Below are positions 1-64,000 of a DNA stretch of 64,000 nucleotides, piece after piece. Within the stretch, counting starts at the first letter, position 1. Every line of letters starts with the position of its first letter. The translations under genes and the position numbers were made by a program. The DNA is from Chitinophaga chungangae. Lineage in GTDB: Bacteria; Bacteroidota; Bacteroidia; Chitinophagales; Chitinophagaceae. The notes under the pieces were generated by a model, which worked only from the letters and a program-made list of their open reading frames with translations, ran no database searches and was not told where the DNA came from. The stretch spans positions 992,001 to 1,056,000 of the forward strand of contig NZ_JAGHKP010000001.1 of NCBI RefSeq assembly GCF_017742215.1. The letters are read 5' to 3'.

Positions 1-350
1 TTGCAAAAACCTACGTCGCCCTTGCCCGCCGTGGCGTGAATGTCGATCCCCAGCCGGCCCGTACTGCTTTTGCCTTCCAGGAACGGCACATGCGCATGGG
101 TTTCGGTATATTCATACGTTACGCCCAGGTAAAGCGTGTTCGGCTGCAGCACATAACCCTCCTCCGGGATCTCGAAATGCACGATCTCGTTATGCCTGCG
201 GGCATCCAGCACCCGGTCCGCATACGTGGCGAGGTATTTCCCCAGGTGCACGTCGTACGAATTGGTGCCCAGGTATTTGCGATCATAAGGGCTGATCACG
301 ATAGTGCCCTTTTCAATTTCCTCCAATATCCTTTTGTCAGACAAGATCAT
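1..350 (-). CDS. dcd: dCTP deaminase, C-terminus cut by window edge
   Basis: Reading down from the ATG at 350, 116 codons are visible before the window ends. The protein begins MILSDKRILEEIEKG and contains YDVHLGKYL, the YTETHAHVPFLEGKSSTGRL block and HATAGKGDVGF, which are typical of trimeric dCTP/dUTP nucleotide deaminases. The family deaminates dCTP to dUTP in the cytoplasm and so feeds dTMP synthesis. The C-terminal part, with the rest of the active site, is outside the window, so a mono- or bifunctional (deaminase plus dUTPase) form cannot be decided. It is divergent from the phosphopantetheinyl transferase at 421, and the 70-bp gap must hold both promoters. Confidence 0.9.
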   Translation of the reverse strand, partial: MILSDKRILEEIEKGTIVISPYDRKYLGTNSYDVHLGKYLATYADRVLDARRHNEIVHFEIPEEGYVLQPNTLYLGVTYEYTETHAHVPFLEGKSSTGRLGIDIHATAGKGDVGFC

Positions 351-420
351 GATGTGGTTTGTTTAGGTTTAGGCCGGTTGGGTATTTCCGATTAAATTCG
401 CGTTTAATAGCGGCGAATTT

Positions 421-1059
421 ATGGCTTTAATACGAACGATACAAATTGACCCCGCCACGAAGCTGGGAGTGTGGAAAATTGGTGAAGAAGAAGCGTTTTT
501 CCGGTCCGAGGTCATCATCGAGCCCGGCGTTCATCACCCCCACAAACGCCTCCAGCATTTCGCCGGCCGGTATCTCCTCCGCCAGCTGTTCCCGGACCTC
601 CCTGTCAACGAAATCCGCATCCTCGAAAGCAGAAAACCGTATATTCCCGGAAATCCTTATTATTTTTCCATCTCGCATTGCGGAGACTTTGCCGCCGCCA
701 TCGTGAGCACAAGGGAACATGTTGGCATCGATATCGAAAACGTTCAGCCCAAGATCGGCCGCGTAGCGCACAAATTCCTCGCCCCCAGGGAAGCGGAATT
801 TATGTCGGCGCAACACCGGCTGCAGCATCAAACCGTCTGCTGGTCCGCCAAAGAAGCGGTCTACAAATGGTACGGGCTCGGCGGGCTCGACTTCAAAGCC
901 AACATGCAGCTGCAAGCCTTTCCCTTTCAGAACACGGGTTTCATTACCTGCGATTTCCTGAAAGAAGACAGGCTGGCCTGCCTCGACCTGCAATACATAC
1001 TGGAAGATAACCTATGCCTGGCCTGGACGGCGGGAGAAAGAAAACAACAGACAACATGA
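421..1059 (+). CDS. 4'-phosphopantetheinyl transferase superfamily protein
   Basis: A 212-residue protein of the Sfp/AcpS superfamily, which moves 4'-phosphopantetheine from CoA onto a serine of acyl or peptidyl carrier proteins in the cytoplasm. The Mg-binding signature GIDIE is at about residues 102-106 and WSAKEAVYK at 141-149. An upstream FSISHCG (about 82-88) matches the conserved SxSH region. The length fits the Sfp-type pseudodimer rather than the short AcpS. It is the first gene of a + strand run: its TGA overlaps the shikimate kinase ATG (ATGA), so translation is probably coupled. The carrier-protein target, fatty-acid ACP or a secondary-metabolite carrier, cannot be read from this window. 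Confidence 0.88.
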   Translation: MALIRTIQIDPATKLGVWKIGEEEAFFRSEVIIEPGVHHPHKRLQHFAGRYLLRQLFPDLPVNEIRILESRKPYIPGNPYYFSISHCGDFAAAIVSTREHVGIDIENVQPKIGRVAHKFLAPREAEFMSAQHRLQHQTVCWSAKEAVYKWYGLGGLDFKANMQLQAFPFQNTGFITCDFLKEDRLACLDLQYILEDNLCLAWTAGERKQQTT

Positions 1060-1562
1060 GAATATTTCTGCTCGGTTTTATGGGTGCCGGAAAATCCTAT
1101 TGGGGCAAACAGCTCGCCAGTCACTGGAACCTGCCGTATTTCGACCTGGACGATGTGATCGTGGAAAGGGAAGGAATGGCCGTTGCCGAGATCTTCGCCG
1201 AAAAAGGCGAAACCTACTTCCGGGAACAGGAAGGCCGCATCCTGCGCGAACTGGCACTGGACAACGACACCTTCCTTATCGCCTGCGGCGGCGGAACGCC
1301 CTGCTTCAGCGATACGATGGACTTCATGAACCAGCACGGCATCACCATCTGGCTGAACCCTTCCGTGCCCGTAATGGTCGAACGGCTGCAGCGCAAACAG
1401 GCAAAAAGGCCGCTGATACAAGACCTTTCAGCCGAAGAACTGACCGCCTTCACGGAAAAAAAACTGGCGGAGCGGCAGCCGTTTTATGAGCAAAGTCAGG
1501 TGATCATCAGCGACGATGCCATATCTTTGGAAACTTTCGATAAATTGGTAAGGCATGCATAA
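1056..1562 (+). CDS. aroK: Shikimate kinase
   Basis: A 168-residue P-loop kinase that phosphorylates shikimate at the 3-OH with ATP, the fifth step of chorismate synthesis. The Walker A loop GFMGAGKS is at residues 7-14, the shikimate-binding DLDD follows at about 30-33, a GGG glycine patch lies near residue 78, and the LID arginine is in KRPLI. The ATG at 1056 was chosen over an upstream frame-open start at 1014 because it places the P-loop at the usual distance from the N-terminus and makes an ATGA overlap with the preceding gene. Its 3' end overlaps the DUF423 gene by 8 bp. Confidence 0.93.
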   Translation: MRIFLLGFMGAGKSYWGKQLASHWNLPYFDLDDVIVEREGMAVAEIFAEKGETYFREQEGRILRELALDNDTFLIACGGGTPCFSDTMDFMNQHGITIWLNPSVPVMVERLQRKQAKRPLIQDLSAEELTAFTEKKLAERQPFYEQSQVIISDDAISLETFDKLVRHA

Positions 1563-1941
1563 AACATTTCTCGTATGGGCGGCGCTGCTGGGCGCGCTGG
1601 CAGTTATTCTCGGCGCATTCGGCGCGCATAAGCTGAAGGAGCTCGTGCCTCCTGAAACCGTCAGCACGTTCCAGACCGGCGTTACCTACCAGTTTTACCA
1701 CGTTTTCGCCTTGCTGGCGGTGGGCATCCTGTACGCTCATGTGCCCGGCCCGCAGCTCATCTGGGCCGGCCGGTTGTTCCTCATCGGGATGCTCCTGTTT
1801 TCCGGCTCGCTGTACGTGCTCACCCTCCTGAAAGCCACAGACACCGTGGGTTTGCGCGGCATCGGCGCCATTACGCCCATCGGCGGGCTGGCCTTCATCG
1901 GCGGATGGGTAATGCTGCTGCTGGGCATTCTCAAAAAATAA
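1555..1941 (+). CDS. DUF423 family small membrane protein
   Basis: A 128-residue, strongly hydrophobic protein with about four predicted membrane helices. The N-terminal GALAVILGAFGAHKLK and the TYQFYHVFALL stretch are the recognisable features of the DUF423 (YgdD/TMEM256-like) family, whose molecular function is not established. It starts inside the last codons of aroK and ends 8 bp before the first alpha/beta hydrolase, so it is almost certainly co-transcribed with both. Membrane location is predicted from hydrophobicity alone. Confidence 0.85.
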   Translation: MHKTFLVWAALLGALAVILGAFGAHKLKELVPPETVSTFQTGVTYQFYHVFALLAVGILYAHVPGPQLIWAGRLFLIGMLLFSGSLYVLTLLKATDTVGLRGIGAITPIGGLAFIGGWVMLLLGILKK

Positions 1942-1949
1942 TCTCCCTT

Positions 1950-3014
1950 ATGATCAAGAAGGCGGCCCTATGCCTGTTGCTGTTATTATCGTCCGTTACG
2001 TATGCCCAACATCAACCGGCGTATGAAGGCGTGAGTATTCCCAATAAAAACGTTACCCTGTCCGGCACACTCACCATTCCGGCGGCAGACAAGCCTGTTC
2101 CCGCCGTGGTGCTTATTTCCGGCAGCGGCCCGCACGACCGCGATGAAACGATGATGGGCAAAAAACCTTTTCTCGTGATCGCGGAATACCTGACCCGGCG
2201 CGGCATTGCCGTGCTCCGGTACGACGACAGGGGCACGCACCGCTCCACCGGCAATTACGCGCAATCTACTATTCCGGACTTTGCCGCGGATGCCCAGGCT
2301 GCATTCGATTTCCTCAAAAAATATCCGGGCATCGATCCGGAAAAAATAGGCATACTCGGTCACAGCGAAGGCGCAATGATCGGGCAGGTAATGGTGGCTG
2401 GGGAGAAAAGCGCAGCGTTTTTTGTATCGCTGGCGGGGCCCGGGCAGAACGGTGATCTTCTGATGAAAGAACAATCGGCCCAGCATTTCAAAAGCCTTTC
2501 GGAAAAAGAAGTTAAAGCACAAATGGCTATGCTGGACACTGTGCTGCAGATCGTGAAAGACGAAAACGATACGCTCGTAATGCAAAACAGGCTCCGCAAT
2601 CTGTTCGGGGATTTTTACGACAATAGCCCGGCCACGCTGACCAGCGCCATTTCGAAGGAAGACCTGATAAAAAGAGGGCTCGTCAACTATACCCGCGTGA
2701 ATTTCAAAGCCATCTTGCAGCACGATCCCGCAAAGTTTTTTCCCCACATCAAATGCCCTGTGCTGGCCATCAACGGCGATAAGGACACACAAGTGGCCTG
2801 CGATACGAACCTGAAAGCATGGAACGATGGCCTGGCCGCCGCCGGCAATAAAAAAGTAACCGTCAAATCCTTTCCCGGCCTCAACCATCTTTTCCAGCAT
2901 TGCAAAACCTGCACGATGTTTGAGTACGGACAGCTGCCCGAAACAATATCTCCCGAAGTTCTTGCGTATATTCAGGCATGGATAGCCGTGCAAACCGGGC
3001 TGAAAAAAAGCTGA
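1950..3014 (+). CDS. Secreted alpha/beta hydrolase (copy 1 of tandem pair)
   Basis: A 354-residue protein with a signal peptide (MIKKAALCLLLLLSSVTYAQ) and an alpha/beta-hydrolase fold. The oxyanion region is ISGSGPHDRDE, the nucleophile elbow GHSEGA, the acid probably the aspartate of INGDKD, and the histidine in GLNHLFQ near the C-terminus. This is the YqkD/BAAT-like hydrolase group often found in Bacteroidota; the substrate is unknown. The ATG at 1950 was chosen over an in-frame start at 1905 because it begins the signal peptide directly. It is followed after 2 bp by a paralogue with the same GLNHLFQ block and a Cys pair near the C-terminus (HCKTC here, ECNTC there). Confidence 0.85.
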   Translation: MIKKAALCLLLLLSSVTYAQHQPAYEGVSIPNKNVTLSGTLTIPAADKPVPAVVLISGSGPHDRDETMMGKKPFLVIAEYLTRRGIAVLRYDDRGTHRSTGNYAQSTIPDFAADAQAAFDFLKKYPGIDPEKIGILGHSEGAMIGQVMVAGEKSAAFFVSLAGPGQNGDLLMKEQSAQHFKSLSEKEVKAQMAMLDTVLQIVKDENDTLVMQNRLRNLFGDFYDNSPATLTSAISKEDLIKRGLVNYTRVNFKAILQHDPAKFFPHIKCPVLAINGDKDTQVACDTNLKAWNDGLAAAGNKKVTVKSFPGLNHLFQHCKTCTMFEYGQLPETISPEVLAYIQAWIAVQTGLKKS

Positions 3015-3016
3015 TC

Positions 3017-4084
3017 ATGAAAAGAGCCGCCTTTTGTTTATTGCTGATTTCCCTTTGCTGCACAGTGTTTGCGCAGCAGGCGGAGATCCCCGCATTTAAA
3101 ACCAGGGAAGTCGTTTTTCACAACATCGCCGATTCGGTGATGCTGAGCGGCACGCTCACCTATCAGCAAACTTTCGAGCCTGCGCCCGCTATCCTGCTTA
3201 TCGGCGGCTCCGGCGCCACGGACCGCGACGGAACGGTATTCGGGCATAAATTCCTGAAAACGGTCGCGGAATACCTGAGCGGGAAAGGTTTTACCGTGCT
3301 GCGGTACGACGAGCGAGGGGTGGGGCGGTCTACCGGGAAAGCGCAGGGTGCGGACATTGCAGACCTCACCCGCGACGCCAAAGCCGCGCTGGCCTTTCTG
3401 CGGCAAGACAAGCAGGTGAACCCCAAAAAACTGGGCATCCTCGGCCACAGCGAAGGCGGCGCCATCGGGCTGAGGCTGGCGGCGGAAGACCCTTCCGTGA
3501 AATTTTTTATATCCATGGCCGGCCCGGGTGTGGACGGCGTACAAATGATACTGGCGCAAACGGAAGCGATCTACAGGAACATGGGCATGAAAGACAGCAT
3601 GGTGCGGATCAAGGTAGCGGAACAACGCGCCATGGCCACCGCCATCGCCGGAGAGCCGGATACCACTAAGCTCAAAGCCCGCATCATAGCCAATGCCAAA
3701 GCGCAATACGCGGCCAACCCGATGCTGAAAACGGCTTATACGGAAGAAAAATTCACGTCGATGTTGGCTTCGGTGTACATGATGCCGGAATATTTATCCA
3801 TAATCCGCTTCGACCCGAAAAAATATTTCCCCGCCGTAAAATGCCCCGTGCTGGTGCTGAACGGCGCGAAAGACATACAAATACTAAGCGGCGTGAACCT
3901 CGGAGGCTGGCGCAAAGGCGTGCCAAAAGCCACTGTGAAGGAAATGCCCGGATTGAACCATCTTTTCCAGGAATGCAACACCTGCAGCGTGCAGGAATAT
4001 GCATCCATCAAACAAACCATATCGCCCGCCGTGCTGGAAGAAATAAACAGCTGGCTGTGGCAAACGGCCGGGCGCCGGAAATAA
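3017..4084 (+). CDS. Secreted alpha/beta hydrolase (copy 2 of tandem pair)
   Basis: A 355-residue paralogue of the preceding gene. It has a signal peptide (MKRAAFCLLLISLCCTVFAQ), an oxyanion region GGSGATDRDG, nucleophile elbow GHSEGG, acid in LNGAKD and histidine in GLNHLFQ. Both copies keep a CxxC-like pair just after that histidine (CNTC here), possibly a stabilising disulfide in the periplasm. The 2-bp spacing and shared architecture indicate local duplication within the operon, with considerable divergence in between. Substrate unknown. The ATG at 3017 is preferred over the in-frame ATG at 2978 because the latter lies inside copy 1 and adds a charged extension before the signal peptide. 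Confidence 0.85.
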   Translation: MKRAAFCLLLISLCCTVFAQQAEIPAFKTREVVFHNIADSVMLSGTLTYQQTFEPAPAILLIGGSGATDRDGTVFGHKFLKTVAEYLSGKGFTVLRYDERGVGRSTGKAQGADIADLTRDAKAALAFLRQDKQVNPKKLGILGHSEGGAIGLRLAAEDPSVKFFISMAGPGVDGVQMILAQTEAIYRNMGMKDSMVRIKVAEQRAMATAIAGEPDTTKLKARIIANAKAQYAANPMLKTAYTEEKFTSMLASVYMMPEYLSIIRFDPKKYFPAVKCPVLVLNGAKDIQILSGVNLGGWRKGVPKATVKEMPGLNHLFQECNTCSVQEYASIKQTISPAVLEEINSWLWQTAGRRK

Positions 4085-4127
4085 TTTTCCGCGATTGCCC
4101 GGGCAATAGTTAATTTTGATTTCGATT

Positions 4128-6719
4128 ATGGCAGGTAACAAACTGAAATCAGAGAAGAAAGAACCTAAAAAGAAAAAAGAGCAATTACCGGACCCATCCA
4201 CGCTGAAGCCCGATAAGGAGCCCGAAGTGAAGGTGAAGGAACTGGTGAAGGACGAGCGCACCCACAAAGTACTGGGCGCTTTTTTCCTGTTGCTGTCTCT
4301 CTACTGTTTTATTGCATTTACTTCTTACCTGTTCACCTGGGAAGAAGATTTCGATAAAGTACACCGGTATTCCTCATCGGTGCTGTTCAGGCATGAAATT
4401 GAAGTGGACAACCTGCTGGGCCGCCTCGGCGCGTTCACGTCCCACTGGTTTTTCTTCAAAGGGTTCGGCATCGCTTCGTACCTGTTCTGTTATTTCTTTT
4501 TCATCATCGGTATCAATTTTATTGTAGGCCGCCGCGTATTCCGCTTCTGGCGCAATGTGAAATATATCATTTTCGGGTTGCTGTTCATCAGCATGACCTT
4601 CGCGTTCCTCACCGGCAAATCGGCCTTCCCATGGGGAGGCGCCCTGGGCGATGCGCTCAATCGCTGGACCAGCGGCTTCCTCGGTAAAACCGGCGCGGGC
4701 CTCCTGCTGGTGGTGGCCGGTCTGAGCTGGATCATCTGGAAGTTCAACGTCGATTTTAAATGGCCTGAAAAGAAACCCAAACCGGTGAAAGAGCCGTTTG
4801 CAGGTTTCGGCGAGCCGGATGAAGAACTGGAAGACGATGAAAGTTCCGCTCCCTTTGCAACGCAGCCCGCGAAAAACAACGCGATGAAAGGCGACGGAAG
4901 CCCCATCACCGTAATCCCGCCGGTGGAAGAAGAAGCGTTCGAACAGGAATTGCAGCTGATCGAAAAAGAAGAAGAGCCCGCGGCCAAATCGATCACTTAC
5001 ATCCCGCCAGTACCCGAACCGGAACTCACGATGACGGTAAATGAACCGGAGCCCGAGCCAGAGCCAGAGCCGGAACCGGAGATCTACACGCCGCCGGTTC
5101 CCAAAAAGAACACGAAGGCGGAAGAAGTGGCCTTCGAGATCAAACCCGTGTACGAAGACCCGACCGACGACGAGGTGGAAGAGATCGTGCCCGTGCGCGA
5201 AGCCGTGCCCACAGATCCTTACGAGCCTACGCTCGACCTGCGCGACTACAAATACCCCGCGCTGGACCTGCTGGAAAACCACGGGTCGGACAAGATCGTG
5301 CAGGACGCTTCCGAACTGGAAAAGAACAAAAACCAGATCATCGACACCCTCAAGAACTACGATATTTCCATCCAGAAGATCAGCGCCACCGTCGGGCCTA
5401 CCGTTACGCTGTACGAGATCGTACCGGCGGCGGGCGTGCGCATTTCGAGGATCAAGAACCTGGAAGACGATATCGCCCTGAGCCTTTCGGCGCTGGGCAT
5501 CCGCATCATCGCGCCCATCCCGGGCCGCGGTACCATCGGTATAGAAGTGCCGAACGTGAAAAAGACCATCGTGTCGCTCCGCAACATGCTGGCCTCCGAC
5601 AAGTTCCAGCACAGCCAGATGGACCTGCCCATCGCGATCGGGAAAAAGATCGACAACGAAAACTTTATCGCGGACCTTGCCAAAATGCCCCACCTGCTGA
5701 TGGCGGGCGCTACCGGCCAGGGTAAGTCCGTGGGCATCAACACCCTGCTGGTGTCGCTGCTGTATAAAAAACATCCCTCGCAGCTGAAGTTCGTGCTGGT
5801 AGACCCGAAAAAAGTGGAATTGTCGCTGTACAAGCTGATCGAAAAACACTTCCTCGCCAAACTGCCCGGGGAAGAAGACGCGATCATCACCGACACCAAA
5901 AAGGTGGTGCATACCCTCAACGCATTGTGTATCGAAATGGACCTGCGGTACGACCTGCTGAAAGAAGCGGGCACCCGCAACATCCGCGAATACAACGGCA
6001 AATTCACCCAGCGCAGGCTCAATCCGCAGAAAGGCCACCGTTACCTTCCCTTCATCGTGCTGGTGATAGACGAGTTCGCCGACCTGATCATGACGGCGGG
6101 CAAGGAAGTGGAAATGCCGATCGCCAGGCTGGCGCAGCTGGCGCGCGCCGTGGGCATACACCTCATTATCGCCACGCAGCGCCCGTCTGTGAACATCATC
6201 ACGGGCACCATCAAAGCCAACTTCCCGGCGCGTATCGCCTTTAAAGTATCTTCCAAGATAGATTCCCGCACCATTCTGGACATCGGCGGCGCCGAGCAGC
6301 TCATCGGCCAGGGAGACATGCTGATCTCCTTCAACGGCGAGCTGGTGCGCCTTCAGTGCGCATTCGTAGACACGCCCGAAGTGGAAAGCGTGGCCGAGTT
6401 CATCGGGGAGCAGCGCGGATATCCTGACGCGTTCCTGCTGCCGGAGTACGTCGACGAAAAAGATATGGAAGGCAAAGACTTTTCGCTGGCCGACCGCGAC
6501 CCGCTCTTTGAAGAGGCCGCACGTGTGATCGTGCAGAACCAGCAGGGCTCCACCTCGCTGCTGCAGCGCCGGATGAAGCTCGGCTACAACCGCGCGGGCC
6601 GCCTGATGGACCAGCTGGAAGCCGCCGGGATCGTAGGCCCCAACATGGGCAGCAAAGCACGCGACGTGAATGTGAAAACCGAAGCCGATCTCGAAGAAAT
6701 TCTTAACAGTATGTTATAA
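4128..6719 (+). CDS. ftsK: DNA translocase FtsK/SpoIIIE family
   Basis: An 863-residue septal DNA pump that clears and sorts chromosome ends at cell division. The N-terminal 200 or so residues contain about four membrane helices. An acidic, proline-rich linker follows, with a run of Glu-Pro repeats near residues 305-317. Then come the alpha/beta motor (Walker A GATGQGKS near 527-534, Walker B LVIDEFADL near 645) and a C-terminal winged-helix gamma domain (LLQRRMKLGYNRAGRLMDQL) that would read KOPS-like polar sequences. An alternative TTG at 4116 is in frame but overlaps a TAATTTTG promoter-like box at 4111-4118, so the ATG at 4128 is preferred. All motor motifs look intact. Confidence 0.95.
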   Translation: MAGNKLKSEKKEPKKKKEQLPDPSTLKPDKEPEVKVKELVKDERTHKVLGAFFLLLSLYCFIAFTSYLFTWEEDFDKVHRYSSSVLFRHEIEVDNLLGRLGAFTSHWFFFKGFGIASYLFCYFFFIIGINFIVGRRVFRFWRNVKYIIFGLLFISMTFAFLTGKSAFPWGGALGDALNRWTSGFLGKTGAGLLLVVAGLSWIIWKFNVDFKWPEKKPKPVKEPFAGFGEPDEELEDDESSAPFATQPAKNNAMKGDGSPITVIPPVEEEAFEQELQLIEKEEEPAAKSITYIPPVPEPELTMTVNEPEPEPEPEPEPEIYTPPVPKKNTKAEEVAFEIKPVYEDPTDDEVEEIVPVREAVPTDPYEPTLDLRDYKYPALDLLENHGSDKIVQDASELEKNKNQIIDTLKNYDISIQKISATVGPTVTLYEIVPAAGVRISRIKNLEDDIALSLSALGIRIIAPIPGRGTIGIEVPNVKKTIVSLRNMLASDKFQHSQMDLPIAIGKKIDNENFIADLAKMPHLLMAGATGQGKSVGINTLLVSLLYKKHPSQLKFVLVDPKKVELSLYKLIEKHFLAKLPGEEDAIITDTKKVVHTLNALCIEMDLRYDLLKEAGTRNIREYNGKFTQRRLNPQKGHRYLPFIVLVIDEFADLIMTAGKEVEMPIARLAQLARAVGIHLIIATQRPSVNIITGTIKANFPARIAFKVSSKIDSRTILDIGGAEQLIGQGDMLISFNGELVRLQCAFVDTPEVESVAEFIGEQRGYPDAFLLPEYVDEKDMEGKDFSLADRDPLFEEAARVIVQNQQGSTSLLQRRMKLGYNRAGRLMDQLEAAGIVGPNMGSKARDVNVKTEADLEEILNSML

Positions 6720-6851
6720 TTTGCGCCGGAAGGCAGCGCATGTTTCCGCATTTGGCGGAAATAAACGAATTTTGCATTTCTTTAACATGACGGTATAAAC
6801 TTACCGGCATAAGATTTGGTCTAATTCCCTACAACTAGAACATTTAAAATT

Positions 6852-7523
6852 ATGATGATGAAGAAAACGGTACTTACGGGTTTGATCATATGCGGAATGG
6901 TGATCGGCGCAAACGCCCAAACCGGTTCCGCCGGCAAAAACGACCCGAAAGCCAAGGTGGTGCTGGACGGCGTGAGCAAAAAATTCAAATCCCTCAAATC
7001 TGTTATCGCTAATTTCGTGCTCAAGGTGGAAGGCGCCAATAACAGCGTGAACGACACCAAAAAAGGCTCCGTTTACGTAAAAGGCCCCAAATACAAGGTG
7101 ATCATGGACGGGCAGGAGATCATCAGCGACAATAAAACCTCCTGGACCTACGCTAAAGACGTGAATGAAGTGACGATCAGCAATGTGGACCAGAGCAACA
7201 GCAGCATGACGCCCGCCAAGATCTTCACCAATTTCTACGACAACGACTTCCTGTACCGCCTCAACGGTGAAACCACCGAAAAAGGCAAAGTATTGCAGAA
7301 TATCGAACTGACGCCAACCGACAAATCCAAGAACTTCTTCAAAGTGCTGGTAGACGTGGATAAAAAGAACCAAACCCTCGCCCGCATGAAGGTTTTCGAG
7401 AAAAACGGCAACCGTTACACCTACGAGATCCTCAATTTCCAGCCGAATGGCGCTGTGAAAGACGATCTGTTCACTTTCGACGCCAAAAAATATCCCGGCG
7501 TGGAAGTGGTGGACCTCCGCTAA
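6852..7523 (+). CDS. LolA-like outer-membrane lipoprotein carrier protein
   Basis: A 223-residue periplasmic protein with a signal peptide (MMMKKTVLTGLIICGMVIGANAQ) followed by a LolA/LolB-type beta-barrel fold: a KFKSLKSVIANF helix, YVKGPKYKVIMDGQEIISD strands, the SWTYAKDVNEV turn, and a C-terminal segment ending GVEVVDLR. The family carries lipoproteins from the LolCDE exporter across the periplasm. The gene stands alone between ftsK and lpd, with a rho-independent terminator 26 bp downstream. Sequence identity to proteobacterial LolA is expected to be low, so the role is assigned at family level. Confidence 0.82.
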   Translation: MMMKKTVLTGLIICGMVIGANAQTGSAGKNDPKAKVVLDGVSKKFKSLKSVIANFVLKVEGANNSVNDTKKGSVYVKGPKYKVIMDGQEIISDNKTSWTYAKDVNEVTISNVDQSNSSMTPAKIFTNFYDNDFLYRLNGETTEKGKVLQNIELTPTDKSKNFFKVLVDVDKKNQTLARMKVFEKNGNRYTYEILNFQPNGAVKDDLFTFDAKKYPGVEVVDLR

Positions 7524-7548
7524 CAGCAACCTTTTCAACTATATAGAT

Positions 7549-7574
7549 ACGGCTCCCGTACTGGGAGCCGTTTT
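7549..7574 (+). terminator. Rho-independent terminator after LolA-like gene
   Basis: Arms cggctccc (7550-7557) and gggagccg (7563-7570) around a short loop are followed by TTTT. It lies 26 bp past the stop codon of the LolA-like gene. Confidence 0.8.
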
Positions 7575-7645
7575 CATTTGCAGCGGCCAGTCTCCGCCGA
7601 ATGTCATCTATCGGCCGCAACTAGCATAACTTTGCATTTTTTTGC

Positions 7646-7653
7646 TACATTTG
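7646..7653 (+). promoter_or_regulatory. Possible -7 box of the lpd promoter
   Basis: TACATTTG fits the Bacteroidota -7 consensus TAnnTTTG and lies 28 bp before the lpd start. A second match, TAACTTTG, is at 7627-7634. Neither has a TTG at the usual 19-21 nt upstream, so the call is tentative. Confidence 0.35.
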
Positions 7654-7681
7654 CCAAGTTTTATTCTAAAAATCAAGCAAT

Positions 7682-9088
7682 ATGGCATACGACGTAATCG
7701 TAATTGGTAGCGGCCCCGGTGGATACGTGGCGGCTATCCGGGCTTCTCAACTGGGATTTAAAACAGCAATTGTAGAAAAGGAGAGTTTGGGCGGTATCTG
7801 TTTGAACTGGGGCTGCATCCCGACCAAGGCATTGTTAAAATCCGCACAGGTAGTTGAATACATCAACCATTCCAAAGATTACGGCGTAACCGTTGAGGGA
7901 TCTACGGTGGATTTTCCTGCCGTGATCAAACGCAGCCGCGGCGCGGCCGATAAAATGAGCAAAGGCGTTCAGTTCCTCATGAAGAAGAACAAGATCGACG
8001 TGATCATGGGCACCGCCAAGCTCGTCGCCAAAGGCAAAATAGAAGTGACCGATAAAGACGGCAAAGTGTCCGCACAGGAAGCCAAACACATCATCCTGGC
8101 CACCGGCGCCCGCTCCCGCGAGCTGCCGAACCTGAAGATCGACGGTAAAAACGTGATCGGGTACCGCCAGGCCATGAACCTGCCCACACAGCCCAAAAGC
8201 ATGATCGTGGTCGGCTCCGGCGCCATCGGCGTTGAATTTGCCTACTTCTACGCCACCCTCGGCACCAAAGTGACCATCGTTGAATTCATGCCGCGCATCG
8301 TGCCGGTGGAAGATGAAGATATCTCCAAAGAACTGGAAAAGATCTACAAGAAAAAAGGCATCGAGGTAATGACCAATGCCAGCGTGGAAGCGGTGGAAGG
8401 CGCCAAAAACGGTGTGAAAGCCAAAGTGAAGACCGCCACCGGTGAAGTGACCCTCGAAGCGGACGTTGTGCTGAGCGCCGTAGGCATCTCCGCCAACATC
8501 GAAGGCCTGGGCCTCGAAACCCTCGGCGTAAAAACCGACAAAGGCAAAGTAACCGTAGACGCGTTCTACAACACCAACGTTGCCGGCATCTATGCCATCG
8601 GCGACATGGTGCCTGGCCAGGCCCTGGCGCACGTTGCTTCCAAAGAAGCCATCGTTTGCGTGGAAGCCATCGCTTACGCCGAGAAAAAATACAACCACAA
8701 ACCGCACCCGATCGACTATAACAACGTTCCCGGCTGTACCTACTGCACGCCTGAGATCGCTTCCGTAGGCTATACCGAAAAAGCGGCCAAAGAAGCCGGT
8801 TACGAAGTGAAAGTGGGCAAGTTCCCCTTCAGCGCTTCCGGCAAGGCTGTTGGCGCCGGCGCTACCGAAGGTTTCGTAAAAGTGATTTTCGACGCCAAAT
8901 ACGGCGAATGGCTGGGCACCCACATGATCGGGATGAACGTGACCGAAGCCATCGTGCAGACGGTTACCGCGCGTACGCTGGAAACCACTTACATGGAAGT
9001 GCTCAATTCCATCCACCCGCACCCGACCATGAGCGAATCCGTAAAAGATGCGATCGAAGTGGCTTACGGCGAAGCGATTCACCTGTAA
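7682..9088 (+). CDS. lpdA: Dihydrolipoyl dehydrogenase (E3)
   Basis: A 468-residue FAD-dependent oxidoreductase that reoxidises dihydrolipoamide in the pyruvate, 2-oxoglutarate or branched-chain dehydrogenase complexes and the glycine cleavage system. The FAD-binding GSGPGGYVAA is near the N-terminus. The redox pair is Cys40/Cys45 (CLNWGC). The NAD-binding GSGAIGVEFA and the second FAD segment YAIGDM follow. The dimer-interface domain carries the catalytic His-Glu (HPHPTMSE) near the C-terminus. Length and motif order are normal. It is monocistronic here, with no E1/E2 genes in the window, and ends at a strong terminator. Confidence 0.95.
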   Translation: MAYDVIVIGSGPGGYVAAIRASQLGFKTAIVEKESLGGICLNWGCIPTKALLKSAQVVEYINHSKDYGVTVEGSTVDFPAVIKRSRGAADKMSKGVQFLMKKNKIDVIMGTAKLVAKGKIEVTDKDGKVSAQEAKHIILATGARSRELPNLKIDGKNVIGYRQAMNLPTQPKSMIVVGSGAIGVEFAYFYATLGTKVTIVEFMPRIVPVEDEDISKELEKIYKKKGIEVMTNASVEAVEGAKNGVKAKVKTATGEVTLEADVVLSAVGISANIEGLGLETLGVKTDKGKVTVDAFYNTNVAGIYAIGDMVPGQALAHVASKEAIVCVEAIAYAEKKYNHKPHPIDYNNVPGCTYCTPEIASVGYTEKAAKEAGYEVKVGKFPFSASGKAVGAGATEGFVKVIFDAKYGEWLGTHMIGMNVTEAIVQTVTARTLETTYMEVLNSIHPHPTMSESVKDAIEVAYGEAIHL

Positions 9089-9115
9089 ATCAAACGATTG
9101 ATACGATATGGCAAG

Positions 9116-9143
9116 GGCCGCACCAGCTGGTGCGGCCTTTTTT
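9116..9143 (+). terminator. Rho-independent terminator after lpdA
   Basis: A perfectly self-complementary stem, ggccgcacca/tggtgcggcc, is followed by TTTTTT. It begins 27 bp after the lpdA stop. Confidence 0.9.
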
Positions 9144-9204
9144 GTGTTATGGTTAATCCTCCGGTTTACAGTAAATTGCCGCTTTGATTCACCAAATCCA
9201 TCTT

Positions 9205-11415
9205 ATGAGGCAAAAAATCGCGACCTGCCTGTTGCTGGCAGTTTTATCCCTCGCACATCTTTCCGTTTTTGCCACGGAAGGCATGTGGCTGCCGCAGCTG
9301 CTCGGCAGGCTGAACGAAAAGGAAATGAAGGGCATGGGCCTGAAGATCACCGCGGCAGATATCTACAACGTCAACAAAGGCAGCCTGAAAGACGCCATCG
9401 TTAGTTTCGGCGGCTTCTGCACCGGGGAGGTCATTTCCTCCAAAGGCCTGCTGCTCACCAACCACCACTGCGGCTTCGACGCCATCCAGAAACATTCTTC
9501 CCTGCAAAACAATTACCTCGACCGCGGCTTCTGGGCGCGCAGCATCCGCGAAGAACTCCCCAATCCCGGGCTCTTCGCCACTTTCATCGTACGCATCGAA
9601 GACGTTACCAGGCAGGCGCTGGAAGGCGTTGCCGGCGATCTTTCCGAAAGCCAACGCCAGAGCGCGATCGATAAAAATCTGAACAGGATCAAAGAAACCG
9701 CGAAAAAGGAAGCCTGGCAGGAAACCCTCGTCAAGCCGTTTTTTGAAGGCAACCAGTATTTCCTGTTCGTAACAGAAACTTATAAAGACGTTCGCCTCGT
9801 TGGCGCGCCGCCTTCCTCCATCGGCAAGTTCGGCGCGGATACGGACAATTGGGTGTGGCCCCGCCATACCGGCGACTTTTCCATTTTTCGCGTGTATGCC
9901 GGGAAAGACGGCCGCCCCGCGGAATATTCGGCAGACAATGTGCCGCTTCAACCCAAACATTTCCTCCCCATTTCGCTGGACGGCATCGCGGAGAACGACT
10001 TCACAATGGTATTCGGTTTTCCCGGCCGCACCAACGAATACCTGCCTTCCGAAGCGATGAAGCTCACAGTGGAAGGGCAGGACCCCGCCCGCGTCAGCAT
10101 GCGCGACGCCGCGCTGAAAGTGATCGACGGCTTCATGCGGAAAGACGAACAGATCAAAATTCAATATGCCGCCAAACAGGCTTCCATCGCCAATTCCTGG
10201 AAAAAATGGATCGGCGAGATGCAGGGCGTGCGCCAGACGGGCGGCATCCAACGCAAACTGGATTATGAAGCCCGTTTTCAGCAACTCGTAAAAAACAACG
10301 CCGTATACCGCGGTACCTACAGCGGCCTGCTCGATTCGCTGAATAATCTTTATAAATCGCAGGCGCCTTACGCCGTTGCCCGCGATTATTACAGCGAGCT
10401 CGTCCGTAACGTGGAAATGCTCGGTTTCGCCAACAACGCCATCACGCTGCTGCAGGAAACAAGGCTGAAAGGAGAGGAGCAATACGAAACGCTGAAACAG
10501 GCTTATCTCGCCAAGGCAAAACCACAATACCAGAACTATAACAACGATGTGGACCGCGAGGTGGCCACTGCTTTGCTGGATATTTATTTCAAAGAGGTGC
10601 CTTCAAATAAGATCGGTGGAGAAGCTTACCAGATCTGGATGGAAACGAATAAAGACGGGAAAAGGACGGCCGATAAAATGTACAGCCAGTCTGCGTTTGT
10701 TTCGTACGACAAACTGACCGCATTCCTCAACAGGCCTTACAAAACCGTGTCTGCCGACGTATGGAAAGACCCCGCCACCCGTCTCATGATCGGTCTGCGC
10801 AACGGTTATATCGACTTCATCAACAAACCGTACGACGCGCTGCAGCCTGAGATCAACCGCCTGCAACGCCGCTATATGGCCGCGCAGATGGAAGTGATGA
10901 AAGACAAACGTTTTTACCCGGACGCCAACAGCACCATGCGCGTCACCTATGGCAAAGTGAACGGTTATGCGCCGCGCGACGCCGTGCGGTACGACTTCAT
11001 CACCACGCTGGACGGTGTAATGGAAAAATACAAGCCCGGCGATTATGAGTTCGACGTGCCTGAGAAACTGCGCGAGCTTTACGCCAAAAAAGATTACGGC
11101 CCATACGGCGCAAACGGCAAAATGCCGGTATGTTTTATCGCCAGCAATCACACTACCGGCGGCAATTCCGGCAGTCCCGCGCTGGATGCGCACGGCAACC
11201 TTATCGGCCTCAACTTCGACCGTACCTGGGAAGGCACGATGAGCGACATCAATTACGATCCTTCCATTTGCAGGAATATTATGGTAGACATCCGGTATGT
11301 GCTCTTTATCGTGGATAAATTCGCGGGCGCGAAAAACCTGATAGACGAACTGAAACTGGTGCATCCAAAGAAGAAGGGAACGAAGGTAACGACGCCATTG
11401 AAGAAAGCGTCTTAA
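9205..11415 (+). CDS. S46 family dipeptidyl-peptidase, DPP11-like (Asp/Glu-specific) by its S1 residue
   Basis: A 736-residue serine peptidase of the S46 family, which removes N-terminal dipeptides from peptides in the periplasm. A signal peptide (MRQKIATCLLLAVLSLAHLSVFA) is followed by the catalytic-histidine region TNHHCGFDAI (His87/88) and the serine motif GGNSGSPALD (Ser655). In Porphyromonas gingivalis the residue 18 after this serine is Arg673 in Asp/Glu-specific DPP11 and Gly in DPP7; here it is Arg (NFDRTWEG), so acidic P1 specificity is inferred. The ATG at 9205 starts the signal peptide; an in-frame TTG at 9184 was not used. No T9SS sorting domain is present, so a periplasmic location is expected. 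Confidence 0.88.
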   Translation: MRQKIATCLLLAVLSLAHLSVFATEGMWLPQLLGRLNEKEMKGMGLKITAADIYNVNKGSLKDAIVSFGGFCTGEVISSKGLLLTNHHCGFDAIQKHSSLQNNYLDRGFWARSIREELPNPGLFATFIVRIEDVTRQALEGVAGDLSESQRQSAIDKNLNRIKETAKKEAWQETLVKPFFEGNQYFLFVTETYKDVRLVGAPPSSIGKFGADTDNWVWPRHTGDFSIFRVYAGKDGRPAEYSADNVPLQPKHFLPISLDGIAENDFTMVFGFPGRTNEYLPSEAMKLTVEGQDPARVSMRDAALKVIDGFMRKDEQIKIQYAAKQASIANSWKKWIGEMQGVRQTGGIQRKLDYEARFQQLVKNNAVYRGTYSGLLDSLNNLYKSQAPYAVARDYYSELVRNVEMLGFANNAITLLQETRLKGEEQYETLKQAYLAKAKPQYQNYNNDVDREVATALLDIYFKEVPSNKIGGEAYQIWMETNKDGKRTADKMYSQSAFVSYDKLTAFLNRPYKTVSADVWKDPATRLMIGLRNGYIDFINKPYDALQPEINRLQRRYMAAQMEVMKDKRFYPDANSTMRVTYGKVNGYAPRDAVRYDFITTLDGVMEKYKPGDYEFDVPEKLRELYAKKDYGPYGANGKMPVCFIASNHTTGGNSGSPALDAHGNLIGLNFDRTWEGTMSDINYDPSICRNIMVDIRYVLFIVDKFAGAKNLIDELKLVHPKKKGTKVTTPLKKAS

Positions 11416-11418
11416 AAT

Positions 11419-11450
11419 AAAAAGCCCCGGATTTTTTCCGGGGCTTTTTT
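11419..11450. terminator. Bidirectional terminator between S46 peptidase and PorP genes
   Basis: The stem aaagccccgg/ccggggcttt with flanking A and T runs lies between two convergent genes and can serve both. Confidence 0.85.
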
Positions 11451-11463
11451 ATGAAGGGATTTT

Positions 11464-12486
11464 TTACCAGTTATGCCCTGGTGCGAACGCCCCGCTGCGG
11501 TTTCCCAGCGTGAGCCCGATAGTGATCTCGTGCGTGCCTTTGCTGATATAGTTCAGGGAAGACGCCGTATAGTCGTATGCGTAACCGATATTCAGCACGG
11601 GTGTGATATAAACTCCCAGCAGGCCCGCAAATCCGTCGTCTACCCGGTAATTCGCGCCTAACCAGAGACGGTCGCGGTAAAGCAGTTTTGCATTCACGTC
11701 AATGCCCAGGGGCGCAGGCTCTATCACTTTCAGCATCACGGAAGGCAATACGCTGAAATCGTTATTCAGCCACAGCCGGTAACCCGCGGTGATGAAGAGG
11801 TGCGGCATGAGTTTGCCGCGTTCGTCGGCCGTAATTACTTCTCCTTTATCAAAAGTCAGTTCCTGCGGGATGATGTTCTGCATGGAAACGCCACCAAAAA
11901 AATCCGCGGAATACAGCCAGATGCCAGCCGAAATATCCGGCTTCCATTTTCTCATCAGGCCCACGCCGGTCATGGTCGGGTCGCCGGGATCGGCAAACTC
12001 GAGTTTGTCCGCATCAAGACTGTAGGTTTGCATGCCTGCTCCAATACCAAGACTGATGCTGGTTTTGGGCCCGAGGCCGATGTGATGCGCATAGGCGGCG
12101 TTCACGGAAAAACGGCGGATGGGGCCGGTTACGTCGCTGAGCACGGTGAGGCCCACGCCGGGATGGCCTTCGGGAGCTTTGTAATCGTCCCAGTAAGTTT
12201 TGTCCCGCGACGTATACCGCATATCGGTAGGCGTGGTGTTATTGCGGGAATATTTGCCGACCGGGCCGTGCGCGGAGAGGTAAGTGGTTACCGGTGCGTC
12301 CTGCAGGCCGGCCCATTGGTGGCGGTGACTGGCTTTGATGTCCCAGTAACTTTCAATGCCCGCCACGGCGGGATTGAGGATGAACGGGTTCATGATGTAT
12401 TGCGTATAGTGCGGCTGTTGCTGGGCCATGGCGGCCGGTGCAAGCACCAGTATCAGCAGGATCGTGCGTAAACATTGTCTGATCAT
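11464..12486 (-). CDS. PorP/SprF family type IX secretion system membrane protein
   Basis: A 340-residue outer-membrane protein with a signal peptide (ending AAMAQQQPHYTQYIMNPF). The QPHYTQYIMNPFILNPAVAG start is the hallmark of the PorP/SprF family, and the rest is a beta-barrel with alternating short strands ending in the EITIGLTLGNRS segment. SprF-type proteins assist export or surface attachment of cognate T9SS type-B cargo. The gene follows the large PKD adhesin by 8 bp on the same strand and is surely co-transcribed with it, which matches the usual cargo-then-SprF order. Which partner it anchors is inferred from that adjacency. Confidence 0.9.
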   Translation of the reverse strand: MIRQCLRTILLILVLAPAAMAQQQPHYTQYIMNPFILNPAVAGIESYWDIKASHRHQWAGLQDAPVTTYLSAHGPVGKYSRNNTTPTDMRYTSRDKTYWDDYKAPEGHPGVGLTVLSDVTGPIRRFSVNAAYAHHIGLGPKTSISLGIGAGMQTYSLDADKLEFADPGDPTMTGVGLMRKWKPDISAGIWLYSADFFGGVSMQNIIPQELTFDKGEVITADERGKLMPHLFITAGYRLWLNNDFSVLPSVMLKVIEPAPLGIDVNAKLLYRDRLWLGANYRVDDGFAGLLGVYITPVLNIGYAYDYTASSLNYISKGTHEITIGLTLGNRSGAFAPGHNW

Positions 12487-12494
12487 AACAAATG

Positions 12495-15400
12495 TTATTT
12501 GAGGATGGTAACGGAGCCGGAAACGGATTTTCCGCCGTCGCCGGGTTGGATGACGTAATAATAAGTGCCTACCGGCAAGGTGTCTCCGCGGTATTTACCG
12601 TCCCACGAAGTGCCGTAACCGGCGGAACGGTAAAGGCGCTGGCCGTAACGGTTGAATATTTCCACGATGCAATTGGGATAATTAACCAGCTCCCGGATCA
12701 CCCAGGTATCGTTGATATTATCGCCATTGGGAGAAAATACGTTCGGCGGTTTGATGGCCTTGATGACGGTGACCGTTACCTGGTCCGTTGCGCTGCAGCT
12801 GCTGCCGCTTTGGGCGGTGAGCGTATATACCGCGTCTTGGGTGGCTGTAAGTGTTGCCCGCAGCACGTTGGGATCGGTAAATTCCCCAGCCGGCGACCAG
12901 CGGAAAGTGACCTGGGTGGAATCGTTCGCCGTAGGCTGGAATTGTATCCGCGTACCTTCTCTGACGGTAAACGAGGGGCCCGCATCGATCACCGGCAGAA
13001 CGGTTGCCACCACGGGCAGACTGAATGGCTCGGAAATGCAGCCATGCACGTCGGTTACGCGGAGGCTTACGCTGAATGTACCGGCCCGGTTAAAACGATG
13101 ATCCGGGTTTGCGGCGGATGCGTTTCCTCCGTCCCCGAAATTCCAGTTCCATGCCGCCATACCGCCGGTGCTCATGTCTGTAAAGGAAAGGCTGCCGCCT
13201 TGGCAAACTGAATCCGAGGAAGCAACAAAACCCGCTACAGGCAAGGCGTTCACGGTAATGTCGCTGCTGGCGGAATCTACACAGCCATCGGTGGTGGTAA
13301 AAATATATTTAACGGCGTGTGTGCCAACTCCTGCCACTGCAGGGGCAAAGTTGCCGTTGGTGCTAACGCCTTCACCGGAATAAATGCCGCTTCCTGTGAG
13401 GTTATTTTCCACGGAAGCCGTAGCCACGCTTACAGGGCCCTGCGCTGACACACATACCGGCGGGATTACGCTGTAGGCGAGGTCGGGCAGCATGCTGAGT
13501 TTCACCTGCACGCTGGTATCGCTCGTACAGCCGTTTACGGTAGTCGCCGAATAAGTAACATTGAAAGTGCCCGGCGCTGTATAATGATGCACAGGGTTTT
13601 GGTCCGCGGAATTGGCCGATCCATCCCCGAAGTTCCACAGGTAGCCGTTAACAGCCTGTCCATCGGAAGTGGTGGCGTTGCTGCTGAAAGCGGCTTCACC
13701 GTTCACCGGCATACAACCTTCCGGCAACGTGAGGCTGATGTCTGGTTTGGCGCGTATGGTGAAGGGGGCGGATATGGAATCAATACAGCCCGCTGTGGTC
13801 GTGAAAATGTATTTGGCGGTATGATCGCCTACGCCGGCAATACCTGGCTGTAACGCGCCGCTGTCTTCAATTCCGGGGCCGCTGTAAATACCCGTGCCGG
13901 TTACGCCGTTCTGGACGCCCGCCAGCGCAACGGTGGAAGGCCCGGGAACGTTTTCACAAACCGGCGGCACAACGGAATACCTTAATTCCGGCTTCGCGGA
14001 AACGTCTATGTTGAATGAGCTGTCGCTTACGCAACCGTTGTTGGTGGTGGCGGTGTATTGCACGGTGTACGTGCCATCGCTTGTATACTGGTATACGGGA
14101 TCTTTGTCTGTGGAAACACCCGAACCGTCGCCGAAATCCCATTGATAACCGGCGATCGTTTGCCCGCCCGGAGCAGTGGTGTTGTTGGTGAACCTGGCGG
14201 AACGGTCGGCGGGAAGGCAATCGCCGGGCGTTATAAATTCAATAATGGGTTTTGCGTGTATGGCCACGGATACATGTGCGGTATCGCTGACGCAAAGGTC
14301 GCTTACTTTTGCCACCATTTTCGCTTCATAAGTGCCGTAGCTGGCATAAGCCGCCTGTTCGGATGTATTGGCGCTGTTCACCGGCGAAGCGCCGTTCCCG
14401 AAATCCCAATAACGCGCCGAAACCGGCGCCGTTCCTGCATAAGCGGAACCATTATCTTCAAAAGTGATAAGGCCGCCTTCGCATACCGCCGCGGTGGAAC
14501 TGCTGAAACTGGCCGTGGGGCGGTCGTGTATGGTGAACGATACTGAATCGAGGCTGGCGCAACCCATTGTCGTGACGGCCCTGAGCTTTATTTTATGGGT
14601 GCCGGGCTGGAAGATCTTCTTCGCTTCACGTGTGCCGGCGGTGCTGCCGTCGGGGAACGTCCATGCCCATCGGTCGAATGTAAAGGCGCCATTCGTTTCG
14701 CCGGCGGAAAAATAAACCGTGTCCAGCGTACAGGCAGTTGGAGTGGTGAAGGCCGCCATCGCTTGTGGGCCGGCTCTCACTTCCACGGGAATATTGATGG
14801 TTTCGGTATGGCCGCACATCGTGATGGAGGGGTGCGTGGCTTCCACCGGGACCGTATAATCCCCGCCGGTATTAAAGGTATAATCTTGCGGCAATATGTA
14901 CTGGTAATACAGGATGCCGTCGATACGCAGCGTGTCTGCCGCGGGGGGCATGTTTTGGAGCACGTCCGCGTTCGGGGAAACGGCGCTTCCCAATGCGCTG
15001 ATCTTCCAGTTCAGCACGGTGGGCTGATAGGGCAGGAGCACCGACAGTTTTACCGGCGTGCCCAGGCAGGTGAATTCACTGCTTTCATCGGTGCTTTCAC
15101 TGTTTTTGATCCGCCCGGTACCGTTGAGGTTTTCCAGGTTCAGGCCAATATTGTAACCGTAACTTTCCACACTGCCCAGGCCATAGGTAACACCGGTAAA
15201 AGGCTGGTCGCAGGTAATGGAGCCGGTGGCATTGGCTGCCGCATATCGTTTTACGGCAACGCTGTAGCCGGGCATTTGCGGATGCGCGTACACATGGTCC
15301 ACGCCGGCTGCGCCGTCTATCTGCAAAGAAGCCAGGCCGGCATCGGGCAATATCAGCGTAACGTACTGTATGTTCATGGATTCGTGCGTGGTACGGTAGA

Positions 15401-16571
15401 ACACGGTCCTTTTTACACCCTGGCCGAGCGGGCTCAGGTAGATCATTTCCGGGTCTCCGCCGCCAAGGGTGTTGGCGCAACCGTTGCTGGAAGACATATA
15501 TTGCGCCATCATCACCGGTTTATCCGCTTCGATCAGGTCCGCCGTATTGCTTTGAAATTCGTAATAGACGTTGTCAATAAGCCCTCCCAACGTACTGCCG
15601 TTGCGTTTTACTACCGTAGCGGGGTCGCTCACGATCACCCGGAACATGTCCGTTTTCAGGTTACCCGCTCCATTTTCATTGGAAAACGGCGCGGTAAGGT
15701 AACGCCGCCCCCAGGTATGTTTGGGAAATAGCTGCTGGATGATGTTGTCTCCTCCTCCGGGCGAGCCGCCGGGGCAGGCAATGTACGTGCGGCTGCTGCC
15801 GGAAAACGCTGCAATGGGATGGCATACGCCGTCGACATCGGGGATGGAGCGCACTTTCGTGCCGGTAAGATCGTTTCCGTACCCCCCGCCGAGGGCGGCG
15901 CCGAGTACCTGGTAGATATTGCCTTTATGGAGGGTAACGGTGAAGGGCACACCGGGCACGCGGCCATTCCGCGAGGGTTTGGAAGGCGTGATCTCAATCA
16001 CCGTGTTATCTTCCTTCGCGATCACGAACATCCAGGAAAAGGCGTTGTCCTGGTAATACTGCTGGCTGTTGAGGGAAATGTACTCATACCCCCAGGCATT
16101 GCTGGGTATCAGCATGGAAGCGCCGCTGGAGGCGCTGCCGTATATGTGGGTATTGACCACCACCGGCACGTCGCTTTCGATGTGAATGGCTTTGTTGGCG
16201 AAAATGCCTTCGCCGCCGGTTCCGCCGAACGAAGGCGGCGGCGAATATAACCGGGCGTCATAAAACCCGGCTTTGGGTATTGTTTCGGTGGTAATGGAGG
16301 TGTTGGCGGGAATGCTGTAATTGCGTACCCAGGCGGTTCCATGGATGGAAACGGTTACGTTGGCGGCAGCTTGTCCGGCGCTGATGTAAAGCACCATTTC
16401 CTGGCTGTTGCCCATACCGGGTTCCATAAACTGATGATGCCCGTACCCGACCCAGAAATCCGTGCCGGTATTGGATAGATGCTGAGCGGAAACGTAATGC
16501 CGGAACGACAATACACAGGTAATACATAACAGTGCGCGCCGGATAAAAGCGCGGGGTAAAGGTGTATTCAT
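12495..16571 (-). CDS. Large T9SS type-B sorted adhesin: IgGFN-binding-like region, PKD repeats, gliding-motility C-terminal domain
   Basis: A 1358-residue secreted protein. After the signal peptide (ending FRHYVSAQ) comes TDFWVGYGHHQFMEPG, the start of the IgGFN-binding-like domain, running to about residue 500. Next is a chain of PKD-type Ig folds with WDFGDGS/WNFGDGS motifs. Two of these alternate with a GTGIYSGPGI/GSGIYSGEGV module, forming a duplication of about 505 bp (13245-13752 and 13752-14256). The C-terminal 90 or so residues (NVFSPNGDNINDTW, then YYYVIQPG) are the CHU_C/T9SS type-B sorting domain. It is likely exported by T9SS and held on the surface with the downstream PorP/SprF protein. 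The ATG at 16571 was chosen because it begins a signal peptide. The ligand is unknown. Confidence 0.9.
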   Translation of the reverse strand: MNTPLPRAFIRRALLCITCVLSFRHYVSAQHLSNTGTDFWVGYGHHQFMEPGMGNSQEMVLYISAGQAAANVTVSIHGTAWVRNYSIPANTSITTETIPKAGFYDARLYSPPPSFGGTGGEGIFANKAIHIESDVPVVVNTHIYGSASSGASMLIPSNAWGYEYISLNSQQYYQDNAFSWMFVIAKEDNTVIEITPSKPSRNGRVPGVPFTVTLHKGNIYQVLGAALGGGYGNDLTGTKVRSIPDVDGVCHPIAAFSGSSRTYIACPGGSPGGGDNIIQQLFPKHTWGRRYLTAPFSNENGAGNLKTDMFRVIVSDPATVVKRNGSTLGGLIDNVYYEFQSNTADLIEADKPVMMAQYMSSSNGCANTLGGGDPEMIYLSPLGQGVKRTVFYRTTHESMNIQYVTLILPDAGLASLQIDGAAGVDHVYAHPQMPGYSVAVKRYAAANATGSITCDQPFTGVTYGLGSVESYGYNIGLNLENLNGTGRIKNSESTDESSEFTCLGTPVKLSVLLPYQPTVLNWKISALGSAVSPNADVLQNMPPAADTLRIDGILYYQYILPQDYTFNTGGDYTVPVEATHPSITMCGHTETINIPVEVRAGPQAMAAFTTPTACTLDTVYFSAGETNGAFTFDRWAWTFPDGSTAGTREAKKIFQPGTHKIKLRAVTTMGCASLDSVSFTIHDRPTASFSSSTAAVCEGGLITFEDNGSAYAGTAPVSARYWDFGNGASPVNSANTSEQAAYASYGTYEAKMVAKVSDLCVSDTAHVSVAIHAKPIIEFITPGDCLPADRSARFTNNTTAPGGQTIAGYQWDFGDGSGVSTDKDPVYQYTSDGTYTVQYTATTNNGCVSDSSFNIDVSAKPELRYSVVPPVCENVPGPSTVALAGVQNGVTGTGIYSGPGIEDSGALQPGIAGVGDHTAKYIFTTTAGCIDSISAPFTIRAKPDISLTLPEGCMPVNGEAAFSSNATTSDGQAVNGYLWNFGDGSANSADQNPVHHYTAPGTFNVTYSATTVNGCTSDTSVQVKLSMLPDLAYSVIPPVCVSAQGPVSVATASVENNLTGSGIYSGEGVSTNGNFAPAVAGVGTHAVKYIFTTTDGCVDSASSDITVNALPVAGFVASSDSVCQGGSLSFTDMSTGGMAAWNWNFGDGGNASAANPDHRFNRAGTFSVSLRVTDVHGCISEPFSLPVVATVLPVIDAGPSFTVREGTRIQFQPTANDSTQVTFRWSPAGEFTDPNVLRATLTATQDAVYTLTAQSGSSCSATDQVTVTVIKAIKPPNVFSPNGDNINDTWVIRELVNYPNCIVEIFNRYGQRLYRSAGYGTSWDGKYRGDTLPVGTYYYVIQPGDGGKSVSGSVTILK

Positions 16572-16659
16572 GCAGGGTAAACGGTTTAAAGCACAGGGGA
16601 TTCCGAATGGGAGGCAAGATAAGGAACTATTCGGGGAAAGTCCAGACGCGGGCGCCCTA

Positions 16660-16675
16660 TCCCCCAAAAGGGGGA
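16660..16675 (-). other. Short perfect hairpin between small membrane protein and adhesin genes
   Basis: tccccc-aaaa-ggggga is a self-complementary sequence lying between the stop of the gene at 16732 and the adhesin start. It lacks a T run, so a terminator is possible but weak. Confidence 0.4.
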
Positions 16676-16731
16676 GGGGTATGCTTATGCGAGCGCGTAA
16701 TCAGCGTAATATTGAAGCCTGTCGCGTTCCA

Positions 16732-17136
16732 TTATTTTTTCAGGGCGGAAAGGGCCCGCATGCGTTTGAAGAACAATACCAGCGTAAAAGTGAACGCGGT
16801 CAGTACGGTGGCGTAACAAAACCACATTACCCCTGAGCTGCCGGCGATCTTGAGCGCTATTTCCCACCAGGGTTTGCCGGTGCCTTCCGCGAGGCGGAAC
16901 ATCAGCACATTGTACAGCACCAGCACTAAAACCGCCAGCCCGGAATACAGCAGGTATTGTCTTGCATTGAACAGGTTGCGGCGGGCGTTGTCGTATGCGA
17001 GCAATTCCATTACCTCCTCTACTTCCCAGGGCTGTAACCCTTTGCGGGCAAGCAATGCGGGGATGTCGGAAAATTTTTTCCCTTTGCCTGCTTCTACTGC
17101 ATACAGCGCGTGCTCGTGCAATTTTTCCTCGGTCAT
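16732..17136 (-). CDS. Small two-helix membrane protein, unknown function
   Basis: A 134-residue protein with no family I recognise. Residues 1-60 are polar and predicted helical (MTEEKLHEHALYAVEAGKGK, then LLARKGLQPWEVEEVMELLA). Two membrane helices follow (YLLYSGLAVLVLVLYNVLMF and WFCYATVLTAFTFTLVLFF), with a short charged tail (KRMRALSALKK). The layout suggests a cytoplasmic N-terminal helical domain anchored by a hairpin. It lies 10 bp downstream of the methyltransferase gene on the same strand and is probably co-transcribed with it. Coding is supported by a full open frame with normal composition. Confidence 0.7.
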   Translation of the reverse strand: MTEEKLHEHALYAVEAGKGKKFSDIPALLARKGLQPWEVEEVMELLAYDNARRNLFNARQYLLYSGLAVLVLVLYNVLMFRLAEGTGKPWWEIALKIAGSSGVMWFCYATVLTAFTFTLVLFFKRMRALSALKK

Positions 17137-17146
17137 AGGTAAAATT

Positions 17147-18052
17147 TTACAGCGGTTTTATTTCATACACGATGGAGCTGCATTTGTCCACATGCCGCCA
17201 TGCTTTCCAGTAAGAGCGGAGGCCGTTCCAGCCGCCGGCTGCAAGACCGTTGCCGCCTTTGCTGTTTTTTTCGCTGAGCAGGCTTACGTAAAACGCGTCG
17301 AACACCATGGGATATTTCTGCACGATCTTCAGTTCGTGGCGTTGCAACAGGATGTCCATGCAGCGGGGAGAGAAGTGGTAAAGATGGCGCGGAACGTCGT
17401 ACGCGGCCCATTCGCCGCCATAGATGCGCGCATCGGTGGATGTATAATTCGGCACGGCGATCAGCAGCGCGCCGCCGGGTTTCAGCAATGTACGCAATTG
17501 TTGCAGGTAACCGTGCAGGTCGTGCACATGCTCCAGCACATGCCACATGGTGATGCAGTCGAACTGTGCCGGTGCCAGGCTGAAAAGCGCTTCCATGCTT
17601 TGTGTATCGAGCTGGTAGAGGGTTTGGGCGTTTTCTCTTGCGCCGGAATCCGGTTCCAACCCGGTTACATCCCAGCCGAGCTGTTTCATATGGTGAAGAA
17701 AAGCGCCGGTGCCGCTGCCGATGTCGAGCAGCTTGCCGGTTTTTACGCCTGCGGCGGTTTTCACCCAGTTCTGTTTGGAGCGCATGGTGATCTTGCGCAC
17801 GCTGTGATACATGCGGTTGATGATCCCTTCGCGGGTTTCGGTATGTGAAATGTATTCTTCCGAACGGTAATACCGGCCGATCTCTTCGATCGGGGGAACA
17901 TCCTGTGTGAAGCGGCCCGTGCAGGCGGCGCATTCCCAGATGTCGAAGTTTTCTTTCGATACGGTATAGTCTTTTGCGGTAAGCGCTTTGGAAATCTTCG
18001 CCGATCCGCAAACCGGGCATTGCTGGTAATGGATACTACTCATGGTGATCAT
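17147..18052 (-). CDS. Class I SAM-dependent methyltransferase with N-terminal zinc ribbon
   Basis: A 301-residue protein with an N-terminal zinc-ribbon-like element (CPVCG near residue 12 and WECAACTGRF near 40) followed by a Rossmann methyltransferase domain: motif I LLDIGSGTGAFLHHMK, the acidic GLEPDSGA strand, and MWHVLEHVHDLHGYLQQL. The C-terminal DVPRHLYHFSP resembles the Methyltransf_23 group often found near sugar or cell-surface biosynthesis genes. The substrate is not evident. An internal ATG at 18043 is an equally possible start. It probably forms an operon with the small membrane protein downstream and, 24 bp upstream, the mutase gene. Confidence 0.82.
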   Translation of the reverse strand: MITMSSIHYQQCPVCGSAKISKALTAKDYTVSKENFDIWECAACTGRFTQDVPPIEEIGRYYRSEEYISHTETREGIINRMYHSVRKITMRSKQNWVKTAAGVKTGKLLDIGSGTGAFLHHMKQLGWDVTGLEPDSGARENAQTLYQLDTQSMEALFSLAPAQFDCITMWHVLEHVHDLHGYLQQLRTLLKPGGALLIAVPNYTSTDARIYGGEWAAYDVPRHLYHFSPRCMDILLQRHELKIVQKYPMVFDAFYVSLLSEKNSKGGNGLAAGGWNGLRSYWKAWRHVDKCSSIVYEIKPL

Positions 18053-18076
18053 AAAGCTGGCTGCAAGATAATCAAT

Positions 18077-19630
18077 TTAAATCCCCCTGTACTCTCCCCA
18101 TACGTTCCGCAGGCAGTCTGCGATCTCGCCGAGGGTGCAGTAATTTTCAACGGCTTCCACCACCAGGGGCATCAGGTTTTCGGAGGTTTGGGCGCGGGCC
18201 GCGATGGCCGACAGCAGCGCCGTTACCTTTTCGTTGTTTCTGCGGCTGCGGAGGCGATGCAGTTTGTCGGACTGCTCCTTGCGGATGCTGTCGTCTATTC
18301 GGAACACTTCGGTATCGGGCTCTTCCTTCACGGTGAATTTATTCACGCCCACGATGATCTTTTCGCCGTTTTCGATCTCCTTCTGGTACTGGTAAGCGCT
18401 GCGGGCGATCTCGTCTTGGATGAAACCCTGCTCTATCGCGCTCACGGACCCGCCCATCGCGTCTATCTTTTCGATCAGTTCCCAGGCGCGGGTCTCCACT
18501 TCTTTGGTGAGCGCTTCCACGTAATAGGAGCCGGCCAGCGGGTCTACCGTGTCTGCAATCCCGCTTTCGTAGCCGATGATCTGCTGCGTGCGCAGCGCAA
18601 TGCGTGCAGCCGCTTCCGTGGGAAGGGAAATGGCTTCGTCGAAACCGTTGGTATGCAGGCTTTGCGTACCGCCAAGCGTGGCGGCGAGCGTTTGCACGGC
18701 CACGCGCACGATGTTGTTCTGCGGCTGCTGCGCCGTAAGCGTGCTGCCGCCGGTTTGTGTATGGAAACGCAGCATCTGCGCTTTCGGGTCGGTGGCGCCC
18801 AGCTCTTTGGTGATGTGCGCCCACATATTGCGCGCCGCGCGGAATTTGGCCACTTCTTCAAAAAGATGGTTGTGCGCGTTGAAGAAAAAACTGAGGCGTT
18901 TGGCGAACACATTGATATCTAACCCCACGGCCAGCGCGGATTTCAGATAGGCTTTGCCGTTGGAAAGCGTAAAAGCCAGCTCCTGTACTGCGTTTGCGCC
19001 CGCTTCGCGGATGTGGTAGCCGCTGATGGAAATGGTGTTCCATTTGGGCACTTCACGGCTGCAATAATCGAAAATATCGGTGATGAGCCGCATGGAAGGC
19101 TGCGGGGGATAAATGAAAGTGCCGCGCGCGGCGTATTCCTTCAGAATGTCGTTTTGAATAGTGCCGGAGATCTTCTGCAGATCGGCGCCCTGTTTTTTGG
19201 CGAGGGCGATGTACAACGCCAGCAGGATAAAAGCGGTGGCGTTGATGGTCATGGAGGTAGACACCTTTTCCAGTTCGATGCCGTCGAACAATACTTCCAT
19301 GTCTTCCAGCGAATCGATCGCCACGCCTACTTTCCCCACTTCCCCTTCCGCCATCGCGTGATCGGAATCGTAACCGATCTGCGTGGGCAGGTCGAAGGCC
19401 ACGCTGAGGCCGCTTACGCCCTGGCTGAGCAGGTAATGGTAACGTTTGTTGGACGCCTCCGCGGTGCTGAAGCCCGCGTATTGCCGCATGGTCCACAGCT
19501 TATCCCGGTACATCGAAGCATGTATGCCCCTGGTAAAGGGAAATTCGCCGGGCATTTCGTTCATCGGCAGGGGAGTGGCGTACAACGGTTGTATTTCAAT
19601 CCCCGAATCCGTCCTGATCTTCTTTTCCAT
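18077..19630 (-). CDS. Methylmalonyl-CoA mutase-type large subunit, catalytic barrel without B12-binding domain
   Basis: A 517-residue acyl-CoA mutase catalytic subunit. It has the family signatures [34 protein letters not shown], the [19 protein letters not shown] active-site segment and [14 protein letters not shown]. It stops after the TIM barrel and linker and lacks the C-terminal cobalamin domain (DxHxxG), so a separate small subunit must supply it, as in two-subunit isobutyryl-CoA or archaeal-type mutases. Family reactions are carbon-skeleton rearrangements such as methylmalonyl-CoA to succinyl-CoA; exact specificity cannot be set here. No B12-binding partner or MeaB chaperone is in the window. 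It is divergent from the M23 peptidase. Confidence 0.87.
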
Positions 19631-19684
19631 ATTTACAATGTTACTTTAAAAACGATAAATTGCGGTAAATTTTGTTGCCCGGCT

Positions 19685-20587
19685 ATGATCACTTATTTGT
19701 TATTGGCGCTTACGATCGGATTGGCAGCGCTCAGTATTTTCCTGATGTACCGCGCGTCCCGGAAACCTCTTGCAGACCTGGTGTTTACGGCCGTGCTCTC
19801 GGTTTTCCTGGCTTTGTTCATCTACCTGTACGGCATGTGGGTGTTCCTCAGCATCTATCTCAAATATGTTTTCGGCATCCTGTTCCTGCTCAGCACCGGC
19901 TGGTTTTTTATCCGGCGGAAACAAACCCTCCGGTCCCGGCCCATCTGGCTTAAATTCTTTTTCGCCGTTTGGCTGTGCGTTGCGGTGGTTTTATACTTCA
20001 CCGGCACAACGGGGAAACCCAGGACGGTAGAGCTCGACTTCCCGCTTAAAAAAGGCCGTTATTTCGTGCTGCAGGGCGGAAAAGGACTACCCACCAATAT
20101 TTTCCATTTCAGCCTGCGCGGCGCCATTTACGCGATGGATATCGTAAAGCTGAACGATTACGGCAACCGCGCCAACACCGTGTTTTCCCGCAACCTGGAA
20201 GACTATGCCATTTTCGGCGACACCATTTACAGCCCCTGTGCCGGCAAAGTGGTGCGCGCGTATGGCGACAATCCCGACAATATTCCTCCCAATATGGAAC
20301 GCGGCCCGAAGAATACGAACATGGTGGTGATCGAAGGTGAACATTACACCGTGTTTATGGGCCATCTCAAAAAAGGCAGCGTAATGGTGGGGGAAGGGGA
20401 TGTGGTAAAAATGGGCCAGCCGCTGGGCTGCGTGGGTAATTCCGGCTTCAGCTCCGAGCCGCACCTTCACATACAGGTGCATGAAAAAGAAGAAGGGCGG
20501 CCCTGGTATGCGAGCACGCCCCTGTATATACGTTTTAACGGCAGAAGTTACCTGCTGAATGAAATGATCAAAAAGAAAAACCTATAA
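19685..20587 (+). CDS. M23 (LytM-type) metallopeptidase with N-terminal membrane helices
   Basis: A 300-residue protein. The first 110 residues form about four membrane helices (MITYLLLALTIGLAALSIFL first). A periplasmic LytM domain follows, with YAMDIVK, IYSPCAGKVVRAYGDN, VVIEGEHYTVFMGHLKKG and the zinc-binding PHLHIQVHEKEEG. The HxH pair is intact. The position four residues before the YAMD aspartate is not His, although a His lies upstream in NIFHFS, so the zinc site may be rearranged or degenerate. The family cleaves cell-wall cross-links or acts as a regulatory LytM factor. The start at 19685 gives the first membrane helix directly; the frame is open far upstream by chance. Confidence 0.82.
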   Translation: MITYLLLALTIGLAALSIFLMYRASRKPLADLVFTAVLSVFLALFIYLYGMWVFLSIYLKYVFGILFLLSTGWFFIRRKQTLRSRPIWLKFFFAVWLCVAVVLYFTGTTGKPRTVELDFPLKKGRYFVLQGGKGLPTNIFHFSLRGAIYAMDIVKLNDYGNRANTVFSRNLEDYAIFGDTIYSPCAGKVVRAYGDNPDNIPPNMERGPKNTNMVVIEGEHYTVFMGHLKKGSVMVGEGDVVKMGQPLGCVGNSGFSSEPHLHIQVHEKEEGRPWYASTPLYIRFNGRSYLLNEMIKKKNL

Positions 20588-20623
20588 AAAGAAGAGACCC
20601 TCATGGTCGCTTCGTTAATGTCT

Positions 20624-21178
20624 TTAATGTTGCATCAGCTTGCGCGCTTCGGAATTGATGATCTCTATCGCAATATCCGACGGTGATTCGGGCTGCAGCA
20701 TGAACAGTTCCAGGATCTGTTTGTTAAGCTCGATGGAAGGCGCGTCCGGCGGTAGTTTCAGCCCGATCTGGTTGATGATGGAAATGGTTTGTTCCTTCAC
20801 GGTTTTTACGGCTTCCCAGGCCTGCGCCGTTACATATATCTGCTGCGAAACGTTGTGGTCGTATTCCGATTTGATGCTCGATACCATGGCGATCTGCATG
20901 TCCAGCACGGTAAAGCCCGGCTGGTTCACACGGCTGATCAGGTTTTGTGGTGCAATGCGCTCCACGAACAGCACGATGCGCTCGTAAGCCTGCAGTTGCA
21001 GCGGCAATATCACTCCGCCGCCTTCGGTTTTACCTGCAGCGGCTTTCAGCTCTTTTTCCTTTTCCTCTTTTTCTTTCTTTTCGCCTTTTTTCAGCGTGTC
21101 TTTCAGGGTCCAGATAACAAGCACTACCGCGCCGGCAATAATTACGATAAACAACAGTTCCTGACTGGATGGCATCAT
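20624..21178 (-). CDS. Conserved membrane-anchored protein, unknown function
   Basis: A 184-residue protein with one N-terminal membrane helix (ELLFIVIIAGAVVLVIWTL), a highly charged Lys/Glu linker (about residues 27-50), and a helical C-terminal domain (LQAYERIVLFVERIAPQNLI, then AWEAVKTVKEQTISIINQIG, and a Pro-containing end). It looks like a cytoplasmic domain tethered to the inner membrane. I recognise the architecture from Bacteroidota hypothetical proteins but cannot assign a role. It is convergent with the M23 gene (36-bp gap) and follows the serine dehydratase gene after a terminator. Confidence 0.72.
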   Translation of the reverse strand: MMPSSQELLFIVIIAGAVVLVIWTLKDTLKKGEKKEKEEKEKELKAAAGKTEGGGVILPLQLQAYERIVLFVERIAPQNLISRVNQPGFTVLDMQIAMVSSIKSEYDHNVSQQIYVTAQAWEAVKTVKEQTISIINQIGLKLPPDAPSIELNKQILELFMLQPESPSDIAIEIINSEARKLMQH

Positions 21179-21245
21179 CGAATGGGTTTTAGAATTACAA
21201 ATATAATAGGAATTTATTATTTGTAAGTGAAAACCTTCGGTTAAA

Positions 21246-21276
21246 TAAAAAAAGCGTTCCGTGGTAGCGGAACGCC
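21246..21276 (-). terminator. Rho-independent terminator after sdaA
   Basis: On the minus strand, arms cggaacgc-type (21268-21275 with 21254-21261) are followed by a run of seven T. It lies just past the serine dehydratase stop. Confidence 0.88.
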
Positions 21277-21298
21277 TTGAATGATATTGCTGAAACGC

Positions 21299-22729
21299 CT
21301 AACATTCCGGCAGGCTGATCGGGATGTTCACCGCCAGGCCGCCATCGGACGTTTCCTTGTATTTCGAGTTCATGTCCTGCGCGGTTTCCCACATGGTTTT
21401 CACCACCGCGTCCAGCGAAACCTTCGCCAGCTCGGGGTTGCTTTGGAGCGCCAGCTGCGAGGCCGTAATGGCTTTGATGGCGCCCATCGTGTTCCTTTCG
21501 ATGCAGGGCACCTGCACGAGGCCGCCGATAGGGTCGCAGGTTAGGCCGAGATGATGCTCCATGGCTATTTCGGCCGCCATCAGCACCTGGCGCTGGCTGC
21601 CGCCCATACATTCCGTGAGGGCCGCCGCCGCCATGGCGCTCGATACGCCGATCTCCGCCTGGCATCCGCCCATGGCCGCCGAAATGGTCGCGCGTTTTTT
21701 GAAGATGCTGCCCACTTCCGAAGCGGTGAGCACGAACTGGATGATCTTTTCCGTATGCAGCCCGTCGCAGAAGGTAATGAAATACTGCAGCACGGCGGGT
21801 ATCACACCTGCGGCGCCATTGGTTGGCGCCGTTACCACCCGGCCGAAAGAGGCGTTCTCTTCATTCACGGCCAGCGCAAAACAGCTTACCCAGTCCAGCG
21901 TGTACGAAAAATGTTCCCCGCCCGCGCGGATGGCTTCCACCCAGCTGTTATAATCGGTATAAGTTCTTCCTTTTAATAATTTGAGATTGAGCGCCGCGGC
22001 CCTGCGCCCAACTTTCAGCCCGCCGGGCAGCTCGCCGGTGGTATGGCAGCCGCGGTAAATGCAGTCGCGCATTACTTCCCATATCCGCAGCACGCCCGCT
22101 TTGGTGTCGGCTTCGCTGCGCCAGGCCGTTTCATTTTCCATCACCAGTTCGGAAATGGAATAACCCGTTTTGATGCACCACTGCAGCAGCTGCCGCGCCG
22201 TATCCACCGGGAAAGGCAGGTCTACGTTGTTTTTCCCGCCGCCCGCAATTTCTCCTTCCTTCACCACAAATCCCCCGCCGATGGAATACCAGGTAGACGC
22301 CAGCTGTTCGCCATCCTGCAGCGTTACCAAAAAAGTAAGCGCGTTAGGATGGAAAGGAAGCGATTCGTCGTAAAGGAATTGAATATCGGTAAGCGGGTCG
22401 AAACCGATCGTGAATTGCCCGTGCAGGTGAAGTTGTTTGTCGCGCCGGATCTTTTCCACTTTAGCGTCGATGTCGTTCACATCGCAGGTAACGGGGTCTT
22501 CGCCCGAAAGCCCGAGCTGGATGGCGATGTCCGTTCCGTGGCCATGCCCTGTTTTGGCAAGCGAGCCGTAAAGCAATATGCTGAGCTGTTGCACGGAAGC
22601 GAGTTTGCCGGTTGCCTCCAGTTCCCCGATGAAACGCATGGCGGCGCGCCAGGGGCCTAATGTATGCGAGCTGCTGGGGCCTACGCCGATCTTGAAAATA
22701 TCAAATACTGAGATACACTCGTGTGGCAC
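21299..22729 (-). CDS. sdaA: L-serine ammonia-lyase (L-serine dehydratase), single chain
   Basis: A 476-residue iron-sulfur enzyme that deaminates L-serine to pyruvate and ammonia. The beta-type domain comes first ([20 protein letters not shown], near the N-terminus), then the alpha-type catalytic domain with [31 protein letters not shown] and [15 protein letters not shown]. Cysteines in these last segments and nearby would hold the [4Fe-4S] cluster. Length and domain order match the fused E. coli SdaA type. It is monocistronic: a terminator follows, and a TAACTTTG box on its strand (22749-22756) could be its -7 element, though no -33 TTG is well placed. Confidence 0.93.
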
Positions 22730-22843
22730 AATAAACGTGTTTAATCTTCAAAGTTAAGGGATTTGCGGGCACGACCGTTCAGCGCAAAAAAATACGCGCT
22801 ACCGCAAGCAGTAACGCGCATATGTTGACAGATAGAGAAAGAC

Positions 22844-24235
22844 TTATTTGTTCCACCACAATTTGCCGTAGAGGCCGTCTCCGGCTCCTGCAAACTGGCG
22901 GGTAACGGCGTCGTTGTAATTTTTGCCGTTGTTGAACACTTCGTCCGGCGGGTAACCCTGGCGGCTGGGCGCATCTTTGCCCTGCGGTTTCACGAAGGTG
23001 GGGTAGCCTGTTCTTCTCCATTCGGCCCAGGCTTCGTAGCCGTGCATGAACAGGTGTACCCAGCGCTGCACGCCGATCTGCTCGTAGCCGGTGGCGGCGT
23101 TGTAGGCCATGCCGGGTGCGGCCATCATGACGCCGTAACCGGTGGTATCGTTTTTATTCCACTGGCGAACCGAATGTTCGATGGCTTGTTCATAAAAGTC
23201 CGCCGCCGCGGCGTCTCCGCCGCCGGTCCAGCCGCGTTTGGCGGCTTCCGCCCGCGCGAAAAGCGCCTGTGCGTAGGTAACGAGGTACACCGATGCATCC
23301 TGCCGGCGGATCTCTTCGCCCAGCAACGAAAATTCGGTGGTGCTCAGGCCGTCGAGCGCGCCGAAGGGAAGCCCGGCATATTCGCCGTCGTTGTTCGGGT
23401 CGCCGTATACGGGCAGGCGCGGATCGTTCACCGGTTTCATTTTGCTCACCAGCAGTTCGCTGAGCGCCCACCATAAACGGTTCTGGTCTTCGATCTGGTC
23501 GTACCAGTAACTTTCATTGGCTTCTTCGGGCAGGTGTTTGAACACCATGTTGTCGTCGTTTTCGGTCATGATGCCATTAGTCAGCGCTTTGTTGAACTCT
23601 TCCCTGCCTTTGGTGGCATTTACTTCCGAGATGCGCAGCGCCATCAGCAAACGGATCGTGTTGCCCAGTTTTTTCCACCGGTCCATATCGCCGTCGTACA
23701 GCACGTCGTTGGTAATGTCGCCGTCCACGATGGATTTATCCGCTTCGTCCAGCAGGGCGAACAGGTTGTTGTAGATGGATTCCTGCGTGTCGTACACCGG
23801 GGTGAACTTTTCGGAGCCCTTGAGCGCTTCCGAATACGGCACATCGCCCCAGCGGTCTGTAATATGCCAAAAATAATATGCTTTCAGGATCTTCGCGACG
23901 GCCAGCTGGTTGGCGATGGGGCCTTCTTTTGCGTCGAGCTGTTTGGAATTGATCACGGTTTCCAGGTTCATCAGCGGGCCCTGGTAAATACCGTAGAAGC
24001 TCGCTGAAACCTGGTTGTATAACGAAAGGTTAGGGTATTGCGTTTCGGAAAGGTATTGCGCGTTGTATTCGCCCTGCGGGGATTCCTGCAATACCGGCAG
24101 GTATAGCTCCGCATTGGCGATCAGCTGCGTATTGGAAGCCTGGCTGGGCAGGTTGGGATTGACGTTGATGTCGCCAAATTTGTTGCAAGCCCCGAAGATG
24201 AAAACGATTCCTGTCAAGAGATATTTGCTTTTCAT
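22844..24235 (-). CDS. SusD-like nutrient-binding outer-membrane lipoprotein
   Basis: A 463-residue lipoprotein (signal peptide with lipobox IFGAC, Cys16) of the SusD/RagB superfamily, SusD-like 2 type. Recognisable parts are NVNPNLPSQAS at the start, AVAKILKAYYFWHITDRWGDVPYSEA in the TPR-like scaffold, and PDEVFNNGKNYNDAV near the C-terminus. SusD proteins cap SusC channels on the cell surface and bind the ligand. The gene starts 12 bp after SusC ends and is co-transcribed with it. The ligand is unknown; SusD-like 2 proteins are often tied to peptides or other non-starch substrates, and no glycoside hydrolase lies nearby. Confidence 0.9.
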   Translation of the reverse strand: MKSKYLLTGIVFIFGACNKFGDINVNPNLPSQASNTQLIANAELYLPVLQESPQGEYNAQYLSETQYPNLSLYNQVSASFYGIYQGPLMNLETVINSKQLDAKEGPIANQLAVAKILKAYYFWHITDRWGDVPYSEALKGSEKFTPVYDTQESIYNNLFALLDEADKSIVDGDITNDVLYDGDMDRWKKLGNTIRLLMALRISEVNATKGREEFNKALTNGIMTENDDNMVFKHLPEEANESYWYDQIEDQNRLWWALSELLVSKMKPVNDPRLPVYGDPNNDGEYAGLPFGALDGLSTTEFSLLGEEIRRQDASVYLVTYAQALFARAEAAKRGWTGGGDAAAADFYEQAIEHSVRQWNKNDTTGYGVMMAAPGMAYNAATGYEQIGVQRWVHLFMHGYEAWAEWRRTGYPTFVKPQGKDAPSRQGYPPDEVFNNGKNYNDAVTRQFAGAGDGLYGKLWWNK

Positions 24236-24247
24236 GTGGGTGTGGCT

Positions 24248-27200
24248 TTAAAAGTTGACGATAAGGTTTACTCCGTAAGAACGCACCGTGTTAGCCTGGC
24301 CGGATTCCAGCCAGCTGATGCTTTGGCTGCCGCTGGAAAGCTCGGTAGGGTCGAGACCTTTCGGCGCTTTCTGCCAGATCATCCAGGGGTTGCGCGCGAT
24401 CAGCGCCACGTTGATGCTGCTGAACGGCAGCTTCGAAAGGTTCGCCTTGCTGAAAGTATATCCCAGCCTCAGTTCCCGCAGTTTGATATAGTCGCTTTCG
24501 TACAGCCATTCCTCGTAAACATGGGTGCCCAGCACAGTACGGTAATACTGGCGCGCGTCCACATATGCCGTCACCATTTCTTTGGTGGATGCTTTCATAC
24601 CGGTTACTTTCACGCCGCCGCCGTCTGCCAGCGGGTCGCGCACGTTTTTGCCGTTTTCGTTGATGGCCGCGGTTTCTTCCGCCATGCCGGTTTTAACGGC
24701 CAGCATGCGCGAACGGCTGAAGAACATGCCGCCCACCTGGTAATCGATCATCGCGCTGAGGTCGAAATTGCCGATGGTGAAGGTATTCTGCCATCCGCCG
24801 GTGGCGTCGGGCATTACGGAGCCGAAGTTATGCGTGGCCTCGGTATACAGCGGCATATTGTTCGCTCCCAGCAAAATGGTGCCGGTGGCGGAATCGCGCT
24901 GGTACGCCTTGCCGATGAGGCTGCCGAAAGGTTTGCCCACATAGGCGTTGAGGTAAGCGGTTACGCCGGAATAAGTGGAAGAATACAGGGGATACACGTT
25001 CTGGTTGGGCGCCAGTTCCACCACCATGCTTTTGTTCCTGCTGATGTTGAAGGCGGTGTTCCAGCTGAAGTTCTTCGTACGTACGGGCGTGGCCGTTATC
25101 GCCACTTCAAATCCCTTGTTCTCGATCAGCCCCGCATTGATGGTGGTGGTGCTGTAACCGCTTGTGCCGGACAGCGCGAGGGGAATGATCTGGTTTTTGT
25201 TCTTTTGCATGTAGTATGTAAAATCCAGTCCCAGCCTGTTGTCGAGGAACTTCAGGTCTAAACCTGCTTCGTAAGAATGGGCGAACGAAGGTTTGATGTT
25301 CTGGTTTACCAGGTTGTCTAGCACGTACAGCGAGTTCACCGCGGTGCCGGATGGCGGCCTGTAAATGCCGCCCACGCCGTAGTTGACCGAAGTTTCATAT
25401 ACTGAAACGTCGGCGCCCGCCTGTGCGTAGCTGAGGCGCAGTTTGCCGTAGCTCAGCGGCTTCCATTTCAGCACGTCGCTGAATACGAAGCTGGTAGATA
25501 CGGAGGGATACCAGTAAGAGTTGTTGCTGCGGTTGAGGGTCGAAGAGTTGTCGTTGCGCAGCGACGCTTCCAGGAACAGCAGGTTCTTATAACCCACGGA
25601 TGCCATGCCGTATGCGCTGCGGATCGTTTTCCGCAGCAGGTAGGAGCTGGCCTCGGGCCGGTCTATCGACGCTTCGAGGCTGTAGTAGCCCGGGCTGGAA
25701 AGACCGCCGGCCGTTGCGCCGTATACATAAGTGTACCTGCGGTTGAAGATGTTGCCGCCGAGGTTCACGTTGAAGGAGAAGTCGTTCACCGTTTTGTTGT
25801 ACTGCGCAAGGAACTCGTAGTTCATTTCTTTGTTCTGGTACTTGCCCACGGTGTATTCCGGCACCCTTCTGCTGCCGAATGCGATCCTCGTTTCGATGTT
25901 CTGCGTATACACGTCGCCGCGCACAAAACCGCTCAGCTTGAGGCCTGGCAGCAGGTTGTAGGTGAGGCCCACGTCGCCGAAGAAACGGTCGCGGTTGTCG
26001 TTGCTGGTGTTTTCGAAGGCGTCGAAATAAGGATTGTCCCAATAAAGCGGTTCAAAGTCGGTGATCACGCCGTCGCTGCCGTTGGCGGGCGGGTCGATAT
26101 TCCAGTGCAGGTTAGTGCCGTCCGCGTATTTGTAATTGCGCATCTTTTTCATGTCGATGTTGCGCTGGAACCATTGCACGATGTAACGCGCGCCCCATTC
26201 GGAGCCCTGAGACGGGCGCTGGGCGCTGTTGTTCGCGTAGTTGATATTGGTGGATACCTGCAGTTTGCTGGTGAGATCGAGCGAGGCGCTTACGCCGAGA
26301 TTGTTCCTTTTCAGCCAGCTGTTGGGCTCTATGCCGCGAACGTTGGTATTGTTGTAGCTCAGGCGGAACGTGGCGTTTTCGCTGCCGCCGGATACGTTGA
26401 TGCCGTTGTTGAAAGTGGTGCCCGTCTCATAAAAATCCTCGATGTTGGTAGGGTGCGGCACAAAGGGCGTTTCTTTGCCGTAATCGGGATCGAGGGGATA
26501 AAAACTGTTCACCTGGCGCACGGGCGTGCCGTCCATTTTGGGCCCCCAGCTTTCGTCCCAGTCCATCTGCACTACTTTCTGGCCGTTGGCCAGCGTGTTC
26601 CAGGTTTGTTTCGAACCGGCGCCGTAGAGATTTTGCAGTTTCATGAAGTTGGCGGCTTTTTCAACCGAGAACGCGCTGTTGAGCTGCACGTTCACTTTTT
26701 TCGCGCCGCGCTGCCCTTTTTTGGTGGTGATCATGATCACGCCGTATTGCCCGCGGATGCCGTAAAGCGCCGATGCGGCGGGCCCTTTCAGCACATTGAT
26801 GTCTGCAATGTCTTCGGGGTTGATGTCCTGCGCAAGGTTGCCGTAGTCCGCACGGTCGCTGTTGGCGAAGTTGGCGTTGGAAATGGGCGTGCCGTCTACC
26901 ACGATCAGCGGCTGGTCCGACCCGGAAATGGAATTCACGCCGCGGATCTTGATCTTCTGCGTACCGCCCATGCTGGCGCCGGAAGCGCCTACCACCTGCA
27001 CGCCCGCCACTTTGCCGGCCAGCGCGCCGAGCACGTTCTGGTCTTTGGCGTAAGTGAGGTTTTCACCTTTCACGCCTTGCGTGGCGTAGCCGAGCGACCG
27101 CTGGTTGCGCGTGATGCCGAGCGCCGTTACCACTACTTCAGACAGGTCGGTATCGCCCAATTGGAGGTTGAAATCGGCGGTCACGGTCTGGTTGTTGACC

Positions 27201-27763
27201 ACGGTCACGTCGAGGGTTTGGGCTTCGTACCCCATGGCGGTAACCCGCAGCTTGTAAGCGCCGGCTTCCACGCCTACAATGGCGAAACGGCCCTGGTCGT
27301 CTGCCACGGCGCCTTTGGTGGAGCCTACGATCTGCACGGTAGCGTAAGGCACCGGGTTGCCCGAAGGGTCGCGCACAACGCCGCGGATGCCGCCTTCAAA
27401 GGTAGCCGCCGCCACACCGGCCGGGGCAAGACCGGCGGTGAGGGGAACGGCGCCTTTTTTAATGACGATATTGGCGTTTACCTGCTCGTAACGCAGGTCT
27501 GTGGTGCGCAGCAGCTCGTCGAGCAGGCGGTTGACGGGGATGTCTGTAGCGCGGTAAGTGATATTGTTGTAACCTGCAACGTCCTGTGTTCTGTAGGTAA
27601 AGGAGCAGTCGGCCAGCGATTCGATCTTTTTGAACGCCTGTTTAAGCGATGCGTTCCGCAGGTCGATAGACACGGTGATCTTGCTCAGGTCCTGCCCGCT
27701 ACCGCTGGCGGCCATCAATAAGCCATTGATTGTGAGCAATATTGCCAGAATGGAAATCCTCAT
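24248..27763 (-). CDS. SusC/RagA family TonB-linked outer-membrane receptor
   Basis: A 1171-residue receptor. Order: signal peptide (MRISILAILLTINGLLMAAS), STN secretin-like signalling domain (about 25-85; SLKQAFKKIESLADCSFTYR), carboxypeptidase-regulatory-like domain (IRGVVRDPSGNPVPYATVQI), TonB plug (IRGVNSISGSDQPLIVVDG, ending in the SusC motif ASALYGIRGQYGVIMITTKK) and a 22-strand barrel ending in NTVRSYGVNLIVNF. The STN domain matches regulation by the upstream FecR and ECF sigma genes. The ATG at 27763 has AAGGTG five bases upstream and starts the signal peptide; an in-frame ATG at 27865 would add 34 residues. It pairs with the SusD gene 12 bp downstream. Confidence 0.93.
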   Translation of the reverse strand: MRISILAILLTINGLLMAASGSGQDLSKITVSIDLRNASLKQAFKKIESLADCSFTYRTQDVAGYNNITYRATDIPVNRLLDELLRTTDLRYEQVNANIVIKKGAVPLTAGLAPAGVAAATFEGGIRGVVRDPSGNPVPYATVQIVGSTKGAVADDQGRFAIVGVEAGAYKLRVTAMGYEAQTLDVTVVNNQTVTADFNLQLGDTDLSEVVVTALGITRNQRSLGYATQGVKGENLTYAKDQNVLGALAGKVAGVQVVGASGASMGGTQKIKIRGVNSISGSDQPLIVVDGTPISNANFANSDRADYGNLAQDINPEDIADINVLKGPAASALYGIRGQYGVIMITTKKGQRGAKKVNVQLNSAFSVEKAANFMKLQNLYGAGSKQTWNTLANGQKVVQMDWDESWGPKMDGTPVRQVNSFYPLDPDYGKETPFVPHPTNIEDFYETGTTFNNGINVSGGSENATFRLSYNNTNVRGIEPNSWLKRNNLGVSASLDLTSKLQVSTNINYANNSAQRPSQGSEWGARYIVQWFQRNIDMKKMRNYKYADGTNLHWNIDPPANGSDGVITDFEPLYWDNPYFDAFENTSNDNRDRFFGDVGLTYNLLPGLKLSGFVRGDVYTQNIETRIAFGSRRVPEYTVGKYQNKEMNYEFLAQYNKTVNDFSFNVNLGGNIFNRRYTYVYGATAGGLSSPGYYSLEASIDRPEASSYLLRKTIRSAYGMASVGYKNLLFLEASLRNDNSSTLNRSNNSYWYPSVSTSFVFSDVLKWKPLSYGKLRLSYAQAGADVSVYETSVNYGVGGIYRPPSGTAVNSLYVLDNLVNQNIKPSFAHSYEAGLDLKFLDNRLGLDFTYYMQKNKNQIIPLALSGTSGYSTTTINAGLIENKGFEVAITATPVRTKNFSWNTAFNISRNKSMVVELAPNQNVYPLYSSTYSGVTAYLNAYVGKPFGSLIGKAYQRDSATGTILLGANNMPLYTEATHNFGSVMPDATGGWQNTFTIGNFDLSAMIDYQVGGMFFSRSRMLAVKTGMAEETAAINENGKNVRDPLADGGGVKVTGMKASTKEMVTAYVDARQYYRTVLGTHVYEEWLYESDYIKLRELRLGYTFSKANLSKLPFSSINVALIARNPWMIWQKAPKGLDPTELSSGSQSISWLESGQANTVRSYGVNLIVNF

Positions 27764-27917
27764 AATACACCTTTTGAATGAAAGCCGCCGGAAGATGGGC
27801 GCCGGCCGCTTTTTTTCATTGCATAGCGGAGCAATGAAATTGCTTTTTTCTACATACAAATTCATAGCTTTGGTAAGTTTAATAATTCATGAAAAGGGAT
27901 TATTCAACTGCAAACAG

Positions 27918-27949
27918 GAGCCGCTGCCAGGTCGCAATTGGAGCGGCTC
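27918..27949. repeat. Inverted repeat between FecR and SusC genes
   Basis: Arms gagccgct (27918-27925) and agcggctc (27942-27949) are separated by 16 nt. The stem lies in the leader between anti-sigma and receptor genes and has no good T run on the minus strand. It could be a processing or attenuation site, or the operator region of the receptor promoter. Confidence 0.45.
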
Positions 27950-28014
27950 TCTGCTTTTTGTAACAATCAGCCGGATGCAAGAATGCATGGATGGTTCATT
28001 GACTTCGATTTTGG

Positions 28015-28971
28015 TTAATGGATCGTATAAATTCCTTCTGTTAATGTCAGTTTGGTATCGGTCAGCCTGCACAGCACCTGCAGGGCCTGTTCCACCCCGA
28101 TGTCCCGCTTGAACGAAGTGCTCACCGGCACTTTCCGCAACTCTTCCTGCGTGATCGATATTTTTACGTCGTATACCCGTTCCAGGTCTGCAATAATATC
28201 CGCCAGCGTTTCGCCGTCGTATTGCAGGTCTCCCTGTTTCCATGGCGCCGCCTCGGCGATCAGCGTTTTTTTGCCGGCGGGGGCCAGGCGGCCGAGGTCT
28301 ACTTTCAGCTGCTGGCCTTTGGTGAGGGTAGTGGGACTGTTTTCCCCGTAATCCACGCTCACTTTACCCTGGCTCACGCTCACCACCACGTTTTTACGCC
28401 CCGGATAAGCTTTGATGTTGAAAGCCGTGCCCAATACGGTGGTGGATATTTTGCCGGTATGGATAATAAAAGGCTGCTGTTCCGCGTGCTCCACGTCGAA
28501 GTAGGCTTCGCCGGTGAGGTACACTTCCCTTTTGCTTTCGCTGAATTGCTGCGGAAATTCGAGCGTGCTGGCAGCGTTGAGCCAGACCTCCGAGCCGTCC
28601 GGCAGGCGCAGGTGTTTGTATTCGCTGCGGGCGGTATGCTGGCGGGCCATGTTTACGATCGGGCCGCGCTTGCGTTCGGGCATCAGCCAGAGCGCGGCGG
28701 CCACGGCGGCTACGAATATGGCGGCCATGGCCAGCGCTTTGCGCAATATGGCGCGGTTGCGTCGGAAAGGCGCCACCAGCTGGCCGTGCCCGTTCACGTA
28801 GGTTTCCGCGGGCGTATTGGCGGCCTCGGCCTCGTAAACCTGGCGGATCAGCTCGCGCACGTCCTCGTCGTGCGAGCCTTGCCGGAGAAGGGCGAAAAAT
28901 TCTTCGTACTCCTGCGGCGTGCACGTGTTGTCCCGGTATCTCCTGAATAAATATTGTATCCGTTCTTCCAT
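28015..28971 (-). CDS. FecR family anti-sigma factor
   Basis: A 318-residue inner-membrane regulator. The cytoplasmic N-terminus (MEERIQYLFRRYRDNTCTPQ) holds the anti-sigma part, and one membrane helix lies near residues 83-101 (ALAMAAIFVAAVAAALWLMP). The periplasmic FecR domain follows (LRLPDGSEVWLNAASTLEFP, then FDVEHAEQQPFIIHTG), and the C-terminal DUF4974/STN-like segment contains LADIIADLERVYDVKISI. It would hold the ECF sigma factor until the STN domain of the neighbouring SusC signals ligand binding. It sits between the sigma and SusC genes on the same strand. Confidence 0.92.
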   Translation of the reverse strand: MEERIQYLFRRYRDNTCTPQEYEEFFALLRQGSHDEDVRELIRQVYEAEAANTPAETYVNGHGQLVAPFRRNRAILRKALAMAAIFVAAVAAALWLMPERKRGPIVNMARQHTARSEYKHLRLPDGSEVWLNAASTLEFPQQFSESKREVYLTGEAYFDVEHAEQQPFIIHTGKISTTVLGTAFNIKAYPGRKNVVVSVSQGKVSVDYGENSPTTLTKGQQLKVDLGRLAPAGKKTLIAEAAPWKQGDLQYDGETLADIIADLERVYDVKISITQEELRKVPVSTSFKRDIGVEQALQVLCRLTDTKLTLTEGIYTIH

Positions 28972-29074
28972 CGCGGGGTGGTTGTAATGGTGTACTTATA
29001 CCGGGAAGACGAAGCAGCGGGAAAATGTTCCTATCGGGTTTGAAAAAAAATCTGAATTTTTTTTTGGAAGGGGC

Positions 29075-29647
29075 TCAGAAGAAGAATGGGCAAAGGAAGG
29101 TAAGCGGCCCCGCGGTTTTGGCCACGAAGTTGCGGATGGCCTGCAGGGCGGTAGACAGCTGGTTTTTGACCGTATGGCGCGATATTTTGAGCTCTTCGGC
29201 GATCTCCCGGTAGTTGAGCCCCTGCTCGCGGTTGAGGCAATAAATGAGCTTTCTTTGGGGCGGAAGGCGGTCTATCGCTTTCCGGAGAATGTGATGGTAT
29301 TCGCGGGCTTCCACGACGGCGGCGGTAGCATCGGGGTTGACGGGCATGGCGTTCCAGATGGATTCGCGGAGGCGCTCGTCTGCGGCGGCTTTGCGCAGGA
29401 AATCGATCACGCGGTTCTCGGTGAGCCGGTACAGCCAGGCTTCCATGTTGCGGATCTGCCCGAAATCTTCCTTGTGTTCCCAGAGTTTGATGAACACATC
29501 CTGGATCACGTCCTGGGCGTAAGCGTCGGATTTGGTGAGTTTGAGGGCCAGGGCATACAGCCGGCCTTCGTGCCTGCGGAATATCTGCATGAAATGCAGT
29601 TCCAACGGGTCCTTACAATCGGGGCGGTATCTCGTTTCATTGTGCAT
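29075..29647 (-). CDS. ECF (extracytoplasmic function) RNA polymerase sigma factor
   Basis: A 190-residue sigma-70 family protein. The region 2 helices include FRRHEGRLYALALKLTKS, the core-binding AQDVIQDVFIKLWEH, and NMEAWLYRLTENRVIDFLRK. The region 4 helix-turn-helix is LNYREIAEELKISRHTVKNQ. The Bacteroidota FecI-like group to which it belongs controls the adjacent SusC/SusD transporter. The ATG at 29647 was chosen because the extension to 29770 runs through the terminator stem at 29723-29755 and reads as non-protein-like sequence. The frame continues past region 4 to a Phe-rich tail (TFLCPFFF). Confidence 0.9.
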   Translation of the reverse strand: MHNETRYRPDCKDPLELHFMQIFRRHEGRLYALALKLTKSDAYAQDVIQDVFIKLWEHKEDFGQIRNMEAWLYRLTENRVIDFLRKAAADERLRESIWNAMPVNPDATAAVVEAREYHHILRKAIDRLPPQRKLIYCLNREQGLNYREIAEELKISRHTVKNQLSTALQAIRNFVAKTAGPLTFLCPFFF

Positions 29648-29722
29648 GCGATACGCGGGAATAATTACAGCGATTTTCTCGATTCTGGTCTTCTTAAATG
29701 TAGTACATTTTCCCGGTAATAT

Positions 29723-29755
29723 AAAATGCCTGTTGCGGTGAACAACAGGCATTTT
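29723..29755. terminator. Strong terminator after FKBP lipoprotein gene
   Basis: Thirteen-base arms aaaatgcctgttg (29723-29735) and caacaggcatttt (29743-29755) around a 7-nt loop. It lies downstream of the FKBP operon on the minus strand and separates it from the sigma factor gene. Confidence 0.88.
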
Positions 29756-29776
29756 GTATAAAAAATTCAAACTGAA

Positions 29777-30280
29777 TCAGTAATAATAATTATTCAGCTT
29801 TACTTCGAAGATCAGCACGGAGTTGGGGGGGATGGAGCCCTTGTCCTGGTCGCGGTAGCCCAGCACGGAAGGGATAAAATACCGTACGGTGCCGCCTTTG
29901 GTCGTTTTCATCGGGCCTACTTTAAAACCTTCGATCAAACCGGGCTGGCCCAGGCGCATATCGCCGAAGGTCACCGCCCTGGCGGAATCGAAGCGGGTGC
30001 CGTTCAGCAGGAACCCTTTATAATCGATGTTAAAACGGTCGGTGAGCTTGATGGTATCGCCGCCCTGGCCGTTTACCAGCACTTTAAAATAAACGCCGGT
30101 GGTATCGCGCACATAACCGGTGAGATTATTGGCCGCGATATAATCTTTGATCTTCTGCTCGTCGATGGCGGCCTGTTTGTCGTAATCGTACGGTGGTTGC
30201 GGGTCGTCTTTTTTGTTGCAGGCAAAGATCAGTGCAATCGCCAGAAGGCTCACAAGGCCAAGGATGTTTCTCTTCATCAT
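29777..30280 (-). CDS. FKBP-type peptidyl-prolyl isomerase lipoprotein (canonical copy)
   Basis: A 167-residue lipoprotein (lipobox LIFAC near residue 21) with one FKBP domain. Active-site positions visible are DYKGFLLNGTRFDSA (Tyr and the Phe-Asp pair), LIEGFKVGPM (Phe in place of the usual Trp), and FIPSVLGYRDQDKGSIPPNS (Tyr). These support prolyl cis-trans isomerase activity, probably at the outer-membrane periplasmic face on folding outer-membrane proteins. It is the second gene of a two-FKBP operon, 12 bp after its paralogue, and ends at a strong terminator. The Trp-to-Phe change is tolerated in several FKBPs. Confidence 0.88.
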   Translation of the reverse strand: MMKRNILGLVSLLAIALIFACNKKDDPQPPYDYDKQAAIDEQKIKDYIAANNLTGYVRDTTGVYFKVLVNGQGGDTIKLTDRFNIDYKGFLLNGTRFDSARAVTFGDMRLGQPGLIEGFKVGPMKTTKGGTVRYFIPSVLGYRDQDKGSIPPNSVLIFEVKLNNYYY

Positions 30281-30292
30281 ATAGTGTTGCTG

Positions 30293-30796
30293 TTATTTGA
30301 TATTGATAAGGCTGACATCGCATTCGAGGATGGCGTTGGGGGGAATGGTGCCTGGCACCCCGATTTCGCCGAATGCCAGCCGCGACGGGATGTATAAAAT
30401 AATGCGGCCTCCTTTGGTGATCAGCTGCAGGCCGATCTGCCAGCCTGCGATATGGTCTTTCAGCTGCCGGTTGTCGAACGAAGTGGGCAGCGGGCTTTGC
30501 TCTACGATCCTCGGGTTGCCCAGGATGCGGCGGGTAAAGGTAACCACCGGCACCTGGTTGAGGTGAATGGTGTCTTTTTCATTGCCTTTGTCCATGATCT
30601 TGTACACTACCCCGCTGGGGTGGTACTGCACGCCGGAATCCTGCCGGGTGGAAACCAGGTAGTTCCTGATAACGTCCGTATCCCTGTACACGGCATCCAG
30701 CGCTGATTCGAGGCTGGGTGTTTCCTTGGAGCAGGAAACCAGCAGCGTTATCTGGACCGTAAGCAGGAAAAAAGTCAGAATACGACGGTACAACAT
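30293..30796 (-). CDS. Divergent FKBP-like lipoprotein
   Basis: A 167-residue lipoprotein (lipobox LLVSC) with an FKBP fold shown by DHIAGWQIGLQLITKGGRII, the YIPSRLAFGEIGVPGTIPPN loop and the closing ILECDVSLINIK. The strand that should carry the Phe-Asp catalytic pair reads LGNPRIVEQSPLPTSF instead, and the usual Tyr of the LAYG loop is Phe. Catalytic activity is therefore doubtful and a binding or scaffolding role is possible. It is upstream of and co-transcribed with the canonical FKBP lipoprotein. The ATG at 30796 is used because it begins the lipoprotein signal; an in-frame ATG at 30826 would put ten residues ahead of it. Confidence 0.82.
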   Translation of the reverse strand: MLYRRILTFFLLTVQITLLVSCSKETPSLESALDAVYRDTDVIRNYLVSTRQDSGVQYHPSGVVYKIMDKGNEKDTIHLNQVPVVTFTRRILGNPRIVEQSPLPTSFDNRQLKDHIAGWQIGLQLITKGGRIILYIPSRLAFGEIGVPGTIPPNAILECDVSLINIK

Positions 30797-30863
30797 GCCT
30801 GAATTTAGCTTTTTTTCAAAAATCACACCCGTTAAACGGCGGGGATGGCGGGAAAGTTACAAT

Positions 30864-30897
30864 AAAAAAATCCCGCCGCGGAATACCGGGGCGGGAC
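30864..30897 (-). terminator. Rho-independent terminator after groEL
   Basis: On the minus strand the stem gtcccgcc/ggcggga is followed by seven T. It starts about 26 bp past the groEL stop. Confidence 0.88.
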
Positions 30898-30922
30898 TTT
30901 GGAAATTTTATTCCCGGGAGGA

Positions 30923-32605
<1,683 letters not shown>

Positions 32606-32611
32606 TTACGA

Positions 32612-32893
32612 TTAGATAACGGCCAGGATGTCTGATTCGCGCATGATCAGGTAATCGTCGCCTTCCAGGCTGATCTCTGTACCGGAGTATTTGCCGTACA
32701 GCACGGTATCGCCTACTTTCACGCTCACGGGTTCATCTTTTTTACCGGGGCCGGCTGCTACTACCGTACCACGCTGCGGTTTTTCTTTAGCGGTATCGGG
32801 GATGATGATGCCGCCTGCGGTTTTTTCTTCAGCTGCTGCGGGTTTTACGATCACCCTGTCTGCCAGAGGTTTAATACTTAAATTTTTAGCCAT
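32612..32893 (-). CDS. groS: Co-chaperonin GroES (Hsp10)
   Basis: A 93-residue cap of the GroEL chamber. It has [20 protein letters not shown], the mobile-loop [14 protein letters not shown] and the conserved [11 protein letters not shown] end. The ATG at 32893 gives the standard [14 protein letters not shown] start; the frame is open upstream to 33034, but that part is non-conserved and overlaps the promoter. It is first in the groS-groL operon. Confidence 0.96.
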
Positions 32894-32992
32894 TGTGATT
32901 CTATTTTTAAAAAGATGAGATTTGTGAAATTTGATGGTTTTTCCTTTCACGAAGATTGTGCCAACCAGGCCATGAGCCAAATTTGCAGGAAG

Positions 32993-33024
32993 CAAAGATA
33001 AGCAAATCGGAACGGGACTGTCAA
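32993..33024 (-). promoter_or_regulatory. groSL promoter, Bacteroidota type
   Basis: On the minus strand, TTG (33024-33022) is followed after 21 nt by TATCTTTG (33000-32993), a full match to the -33/-7 consensus TTG-N19/21-TAnnTTTG. It leaves about a 90-nt leader before groS. No CIRCE element was seen. Confidence 0.75.
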
Positions 33025-33135
33025 GAAATGCCATTTTTTCATTTTTTACCTGTCACGCCCCCTTCCAGTGGCAGTTTGAAGCCTCCCCGCCATGCCGCCC
33101 CGGGAAGTATTTTTTAAAAAGTCCCTGTAAAACAG

Positions 33136-33143
33136 TAGATTTG
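33136..33143 (+). promoter_or_regulatory. Probable -7 box of nusB promoter
   Basis: TAGATTTG fits TAnnTTTG and lies 22 bp before the nusB ATG. A TTT, not TTG, is 20 nt upstream. Confidence 0.5.
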
Positions 33144-33165
33144 CGGCCATTTTCCTAAGCGTACA

Positions 33166-34095
33166 ATGATCAGTAGAAGAAACATACGGGTAAAAGTAAT
33201 GCAAACGCTGTATGCCATGGATACCATGGAGCAGGAAACCGTGAAACCGGGAACTGCAACGGGTTTGCTTAACGAAAAGCTGGACCAGACCTGCCAGATA
33301 TTCACTTATATACTGTACACGCTGGCCCGCGTGGCCCAGTATGCGGAGACGGACGCCCAGGCCAGGGCCGGCAAACACCTGCCCAGCGCCGAAGACCTCG
33401 CCGTCAATACCAAGATCGCCGGGAACGACTTCGTGTTCCAGGTGCTGCAAGACAAAGGGTTCCAGGTAAATCTCGATACCTGGAAGCTCCGGAAGTTCGA
33501 AGACCAGGACCTTATCCGCAGGCTCTACAACCAGCTGGCGGAATCGGAAACCTACAAGACCTATATCGCGGAGCCCTCGAGAGACAAAGCTTCCGAGAAA
33601 CACATCGTCGAATATATCTATAGGCACATCCTCGAAAAAAACGAACTGTTCCGCCAGCATATGGAAGACAGCTTCCTGCATTGGGGCGACGATGAAGACA
33701 TGATGGGCATCCTGGTAGGCAACTACCTTTCAAAGCCACAGCTGTTCAACTTCCTGCAGCTTATCAGCCGCGAAAAGCTCGAGTACGCGCGCGACCTGCT
33801 CACTACCGTGATCAATAAAAAGGATTATTGCATGGAGCTGATCAAACCGAAGCTCCAGAACTGGGACCCTGAGCGCATCGCGGCGGTAGATATGCTGCTG
33901 ATGGAAATGGGCGTGTGCGAGTTCCTTTATTTTCCCACCATTCCCACGAAAGTGTCCATCAACGAATATATCGACCTGGCCAAAGCCTACAGCACGCCGC
34001 AAAGCGGGCAGTTCGTCAACGGCATCCTCGATAATATCCTCAAAGACCTGGTGCAGGCGAACCTGGTGGAAAAAACGGACAGAAACAAGAAATAA
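33166..34095 (+). CDS. nusB: Transcription antitermination factor NusB, long Bacteroidota form
   Basis: A 309-residue NusB. It begins MISRRNIRVKVMQTLYAMDT, a typical Bacteroidota NusB opening. A long central insertion (about residues 60-150) precedes the all-helical NusB core, recognisable in DRNKK-proximal YFPTIPTKVSINEYIDLAKA and STPQSGQFVNGILDNILKDL. Proteobacterial NusB is about 140 residues; the double length is normal in this phylum. With NusE it binds boxA RNA to keep rRNA transcription processive. It is followed 12 bp later by the DUF1573 lipoprotein and probably heads an operon with it and yajC. Confidence 0.92.
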   Translation: MISRRNIRVKVMQTLYAMDTMEQETVKPGTATGLLNEKLDQTCQIFTYILYTLARVAQYAETDAQARAGKHLPSAEDLAVNTKIAGNDFVFQVLQDKGFQVNLDTWKLRKFEDQDLIRRLYNQLAESETYKTYIAEPSRDKASEKHIVEYIYRHILEKNELFRQHMEDSFLHWGDDEDMMGILVGNYLSKPQLFNFLQLISREKLEYARDLLTTVINKKDYCMELIKPKLQNWDPERIAAVDMLLMEMGVCEFLYFPTIPTKVSINEYIDLAKAYSTPQSGQFVNGILDNILKDLVQANLVEKTDRNKK

Positions 34096-34107
34096 GACTA
34101 TTTGTAT

Positions 34108-34548
34108 ATGCGACCGATCTTGTACCTTTTTTTGGCCGCTGCCATGGCGGTTACCGCCTGCGGCGGGCCTTCCGGGAACAACGTTTCCCGGCCCACCGAC
34201 GCGGCAGACACCTCGAAAGGCACCTGGCCGGTGATGACTTTTGAAAAGGAAAGCCATAACTTTGGCAATGTAACGGAAGGCGAAGTGGTGGAATATTCAT
34301 TCAAATTCACCAATACCGGCAACCGCGACCTGCTGATCACCAAGGCAGAAGCCAGCTGCGGCTGCACCGTGCCGGAATGGCCGAAAGAGCCGCTGAAACC
34401 GGGAGAAAGCGGGTTCATGAAAGTGAAGTTCGACAGCAAGGGCCGCCCGGAAGGATATACCGAAAAAGAACTGTATATCCAGGCCAATACCAATCCGGCC
34501 ATGATCAACGGCCCGAAAATCCAATGCGTGATCGTGGCAAAGAAATAG
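34108..34548 (+). CDS. DUF1573 domain lipoprotein
   Basis: A 146-residue lipoprotein (MRPILYLFLAAAMAVTACGG, lipobox Cys18) with one DUF1573 Ig-like domain: FGNVTEGEVVEYSFKFTNTG, the conserved EASCGCTVPEWPKEPLKPGE and a VKFDSKGRPEGYTEK strand. The family is widespread in Bacteroidota and its role is unproven. The Cys-Gly-Cys in the domain could form a disulfide or bind metal. The ATG at 34108 is used; a TTG two codons upstream is less likely. It lies between nusB and yajC, a conserved neighbourhood in this phylum. Confidence 0.88.
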   Translation: MRPILYLFLAAAMAVTACGGPSGNNVSRPTDAADTSKGTWPVMTFEKESHNFGNVTEGEVVEYSFKFTNTGNRDLLITKAEASCGCTVPEWPKEPLKPGESGFMKVKFDSKGRPEGYTEKELYIQANTNPAMINGPKIQCVIVAKK

Positions 34549-34584
34549 TAATTTTACCAGCTTCAAATCAATAAACAACATACG

Positions 34585-34935
34585 ATGTACAATTTATTAA
34601 ACGTATTCCTGATGACGCCCCCGGCCGGTGGCCAGGGCGGCGGCGGCTTCAGCGCGAGCACCCTGCTGTTTTTCGGCGGTATGATCCTCGTAATGTGGCT
34701 CTTTATGATCCGCCCGCAGACCAAAAAAGCAAAAGCACAGAAACAATTCATCGATAACCTGAGGGAAGGAGATAAAGTGGTGACCATCGCGGGTATTCAT
34801 GGTAAAGTGAAAAAGATCAACGACAACAACACCCTGCAGATCGAAGTGAGCCCCGGTACTTTCTTTACCGTCGAGCGTTCTGCCGTGAGCATGGAATATA
34901 CCGCCGCACTCAACAAAGCCGCTGAGACCAAATAA
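34585..34935 (+). CDS. yajC: Preprotein translocase subunit YajC
   Basis: A 116-residue single-pass membrane protein. A Gly-rich N-terminus leads into the helix LLFFGGMILVMWLFMIRPQT, then KKAKAQKQFIDNLREGDKVV and TIAGIHGKVKKINDNNTLQI, which are typical YajC. It associates with SecDF next to SecYEG; the fused SecDF gene is 5 kb downstream. It ends at a terminator. Confidence 0.94.
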   Translation: MYNLLNVFLMTPPAGGQGGGGFSASTLLFFGGMILVMWLFMIRPQTKKAKAQKQFIDNLREGDKVVTIAGIHGKVKKINDNNTLQIEVSPGTFFTVERSAVSMEYTAALNKAAETK

Positions 34936-34956
34936 TCGTTAAGATTTAAGAATATG

Positions 34957-34990
34957 AAAGAGAGGAGGCGTTCCCTTCTCTCTTTTTTTT
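34957..34990 (+). terminator. Terminator after yajC
   Basis: A purine-rich arm (agagaggagg) pairs with a pyrimidine-rich arm ending in ctctct and is followed by eight T. It lies 22 bp after the yajC stop. Confidence 0.75.
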
Positions 34991-35005
34991 ATATTTTGCC
35001 GGAAT

Positions 35006-35614
35006 ATGCAGATCATAGGCATTACAGGAGGAATCGGTTCGGGTAAAACAACCGTTGCGAAGATTTTTTCCCTGCTGGGCATTCCCGTGTATTCGGCGGA
35101 CGATGCGGCCAAGGAGATCATGGTGAAGGACCCCCTGCTCGTAACCCAGATCAGGGAACATTTTGGCGACGCCGCCTATTTTGACGACGGATCGCTCAAC
35201 CGCAAACATATCTCCAATATCGTGTTTGCCGACAAAGAGCAGCTGGAGCTGCTCAACTCCCTCGTACATCCCGCCACCATCCGCGATTCCGAAGCATGGG
35301 CCCGCCAGCAAAGCAGTCCCTACGTGCTCAAGGAAGCCGCCCTTATGTACGAAACCGAATCGTTCCATCATGTAGACAAAGTGATCGTGGTATCCGCGCC
35401 GCAGGCCCTGCGCATCCAGCGGGTGATGAAACGCGACGGGGTAGACCGCAATGCCGTGCTGGCGCGCATGCACAAGCAGCTGGACGAAGCCATCAAGCTC
35501 AAGCTGGCCGATTACATTATTTACAACGACGAACAGCAGATGGTGATCCCGCAGGTGCTGAGCCTCCACCGGCAACTTTTAACTTTTTCCTCACAGTCCG
35601 ACGGCCGCTTTTAA
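35006..35614 (+). CDS. coaE: Dephospho-CoA kinase
   Basis: A 202-residue kinase that makes the last step of CoA synthesis, phosphorylating the 3'-OH of the ribose of dephospho-CoA. The P-loop GITGGIGSGKTTV is at residues 5-17, followed by the SADDAAKEIM acceptor-site segment, NSLVHPATI, and the lid arginines in RIQRVMKRDGVDR. Length is typical. It complements coaD at 59859. Its start lies 15 bp after the yajC terminator. Confidence 0.95.
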   Translation: MQIIGITGGIGSGKTTVAKIFSLLGIPVYSADDAAKEIMVKDPLLVTQIREHFGDAAYFDDGSLNRKHISNIVFADKEQLELLNSLVHPATIRDSEAWARQQSSPYVLKEAALMYETESFHHVDKVIVVSAPQALRIQRVMKRDGVDRNAVLARMHKQLDEAIKLKLADYIIYNDEQQMVIPQVLSLHRQLLTFSSQSDGRF

Positions 35615-35649
35615 CGTTTCTTTTGAACGTTATCGTATAGTTTCAGTGC

Positions 35650-36249
35650 ATGAATCCAAGGTTTCTTGCCCTGATGAGCGCGTCCGTATGGTGCTCCGCC
35701 GCTTCGGCGCAGCAGCTCCCCAAACGGGACACGTTTCCCTATCCCCGGTACATCACGCAGTTTAAAGATTCCCTGCGTAAAGACAGCGTGCCCATGCGCG
35801 TTTACCAGCTGAAGGAGTTCAACGTGCGCCACCGCGGCCTGGCGGAAGATTCGGCGATGCTGAAAAAGCTGATGCAGCCGAAACTCAACCTGGTTCTTCC
35901 CTTTGAGGAACAAAAAGGGATCACCTATGAGAAAGAGGGTAAAACGCATCATCTCCCCGGCGTATCGCTGAACGTCGCCGCTATCGCATCTGTATTCGAT
36001 TTTAAGAAAAAGGCCAGGGACGAGGCTTTCCGGCGGCGGATCACGGCGAAGCTGGAAGAACGCGCCGTGGACAGGATGTATAATGCTTACCTGGTGGGCC
36101 GCTTCATTCCGCTGAAGGGCGACAGCCTGGAGGCGTTTATCGAGAAAACCAGGCCCAATGCGGGTTTCTTAATGGGCGTTACGGCTTATGACCTCGGTGT
36201 GTACGTAAAACAGCGTTATAAAGAATACACCGATACCCTGAAAAACTAA
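35650..36249 (+). CDS. Secreted protein of unknown function
   Basis: A 199-residue protein with a signal peptide (MNPRFLALMSASVWCSAASA). The mature part is rich in charged residues and mixes beta (LNLVLPFEEQKGITYEKEGK) with helix (DEAFRRRITAKLEERAVDRM). I do not recognise a family. It follows coaE by 35 bp and may be co-transcribed with it. It ends at a GGCGCC hairpin shared with the convergent aminotransferase gene. Confidence 0.7.
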   Translation: MNPRFLALMSASVWCSAASAQQLPKRDTFPYPRYITQFKDSLRKDSVPMRVYQLKEFNVRHRGLAEDSAMLKKLMQPKLNLVLPFEEQKGITYEKEGKTHHLPGVSLNVAAIASVFDFKKKARDEAFRRRITAKLEERAVDRMYNAYLVGRFIPLKGDSLEAFIEKTRPNAGFLMGVTAYDLGVYVKQRYKEYTDTLKN

Positions 36250-36271
36250 TGGCGCCCCAAAAGGCGCCATC
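36250..36271. terminator. GC-rich hairpin between convergent genes
   Basis: atggcgcc-ccaaaa-ggcgccat is perfectly self-complementary and lies directly after the stop of the secreted protein gene. It has no T run, so termination efficiency is uncertain. Confidence 0.5.
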
Positions 36272-36294
36272 CGTCTATCTTTCAGGCTGGTTTG

Positions 36295-37485
36295 TTATTT
36301 CAGTTTGCCCAGCCATTCCTTCATTCTTTTCATGCCTTCCTGTATGCGGTCCATGCCCGTGGCGTACGAAATGCGGATGCATTGCGGCTGCTCGAAAGCC
36401 TTGCCGGATACCACGGTCACGTTTGCTTTATGCAGCAGGTACATGCAGAGATCGTCCGCATCTTTCACCGTTACGTCTTCAAACGATTTGCCGAAGAAGT
36501 GGCTTACGTTGGGAAACATGTAAAACGCGCCGTCCGGCTCGTTCACTTTCAGCCCGGGGATGTCGCCGAGCGCTTTGAAGATGAATGCGCGTCTTTCACG
36601 GAAAGCGGCCACCATTTCCTTCGCCGTGTCCAGCGGGCCGCGCAGGGCCGTGATGGCGCAGCGCTGCGTGATGGAACAGGTGGCGGAAGTGAACTGGCTC
36701 TGCACCATGTCGCAGGCTTTGGCGATCTCCAGCGGCGCGGCCAGGTAACCGAGGCGCCAGCCGGTCATGGCAAAACCTTTACTGAGCCCGTTGATGATCA
36801 CGGTGCGGTCTTTCAGCGTGCCGAAGCCGGCGATGCTGCTGTGAGGCGCCACGTAATTGATATATTCGTAGATCTCGTCGGAAATGATGAAGATCTCCGG
36901 GTGTTTTTCGAACACTTCCGCCAGGCCTTTCAGTTCTTCGTGCGAATACACGGAACCGGTGGGGTTGCAGGGTGAGGAGAACATAAACAGCCTGGTTTTG
37001 GGCGTGATGGCGGCTTCCAGCCTTTCGGGCGTGATCTTGTAATCGTCTTCGATGCCGCAGGGCACAAATTTCACGACGCCCTGGCAAAGTTTCACCAGCT
37101 CTGAATACGTTACCCAGTAAGGGGTGGGGATGATCACTTCGTCTCCAGGGTTCACGATGCTGAGCACCGCGTTGGCGATGCTTTGTTTGGCCCCGGTGCT
37201 CACCACGATCTGTTCTGGCGTGTATTCCAGCGAATTGTCGCGCTGCAGTTTATGCGCCACGGCTTGTTTGAGATCAGCATAACCCGCCACCGGCGTGTAA
37301 TGCGTATATCCTTCGTCGATGGCTTTTTTGGCGGCTTCGCGGATGTGCTGCGGCGTATCGAAGTCCGGTTCGCCGATGCTGAGATCGACGATATCAATTC
37401 CCCGGGCTTTCAGTTCGCGGCTGAGCTTTGCCATTCTGATGGTTTGCGGCACGGATATCCGTGTTAATCTTTCGGCTAATTGCAT
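36295..37485 (-). CDS. Pyridoxal-phosphate aminotransferase, class I (aspartate aminotransferase type)
   Basis: A 396-residue fold-type I aminotransferase of the AspC/AspB (subgroup I-gamma) kind. Visible are DLSIGEPDFDTPQHIREAA, SSPCNPTGSVYS (the Asn that contacts PLP), and the Schiff-base lysine in NGLSKGFAMTGWRLGYLA. The C-terminal substrate arginine is in CIRISYATG. Glutamate/oxaloacetate transamination is the usual reaction, though aromatic or prephenate substrates occur in this subgroup. It appears monocistronic. Confidence 0.92.
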   Translation of the reverse strand: MQLAERLTRISVPQTIRMAKLSRELKARGIDIVDLSIGEPDFDTPQHIREAAKKAIDEGYTHYTPVAGYADLKQAVAHKLQRDNSLEYTPEQIVVSTGAKQSIANAVLSIVNPGDEVIIPTPYWVTYSELVKLCQGVVKFVPCGIEDDYKITPERLEAAITPKTRLFMFSSPCNPTGSVYSHEELKGLAEVFEKHPEIFIISDEIYEYINYVAPHSSIAGFGTLKDRTVIINGLSKGFAMTGWRLGYLAAPLEIAKACDMVQSQFTSATCSITQRCAITALRGPLDTAKEMVAAFRERRAFIFKALGDIPGLKVNEPDGAFYMFPNVSHFFGKSFEDVTVKDADDLCMYLLHKANVTVVSGKAFEQPQCIRISYATGMDRIQEGMKRMKEWLGKLK

Positions 37486-37534
37486 AGGCGTTATTTTTTT
37501 GGGTTGACCGCGGCAAACCTACTGCAAAAAAATG

Positions 37535-37561
37535 AAAAAGCCCCGGGCAATGCCGGGGCCT
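37535..37561 (-). terminator. Terminator after DUF4397 lipoprotein gene
   Basis: On the minus strand ggccccggcattgcccgggg is followed by cttttt. It lies 27 bp past the stop of the DUF4397 gene. Confidence 0.85.
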
Positions 37562-37587
37562 TTCCTGTTTTAAACCGGAGCGTATCT

Positions 37588-38307
37588 TTATTGATAGGTG
37601 ATTACTTTGATCACGGGTTTGGTAACGCCGGTGGAATCTTTCTGCCCCATGAGGTAGATGTTGTAAGCCCCGCCAACTGCCGTGAGCGCTGCATCGCCTT
37701 TGGTGGCGATCTGGGTGCCCGCGGCATCTTTTACCGTAACGGTGGTGTTGCCGGCGTCTACCGCTTCGAACTGGGAATATCCCCCGCCTACAAAGTCGGC
37801 ATAATAACGGGACGCGAATATTTTATTGGCGCCGATGAATACGTCCACACCGTCGGGGCCGGACATCAGGTTGTAAAAACGCACGTTGGTTTTTGTCCTG
37901 GAAATATTCTCGAAGTTCTCGAGGATACGATGTACTTCAATGCCGGTGGATTGCTCGCCGTATACCACTACCGTGTTGTACGCCGAAGTATCATAAGTGG
38001 CGGTAAGCGTGTTCAGCAGGCTGTCCACACCGCCTTTTTTGAAATCGAATTTGTACCTGTCCGGTTTGAAACGTGCTCCCACGGCTTCGCCGAACGCGAT
38101 GGGGGTGGGGGTGATCTTCTGACCTTCCTGGAAAATGTCCAGTCCGTACGTGGGGCTTGCCACGCCGTTCACGAACGCGATCAGCGTCTGCGGTTCGGGA
38201 GGGGTGGGATCGCTGTTTTTCAGACAGGAGGAAAAACCGGTAATTGCTACTGCCACTGCGGCCAGTGCCCATAAACGGCTCTTTTTAGTTACCATGCGCT
38301 CTTTCAT
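37588..38307 (-). CDS. DUF4397 domain lipoprotein
   Basis: A 239-residue lipoprotein (signal peptide WALAAVAVAITGFSSC). The mature part has the DUF4397 signatures NVRFYNLMSGPDGVDVFIGA and a following beta domain ending STGVTKPVIKVITYQ. This is a surface or periplasmic beta-sandwich family with no proven role. Start choice among ATGs at 38343, 38307 and 38295 is uncertain; 38307 keeps a normal n-region before the hydrophobic core. It lies 32 bp downstream of the serine hydrolase gene on the same strand. Confidence 0.85.
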   Translation of the reverse strand: MKERMVTKKSRLWALAAVAVAITGFSSCLKNSDPTPPEPQTLIAFVNGVASPTYGLDIFQEGQKITPTPIAFGEAVGARFKPDRYKFDFKKGGVDSLLNTLTATYDTSAYNTVVVYGEQSTGIEVHRILENFENISRTKTNVRFYNLMSGPDGVDVFIGANKIFASRYYADFVGGGYSQFEAVDAGNTTVTVKDAAGTQIATKGDAALTAVGGAYNIYLMGQKDSTGVTKPVIKVITYQ

Positions 38308-38339
38308 TTTATGATTTAAGACTTGTATATGAATGTTGA

Positions 38340-39617
38340 TCAAGGTTGTTTTTCGGTCCCGTACGTCATTCTATAACGCTGAAGGTCCGGTTTGTATTTT
38401 CTTTCGCGTTTCAGTTCCGTTTCGTAGATCAGCTGGCCGAGCTCTTTCAGGAAAGGCTGGCCGGTCGATTCAAAGTCGTAGGTATCGTCCCCGATGATCC
38501 CGTCTTTATTGACGTACACGGTGGCTGACAACATAAATTCCACGCCGTTGGCAAAGTCTGCAAAATAAGCCACATCCGTTAAAAAGCCATATGCCCATCC
38601 CGGTTTGTTGAATATTCTGAGCCCCGGCGGCAGCTCGGTTTTTGCATCGGCCCCGCCCAGCAGGTATTTCACATAGTTGCGGTGAAATTCAGCGGTGTCG
38701 TAGGCCGGCCGGTCGGTTTCCGTTGGCAGTTGAGACATGCACCGGTATAAAAACCGGTAATCTTCCCCAGTTAAACGAAACCGCTGCGCAGATGTTACAC
38801 TTTCCGGAAAAATTACGCTGCGGAGGATCTGATGAAGGTCCGCCAGCACGATCCGGTTCTTTTCGGAGAAGTTGAACGGGGCGTTGACGAGTTTATCGCC
38901 TTCGTAATGCTGCTTTCCCACGGAATCGTGCCGGGGCTGGAACTGCAGCCGGCTGTGCTGTTCGGGCTGGAAATAAACGGTTTCGCCGTTTTTGGTGAAA
39001 CGGATGGCGTTGGTGAGGCGGTTGGCTTCCGGTGGCAGTGCGATGCTGAGCCGGTGGCGGATTTGGGCGGAAGGATAGCCCTTGTTCCACAACGCGCGGT
39101 TAAAATCTTCCTGGCCGAGAAATTCGTAGAGCCGGTTAAATGCGTCGTTGTCGCTGACGAGGAATATTTTTTTAATATAATGCGCTACGGAAGGCTGCAG
39201 GTTGGCCGCGCTGCTGTCTGCCGTAACGGCCGTAGTAATGGCTGACAGACTGTCGGTATGCATGACGGTGTGTTTGTCCAGCCCGAGCCGGTTCATTTTT
39301 TCGAGAGCGAGGAAAGCGGCGGGCATTTTGACGGTGGAAGCCGGGTAAAAGTAGGTTTCAGGGGAAAGGCGATAAGTGAAGTCGGTAAAAACCGGGCGGT
39401 TGCGGGCATTGCGGTCGATGCGGGTGTAGATGACCTGGAGGCGGTATTCCGCCGGATCGGCCATGACAGGGCCCAGGCGCGTGGCATTCGTTTTCAGCAG
39501 CGAATCCAGGAATACATCGGAATTTTTTGTCATAGCGGTGGAAATTATCGCCCTGGGAGTTTGGCAGTTCGCAAAAAAAACCAATATTGCACCTGCCAGA
39601 AAAAACCGTTGCGCCAT
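38340..39617 (-). CDS. Serine hydrolase of the class A beta-lactamase fold, lipoprotein
   Basis: A 425-residue protein with a lipobox (FFANC, Cys18). The SxxK nucleophile motif is Ser94-Thr-Val-Lys97 (YPASTVKMPAAF), and SDN is present in IFLVSDNDAFNRL. The KTG strand seems to be KPG (FNKPGWAYGF). This is the beta-lactamase/PBP fold, but extra length (about 130 residues above class A enzymes) and the Thr-to-Pro change in KTG argue against a standard beta-lactamase. A peptidoglycan-related or other amidase or esterase role is possible. The gene is followed by the DUF4397 lipoprotein gene. Confidence 0.82.
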   Translation of the reverse strand: MAQRFFLAGAILVFFANCQTPRAIISTAMTKNSDVFLDSLLKTNATRLGPVMADPAEYRLQVIYTRIDRNARNRPVFTDFTYRLSPETYFYPASTVKMPAAFLALEKMNRLGLDKHTVMHTDSLSAITTAVTADSSAANLQPSVAHYIKKIFLVSDNDAFNRLYEFLGQEDFNRALWNKGYPSAQIRHRLSIALPPEANRLTNAIRFTKNGETVYFQPEQHSRLQFQPRHDSVGKQHYEGDKLVNAPFNFSEKNRIVLADLHQILRSVIFPESVTSAQRFRLTGEDYRFLYRCMSQLPTETDRPAYDTAEFHRNYVKYLLGGADAKTELPPGLRIFNKPGWAYGFLTDVAYFADFANGVEFMLSATVYVNKDGIIGDDTYDFESTGQPFLKELGQLIYETELKRERKYKPDLQRYRMTYGTEKQP

Positions 39618-39690
39618 AGAAAGGATTTTTTAGCCGGAAGGCAGCTCAAAACCAATCAGATATTGGTTTTAGAACTGTTTGTATCCGGGC

Positions 39691-39720
39691 TTTAATATAT
39701 CAATTTAAATTCTATCTTTG
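39691..39720 (+). promoter_or_regulatory. Probable secDF promoter
   Basis: TTT (39691-39693) is followed after 19 nt by TATCTTTG (39713-39720), matching the Bacteroidota -7 box exactly and the -33 TTG in two of three bases. It lies 36 bp before the secDF ATG. Confidence 0.6.
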
Positions 39721-39756
39721 CAACTCTTAAAAAATTTATATTAATAATCAAACAAA

Positions 39757-42700
39757 ATGCAACTAAAAGGACTGGTTAGATTTTTTGCTGTCGCACTGAT
39801 CCTTATCTCTTTGTATCAGTTGTCCTTCACGTTCGTGGTGCGGAACTATGAGAAAAAGATAAAGACCCAGGCCGAAGACTTTGTGGCCAAGCAGTATCCC
39901 TCCGCCGAACAGAAGTATGCCGGTAACAAAGAGGCGCAATCCCTGTACAGAGATACCCTCAACGACTACATCAAAGCGCGTACGGAACAGATACTGGACA
40001 GCACCAGTGGCAAGGAGATTGCAGGATTTCCCTGGTTTACCACCTATACCAAAGCGAAAGAAAAACAGCTGAACCTGGGCCTCGACCTCCAGGGCGGTAT
40101 GAACGTTGTGCTCGAGGTTAGCGTGGAAGACGTTGTGCGCCAGCTCGCCAATCAATCCAAAGATCCCGCGTTCAACAAAGCGATCGCCAAGGCGAAAGAA
40201 CGTAAAAAGAACAGCCAGTCCGATTTCGTGACGCTGTTTGGCGAAGCTTATAAAGAAGAAGCGCCCAATGGCAAACTTTCTTCCATCTTCGCCAGCGCGC
40301 AGCAGAAGCAGATCACCTTCAACAGCAGTAACGACCAGGTGCTGAACGTGATCCGCAACGAAGCCAAAGCAGCGATCAAAAACACGCATAAAGTATTACA
40401 GAACAGGATCGACAAGTTCGGTGTGGCTTCCCCCTCCATCAACCTCGACGAGAACCGCGGCATCATTTCCGTGGAACTGGCGGGTGTGGACGATGCGGAG
40501 CGCGTACGCAAGTACCTGCAGGCCAGCGCCAACCTCGAGTTCCGTGAAACATACAAAACCAGCCAGCAGTTCTACGAAGAAGTGCTGCTGCCCATGAACG
40601 AAGCCATCAAGGCCGCGCAGGGCAACGCTCCCAAAGTAGACACCGGCGCCGTAACAACGGATTCCACCGCTACCGCAGCCGCCCCGGCTTCCCCCGATTC
40701 CACCGGCTCCCTCGCAGACATTCTCGCGAAAGATTCCGGCAAGAACGTGGCGAAAGGCGATTCCGCAGCGCTCGCGCTTGCAAGGGACCAGAAGGAAATG
40801 CCGCTGTTCGTGATCTTCAAGATCAATCCCGAACCAAGCTCCATGCTGGGCCAGATGCTCCCGAGAGATACCGCCACTTTCCGTCGCTACCTCGAAATGC
40901 CCGCGGTGAAAGCGGCCATGCCGAAAGACCTCGTGTTCCTTTACGGCCCTTCCAATAAAGAAGACCGCAACCAATACCTCCAGGTGTTCGGCATCAAAGT
41001 GAACCCGACCAACCCGAAAGCGAAAATCACCGGTGAAAGGGTGATCGCCGCGCGTGCAGACTTCGGCCAGGACCACCAGGTGGAAGTGAGCATGAGCATG
41101 GACAATGTGGGCACCCGCGACTGGCGCAACCTTACCCGCCAGCTGAAGCCCAGCAATCCGGACGACCGCAGCACTTATAATTACGTAGCGATCGTGCTGG
41201 ACAACGTCGTGTACACCGCGCCTTCCATCATCAACGAAATTCCCAACGGCAACTCCTCTATCAGCGGCAGCTTCACTACCGAAGAGGCGGACGACCTTGC
41301 GAACATCCTGATGTCCGGCCGTATGCCCGCCCCCGCCAAGATCGTGCAGGAGCAGGTGGTAGGCCCCACTCTCGGCCAGGAATCCATCGCCGCGGGCGCC
41401 AAATCATTCATCATCTCTTTCGTCGTGATCTTCGTGCTCATGCTGGTGTACTTCAACACCGGCGGCTGGGTGGCCAACATCGCGCTGATACTCAACCTGC
41501 TGTTCACCGTAGGCATCCTCGCATCGCTGGGCGCCACGCTCACCATGCCCGGCATCGCCGGCCTGGTGCTTACCATCGGTATGGCAGTGGATACGAACGT
41601 AATTATCTTTGAAAGGATCAAGGACGAGCTGAGCCGCGGTAAAACCTACCAGCAGGCGGTGGAAGACGGTTACAAACGTTCTTACGCGCCGGTGCTCGAC
41701 GGTCACATCACCTCGCTGCTCACAGCCTGCATCCTGTTCTACTTCGGTCTTGGCCCCGTATTGGGCTTCGCCACCACGCAGATCATCGGTCTGCTCCTGT
41801 CCCTGTTCTGCGGTATCCTCGTATCCCGCATGATCACCGACTGGTGGACGAACAAAAAACGCCACCTGGAGTATTTCACCCCGATCTCCCGCAGGATCTT
41901 CAGGCATGCCAACTACGATTTCGTAGGCATGCGCAAATACACTTACGTTATCTCCGCAATCGTGCTCGTACTGGGCGTTGGGTCTTTCTTCAACGGTTTC
42001 GACCGTGGCGTGGACTTCAACGGCGGCCGCAGCTACACCGTGCGTTTCGACAAACCGGTGAACCGCGAAGCCGTACATGATGCGCTGAACAAAGAGTTCG
42101 AATCCGAGACTTACGTAAAGACCATCGGCACCAACAACCAGCTGAACATCACTACCGCTTACAAGATCGACGAGAATACCGACGAAGTGGGCAAGGAAGT
42201 GCTCGGCAAACTGTACAACGGCATTAAATCCAACTACGAGGGCAACCTCGACCTGGCTGCCTGGCAGTCGAAATACCTGGTTGGCTCGCAGACCGTACAG
42301 CCTACGATCTCAGACGACTTGAGGACCGGCGCCGTGAAAGCCACCATCCTGTCGCTGCTTGTGGTGTTCCTGTACATCCTGCTGCGATTCAACAAATGGC
42401 AGTACTCTATCGGCACCATCTTCTCCCTGCTGCACGACGTGCTCGTAACGCTGGCAGTGTTCTCTTTCTGCCGCAGCTGGGTACCGTTCGCACTGGAGAT
42501 CGACCAGCACTTCATCGCGGCGATCCTTACGGTGATCGGCTTCTCGATGAACGATACGGTGATCGTGTTCGACAGGATCCGTGAGAACTTCCGCCTCACC
42601 AAAGGTGGAGATAGCAAAACAGTGATCAACCGCGCGATCAACGAAACGCTGAGCCGTACGATCATGACCTCTGTAACGGTGTTCCTCACCATCCTTATCC

Positions 42701-42891
42701 TCTTCATCTTCGGCGGTGAAGTTACCCGCGGTTTCGCTTTCGCGATGCTGATCGGCGTGCTCACCGGCGCTTACTCTTCCATCTTCGTGGCGGCTCCCAT
42801 CCTGGTAGACTTCGACAAGAAGAATACCCTGGCCAATGAGACCGAAGCGGTGAAAGTGGAAAAAGCTCCCCCGCTGGTAAGAGGCAAATAA
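39757..42891 (+). CDS. secDF: Fused protein-export membrane protein SecDF
   Basis: A 1044-residue fusion of SecD and SecF, as is common in Bacteroidota. The SecD half has a first membrane helix (FFAVALILISLYQLSFTFVV), NLGLDLQGGMNVVLEV, a long P1 head with an Ala/Ser/Thr-rich insertion near residues 290-330, and GMAVDTNVIIFERIKDELSRG in the RND-type helices. The SecF half begins near residue 705 and carries DRGVDFNGGRSYTVRF and GFSMNDTVIVFDRIRENFRL. It uses the proton gradient to pull secreted proteins through SecYEG. It is monocistronic and ends at a terminator. Confidence 0.96.
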   Translation: MQLKGLVRFFAVALILISLYQLSFTFVVRNYEKKIKTQAEDFVAKQYPSAEQKYAGNKEAQSLYRDTLNDYIKARTEQILDSTSGKEIAGFPWFTTYTKAKEKQLNLGLDLQGGMNVVLEVSVEDVVRQLANQSKDPAFNKAIAKAKERKKNSQSDFVTLFGEAYKEEAPNGKLSSIFASAQQKQITFNSSNDQVLNVIRNEAKAAIKNTHKVLQNRIDKFGVASPSINLDENRGIISVELAGVDDAERVRKYLQASANLEFRETYKTSQQFYEEVLLPMNEAIKAAQGNAPKVDTGAVTTDSTATAAAPASPDSTGSLADILAKDSGKNVAKGDSAALALARDQKEMPLFVIFKINPEPSSMLGQMLPRDTATFRRYLEMPAVKAAMPKDLVFLYGPSNKEDRNQYLQVFGIKVNPTNPKAKITGERVIAARADFGQDHQVEVSMSMDNVGTRDWRNLTRQLKPSNPDDRSTYNYVAIVLDNVVYTAPSIINEIPNGNSSISGSFTTEEADDLANILMSGRMPAPAKIVQEQVVGPTLGQESIAAGAKSFIISFVVIFVLMLVYFNTGGWVANIALILNLLFTVGILASLGATLTMPGIAGLVLTIGMAVDTNVIIFERIKDELSRGKTYQQAVEDGYKRSYAPVLDGHITSLLTACILFYFGLGPVLGFATTQIIGLLLSLFCGILVSRMITDWWTNKKRHLEYFTPISRRIFRHANYDFVGMRKYTYVISAIVLVLGVGSFFNGFDRGVDFNGGRSYTVRFDKPVNREAVHDALNKEFESETYVKTIGTNNQLNITTAYKIDENTDEVGKEVLGKLYNGIKSNYEGNLDLAAWQSKYLVGSQTVQPTISDDLRTGAVKATILSLLVVFLYILLRFNKWQYSIGTIFSLLHDVLVTLAVFSFCRSWVPFALEIDQHFIAAILTVIGFSMNDTVIVFDRIRENFRLTKGGDSKTVINRAINETLSRTIMTSVTVFLTILILFIFGGEVTRGFAFAMLIGVLTGAYSSIFVAAPILVDFDKKNTLANETEAVKVEKAPPLVRGK

Positions 42892-42912
42892 GCTGAAAAA
42901 TAAATTTTCATA

Positions 42913-42946
42913 AAAGGCCGTTCCGTTTGGAGCGGCCTTTGTTTTT
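42913..42946 (+). terminator. Rho-independent terminator after secDF
   Basis: The stem aaaggccg/cggccttt with inner pairing is followed by a T-rich gtttttg stretch, 22 bp past the secDF stop. Confidence 0.82.
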
Positions 42947-42997
42947 GAGGCCCGCGGCGAAGGTTTTTCTTTGAATGTTATTTTACTGGGATGCGGT

Positions 42998-43041
42998 GCA
43001 TATACGATCCGTATAGGATCGATATACGAGTGATATAGGAG
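42998..43041. repeat. Two tandem imperfect 22-nt repeats
   Basis: Unit 1 (42998-43019) and unit 2 (43020-43041) share atatacga and tatagga at the same spacing. Unit 1 also holds a small cgatcc/ggatcg palindrome with its neighbour. They lie between the secDF terminator and the terminator of the convergent IscA-type gene. Confidence 0.55.
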
Positions 43042-43096
43042 AGAAGAAGGAGAGCGAAAAGCAAAAAAGTATCAATGGCGGGGTTCATATAACATC

Positions 43097-43122
43097 AAGG
43101 CCCTCCCGGAGGGGAAGGCCTT
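43097..43122. terminator. Hairpin downstream of IscA-type gene
   Basis: aaggccctcccgg and its partner form a GC-rich stem-loop 29 bp past the stop of the convergent gene. Only a short T run follows on either strand. Confidence 0.55.
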
Positions 43123-43150
43123 TGCTATAAATATGCTTTTCCTGCAATGA

Positions 43151-43495
43151 TCAAACCGCGAATGATGTTCCGCAGCCGCAGCTGGAGGTGGCGTTCGGGT
43201 TGGTGAAAGTGAAACCGCGCGCGTTCAGCCCGTGCTGGAAGTCGATTTCCATGCCCAGGAGATACAGGCCGTGCGATTTTTTCATCACAACGGGAATGCC
43301 TTCAATTTCGTAAACCTCGTCATCTTCCATTTTAGCGTCAAAGCCCAGCACGTAGGAAAGGCCGGAGCAACCCCCGCCTTTCACGCCGATGCGCAGGTAC
43401 TGGCTCTGGTCGAAGCTTTCTTCCGCGCGGAGGCGTTGCAGCTCCTTTATGGCGCCGCTGGTGAGATTTATAGGTGCGTTGGTGATTGTTTCCAT
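43151..43495 (-). CDS. HesB/IscA-type iron-sulfur cluster assembly protein
   Basis: A 114-residue A-type carrier that receives Fe-S clusters from the scaffold and passes them to apo-enzymes. The three cluster cysteines are Cys43 (GVKGGGCSGLSY), Cys106 and Cys108 (SSCGCG). The ATG at 43495 gives the usual METITNAPINLT start; the frame is open to 43552, but the extra part is not conserved. No suf or isc scaffold gene is adjacent. ErpA, IscA and SufA cannot be separated by sequence alone. Confidence 0.93.
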   Translation of the reverse strand: METITNAPINLTSGAIKELQRLRAEESFDQSQYLRIGVKGGGCSGLSYVLGFDAKMEDDEVYEIEGIPVVMKKSHGLYLLGMEIDFQHGLNARGFTFTNPNATSSCGCGTSFAV

Positions 43496-43626
43496 TGTTT
43501 TGATACGATTTATACACAAAAATACGGAAAAATGAAGAATGTATGTTGTCACATGAAGGTCAGGCCGGGAGATATGAAAGTAAAAAATTGTATGTAATTT
43601 GTTTCCCGGTGCCTAACCCATCTCAT

Positions 43627-46590
43627 ATGCAAAGACTACTATGCCTTGCCGTGGCCGTTTTATTAGCCAACCAGGCGGCTGCACAACTGTTCGGCGGCAA
43701 CCCGCCCTCCCAAAAGTGGCAACAGGTGAATACGGATACGGTGCGGGTGATTTTCCCTTATGGCATGGAAACGCAGGGGAGGCGCGTGGCGGACCTCGTG
43801 CGGCACATGAGCCGTTACAATACCGGCAGCCTCGGCCCGAAGGTGAAAAAGATCAATATCATCCTGCAACATCAAACGCTGCAATCCAACGGTTATGTAC
43901 AGGTGGGGCCGTATCGCTCCGAATTTTTCATCACCCCGCCGCCTAACAGTACGGAGCTGGGCTCCATCAACTGGCTGGACCAGCTGGCGCTGCACGAATA
44001 CCGGCACGTGGTGCAGAACAACAATTTCAAAAAAGGCATCAGCAAAGTGTTTTACTGGCTCGGCGGCGAACTGGGGCAGGGTGCCGCCAGCGCCGTGGCG
44101 GTGCCGGACTGGTTCTGGGAAGGCGATGCCGTAACCATGGAAACCGCGCTCAGCTTACAGGGCCGCGGCCGCCTGCCCGCGTTTTTCGACGGGTTCCGCG
44201 CGCTTACGCTGGCCGATAAAAACTACAGTTACATGCAGGTGCGCAACGGGTCGTACAAAAAATTCATGCCCAACCATTACAATACCGGCTACCTCATGAG
44301 CAGTTACGGAAGGCTGCAATACGGGAAAGACTTCTGGAAGGGCGTTACGGACGACGCGGTACGTTACCGCGGCGTGTTTTATCCCTTTTCGCAAAGCCTG
44401 AAACGCCGCACCGGCAAAAACGCCGCTTCGTTCTTCGCCGCTTCGCTCGACCATTATGCAAAAAACTGGAAGCCGAAGGACGTGGAAAAGGCCGATACGC
44501 TTACGCCCGCGGGCCGCACCGTGTCTAATTACCGGTATGTGTACGCGGTAAACGACAGCACGCTTATTTACCAGCATAATTCCTATAAGGAGCCCGCCAG
44601 TTTCAGGCTGCGGCACGCTGACGGCAGCGAAGAGCTGATCGCGCGGCCGGGTATCGGTTTCGACGATTATTTCAGCTACCGCAACGGCCGTATTTTGTGG
44701 ACGGAAGCACGGTACGACCCGCGCTGGAACCGGAAAGACTATTCCGTCGTGAAAGTGTTCGACCGGCAGACGGGGCGCGCCGCCACGCTCAAACACGAGC
44801 GCCGCTGTTTTTCGCCGGACCTGAGCCACAACGGCAAATGGATCGTGGTGAATGCGGTAACGCCGGAGCAACGATATCAACTGGAAATCTTGGATGCGGC
44901 AACAGGGCAGGTGCTCAGGGAGCCGGAAAACCCCGCAAACTGGTACTATACCTATCCAAAATTCACGGAAGACGATCAGTATATCGTCAGCGCGGTGCGC
45001 GATCAGCAAGGCAGGATGGCGTTGATCAGGCAGCGGCTGCGGTATGTTCCGGACAAATTGCAGGCCGCAAAAGGGAAATGGGAATCGTACCCGCCGCTGC
45101 ACGGCATGGGAGACACTTCAATCGGGATGAAGAAAGGGGAACTGCCAAAAATGTCCCCGGCGTTTATTGACCAAAGAAATAAAGCGCTGCTGGACATGCT
45201 GGTGGGAATGGGGGAAATCGAATTTCTCGTTCCTTTCGGCACTCAAACCATCGGCATTTCCAGCATAGAAGGCGACAAAGTGTACTTCCAGGCATCGTTC
45301 GCCGATGCGGACAACATTTATTCCGTGCCGCTGGCCGGCGGCCCCGTGCGCCGCATCACCCGCCGCCCCAACGGCGTGAGCCACATGGCCGTTCAGCAGG
45401 ATAAGATCGTTTTCAGCGAATTCACCGCCGAAGGTTACAAGCTGCTGCGGGAACCGCTGGCGGAAGGCACGCCCTTCAACCCGCAGGAAAATCACCACAG
45501 CGCATGGTTACGGCCCGATCTGGGCGAAGAAGGCAACATTCTCGATAAAGTGCCTGTCAGCAACCTGGAGGCCCGCAAATACGCTAAAACGCACCGTCTT
45601 TTTAATTTCCACAGCTGGATACCGAGCATCAACGACCCGGAATACGGCTGGTACCTGTATGGAGACAATGTGCTGGGCACCCTTCAAAGCACGATCGGCG
45701 CGTATTACAATACGAATGAGAACAGCCCGGCGGTGAGCGGGTCGCTTACTTACGCGGGCTTCTTCCCGTACCTGCGCACCGGGGCCGATTACCGCATGGA
45801 CCGTTACCTTTTCGTGAACGATACAGTGCAGGTGCAATGGAACGAGCTGGACTGGTACGGCGGTATGAGCGTTCCGCTGACGTTCTCCGCGGGAAAATAT
45901 TACACCGGCCTCACGGTCGGCGGCAATTACCACGAAGTGAACCGCACGCGCGCCGGCAATTCCAAATACCGCTTTACCGACAGCCACATCCAGTACCTCG
46001 ACCTGAGCCTCGGTTTTTCCAACCAGCGCATCAAAGCGTTGCAAAATATTTACTCGCACTTCGGGCAGTCGCTGAGCCTGCGTTACAATAGATCCGTGAA
46101 CGATGTGCCGGCCGAGCAGCTCTATGGCCGCCTGGACCTTTACCTGCCGGGCCTTTCAGCCAATCACAGCATCGTGCTGCAGGGCGCGTTCCAGCAGCGC
46201 GACACGATGCTCCGGTATAGTTTCAGCGATAATTTCGTGTACGCAAGAGGCTACAGCAAACCTTTCTACGAACATATCTGGAAGGTGGGCGTCAACTATC
46301 ATTTCCCGATTGCTTATCCTGACTGGGGTTTTGCGAACCTGTTATATTTTATGCGCATCAGGGGCAACGCGTTTTACGATTACAGTTCCGCGTACAACTT
46401 TCGCAGCAGGCAGGATGTTACTTATGCATCCGCGGGGGGAGAGCTGTATTTCGATACGAAGGTGGGAAATACGCTGCCGTTTACTTTCGGGCTGCGTTAC
46501 AGTTACCTGCTGAACACCAATCCCGGCGCCCCTTCGCGGAAAGACCGTTTCGAAGTGATCGTGCCGTTGCAGCAATTATTTTCTTTTTAA
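43627..46590 (+). CDS. Large HEXXH metallopeptidase-like protein with beta-propeller and outer-membrane barrel
   Basis: A 987-residue exported protein (signal peptide MQRLLCLAVAVLLANQAAAQ). Residues 30-280 resemble a gluzincin (peptidase MA-like) domain: the zinc motif His123-Glu124-Tyr-Arg-His127 (LHEYRHVVQ) and a WFWEGDA helix with Glu165 as probable third ligand. Residues 300-620 have WD40/TolB-like propeller blades (RHADGSEELI, NRKDYSVVKVFDRQTG, PDLSHNGKWIVVNAV, PLAGGPVRRITRRPNG). Residues from about 680 look like an outer-membrane beta-barrel with alternating strands, ending in an aromatic (LLFSF). The likely location is the outer membrane. No experimental role is known to me. It is followed 10 bp later by the AI-2E family gene. 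Confidence 0.8.
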   Translation: MQRLLCLAVAVLLANQAAAQLFGGNPPSQKWQQVNTDTVRVIFPYGMETQGRRVADLVRHMSRYNTGSLGPKVKKINIILQHQTLQSNGYVQVGPYRSEFFITPPPNSTELGSINWLDQLALHEYRHVVQNNNFKKGISKVFYWLGGELGQGAASAVAVPDWFWEGDAVTMETALSLQGRGRLPAFFDGFRALTLADKNYSYMQVRNGSYKKFMPNHYNTGYLMSSYGRLQYGKDFWKGVTDDAVRYRGVFYPFSQSLKRRTGKNAASFFAASLDHYAKNWKPKDVEKADTLTPAGRTVSNYRYVYAVNDSTLIYQHNSYKEPASFRLRHADGSEELIARPGIGFDDYFSYRNGRILWTEARYDPRWNRKDYSVVKVFDRQTGRAATLKHERRCFSPDLSHNGKWIVVNAVTPEQRYQLEILDAATGQVLREPENPANWYYTYPKFTEDDQYIVSAVRDQQGRMALIRQRLRYVPDKLQAAKGKWESYPPLHGMGDTSIGMKKGELPKMSPAFIDQRNKALLDMLVGMGEIEFLVPFGTQTIGISSIEGDKVYFQASFADADNIYSVPLAGGPVRRITRRPNGVSHMAVQQDKIVFSEFTAEGYKLLREPLAEGTPFNPQENHHSAWLRPDLGEEGNILDKVPVSNLEARKYAKTHRLFNFHSWIPSINDPEYGWYLYGDNVLGTLQSTIGAYYNTNENSPAVSGSLTYAGFFPYLRTGADYRMDRYLFVNDTVQVQWNELDWYGGMSVPLTFSAGKYYTGLTVGGNYHEVNRTRAGNSKYRFTDSHIQYLDLSLGFSNQRIKALQNIYSHFGQSLSLRYNRSVNDVPAEQLYGRLDLYLPGLSANHSIVLQGAFQQRDTMLRYSFSDNFVYARGYSKPFYEHIWKVGVNYHFPIAYPDWGFANLLYFMRIRGNAFYDYSSAYNFRSRQDVTYASAGGELYFDTKVGNTLPFTFGLRYSYLLNTNPGAPSRKDRFEVIVPLQQLFSF

Positions 46591-46600
46591 AAACAACTGA

Positions 46601-47659
46601 ATGAAACCGGTAACCAACAAACCGCCTTTTTATATCAAATTGAGCCATGTGCTGCTGAGCCTGGTGCTGATCGTGGTGATATTGCGCACGATGAAGGAAA
46701 TACTGGCGCCGGTGGCTTTCGGTTTTCTTTTCGCCGTGCTGCTGCTGCCGCTGGCGCAGGGGCTGGAAAGGCTGAAATTCTCCAGGGGCTGGGCTTCCAC
46801 AGTAGCCGTACTGATCTTCGTGATATCGATGCTGGGCATGGTGTATTTTATTTCCTGGCAAACCACCACTTTTCTCAGCGACCTCCCCGTGCTGGAAAAA
46901 AGAATGATGGCGCTGTCGAACGACCTCACCATCTGGGTCGACGAAAAATTCAAGATCGATTCGGACCAGCAGGTGGCCTGGATCAACGAAACGGCGGCCA
47001 AAAGCGTGAGCACCGTATCGCAGTTCGCGGTGAACACCATCTCGTCTGTATCTTCCATGCTGATATTCCTCGTTTTTATCCCGCTGTATACTTTTTTCCT
47101 GCTTTTTTACCGCCGCCTGCTCATGAATTTCCTGCTGCGGCTTTTCAAACACGAACATGCGGACCAGGTGCGGGAAGTGATCGGGCATTCGCGCATCGTG
47201 ATCAAAAGTTACGTGGTAGGGCTTTTCATTGAAATGATCGTGGTGGCGGCGCTGTACATTATCGCGCTGCTGTCGCTCGGTGTGAAGTACGCCGTGCTGT
47301 TAGGCACGCTGGGCGCGATCTTCAACGTGATTCCCTACATCGGCATGGTGATCACGATTTTGGTGACGGTGCTGGTAACGCTCACCACCGGCACGGCCGC
47401 GCAGGCCCTGTGGGCGGCGATCATCATGTTCGGCATTCACCTGCTCGACGCAAACGTGCTGCTGCCGCGGATCGTAGGCTCGAAAGTGTCCATCAATGCA
47501 ATGATCACCCTGCTGGGCGTGTTCGTAGGCAGTATGATCTGGGGAATTGCGGGGATGTTCATTTCCATTCCCGCGATGGCTTTGCTGAAAGTGATCTTCG
47601 ACCGCATCCCGAACATGCGCGCATGGGGGCTGCTGATGGGGCAGGGGGAACAGATCTAA
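46601..47659 (+). CDS. AI-2E family transporter (PerM-like)
   Basis: A 352-residue polytopic inner-membrane protein with about eight helices. Family signatures include the N-terminal LRTMKEILAPVAFGFLFAVL, the central EHADQVREVIGHSRIVIKSY and the C-terminal NVIPYIGMVITILVTVLVTL, LLPRIVGSKVSINAMITLLG and FISIPAMALLKVIFD. Members are named after autoinducer-2 export but also move ions or other solutes, so no substrate is claimed. It starts 10 bp after the HEXXH/propeller gene and its stop overlaps the convergent secreted-protein gene by 4 bp. Confidence 0.88.
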   Translation: MKPVTNKPPFYIKLSHVLLSLVLIVVILRTMKEILAPVAFGFLFAVLLLPLAQGLERLKFSRGWASTVAVLIFVISMLGMVYFISWQTTTFLSDLPVLEKRMMALSNDLTIWVDEKFKIDSDQQVAWINETAAKSVSTVSQFAVNTISSVSSMLIFLVFIPLYTFFLLFYRRLLMNFLLRLFKHEHADQVREVIGHSRIVIKSYVVGLFIEMIVVAALYIIALLSLGVKYAVLLGTLGAIFNVIPYIGMVITILVTVLVTLTTGTAAQALWAAIIMFGIHLLDANVLLPRIVGSKVSINAMITLLGVFVGSMIWGIAGMFISIPAMALLKVIFDRIPNMRAWGLLMGQGEQI

Positions 47660-48144
47660 TTTACGACGATGCGCACTTCAGGCACGCGGTAATATTTATC
47701 GCCGGTGTAGCGCACCACGATGTTGGAGAATAACAACACTTCGCCTTTTTGCACGGTTTCCTTCAGCCGTGTGCTCCACAGTGTGCTGAGACGGTCGCTT
47801 TTAAAGGAATCGCCGATGGCGTCGGTGTAAAAACCGACCTGCTGCGTGGTATCGTTCAGGTATGCTTCTTTTGTTTCGTAAGTGAAGTCGAAAGACACGA
47901 CGGGGAATTTGTTGTTTTTATTGTCGCGCACAACAAGCGACGAATCAAGGAGTTTTACGACTTCGGGGCGGGGCAGCGTATCGCTGAGGAAAATGCCCCA
48001 GGTGGTGCGGAAACTGAGCGGTTTTTCTTTCGCGGCGGGCTTCTGTGCAGGCTTTTGGGAGGACGAGGGTTTTCCCGCCTGTGCCGTGGCCGCAGCGGAG
48101 CAGCAAATAAAAAGCAATACCGTGTAAAATAGTTTCTGCATCAT
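47656..48144 (-). CDS. Small secreted protein of unknown function
   Basis: A 162-residue protein with a signal peptide (MMQKLFYTVLLFICCSAAATAQ), a Lys/Pro/Ser/Ala-rich linker (about 24-42) and a C-terminal beta domain (FRTTWGIFLSDTLPRPEVVK, then VLLFSNIVVRYTGDKYYRVP). The ending EVRIVVN is barrel- or sandwich-like. I do not recognise the family. It is convergent with the AI-2E gene by a 4-bp stop overlap, and its own upstream region is shared with the valS terminator. Confidence 0.68.
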   Translation of the reverse strand: MMQKLFYTVLLFICCSAAATAQAGKPSSSQKPAQKPAAKEKPLSFRTTWGIFLSDTLPRPEVVKLLDSSLVVRDNKNNKFPVVSFDFTYETKEAYLNDTTQQVGFYTDAIGDSFKSDRLSTLWSTRLKETVQKGEVLLFSNIVVRYTGDKYYRVPEVRIVVN

Positions 48145-48154
48145 AGGGAACCGG

Positions 48155-48195
48155 TAAAAAAGCCCGTCCGGTTACTAAAACGCCGGACGGGCTTT
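48155..48195 (-). terminator. Terminator after valS
   Basis: On the minus strand agcccgtccggc pairs with ccggacgggct, followed by six T. It lies directly after the valS stop and just upstream of the next gene on the same strand. Confidence 0.88.
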
Positions 48196-48199
48196 AAAA

Positions 48200-50836
48200 T
48201 TATAACAGTTTGAGACTTTCTTCTATCGCCTGGATGCGCGCTTCGCAGTCCGCCAGTTTGCGCCGCTCGGCTTCCACCGCTTCGGGTTTGGCGTTCTGCA
48301 CGAATTTTTCGTTGGACAGTTTTGCCGTAACAGACTTCAAAAAGCCCTGCTGGTAAACGAGGTCTTTCAGCAATTGTTCTTTCTGCGCCGCCGGGTCTAT
48401 CAGGGTATCGGTCAGCATGTAGAACTTGTCTTTGCCCACCACCAGCGCGATAGCGCCGGGCACCGCGTTACGGGTGTAAGCCAGTTCGCGCGCGTTGAGC
48501 TGTTTGGCGAGTATGCTTTTTATACGCTGGAAGGCGTTCTCATGGCGTGTTTCGATATGCAGCGCAATGGTGTCTTTCGGCTTCACCTGGTTTTTGTTGC
48601 GCGCGTCGCGGATGCCGGTGATCACTTCTTTCGCCAGCGCGCCTTCGGCGAGAATGGCCTGGTGCGTGGCGGCGGGAGTGGAAAACTGGCGGATCACCAG
48701 GTCGTCTCCAGGCTGGCGGTCGCGCAGCAGGTGATACAGCTCTTCCGTCACAAACGGCATGAACGGGTGCAACAGCTGCACGAGGCGCTCGAAGAAACCG
48801 ATCGTTTTTTCGTACACGCCCGCGTCTATCGGCTGTTCGTAACCGGGTTTGATCCACTCGAGGTACCAGGAGCAGAAATCGTCCCAGATAAGGCTGTAAA
48901 TGGCTTTGAGGGCTTCGCTGAGACGGAAGTCCTTAAACAGTTTTTCCACTTCGGCATGCACTTCGTTCAAACGGTTCTCCATCCATTCCACGGCAAAATC
49001 CGGAACGGGGGCGCCGGTATCCGCGGCGGGTTTCCACATTTTCACGAGTTTGAGCGCGTTCCACATCTTGTTGTTGAAGTTGCGGCCCTGCTCGCAGCTG
49101 GTGTCGTCGAACAGCAGGTCGTTGCCTGCGGGGGAAGAGATCATGATGCCGAAACGCACCGCGTCCGCACCGAAACGTTCGATCAGCTCCAGCAGGTCGG
49201 GCGAGTTGCCGAGCTGCTTGCTCATTTTACGCCCGAGCTTGTCGCGCACCATGCCGGTGAAATATACGTCGCTGAAGGGTTTTTCGTGTTTGTATTCCAG
49301 GCCGGCCATGATCATGCGGGCCACCCAGAAAAAAATGATATCCTGCCCGGTTACCAGTACGGAAGTGGGGTAATAATAGTTGATGTCCGCGTTGTTAGGC
49401 TGGCTGATGCCGTTGAAAACCTCCATGGGCCAGAGCCAGGAAGAGAACCAGGTATCGAGGCAATCTTCGTCCTGCCGCAGCGACGGTACGGTTTTGCCGA
49501 ACTTCTCCGCATACAGCTTCAACGCATCATCCTGCGTTTCCGCTACCACGAACTGGCCCGCTTCGTCGTACCAGGCGGGGATCTGCTGGCCCCACCACAG
49601 CTGGCGGGAAATACACCAGTCCTTCACGTTTTCCATCCAGTATTTGTAAGTGGCCAGGAAGCGGTCGCCGGGATGAATACGTACATCGCCGTTCACCACC
49701 GCGTCCAGCGCGGGTTGCGCCATGTCCGCCATTTTTACGAACCATTGCGTGGAAATGCGCGGTTCAACAACGGTATCCGGGTTGCGCTGGCTGTAACCGA
49801 GGCGGGTGGTGTATTCCTGTTCTTTTACGAGAAGGCCCTGCTCGCCGAGCGCAGCCACTACTTTTTTGCGCGCGCGGAAACGGTCTTCGCCGACGAACAC
49901 GATGGCGGCTGCGCTGAGCGTGCCGTCGTCGTTCAGCGTGTCCACCACTTCGAGGTGGTGTTTCAGGCCGAGGTTATAGTCGTTGATGTCGTGCGCGGGC
50001 GTTACTTTGAGGGCGCCGGTGCCGAATTCTTTGTCTACATATTCGTCGAAGATCACGGGCACCTTGCGGTTTACCAGCGGCACCACGGCAAAGTGGCCTT
50101 TGAGATGTGCGTAACGCTCATCGCCGGGATTTACGCAGATGGCGGTATCGCCCATGATGGTTTCGGGGCGTTGCGTGGCGATGGTGATGAACTCGCCGGT
50201 GGCTTCGCCCGCGGCATTTACCACAGCGTATTTCACGTGGTAAAGTTTGCCGTTGATCTCTTTATATTCCACTTCCTCGTCGCTGAGGGCGGTTTTTGCC
50301 TTGGGGTCCCAGTTGATCATGCGGGCGCCGCGGTAAATGAGCCCTTTATTGTAAAGGTCTACGAACACGCGGATCACCGCCTGGTAATAATGATCGTCCA
50401 TCGTGAAAGACACGCGGTCCCAATCCACCGAGCAGCCCAGTTTTTTGATCTGGTGGTAGATGATGCCGCCGTATTTTTCCTTCCATTCGTAGGCGTATTT
50501 GAGAAATTCGGGTCGGGTAAGCTGGCTTTTTTCGATGCCTTTTTCTTCTTTCAGCATATTCACCACCTTCGATTCGGTGGCGATGGAAGCATGGTCGCTG
50601 CCCGGCACCCAGCATGCGTTGAAGCCGCTCATGCGGGCGTGGCGCACCAAGATGTCCTGCACGGTCTCATTCAGCGTATGGCCCATGTGCAGCACGCCGG
50701 TTACGTTCGGCGGCGGTATTACGATGGTAAAGGGAGGCCGCTCGTCGGGAACGGAACGGAAATACTGCTTCTCCATCCAATACTGGTACCATTTGTCTTC
50801 TGCCGCGGCAGGGATGTAATTTTTCGAAAGTTCCAT
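48200..50836 (-). CDS. valS: Valyl-tRNA synthetase
   Basis: An 878-residue class Ia aminoacyl-tRNA synthetase. The HIGH motif is HMGH (PPPNVTGVLHMGHTLNE), the editing domain includes ITIATQRPETIMGDTAICVN, the KMSKS loop is KMSKQLGNSP, and the C-terminus is a coiled coil (LSNEKFVQNAKPEAVEAERR). Length is normal. The ATG at 50836 gives the expected MELSKNYIPAAAEDKWYQYW start; a 13-residue extension from 50875 is possible but not conserved-looking. It charges tRNA-Val in the cytoplasm. The long open frame on the opposite strand is a shadow. Confidence 0.96.
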   Translation of the reverse strand: MELSKNYIPAAAEDKWYQYWMEKQYFRSVPDERPPFTIVIPPPNVTGVLHMGHTLNETVQDILVRHARMSGFNACWVPGSDHASIATESKVVNMLKEEKGIEKSQLTRPEFLKYAYEWKEKYGGIIYHQIKKLGCSVDWDRVSFTMDDHYYQAVIRVFVDLYNKGLIYRGARMINWDPKAKTALSDEEVEYKEINGKLYHVKYAVVNAAGEATGEFITIATQRPETIMGDTAICVNPGDERYAHLKGHFAVVPLVNRKVPVIFDEYVDKEFGTGALKVTPAHDINDYNLGLKHHLEVVDTLNDDGTLSAAAIVFVGEDRFRARKKVVAALGEQGLLVKEQEYTTRLGYSQRNPDTVVEPRISTQWFVKMADMAQPALDAVVNGDVRIHPGDRFLATYKYWMENVKDWCISRQLWWGQQIPAWYDEAGQFVVAETQDDALKLYAEKFGKTVPSLRQDEDCLDTWFSSWLWPMEVFNGISQPNNADINYYYPTSVLVTGQDIIFFWVARMIMAGLEYKHEKPFSDVYFTGMVRDKLGRKMSKQLGNSPDLLELIERFGADAVRFGIMISSPAGNDLLFDDTSCEQGRNFNNKMWNALKLVKMWKPAADTGAPVPDFAVEWMENRLNEVHAEVEKLFKDFRLSEALKAIYSLIWDDFCSWYLEWIKPGYEQPIDAGVYEKTIGFFERLVQLLHPFMPFVTEELYHLLRDRQPGDDLVIRQFSTPAATHQAILAEGALAKEVITGIRDARNKNQVKPKDTIALHIETRHENAFQRIKSILAKQLNARELAYTRNAVPGAIALVVGKDKFYMLTDTLIDPAAQKEQLLKDLVYQQGFLKSVTAKLSNEKFVQNAKPEAVEAERRKLADCEARIQAIEESLKLL

Positions 50837-50872
50837 GCTGTTTAATATATGCAGTTTTCTTTTACAGGATTG

Positions 50873-50880
50873 CAAAAATA
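50873..50880 (-). promoter_or_regulatory. Possible -7 box of valS
   Basis: On the minus strand TATTTTTG fits TAnnTTTG and is 36 bp from the valS start. No TTG lies at the expected -33 distance. Confidence 0.4.
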
Positions 50881-50906
50881 TTGAATCCGTGGCTGATTCG
50901 GAAATA

Positions 50907-50932
50907 ACCGGCCATTAACCTGAATGGCCGGT
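50907..50932. other. Stem-loop between valS and threonine aldolase genes
   Basis: accggccatt (50907-50916) and aatggccggt (50923-50932) are perfect arms with a 6-nt loop, in the gap after the threonine aldolase stop. No T run follows. Confidence 0.5.
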
Positions 50933-51056
50933 CCGTGAAGGAAAACCCTTCATCAGATCATCGGCCGGGATGGCCTGGTGCGTGCAGGCCCCGATCTTCG
51001 CGATTACGGATCGGCGAAACGGTATTACAACATCAGTATGCCGGATTGAGCCGTGC

Positions 51057-52070
51057 TCAGGCCATGGTGCGGATCACGCCGATGGTCTTTTCCACCATTT
51101 CGGGCGTAATGTCCAGGTGCAGCACCATCCTTACCTGTGTGGGTGAGATGGCCATCACGCGGATGCCTTCGCGCTCGAGGTAGTCGCGGAATTTGACGGG
51201 CGTCCACCCGCCGTGCACTTCAAAAATGAGGATATTGGTCTCCACGGGGAGCATATGCCCCACGAAGGTTTGTTCCAGCAACGCTGCGGCGATCATTTTG
51301 GCATGTGCGTGATCGTCTGCCAGCCTGTCTACATGCTGTTCCAGCGCATAAATGCCGGTAGCGGCCATATACCCGGCCTGCCGCATGCCGCCGCCGAACT
51401 TTTTGCGCACGCGGCGCGCTTCTTTGATAAAAGCTTTGCTGCCGAGCAGCACGGAGCCCATGGGGCAGCCGAGGCCTTTATTGAGGCAGACGGAAATGCT
51501 GTCGAACGTTTTGCCGTATTGCGCGGCTGTTTGACCGGTGGCGAGCAGCGCGTTGAAAAGACGGGCGCCGTCGAGGTGAAGCTGAAGGTTATTGGCGTCG
51601 CAAACGGCCCTGATCTTTTCGATCTCTTCCCAGTCGTAGCAGCATCCGCCGCCGCGGTTGGAGGTGTTTTCGAGGCATACGAGGGTGGTGCGTGCTTTAT
51701 GAACGTCGTCGGGATTGATGGCGGCTTCGACATCGGCTGCCGCGATCATGCCGCGGTCTCCTTCGAGGGGGCGTACCTGTGCGCCGGCGTTGAAGGCGAT
51801 GCCGCCGCCTTCGTAAATGTATACGTGGGCGAGGGAACTGCAGATCACTTCGTCGCCGGGGCGGGTGTGCACTTTGATGGCGACCTGGTTGCTCATTGTG
51901 CCGGAAGGGCAGTAAAGGGCGGCCTCCATGTCAAAAAGTGCTGACATCCTGGCTTCCAGTTCGTTCACGGAAGGGTCTTCACTGAAAACGTCGTCGCCCA
52001 CGGGGGCATTAAGCATGGCCTCCAGCATGGCCGGAGTGGGTTTTGTAAAAGTGTCGCTCCTGAAATCCAT
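51057..52070 (-). CDS. Low-specificity L-threonine aldolase
   Basis: A 337-residue PLP enzyme (fold type I) that splits L-threonine or L-allo-threonine to glycine and acetaldehyde. Signatures are MDFRSDTFTKPTPAMLEAML, the PVGDDVFSEDPSVNELE stretch, YCPSGTMSNQVAIKVHTRPG, and the lysine in SVCLNKGLGCPMGSVLLG. HLDGARLFNA contacts the cofactor. It could also serve glycine synthesis. It is divergent from the primary sigma gene across 392 bp. Confidence 0.93.
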   Translation of the reverse strand: MDFRSDTFTKPTPAMLEAMLNAPVGDDVFSEDPSVNELEARMSALFDMEAALYCPSGTMSNQVAIKVHTRPGDEVICSSLAHVYIYEGGGIAFNAGAQVRPLEGDRGMIAAADVEAAINPDDVHKARTTLVCLENTSNRGGGCCYDWEEIEKIRAVCDANNLQLHLDGARLFNALLATGQTAAQYGKTFDSISVCLNKGLGCPMGSVLLGSKAFIKEARRVRKKFGGGMRQAGYMAATGIYALEQHVDRLADDHAHAKMIAAALLEQTFVGHMLPVETNILIFEVHGGWTPVKFRDYLEREGIRVMAISPTQVRMVLHLDITPEMVEKTIGVIRTMA

Positions 52071-52462
52071 TAAATAATTTGCAAAAGGTGGTTAGATAAA
52101 TTAGTGAAGTTATTAATTTGAATGAGTATATTTTTCAATTGTTAAAATTTACATAAACCCCCGGAAATACGGACGAATTCGCTATTAAAATCCGTTTATA
52201 TGGAGTACTTTGTTATGACGGGCAGGCATGGAGACTGTCCGGCTGACAGCGCTCAGCGATTGAAAGTGAACATGTAATGAGCAATTCTTTGACCCGGTTC
52301 CGTAACCCAGCCTAACCATATCGCAGTAATTTGGAAGAGTGGGGGATTAGCACGATCTTTGCAGGCTAATTTCGCAACCGTGTAAGATATACCATTTAAA
52401 TGTTACAACAAAATAATCTTTCGGCTGTTAATATAATATTCTTAAACTAATACTTGTAAAAT
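52071..52462. other. Divergent intergenic region, 392 bp
   Basis: AT-rich DNA between threonine aldolase (-) and the primary sigma factor (+). It contains one good promoter for the sigma gene (see 52331-52361) and a long AT-rich run on each side. No open frame longer than about 30 codons and no tRNA-like fold was seen. Confidence 0.6.
52331..52361 (+). promoter_or_regulatory. Probable promoter of the primary sigma factor gene
   Basis: TTG (52331-52333) is followed after 20 nt by GATCTTTG (52354-52361), a one-mismatch match to TAnnTTTG. It leaves a leader of about 100 nt. Confidence 0.6.
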
Positions 52463-53320
52463 ATGAGGCAACTTAAAATTGCCACCCAGATCACCAATCG
52501 TGATTCGCAGGCGGTAGAAAAGTACCTGCAGGAAATCTCGAAGATCCCTTTGTTAACTCCAGAGGAAGAGACCATTCTGGCTCAGCGCATAAAAATGGGC
52601 GACCAGCGGGCTCTTGAAAGATTAACTACAGGAAACCTTCGTTTCGTTGTTTCTGTGGCCAAACAATATCAGCACCAGGGCTTAAGCCTCTCCGACCTCA
52701 TCAATGAAGGTAATTTAGGGTTGATCAAGGCAGCACAACGTTTCGATGAAACCAAGGGTTTCAAATTCATCTCTTATGCCGTATGGTGGATCCGCCAGTC
52801 CATTTTACAGGCATTGGCCGAGCAGGGCCGTCTGGTCCGCCTGCCGCAAAACAAAATTGGCACTTACAATAAAGCGAATAAAGCGTACATGGCATTCGAA
52901 CAGGAAAACGAACGCGAGCCTTCCACCGAAGAGCTGGCCGAGATCCTCGAAATGTCCGAGTCTGAGATCAACAACATTTTCCAGAGCAATACCCGCCACA
53001 TGAGCCTCGACGCACCCGTGCACGAAGCGGAAGACGTGGCGATGGGCGACCTCCTGGAAGGCGGCGACGTGACCGACGACGATGTAATGCAGGATTCGCT
53101 GAGAGAAGAGATCCGCCGCGTGCTCAAATCCCTGAGCCCCCGCGAAGCGGAGATCGTGAACGCATATTTTGGTCTGGATGGTGAAAACGGCGCAACGATC
53201 GAACAAATAGGGCAGAAGTACGATTTGACGAAAGAACGCATCCGCCAAATCAAGGAAAGAGCCATTAAAAGGCTTCAGAAAGCCCGCTACAGCGGCGCAC
53301 TGAAATCCTATCTGGGATAA
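52463..53320 (+). CDS. rpoD: Primary RNA polymerase sigma factor (RpoD/SigA, short Bacteroidota form)
   Basis: A 285-residue housekeeping sigma factor that lacks the long N-terminal region 1.1, as usual in this phylum. Region 1.2 is SQAVEKYLQEISKIPLLTPE. Region 2.3/2.4 is KFISYAVWWIRQSILQALAE, followed by EQGRLVRLPQNKIG. Region 4.2 is LTKERIRQIKERAIKRLQKA. It recognises TTG/TAnnTTTG-type promoters, several of which are seen in this window. A clear terminator follows. Confidence 0.95.
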   Translation: MRQLKIATQITNRDSQAVEKYLQEISKIPLLTPEEETILAQRIKMGDQRALERLTTGNLRFVVSVAKQYQHQGLSLSDLINEGNLGLIKAAQRFDETKGFKFISYAVWWIRQSILQALAEQGRLVRLPQNKIGTYNKANKAYMAFEQENEREPSTEELAEILEMSESEINNIFQSNTRHMSLDAPVHEAEDVAMGDLLEGGDVTDDDVMQDSLREEIRRVLKSLSPREAEIVNAYFGLDGENGATIEQIGQKYDLTKERIRQIKERAIKRLQKARYSGALKSYLG

Positions 53321-53357
53321 TTGAACTAGAAATATTTTACTGAACCCGGGATAAAGG

Positions 53358-53396
53358 CATCCCGCCCTATTTACATAAGGCGGGATGTTTTTTTTA
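53358..53396 (+). terminator. Rho-independent terminator after rpoD
   Basis: catcccgcc (53358-53366) pairs with ggcgggatg (53379-53387) and is followed by a run of nine T. Confidence 0.9.
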
Positions 53397-53400
53397 TGCC

Positions 53401-53441
53401 TATAGGTGCCGTCTATACTAATATAGAGTCATATAGACGAC
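53401..53441. repeat. AT-rich inverted repeat downstream of rpoD
   Basis: cgtctat (53410-53416) and atagacg (53433-53439) flank an AT-rich loop containing further tata steps (ctatactaatatagagtc). It resembles, in wording rather than by alignment, the tatacga/tatagga pair at 42998-43041. Confidence 0.45.
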
Positions 53442-53498
53442 GGTACTTCCATTTCCGGATTCGAAAATCTCCTTTCAACCCTTTATTTTTGCAATCTT

Positions 53499-54383
53499 AT
53501 GCGAAAGGCATACTTCACATTCGTTTTTCTGACAGTAATCGGTACGGCCTGTGAAAAAGAAATCAACGTTGATCTTCAGCGCACTGAAGACATGGTTGTA
53601 GTGGAAGGCATCATTGAACAGGGAAGTTTCCCCATGGTGCGGATCAGCAAGAGCCTGAACTATTTCAGCAGGATCACCCCGCAGCAGCTGCTGGAGTCGT
53701 TCGTGCACAATGCGGCCGTAACCGTCAGCAACGGCGTACAAACGCACCGGCTGCGCGAATACCGGACAGACACCACCGGCGGCATCGCCCTCTACTTTTA
53801 TACGGTAGATACGGCAGACATGCAGACGGCGTTTTTCGGCGAGCCCGGTAAAAGTTATACGCTGCGGATAGAAACAGAGGGGCAAACGTTCCATTCCATC
53901 ACCACGATCCCCGAGCCGAAGTTCAGGATCGATACGATGTGGTGGAAGTTCGGGAAGGAAGAGGATTCCAACCGGGCGGAAATACTCCTGAAAGTGACGG
54001 ACCCGCCGGAAAGAGGCAACTATTTCCGGTATTTCACTTCGCTGAACCGCGGCCGTTTCCTGCCGGCGCTCAGCTCCGTGTTCGACGACCAGGTGGTGAA
54101 CGGCACCAGCTTCGACGTGGTGGTGGCCCCGGGCGTAGATAAGAACCGCAGCTCCGGCATCAGCGGCGATTACGGTTTTTTTGACAAGGGGGATACGGTG
54201 ACGCTGAAATTCTGCAACATCGATCATAACACCTATGATTTCTGGCGCACGGCGGAATTTGCCTATTCGTCCGCCGGCAATCCCTTCTCATCGCCCACCC
54301 GCACGATGGGCAACGTAAAAGGAGCGCTGGGCTACTGGGGAGGCTACAGCGTGGCATTGAAAACCATTATCATACCTAAATAA
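53499..54383 (+). CDS. DUF4249 domain lipoprotein
   Basis: A 294-residue lipoprotein (FLTVIGTAC, Cys18) whose mature part begins EKEINVDLQRTEDMVVVEGI, typical of DUF4249, a Bacteroidota beta-sandwich family often found beside TonB-linked receptors. Here no receptor is adjacent. The C-terminal TMGNVKGALGYWGGYSVA is also typical of the family. Function unknown. A TATTTTTG box at 53484-53491 may serve as its promoter, giving a very short leader. It is followed by trxB after 34 bp. Confidence 0.87.
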   Translation: MRKAYFTFVFLTVIGTACEKEINVDLQRTEDMVVVEGIIEQGSFPMVRISKSLNYFSRITPQQLLESFVHNAAVTVSNGVQTHRLREYRTDTTGGIALYFYTVDTADMQTAFFGEPGKSYTLRIETEGQTFHSITTIPEPKFRIDTMWWKFGKEEDSNRAEILLKVTDPPERGNYFRYFTSLNRGRFLPALSSVFDDQVVNGTSFDVVVAPGVDKNRSSGISGDYGFFDKGDTVTLKFCNIDHNTYDFWRTAEFAYSSAGNPFSSPTRTMGNVKGALGYWGGYSVALKTIIIPK

Positions 54384-54417
54384 AATCAAAACCAACACCA
54401 ACACATTAAACGACAGC

Positions 54418-55365
54418 ATGGAAAACAAGACATCACAGGAACATGTACATGTACTGATCATCGGGTCGGGCCCGGCGGGGTACACGGCAGCCATTTATGC
54501 CGCCCGCGCCAACCTCAAACCCGTACTATACCAGGGCATCCAGCCCGGCGGCCAGCTTACCATCACCACCGAAGTTGAAAACTATCCCGGTTACCCCGAA
54601 GGCATCCAGGGCCCGGAAATGATGGTGGACTTCGAGAAACAGGCCAGCCGCATGGGGGCAGATATCCGTTATGGCATGGCTACCGCCGTGGACTTCAGTT
54701 CCCAGCCTTATAAAGTAGAGATCGACGAAGAAAAAACCATTACCGCGGACGCGATCATTATCGCCACCGGGGCTTCCGCCAAATGGCTGGGGCTGCCTTC
54801 CGAGCAGCGCCTCAACGGCAGCGGCGTATCCGCCTGCGCCGTGTGCGACGGGTTCTTTTTCCGCGGGAAAGAAGCGGCCATCGTTGGCGCGGGAGATACC
54901 GCGGCCGAAGAAGCGCTCTATCTTTCCAAGATCTGCTCCAACGTGCATATGCTCGTTCGCCGTCATGAAATGAGGGCCAGCAAAGTAATGCAGGACAGGG
55001 TGCTGAAAACTTCCAACATCATGGTATACTGGAACACCGAAACCCTCGAAGTGACCGGGGAGAACAAGGTAGACGGCGTACGCATCCTCAACACGCAGAC
55101 CAAAGAAGAAAAAACGATCCCCGTGAGCGCGTTTTTCGTAGCCATCGGCCACCAGCCCAACTCCGGCATTTTCGCCAGCAAGCTGGAAATGGACGACCAG
55201 GGTTATATCAAAACCGTTCCCGGCAGCACCCGCACCAGCGTGGAAGGCGTATTCGCCTGCGGCGACGTGCAGGACAAGATCTACCGCCAGGCGGTGACCG
55301 CAGCCGGCAGCGGCTGTATGGCCGCGCTGGACGCGGAAAGATACCTCTCCGCAAAAGGACATTAA
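54418..55365 (+). CDS. trxB: Thioredoxin reductase (NADPH)
   Basis: A 315-residue low-molecular-weight thioredoxin reductase. The FAD-binding GSGPAGYTAAIYAARA is near the N-terminus, the redox pair is Cys140-Ala-Val-Cys143 (SACAVCDGFFF), the NADPH-binding GAGDTAAEEALYLS follows, and the C-terminal GVFACGDVQDK closes the FAD site. It reduces thioredoxin with NADPH in the cytoplasm. Length and motifs are normal. A strong terminator follows. Confidence 0.96.
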   Translation: MENKTSQEHVHVLIIGSGPAGYTAAIYAARANLKPVLYQGIQPGGQLTITTEVENYPGYPEGIQGPEMMVDFEKQASRMGADIRYGMATAVDFSSQPYKVEIDEEKTITADAIIIATGASAKWLGLPSEQRLNGSGVSACAVCDGFFFRGKEAAIVGAGDTAAEEALYLSKICSNVHMLVRRHEMRASKVMQDRVLKTSNIMVYWNTETLEVTGENKVDGVRILNTQTKEEKTIPVSAFFVAIGHQPNSGIFASKLEMDDQGYIKTVPGSTRTSVEGVFACGDVQDKIYRQAVTAAGSGCMAALDAERYLSAKGH

Positions 55366-55375
55366 TTTTTTTCAC

Positions 55376-55406
55376 GGGCCGGCCAGCGAAGGCCGGCCTT
55401 TTTTTA
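55376..55406 (+). terminator. Rho-independent terminator after trxB
   Basis: The stem gggccggcc/ggccggcc is followed by seven T, beginning 11 bp past the trxB stop. Confidence 0.9.
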
Positions 55407-55418
55407 TCTTTTATCATT

Positions 55419-55769
55419 ATGCTGACCATCGCGCTGGAAAGTGCCCGCTTCTTCGCCTTTCACGGGCTTTACCAGGAAGAACAGGTGCTGGGCAATCATT
55501 TTATACTCGATGTGCAGGTAAGTATTCCTGAGCCGGAACATCCTTCGATGCTGTCTGAATCGGTGAATTACGAAGAGCTGTACAACATCGCCTGCGGCGT
55601 GATGAAAGTGCCGCAGCCGCTGCTGGAGCAGGTGGTGCACGACATTACCGCCGCCATCCGCGAACGGTACCCCGCCGTTGCGCATTCCAAAGTGACGCTG
55701 CGCAAGCAGGCCCCGCCGTTCGGCGGCGATCTCGCTTATTCGGTGGTGAGCCTGGAGAAACATTATTGA
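55419..55769 (+). CDS. folB: Dihydroneopterin aldolase
   Basis: A 116-residue FolB-type enzyme that converts dihydroneopterin to 6-hydroxymethyl-dihydropterin in folate synthesis. Signatures are MLTIALESARFFAFHGLYQE at the start, LSESVNYEELYNIACGVMKV, and the closing segment KVTLRKQAPPFGGDLAYSVV with the catalytic-lysine region. Length matches the octameric family. It starts 12 bp after the trxB terminator and is followed by the TPR protein. Confidence 0.93.
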   Translation: MLTIALESARFFAFHGLYQEEQVLGNHFILDVQVSIPEPEHPSMLSESVNYEELYNIACGVMKVPQPLLEQVVHDITAAIRERYPAVAHSKVTLRKQAPPFGGDLAYSVVSLEKHY

Positions 55770-55836
55770 AGAACGGCTGTTATTTACAGGCAGGAACGCT
55801 TAAATTTGATGACCCATAAATTCAAATTAAAGTCCT

Positions 55837-56592
55837 ATGCTTAAGAAAACCATCTTGCTGCTTATGTTTTGCGGCATTGCGCCGGCCTCCATGGCCCAAA
55901 GCGCGGAAGAGCTGCTCACGCAGGCGCAAACACTGATGAAACAAATGAAGGAAACCGAGGCCCTTGCCAAATACAAGGAGCTTTTGCAGGTATCTCCCGG
56001 CCATGTGGCCGCTTTCACGCAATCCAGCCTTATCTGCAGCCGCGAAGCCGCCCGCCAGAAAGATAAAGCCGCCAAACAGACCTGGCTCGACCAGGCACGC
56101 ATCTACGCCTACGAAGCATTGAAGGCCGAGCCGGAAAACGCCGAAGCCAATTATGCGCAGGCCGTGTATTACGCCCGCCTGGCGCAGATCTCGGGAGCGA
56201 AAGAAAAAGTGGCCGCCGCGAAAGAAGTGAAAAAGTATGCGGACCTTGCCCTGAAGTTCAAACCCGGCTACGGGGAAGCCTTTCACCTGATCGGCAAATG
56301 GAATTTCGACCTGTACAACCTCAGCTCCATCGAAAAAGCGGCCGCTAAAGTATTGTTCGGCGGCGTGCCTCCCGGTACCATGGAAGAAGCGATCGCCAAC
56401 TATGAAAAATGCATGCAGCTGAAACCTTCCTTCATCCTCAATTACCTCGACCTCGCCATTGCTTTCAAACAAAACAACCAGGAAACGCAAAGCATGGAAG
56501 TGCTCAACAAGGCCGTAAAGCTCCGCCCTATTTTCCAGGACGATATCGCGTACAAAGCGGAATGTAAAAAGATGCTGGAAGACATGCAATAA
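55837..56592 (+). CDS. Periplasmic tetratricopeptide-repeat protein
   Basis: A 251-residue exported protein (signal peptide MLKKTILLLMFCGIAPASMA) made mostly of TPR-like helix pairs: ALAKYKELLQVSPGHVAAFT, YAYEALKAEPENAEANYAQA, YADLALKFKPGYGEAFHLIG and AIANYEKCMQLKPSFILNYL. The repeats resemble those of RMDN-type TPR proteins. A scaffolding role is expected; no partner is apparent. It is convergent with the MATE gene, with 6 bp between stops. Confidence 0.83.
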   Translation: MLKKTILLLMFCGIAPASMAQSAEELLTQAQTLMKQMKETEALAKYKELLQVSPGHVAAFTQSSLICSREAARQKDKAAKQTWLDQARIYAYEALKAEPENAEANYAQAVYYARLAQISGAKEKVAAAKEVKKYADLALKFKPGYGEAFHLIGKWNFDLYNLSSIEKAAAKVLFGGVPPGTMEEAIANYEKCMQLKPSFILNYLDLAIAFKQNNQETQSMEVLNKAVKLRPIFQDDIAYKAECKKMLEDMQ

Positions 56593-56598
56593 CCGCAA

Positions 56599-57933
56599 TT
56601 AAGCCAGCACCTTGCCTTTCCACCGGCCGCTGCGCAGGTACAGCCATGCCTGTCCGCCCATGGCGGTCCAGTACACGAACTCCGCGCCCCAGGCCCAATG
56701 CAGCGGGCTTCGCCATTTTTCGATGATCACGATGCAATAGGTAAGGTATACCACCACCGAAACAAATTCGATCAGCAGGTTGATGCGCGTGTTGCCGGTA
56801 CCGGTAACGCCGTTGAACGTGACGGCCGTCATGGCAGACAGCAGCATCACTAACGTGCAAACCCTGATGGAAGGGATCGAATCGGTGATGAGCGTCATAT
56901 CTGAAGTATATATCCGCAGCAGCTGGTAAGGGAACAAATTGATGAGCAGGCAAACGAAGCTGGCGCACAGCAACGCGATGCCCATGATCCTTTTCACCAG
57001 TTTCAGCACATCTTCTTCCCGCTGCTGGCCGATAAGGTTGCTCACCATCGTGTTGCAGGTGGAAGCCAGCGCCCAGGTGAATATCCCGAACAGCCCGAAC
57101 ACGCTGCGCATCATGTTAGACACCGCCAGCGGCCGCTGCCCCAGGTGCTCGATGAAAATAAAGAACACCAGCCAGCTGCCGATGCTGAACAGGAACTGCA
57201 CGATCAGCGGCGCGGAAATGGTCAGGATATTTTTGATCGCCTGCCATTCCGGCCTGAAGGTTTCGAACAACCTGAACTTCGCCGGGAATTTCAGGCCGAA
57301 CAGCAGGGAATAAGCCGCTATAAAACCCGTCAGTTCCGCGATAACAGACGCGTAGGCCGCCCCGTTCAGTCCCAGTGCGGGAAGACCGAGATTGCCGAAG
57401 ATAAAACCATAGTCCAGCGTAATATTCACCGCTTCCTGGAAAATGGACGTAATGGCGAGCAGCCTCGTGTTGCCGGTACCGATATAAAATGCGTTGCAGA
57501 GGCTCATGAGCATCAGAAAGGGCAGTCCCCATATCCTGATACGTACAAAATCAGACGCCGCGCCCATAATGGCATGGTCGTGCAGGGAAGCGGAGAAAAA
57601 CGCAGGCGCGAAGGCGTAGGTGATGAAGATGGCGAAGGCGGAGAAGATCAAAGCGAGGAAAAAACCGTTGGAGAAGATCCTGCCCATGCCGCCGTAGTTC
57701 ATTTCACCGGCCCTGCGGGCGAACAGTACCTGCAAGCCGTTGTTCAGCCCGTAGGAGATCATGTGCATGACGAGGTAATATATGCCGGCAATGCCGTTCA
57801 CCGCAAACGGGAATTCCCCGAGATGGCCGAGGAAGGCCGCATTCGTCATATGATTGATCTGGGGCAAAATGAGTGCGAGACATATGGGCCCGGCGATCTT
57901 TATGATCTGCTTATAAGTTAAATTAACTTGCAT
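56599..57933 (-). CDS. MATE family multidrug/sodium efflux transporter
   Basis: A 444-residue inner-membrane protein with 12 predicted helices. Family landmarks are the N-terminal IAGPICLALILPQINHMTNA, GNTRLLAITSIFQEAVNITL, ASTCNTMVSNLIGQQREEDV and FNGVTGTGNTRINLLIEFVS. It exports cationic drugs or dyes with Na+ or H+ antiport. Subfamily (NorM or DinF) is not assigned. It is divergent from the DUF3822 gene across a 480-bp region filled with palindromic repeats. Confidence 0.9.
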   Translation of the reverse strand: MQVNLTYKQIIKIAGPICLALILPQINHMTNAAFLGHLGEFPFAVNGIAGIYYLVMHMISYGLNNGLQVLFARRAGEMNYGGMGRIFSNGFFLALIFSAFAIFITYAFAPAFFSASLHDHAIMGAASDFVRIRIWGLPFLMLMSLCNAFYIGTGNTRLLAITSIFQEAVNITLDYGFIFGNLGLPALGLNGAAYASVIAELTGFIAAYSLLFGLKFPAKFRLFETFRPEWQAIKNILTISAPLIVQFLFSIGSWLVFFIFIEHLGQRPLAVSNMMRSVFGLFGIFTWALASTCNTMVSNLIGQQREEDVLKLVKRIMGIALLCASFVCLLINLFPYQLLRIYTSDMTLITDSIPSIRVCTLVMLLSAMTAVTFNGVTGTGNTRINLLIEFVSVVVYLTYCIVIIEKWRSPLHWAWGAEFVYWTAMGGQAWLYLRSGRWKGKVLA

Positions 57934-58019
57934 ACGTTAGGTGGCGCAAGATACTCAAAACCTTGCTACTGCTGCTTTATAAAGGGAGCAATGTGTTTCG
58001 TCATCTGCTCAATCAGCTT

Positions 58020-58116
58020 CAACGGATGCCAAATTTTTCATAAAAGAAACTGGGCAGTGTTTTTTGAGGCTGCGGGCACAGCTTTTTATAAAATATTCGA
58101 TACCCGTTTCCGCCCC
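58020..58116 (+). repeat. Degenerate copy of palindromic element
   Basis: Starting caacggatgcc, it runs through agaaactgggcag, gggcacagcttttt and ends near cccgtttccgccccg. The same landmarks occur in the same order on the minus strand of the copy at 58272-58370. Here the palindrome is broken by substitutions. Confidence 0.7.
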
Positions 58117-58146
58117 GCTTTTTGAGGGGTGGAGGGTGGAAGATGG

Positions 58147-58173
58147 TCCTGGTACTGCGTTTTTCCTTTTTGG
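58147..58173 (+). repeat. Direct repeat, copy A
   Basis: tcctggtactgcgttttt followed by cctttttgg. It matches 58243-58270 except for one substitution and one extra T. The pair is spaced 96 bp start to start. Confidence 0.75.
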
Positions 58174-58242
58174 ATGCAGAGACCGTTTCAAATGGTGAAG
58201 TTGCAAGGGTGTTTCCGGGGTGCATCATATTATAATTCCTTG

Positions 58243-58270
58243 TCCTGGTACTACGTTTTTCCTTTTTTGG
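58243..58270 (+). repeat. Direct repeat, copy B
   Basis: tcctggtactacgttttt followed by ccttttttgg. It directly abuts the intact palindrome on its left side, suggesting it is part of the same element. Confidence 0.75.
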
Positions 58271-58278
58271 GTTACGGA

Positions 58279-58369
58279 AACGGATGTCTCAAATTTGGTA
58301 AAAAAGCTGTGCCCCCAGCCCCAAAGAACCTCCACCCAGTTCTTTTTTACCAAATTTGAGACATCCGTT
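58279..58369. repeat. Long perfect inverted repeat (27-bp arms)
   Basis: Arm 58279-58305 begins aacggatgtctcaaatttgg and pairs without mismatch with 58343-58369, around a 37-nt GC-rich loop. It lies between divergent genes and cannot be their terminator. The extended element matches the degenerate copy at 58020-58116 in reverse orientation. Confidence 0.85.
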
Positions 58370-58413
58370 GGAGCTTTTTGTTTATTATTGTGCGGATTTT
58401 ATCTTTATCAAAA

Positions 58414-59289
58414 ATGCCCGTGGCATATACCATACAACCCACATACGCGATAGACGACGCCTCCCTGCTGGAGACGGACCTCACTACCTGCACGCTTTTG
58501 GTGCTCATCGGCTCCGGTACGTTCAGTTATGCGGTGATGTCGCCGCTTCAGCGGAAGTTCCTGGCGCTGAAGAGTTACAGTTATCAGCCTAAAACGGTGG
58601 CAATGGCGGACCTGGAGATGATCGAGCACATTTTTGATGCGGACAAGCTCCTTTTCACAGCGTTCAAACAGGTGCTGCTCGCTTTCGATTCGCCGGACAA
58701 TACCCTGGTGCCGGAAACGCATTTCCAGTCCCAGCTGAAAAAGGACTACCTGAGAGCGGTGCTACCGGAAAAGATACATGAGGCCGTATTAAACGACCTG
58801 CTGCCTGAACTGGGCATGGTGAATGTTTTCGCAGTGGATAAGGATATGCTGGGATTCTTAAGAAAGGAATTTTCCACCGACCGCGTGATCCACGCGCATT
58901 CGGCACTGCTGAAAGCCTACGGGGCAGACCGCGATATTCAGCACCCCGAGGGCATCGCCTTCATCGAAGTGGCGCCCCAGCAATTCACGCTTACCATTTA
59001 CGCTGCCGGCAACCTGCAGATGCAACAGCAATACACTTACCGCAGCGGTCTTGATATCGTATACTACATCGTCAATTCCCTGCGACAGCTGGGCTTTGCG
59101 GAGCAGCAGGCCAGGATCAAGCTGGGTGGCGCGCTCACGCAGGATTCCCAGGTATACCAGGAGCTGAACCGCTTCCTGCCAAGACTGGAATGGGCGCATA
59201 AGCCGGACGGGTTCCTGTATATCCCGAAAATGAACGAGCTGCCGCCGCATCATTTCCACAATCTTTATGCACTGGCGTTATGCGTATAA
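58414..59289 (+). CDS. DUF3822 family protein (actin-fold-like)
   Basis: A 291-residue protein of the DUF3822 family, found in Bacteroidota typically next to rsmD and coaD, as here. Recognisable segments are TCTLLVLIGSGTFSYAVMSP, HAHSALLKAYGADRD, and IKLGGALTQDSQVYQELNRF near the end. The two-lobed pattern resembles the actin/ASKHA fold, but ATP-binding residues cannot be confirmed by eye. Function unknown. The ATG at 58414 (MPVAYTIQP) was chosen; an in-frame ATG at 58378 lies next to the palindrome. The 3' end overlaps the rsmD-like gene by 10 bp. Confidence 0.85.
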   Translation: MPVAYTIQPTYAIDDASLLETDLTTCTLLVLIGSGTFSYAVMSPLQRKFLALKSYSYQPKTVAMADLEMIEHIFDADKLLFTAFKQVLLAFDSPDNTLVPETHFQSQLKKDYLRAVLPEKIHEAVLNDLLPELGMVNVFAVDKDMLGFLRKEFSTDRVIHAHSALLKAYGADRDIQHPEGIAFIEVAPQQFTLTIYAAGNLQMQQQYTYRSGLDIVYYIVNSLRQLGFAEQQARIKLGGALTQDSQVYQELNRFLPRLEWAHKPDGFLYIPKMNELPPHHFHNLYALALCV

Positions 59290-59846
59290 TCGGAGGCACA
59301 TTGGGCGGTCACCGCATCAGCCCCCCTGCGAATATGCCGCATACCAGGCCCACGACAGACATTGCGAAGGGCGGCCTTTTTAATATCATCGAAAACAACC
59401 TGGACATCTCCGAACTGAAAACGCTGGACATCTTCGGCGGCACCGGGGCCATCAGTTACGAACTGGCGTCCCGCGGGGCTACGGACCAGACGATCGTAGA
59501 GAAAGACAATGCCATGGCGGATTTTATCGCCAAAACCTCGGCTTCGCTGGGCATCAATCTCAAACTCGTCCGGATGGATGTGTTCAAGTTCCTGGAACAG
59601 TGCAACGAACAGTTCGATTTTATCTTCGCCGGGCCGCCTTACGCGCTGGGCACGATAGACGAGCTGCCGAAGGTGGTGTTCCGGAAAGAGCTGCTGAAGC
59701 CCGAAGGCTGGTTTGTGCTGGAACATACACCCCGCAACGATTACAAACAATTCAGCTATTACCGCACGCAACGTAATTACGGAACGACTATTTTCTCTAT
59801 ATTCATCAACCGGGAAGAACTGCGGAAACCGTCTCCCGGAGAATAA
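59280..59846 (+). CDS. rsmD: RsmD-family RNA methyltransferase with altered catalytic motif
   Basis: A 188-residue class I methyltransferase of the RsmD group, which methylates N2 of G966 in 16S rRNA (E. coli numbering). Family landmarks are MRIIGGTLGGHRI, RPTTDIAKGGLFNII, motif I TLDIFGGTGAISYELASRGA and VLEHTPRND. Motif IV, normally (D/N)PP(Y/F), reads Ala117-Gly118-Pro-Pro-Tyr121. The Asp that positions the target amine is replaced by Gly. It overlaps DUF3822 by 10 bp and precedes coaD by 12 bp. The assignment is sound, the activity less so. Confidence 0.85.
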   Translation: MRIIGGTLGGHRISPPANMPHTRPTTDIAKGGLFNIIENNLDISELKTLDIFGGTGAISYELASRGATDQTIVEKDNAMADFIAKTSASLGINLKLVRMDVFKFLEQCNEQFDFIFAGPPYALGTIDELPKVVFRKELLKPEGWFVLEHTPRNDYKQFSYYRTQRNYGTTIFSIFINREELRKPSPGE

Positions 59847-59858
59847 TACACAAGACGT

Positions 59859-60347
59859 ATGCAAAGAATCTGCTTATTCCCCGGTACTTTCGATCCCGTA
59901 ACGCTGGGCCATACCGACATCATCGACCGGGCGCTGCCGCTTTTCGACGAGCTGGTGATCGGCATTGGGGTGAATGCCGGCAAAGAGCCCATGTTCAGCG
60001 TGGAGCAGCGCGTGGAATGGATCAAAGAGATCTATCGCGGGCAATCTTCCATCAGGGTGACGGCTTACGAAGGGTTGACGGTGAACTTCTGCAAACAGAT
60101 CGGTGCGAGGTTTATTTTGAGGGGCATCCGGTATGTGAGTGATTTTGAATACGAAAAAGCGATCGCGGACATCAACCGCAAAATGGAACATGAAGTGGAA
60201 ACCATTTTCCTGACCTGTTCGCCGGAATATTCCACCATCGCCAGCACGCTGGTAAGAGACGTGATCCGCCACGGCGGGCCCGCAGAACAGTTCCTGCCGG
60301 ACCCTGTGGCCGCTTCGATCGTTGCTGCAGCAAAAAACAAAAAGTAA
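59859..60347 (+). CDS. coaD: Phosphopantetheine adenylyltransferase
   Basis: A 162-residue nucleotidyltransferase that transfers AMP from ATP to 4'-phosphopantetheine to give dephospho-CoA. It has FPGTFDPVTLGHTDIIDRAL with the TxGH motif, LRGIRYVSDFEYEKAIADIN, and the ISSTxxR-like loop in YSTIASTLVRDVIRHGG. Length is normal for the hexameric family. It acts just before CoaE (35006). It follows the rsmD-like gene by 12 bp and precedes a thioesterase by 10 bp. Confidence 0.96.
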   Translation: MQRICLFPGTFDPVTLGHTDIIDRALPLFDELVIGIGVNAGKEPMFSVEQRVEWIKEIYRGQSSIRVTAYEGLTVNFCKQIGARFILRGIRYVSDFEYEKAIADINRKMEHEVETIFLTCSPEYSTIASTLVRDVIRHGGPAEQFLPDPVAASIVAAAKNKK

Positions 60348-60357
60348 AAACTATAAC

Positions 60358-60813
60358 ATGAAACCGATCTGGTTTACGCTGGATATTTCGCTGGACCAGC
60401 TGAATGAAAACTCGGCCGATACCATGGCTGCCTGCCTGGGCATGGAGTTCACGGAAATCGGGCCGGATTACCTGCGCGCCATGATGCCGGTAGACCATCG
60501 CACCGTTCAGCCTTACCGCCTGTTGCACGGCGGGGCTTCGGCCGCGCTTGCGGAAACCGTTGGCAGCGTGGCCTCCGCGTTGGTGATCGATTCGCAGAAA
60601 CAGATCTGTGTAGGGCTGGAGATCAATGCCAATCACGTGCGCGGCGTACGCGAAGGGTATGTGCATGCCATCGCGAAACCGCTGCACCTCGGCAGCACCA
60701 CGCATGTGTGGGATATCCGGATCACAGACGATCATCACAAGCTGGTGTGCGTAAGCCGCCTGACGGTAGCCGTGCTGCCGAAACGCGACCTTGCAGCGGG
60801 AGACGCGGGCTGA
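60358..60813 (+). CDS. Hotdog-fold thioesterase (PaaI/YbgC-like)
   Basis: A 151-residue protein. The hotdog signature is RLLHGGASAALAETVGSVAS with its catalytic Glu, then INANHVRGVREGYVHAIAKP and HVWDIRITDDHHKLVCVSRL. This is the PaaI/Entdh2 group (COG2050), which hydrolyses acyl-CoA or aromatic acyl-CoA thioesters, or acts on DHNA-CoA. The substrate cannot be set. It starts 10 bp after coaD. The ATG at 60358 was preferred to a start inside coaD at 60322. Confidence 0.87.
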   Translation: MKPIWFTLDISLDQLNENSADTMAACLGMEFTEIGPDYLRAMMPVDHRTVQPYRLLHGGASAALAETVGSVASALVIDSQKQICVGLEINANHVRGVREGYVHAIAKPLHLGSTTHVWDIRITDDHHKLVCVSRLTVAVLPKRDLAAGDAG

Positions 60814-60818
60814 GCAGG

Positions 60819-61547
60819 TTACCCCCTGTTTTTTTCCGCCACCAGGTAATGCATGCGGGCGATCACCTCGTGATCGCGCACGGTGAAACCGGCGGCGGTC
60901 AGCATAACTTTCACCTGTTCAATCCCCAGCCGCAGCTTTTGATAGCTGCTTACTTTTTGTATCCACTGCCCGTTTATTTTTTCCATCAACACATCAAACA
61001 CCCTTACGAACCCGGGGAAATACTCCAGGAAACAGGTGTGTATGCGCTCGTCTTCCGCTTTTACGGGAATGAACCGTTCTTCGTGGTGCAGTTCCTGCGT
61101 GAGGTCGCGGAAAGATAATACCAGCTTGCCCCCGGGAGGCAGCATGCGCTGCCATTGCTCCAGCAGCGTAGTTACCTGCTGGATGCTTTCGAGATGGGTG
61201 AGGGTGTCGCCCATGCAGGTGATCAGCTCCGCGTCCATGGCGTATTGCGCGGTGTTGGTCAGGTTCCCGAGGATGGTGCGCACGGGCATGCCTTTGGCGC
61301 GGGCGTTGAGCTCAGACAGCAGGTGCTGGTTGAAGTCCACCGCAAATACCGTAAACCCCAGGTTGGCCAGCGAAATGGTCTGCAGGCCATGCCCGGCGCC
61401 CAAGTCTACCGCTACGCGGTTGCCGGCTGGCGCAATGTGCTTGCGCCTGAAATAATCTTCCTGTTCCTGCTGTTTGGTGTCGAAATTCCCGGTCATCCAG
61501 GCATAGAAGGCGGCCAGGTGATTGTCGTAATGTTCTTTAGCGTTCAT
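60819..61547 (-). CDS. Class I SAM-dependent methyltransferase
   Basis: A 242-residue methyltransferase with motif I VAVDLGAGHGLQTISLANLG, the acidic loop VFAVDFNQHLLSELNARAKG and motif IV-like ITCMGDTLTHLESIQQVTTL. The substrate is not evident. Translation starts at 61547, 11 bp inside the end of the NUDIX gene, so the two are coupled. The end lies 5 bp from the convergent thioesterase stop. Confidence 0.83.
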   Translation of the reverse strand: MNAKEHYDNHLAAFYAWMTGNFDTKQQEQEDYFRRKHIAPAGNRVAVDLGAGHGLQTISLANLGFTVFAVDFNQHLLSELNARAKGMPVRTILGNLTNTAQYAMDAELITCMGDTLTHLESIQQVTTLLEQWQRMLPPGGKLVLSFRDLTQELHHEERFIPVKAEDERIHTCFLEYFPGFVRVFDVLMEKINGQWIQKVSSYQKLRLGIEQVKVMLTAAGFTVRDHEVIARMHYLVAEKNRG

Positions 61548-62178
61548 AGGTCTGACTTTTATATCCTGCTTTCTCCACCACATCAACGATGTTCTGGTAG
61601 GAGTATTGCATGTATTTGGCAAGGTTCTCCGGCCGTATCCACTGGATGTCCATAATATCTTCCTCGATCTGTGGGATGGTAAGTTCCGTGCCGGTGAAGT
61701 ACATGCGGTACCAGTAGCTGTGTTTCAGCACTTTTTTATCTTTCAGGGGGTAATAATGCCAGGTTTCGGTGATCAGGTGGCCGAGTTTTACGTTCTGCAG
61801 GCCGGTTTCTTCCTGAACTTCGCGGAGGGCGCATTCTTCGAGCGTTTCCCCCTCATCCTGCTTGCCTTTGGGCATATCCCATTTACCGCGGCGGAACATT
61901 AGCAGCACTTCGCCGGTGGCGTTGGTAATGAGGCCGCCCGCAGCCACGAATTCTGTAAAATGGCTTTTCACCCGTTCCAGCACGGTCTCCGGCGCGGGGC
62001 TCCGCAGCACGGCCATAGGCAATTCGCCTTTTTCGAGCAGTCGCAGGGTTTGAGCCACTTCTTCATCCGTCGGGGAAAAAAGGGTGGCGGCATTCACGAA
62101 AGCGGGGGGCAGATGTTGTTGGTTGTTCGCTATTACCAACGGTCTTTCATTTATATATATATTAACGGGTGTTTCCAT
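61537..62178 (-). CDS. NUDIX hydrolase with N-terminal extension
   Basis: A 213-residue protein with about 70 residues before the NUDIX fold. The NUDIX box is GKQDEGETLEECALREVQEE followed by TGL, a full GX5EX7REUXEEXGU match. Flanking strands are GEVLLMFRRGKWDMPKGKQD and YWYRMYFTGTELTIPQIEED. The family hydrolyses nucleoside diphosphates linked to X. The ATG at 62178 (METPVNIYINER) is used; the frame extends to 62208. It is divergent from pyrE and translationally coupled to the methyltransferase downstream. Confidence 0.9.
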   Translation of the reverse strand: METPVNIYINERPLVIANNQQHLPPAFVNAATLFSPTDEEVAQTLRLLEKGELPMAVLRSPAPETVLERVKSHFTEFVAAGGLITNATGEVLLMFRRGKWDMPKGKQDEGETLEECALREVQEETGLQNVKLGHLITETWHYYPLKDKKVLKHSYWYRMYFTGTELTIPQIEEDIMDIQWIRPENLAKYMQYSYQNIVDVVEKAGYKSQTYER

Positions 62179-62210
62179 GCTGCAAAAATAATCCTTTGCA
62201 TTATTCATCG

Positions 62211-62218
62211 TACTTTTG
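62211..62218 (+). promoter_or_regulatory. Possible -7 box of pyrE
   Basis: TACTTTTG fits TAnnTTTG and ends 8 bp before the pyrE ATG, which would leave a nearly leaderless transcript. No TTG is at the proper distance. Confidence 0.4.
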
Positions 62219-62226
62219 CCACCGTT

Positions 62227-62862
62227 ATGAATAAAGTCAGTGAAAAACAGGTAGCTGAAAAGCTGCTCCAGATTCAGGCCGTAAAACTCAGCCCGGCCCA
62301 GCCCTTTACCTGGGCTTCAGGATGGAAATCCCCGATCTATTGCGATAACCGCACGGTATTGTCTTTCCCGTACATCCGCGACTATATCAAATCCGAGCTT
62401 GCCAACCTGATATTTGAGGCTTACCCGGAAGCGGCCGTGATCGCGGGCGTAGCTACGGCAGGCATTCCACATGGCGCCATGGTGGCCGATCAGCTGAAAC
62501 TGCCGTTTATTTATGTACGGTCGAAGCCGAAAGAACATGGCATGGGCAACCGCATCGAAGGGGTATTGCAGCCGGGGCAGCCGGTAGTAGTGGTGGAAGA
62601 CCTGATCTCTACCGGCAAAAGCAGCCTGGAAGCGGTACAGGCCATCCGTGAAGCGGGCGGCGAAGTGATCGGGATGGTATCGATCTTCAATTACGGTTTC
62701 GATGTGGCGGTGAAAGCGTTCGAAGCGGCAGGCGTGCCCTTCCGGTCGCTGAGCAATTACAGCGCGCTGATAGAGCTGGCGGTGGAAAAAGGGACGGTTT
62801 CCCCGGAACAGCAGGAGACCCTGAACGCCTGGCGCGCCGCTCCCGACGTGTGGGGGAAATAA
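62227..62862 (+). CDS. pyrE: Orotate phosphoribosyltransferase
   Basis: A 211-residue enzyme that makes orotidine 5'-phosphate from orotate and PRPP in pyrimidine synthesis. The PRPP loop VVVVEDLISTGKSSLEAVQA is intact. Also visible are FTWASGWKSPIYCDNRTVLS, which binds orotate, and RSKPKEHGMGNRIEG with the catalytic lysine loop. Length is normal. The ATG at 62227 begins MNKVSEKQVAEKLLQIQAV; frames open further upstream are not used. Confidence 0.95.
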   Translation: MNKVSEKQVAEKLLQIQAVKLSPAQPFTWASGWKSPIYCDNRTVLSFPYIRDYIKSELANLIFEAYPEAAVIAGVATAGIPHGAMVADQLKLPFIYVRSKPKEHGMGNRIEGVLQPGQPVVVVEDLISTGKSSLEAVQAIREAGGEVIGMVSIFNYGFDVAVKAFEAAGVPFRSLSNYSALIELAVEKGTVSPEQQETLNAWRAAPDVWGK

Positions 62863-62912
62863 ACAGGATATATTTACGTTTATTTGTATATTGAGACTTA
62901 AATAATCATGCT

Positions 62913-63284
62913 ATGCGTATCATTCAACTCATGCTGGTGTTCATTTTGTGCGGTGCAGGCGCTGCCATGGCCCAGTCTAACAAACAAACGCTGACCACGG
63001 CCAAGATCAAGGTGCCTTCCGTGCAGTGCAACATGTGCAAAGACAGGATCCAGCGTTATTTCCTGAAGGAAGAAGGGGTGAAAAGTATGGTGGTGGACGT
63101 TAAAAAGAAAGAAGCTACCGTAAAATACTATACCGACCGTACGAATATTGAGAACATCAAAACCGCGATCGCAAACGCGGGTTATGATGCGGACGATGTA
63201 ACGGCCAACGAAGATTCCTACGATGCCCTGCCGAAGTGCTGCAAGAAACCTGAAGACGGCGGAGGGCCGGTGAAAAAGAACTAA
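62913..63284 (+). CDS. Secreted heavy-metal-associated (HMA) domain protein
   Basis: A 123-residue exported protein (signal peptide MRIIQLMLVFILCGAGAAMA) with an HMA fold. The metal-binding Cys-x-x-Cys is CNMC (VPSVQCNMCKDRIQRYFLKE), then VKSMVVDVKKKEATVKYYTD and NIKTAIANAGYDADDV. The C-terminal tail adds a CC pair (LPKCCKKPEDGGG). It may carry or buffer Cu, Hg or another soft metal in the periplasm. No transporting ATPase is adjacent. A terminator follows. Confidence 0.88.
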   Translation: MRIIQLMLVFILCGAGAAMAQSNKQTLTTAKIKVPSVQCNMCKDRIQRYFLKEEGVKSMVVDVKKKEATVKYYTDRTNIENIKTAIANAGYDADDVTANEDSYDALPKCCKKPEDGGGPVKKN

Positions 63285-63306
63285 CTCACGTAAATTTTAT
63301 ATTACA

Positions 63307-63336
63307 ACCGCTCCGGAGTTCCGGGGCGGTTTTTTA
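63307..63336 (+). terminator. Rho-independent terminator after HMA protein gene
   Basis: accgctccgg and ccggggcggt pair around a short loop and are followed by six T. It lies 23 bp past the stop. Confidence 0.85.
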
Positions 63337-63347
63337 TTGGGCTTAAC

Positions 63348-63670
63348 CTAAGCTTCCCCGGAGAGTAAGCCATCAATCTCTTTGAGCAAACCGGCAGCCT
63401 GTATTGTATGATATCCCACACGATCTGGTTATTTATCCCAAAGTATTCATGAATGATGAAATTTCTAAAGTCTTTAATGATCCTCCACTCAATTCCGGGA
63501 TGTAATTCCTTAAAATCGGCTGGAATTCTTGAAGAAGCTTCTCCAATAATTTCAAAATTTCTTTCTACCGCATCCTTTGTTTTTGAGTCGGCCTCATAAG
63601 CATCGAAGGAAATGCCTTTGGTATACTCAAGAATTTTACTGATAGAAACCTTAATATCCAGTAGCAGCAA
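63348..63670 (-). pseudogene. HepT-like (HEPN, DUF86) ribonuclease toxin, frameshifted near its 3' end
   Basis: The frame from 63670 reads LDIKVSISKILEYTKGIS, DAVERNFEIIGEASSRIP and RNFIIHEYFGINNQIVWDII. It carries the HEPN motif Rx4HxY (Arg-Asn-Phe-Ile-Ile-His-Glu-Tyr). After QYRLP the family's expected ending GLLKEIDGLL is present but in the next frame, ending at TAG 63348-63350. One G is missing near 63391-63394. As written the protein runs on to 63302 with an unrelated tail. The start is TTG at 63670, with an in-frame stop just upstream. The sequence is AT-rich against its surroundings. It overlaps the MNT fragment by 20 bp, the usual order for MNT/HepT pairs. A sequencing error cannot be excluded. 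Confidence 0.8.
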
Positions 63671-63794
63671 TGATACGTGCGTTCAGATGGATAAGGTTTT
63701 TTTCTATATAAGGCAAATACTGCGGTTTTATGCCCTTCCGTGAAACCATGTCAATTTTATGGTGGAAGGTATGGTCGAATGCCCCTGTCCCCAT
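63651..63794 (-). pseudogene. C-terminal remnant of an MNT-type nucleotidyltransferase antitoxin
   Basis: A 47-codon frame that ends at TAA 63651. From codon 13 it reads KIDMVSRKGIKPQYLPYIEK, then NLIHLNARIIAATGY, which is the C-terminal segment of minimal nucleotidyltransferases (MNT/MntA, family pattern KVDLVS...YIEK). The N-terminal catalytic part (GSFARG and DxD) is absent: upstream in this frame is the tail of the LEA14-type gene, and the frame's ATG overlaps that gene's TGA (TGATG). The breakpoint is probably near 63750-63775. It would be the antitoxin of the HepT toxin that follows. It is too short to be active. Confidence 0.7.
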
Positions 63795-64000
63795 CAAAAA
63801 AAGTCCAGTTTCTGCTTCGTCTCGCAACGGATCGGGAAGGGCAGGTAAACGCCTTTTTTGCCCACTTTGCAGTTGCCTGAGGCCTTGATCGTGACCTCCT
63901 TGTTGCCGAGAGCGCCCAGCACATTTTTGAAAACGTTGCCCATTTCCACGTCCAGTTTCACGGGGAAATAAAAGGTGTCGCGGGCGGGGATGTCGATCAG
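63794..64000 (-). CDS. LEA14/LEA type 2 family protein, C-terminal part only
   Basis: Sixty-eight codons end at TGA 63794-63796; the N-terminus is outside the window. The visible sequence (LIDIPARDTFYFPVKLDVEM, then ALGNKEVTIKASGNCKVGKK, ending FPIRCETKQKLDFF) fits the WHy/LEA type 2 beta-sandwich domain, found in Bacteroidota as a lipoprotein. Its stop shares bases with the start of the MNT fragment, so insertion or deletion right after this gene may have joined the two. Confidence 0.75.
   Translation of the reverse strand: MIDIPARDTFYFPVKLDVEMGNVFKNVLGALGNKEVTIKASGNCKVGKKGVYLPFPIRCETKQKLDFF

Follow-up and report, generated by a model that had tools for sequence, protein, structure and literature searches.

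A low-copy family of dispersed, inverted hairpins in Chitinophaga, with stems possibly kept perfect by copying between the arms

Results

An inverted hairpin pair between divergent genes

The window analysed here, a stretch of 64,000 nucleotides from Chitinophaga chungangae, carries two palindromic units, inverted relative to each other, between divergent genes assigned by Pfam to MatE and DUF3822 (Table 1). An earlier note had described the block as a composite of two such units, a description that our analysis upholds, and had reported a 27-bp perfect inverted repeat within it. This repeat is real and measures 28 bp, with arms at 58279-58306 and 58342-58369 that are 28 nt each, 100% complementary and 35 nt apart; the folding energy of positions 58270-58375 as single-stranded DNA was -30.9 kcal/mol, whereas 200 shuffled sequences gave -9.3 (sd 2.3; z = -9.4). 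The decayed second copy in inverted orientation that had been proposed is likewise genuine: hairpin A (58015-58112) aligned over its whole length with the reverse complement of 58275-58380 at a local score of 46, against a mean of 8.5 (sd 1.4) and a maximum of 15 among 1000 dinucleotide-shuffled pairs. A direct-repeat pair that the note had counted as part of the block does exist, with copies of 26 nt (58146-58171 and 58242-58267) that are 96% identical and 96 nt apart, but it is placed between the hairpins; a search of the window's own genome with the whole block returned only 15-16-base matches with E above 1, and since the repeat has no significant match elsewhere in that genome we regard it as local.

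Table 1. Positions of the hairpin block and its flanking features in the window
Feature	Position	Strand	Remarks
MatE (MATE efflux) gene	56599..57933	-	Divergent neighbour; named by Pfam
Hairpin A	58015..58112	+	Decayed, arms imperfect; loop AACTGGGC...GGGCACAG on + strand
Internal segment between hairpins A and B	58113..58278		No significant match elsewhere in the genome
Local 26-nt direct repeat, copy 1	58146..58171		Outside the hairpin family
Local 26-nt direct repeat, copy 2	58242..58267		Outside the hairpin family
Hairpin B	58279..58369	-	Perfect; 28-bp arms, 35-nt loop; AACTGGG...CAG motif on - strand
Loop of hairpin B	58307..58341	-	Conserved AACTGGG and CAG ends; unpaired AA beside CTG/CAG
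TATTATTGTGC block	58383..58393	+	Upstream of DUF3822 gene; kept in relatives with or without the element
DUF3822 gene	58414..59289	+	Divergent neighbour; named by Pfam; start picked by comparison with relatives

The possibility that long palindromes are a general trait of this genome was not borne out by a 464-kb sample of its 6.04 Mb (the window and 20 stretches of 20 kb each). Hairpin B was the only palindrome to combine arms of at least 14 bp with a loop of 20-60 nt, the remaining eight palindromes of the sample all had loops of less than 20 nt, and a Markov control sequence of 400 kb gave none.

We then compared the locus among relatives of the same genus, which are designated by G-numbers, with G000 being the window's own genome. 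As the TATTATTGTGC block was found at all 12 of the orthologous loci inspected for it (12 of 30 loci), whether or not a hairpin was present, the element sits just upstream of this block, which may have a promoter role. The start codons of the MatE and DUF3822 genes are 480 nt apart in G000, with two hairpins, 269 nt apart in G003, with one hairpin, and 74-114 nt apart in seven genomes with no hairpin (G070, G012, G060, G032, G071, G033 and G069); no hairpin was seen in the sequence of this locus in G021, G061 and G075. By eye, the G003 hairpin appears to be the outer half of A joined to the outer half of B and thus resembles a collapsed pair, and the element probably entered this locus in a lineage common to G000 and G003. 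The gene context of the window pair is atypical, as most other copies lie at gene 3′ ends by a hand tally.

A low-copy family in a restricted lineage

The earlier note would have been refuted by a genome with no further copies, and this is not what we found. A covariance model built from eight hairpins (R1) identified 11 hairpins in G000, the window's two included, arranged as five pairs (C1:1050k, C1:747k, C8:552k, C8:640k and C11:4k) and a single hairpin on C10; there were 17 R1 matches, six of which were the opposite strand of the same hairpins. G003 also contains 11 hairpins, from 14 model matches in which the extras are again the same hairpins on the other strand, while G021 has three, G071 five and G069 two.

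A second model built from 24 hairpins (R2) was scanned on 79 genomes of the genus, of which 13 were matched at E ≤ 0.01 and five (G000, G003, G021, G071 and G069) had the family loop. The other eight were dropped on inspection, as their palindromes lacked the AACTGGG...CAG loop, and no recognisable family hairpin was seen in the remaining 74 of the 79 genomes, two of them doubtful (G024 and G091). In these two, palindromes near positions 1500-1575 (loci L089 and L091, respectively) have AACCGGG in the loop and are possibly, if doubtfully, distant relatives of the family. Among 396 genomes sampled from the order, three were matched at E ≤ 0.001, namely G000, G069 and one without the family loop. 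Because filtering was stricter in the R2 scans of both the genus and the order, weak copies may have escaped them. On the tree, the five hairpin genomes require two changes, and their hairpins may have a single origin.

Searches of wider collections gave little else. An exact loop pattern, which fits copies of one loop type only, matched four stretches in GTDB genome contigs, a set that may omit the window's own genome; three are in Chitinophaga barathri YLT18, whose contigs are probably G003, and one is in a Nitrospirota MAG and was taken as a chance match. Plasmid and phage collections yielded no match at E 1e-5, and viral contigs 0 matches to one exact loop pattern. No Rfam model matched the window over its gathering score; a lax search gave six matches, all under the gathering score, four of them to microRNA models, to which a long hairpin of any kind may bear a likeness. 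We found no description of this Chitinophaga hairpin element in the literature searched, which excludes most subscription journals. The dispersed hairpin family is lineage-restricted and of low copy number (2-11 per genome).

Other palindromic sequences were observed during this survey. At locus L087 (G085 C5:207k, positions 1461-1626), and also at L085, L086 and L088, terminator-like hairpins lie inside very long perfect palindromes with arms of up to 55 bp and without the AACTGGG loop. At L073 (G003 C21, positions 1190-1331), a palindromic GTCATTGCGAGGAGC...GCAATCTCC repeat lies close to a family hairpin; we presume that it resembles a dispersed repeat of many bacteria.

Anatomy of the hairpins

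Measured on 29 of the 32 hairpins, a set that leaves out window hairpin A, G003 359k and G069 3379k and that also served for the foot counts, length falls between 88 and 102 nt, with a median of 96 and an sd of 3.4. The stem is AT-rich and approximately 30 bp long, and the loop has approximately 34-36 nt. In the AACTGGG orientation, the loop begins with AACT, followed by GGG in most copies, and ends with CAG in nearly all (G71_839a has GAG instead); CTG and CAG pair beside the stem, leaving two A unpaired, and RNAalifold gave no pairing within the loop beyond CTG/CAG. The 12 pairs span approximately 310-490 bp, and AACTGGG points inward from both sides in 11 of them, the exception being G003 C11:678k; single hairpins occur too. 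Pairing between the two loops of a pair was considered and rejected, as the identity of loops at the same locus (0.746) was close to that with other loops of the same genome (0.728).

Pairing ends abruptly at the foot, with the next 15 positions matching 1-8 times. Pyrimidines (TCC, TCCG and others) occupy position +1 of the 3′ foot in 27 of 29 hairpins and positions +2 and +3 in 26 each. The boundary rule forbids no base at +1 other than the complement of the one at -1 and thus accounts for little of the lack of A there; position -1 of the 5′ foot is C in 16 of 29. An alignment of 24 hairpins has no stem consensus in the outer stem and just an A-tract and an AT-rich part in the inner stem.

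Stems change on both arms while loop ends are held

We evaluated the divergence of loops in nine G000/G003 orthologue pairs, in which 61 of 182 positions in the loop middles differ. At the loop ends 10 of 135 positions differ, a count in which nearly half of the positions are trimming anchors, as loops were trimmed to AACT...CAG and those letters are conserved by construction (G71_839a was cut short); conservation of the loop ends is also seen without trimming in the 24 aligned hairpins. Stem sequence is unlike between nearly all loci, and in eight G000/G003 orthologue pairs 92 of 208 stem positions differ.

Despite this divergence, the stems remain paired. Among the innermost 25 stem pairs of 26 hairpins, 645 of 650 were Watson-Crick, five were wobble-type and 0 were other. 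Thirteen comparisons, each between orthologues or copies, gave 142 changed stem positions, of which 138 had changed on both arms. These counts overstate independence and perfection: several hairpins are related as orthologues or copies, and the paired fraction is inflated because the limits of most of the 26 had been set as those of a perfect palindrome. The counts cover 26 of the 32 hairpins and exclude window hairpin A, G003 359k, 14b and 15c, and G069 1452k and 3379k. Across 24 hairpins, 29 of 32 stem pairs have changed on both sides, and the covariation score was 0.808, against 0.174 (sd 0.015) when shuffled and 0.107-0.189 when slid. Taken together, the more divergent stems, the less divergent loop ends and the changes on both arms indicate that stem sequence is free, that the loop ends are constrained and that both arms return to pairing with hardly any wobble intermediates. 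Single-arm mismatches that have not been repaired occur in G071 5786k and G069 1452k, and in a single case the loop, of 34 nt, is inverted relative to the neighbouring gene (G000 640a compared with its orthologue G003 678b).

Template switching during DNA synthesis homogenises arms and inverts spacers, as described in the passages of PMC8604942 and PMC8794818 considered here. The combination of both-arm change and an inverted loop is, as far as sequence comparison can tell, the signature of this process, here on a dispersed element. One may postulate that nothing further is needed, and that the hairpins are inert relics, i.e., old dispersed copies with no role that undergo ordinary quasipalindrome correction and owe their loop ends and length to shared descent. 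Indeed, template switching alone can give perfect arms and an inverted loop according to the same passages (PMC8604942; PMC8794818), and decayed copies exist (window 58015-58112, G003 359k and G069 3379k). Loop ends and foot are conserved, however, while stems and loop middles are not; family length is tight, whereas other kinds of palindrome in sister genomes reach arms of 55 bp; and the 464-kb sample of G000 held no other palindrome of comparable arms and loop. We consider this explanation unlikely.

Position relative to genes

A stop codon precedes 22 of 29 hairpins in the sense direction, with several overlapping, which corresponds to about 11 of 14 distinct gene positions by hand tally. 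Exceptions to this 3′-end position are hairpin B of the window, the copies that lie ahead of a sigma-70 gene in G000, G003 and G021, 640b/678a, and the inverted 678b. Neighbouring genes named by Pfam are MatE, DUF3822, Sigma70, DUF2851, OsmC, FMN_bind_2, DHFR_1 and RtcB, and others read from translations are putative Gfo/Idh, glgB, Mrp, RDD and quinone oxidoreductase genes. We also observed, in three species, an antisense family hairpin directly against or shortly before the start of the same sigma-70-type gene (L029 2877-2911, L061 1595-1596 and L060 1500-1501), the gene being Pfam-assigned in G000 only.

A role in RNA would also explain why so many hairpins follow a stop codon in sense. In such a scenario the hairpin would be transcribed at mRNA ends (AACUGGG in sense), would end or stabilise the transcript in place of an intrinsic terminator, and would have its pairing maintained by selection. 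Terminator-like hairpins seen by eye at two such places in relatives that lack the family hairpin are consistent with this, as are T-rich tails past the foot in G0_747a, G3_14a and G3_61. Wobble-type pairs are rare, however, and four of the five are A-C mismatches on the sense strand; orthologous stems differ more than loop ends do, the exceptions listed above are not at 3′ ends or are inverted, and RNAalifold offered no loop structure past the CTG/CAG pairing. A terminator scan of three loci returned no site over a hairpin loop and T-tract, a result to be read with the scan's loop limit of 3-8, which excludes such hairpins; at locus L030, one of three sites overlaps the foot of hairpin C11_b. 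On balance, we regard an RNA-level 3′-end element as somewhat unlikely.

New sites and the question of mobility

At two compared sites, relatives have no hairpin of the family. The locus between the Gfo/Idh and FMN_bind_2 genes was matched in 71 of 79 genomes, and hairpins were present in five of the 30 loci inspected, as a pair in four and as one hairpin in G069; at the Gfo/Idh 3′ end, G012, G032 and G070 have what appear by eye to be ordinary terminator-like hairpins. G071 carries a second pair, 73.8% identical to that of the Gfo/Idh-FMN_bind_2 locus, between two other convergent genes (L082, C1:1256k, positions 1468-1834); the same place in G069 and G021 is occupied by a plain terminator-like hairpin. 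Short 3′ ends of both donor genes are included in the new segment, and no target duplication was seen by eye in the one comparison made, that of the filled site with G069 and G021. The G071 site is real and new, but these features are more in keeping with patchwork copying or recombination than with a clean transposition event. Given the low copy number and the fact that most G000 sites are common to G003, movement is rare.

The earlier note had likened the layout to REP/BIME or MITE elements and had suggested a search for a RAYT (Y1 transposase) gene. The layout is indeed alike, with inverted hairpin doublets in intergenic space, but membership of a RAYT-driven REP/BIME family fails on three features: the RAYT gene, a shared stem and the foot tetranucleotide. 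In a search of seven genomes, PF01797 (Y1/RAYT) had no match at E ≤ 0.001 in G000, G003 or G021, while five of 14 control genomes and the relative G001 were positive, so the gene was not recovered in the hairpin genomes searched. Outer stem sequence is not shared among copies, and the REP-type GTAG/CGTC tetranucleotide is absent at the foot, which is pyrimidine-rich instead; a nearby GTAG occurs only in G003 14b and 15c, where it lies three bases beyond the foot and on the opposite strand. Were the family a true REP/BIME or classical MITE family that a genome-encoded RAYT or DDE transposase moves, this would account for the inverted pairing, intergenic position and small size of the hairpins, and the two GTAG copies lean the same way. 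Considering the points above, together with the missing target duplication at the G071 site, we view this explanation as very improbable.

Discussion

The explanation that we tentatively prefer is a REPIN-like, non-autonomous hairpin element whose arms are kept perfect by arm-to-arm copying. The window block would, as part of this still provisional account, be a single inverted pair belonging to a dispersed hairpin element that is restricted in lineage and low in copy number, with approximately 96 nt per hairpin. The arms would be kept identical at the DNA level, with replication switching template between them (quasipalindrome correction). The loop ends, the two unpaired A by CTG/CAG, the pyrimidine foot, the length and the inverted pairing could then be features that are, or once were, read by an enzyme, which would act on the folded single strand. 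In its spread the element would behave like a REPIN, with two inverted hairpins occasionally copying themselves to new positions between genes, most of which would be at the 3′ end of a gene. This interpretation must be made cautiously, as Y1 was not detected in G000, G003 or G021, no candidate enzyme was found, and the 34-nt loop compares with inverted spacers of 2-8 nt in the papers cited. We judge the arm-copying part of the explanation to be much firmer than the mobility part. A more specific version, in which a candidate enzyme reads the loop ends and pyrimidine foot, cuts the foot and resynthesises one arm on the other, so that each copy continually rewrites its stem at a fixed length of approximately 30 bp and the loop is sometimes flipped, seems to us quite improbable.

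Perfect stems with paired changes are usually taken as proof of a selected RNA structure. The family provides replicate natural experiments in which this pattern appears better explained by DNA copying between arms, and decayed, single-mismatch, perfect and loop-inverted stages are all seen within it. It would make it possible to measure, in a bacterium, the rate at which template switching occurs and the length of its tracts, and it cautions that covariation alone is insufficient for calling structured RNAs. Should there be an enzyme that reads these two parts, loop and foot, the family would represent a mobile hairpin element with a sequence-free stem; if, moreover, that enzyme measures length, stem sequence would be as free as a spacer and only geometry would be inherited.

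Several known systems share features with the family. Intrinsic bidirectional terminators likewise lie at the 3′ ends of convergent genes and have an A-tract and a T-tract in their arms, but they combine a GC-rich stem with a short loop, whereas the hairpins described here have an unpaired loop of approximately 34-36 nt. The subterminal hairpins of IS200/IS605 elements have an unpaired base in the stem, and this base and a conserved foot are likenesses to our hairpins. As outlined in the relevant part of PMC6006769, the Y1 transposases of these elements recognise hairpins on single strands and, with them, a conserved foot tetranucleotide. The differences are that no Y1 gene was found in G000, G003 and G021, that the hairpins here are mutually inverted and that their stems are far longer.

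The likeness to REPINs is closer, as these consist of two hairpin-forming units that are inverted and intergenic, and the portion of PMC3116915 drawn on here describes a variable spacer in which length and pairing are kept, with compensatory changes, as in our hairpins. In the present family, however, it is the loop ends and foot that are constant and not the stem, there are 2-11 copies per genome rather than hundreds, and RAYT was not found in G000, G003 and G021. REP stems are also given as 5-13 bp in the section of PMC3733652 cited, compared with hairpins of approximately 96 nt and stems of approximately 30 bp here.

Quasipalindrome template-switch sites share the homogenisation of arms and inversion of the spacer. 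In the yeast data reported in part of PMC8604942, inverted spacers are 2-5 bp long and template-switched repeats are shorter-spaced than others; in RNA genes, an excerpt of PMC8794818 gives inverted spacers of up to 7-8 nt and describes stem change and loop inversion occurring jointly as extremely rare. The sites described in these passages (PMC8604942; PMC8794818) are single sites, in sequences unrelated to one another, with short spacers, whereas the hairpins reported here form a dispersed family with constant loop ends, loops of 34-36 nt and near-constant length at locus after locus.
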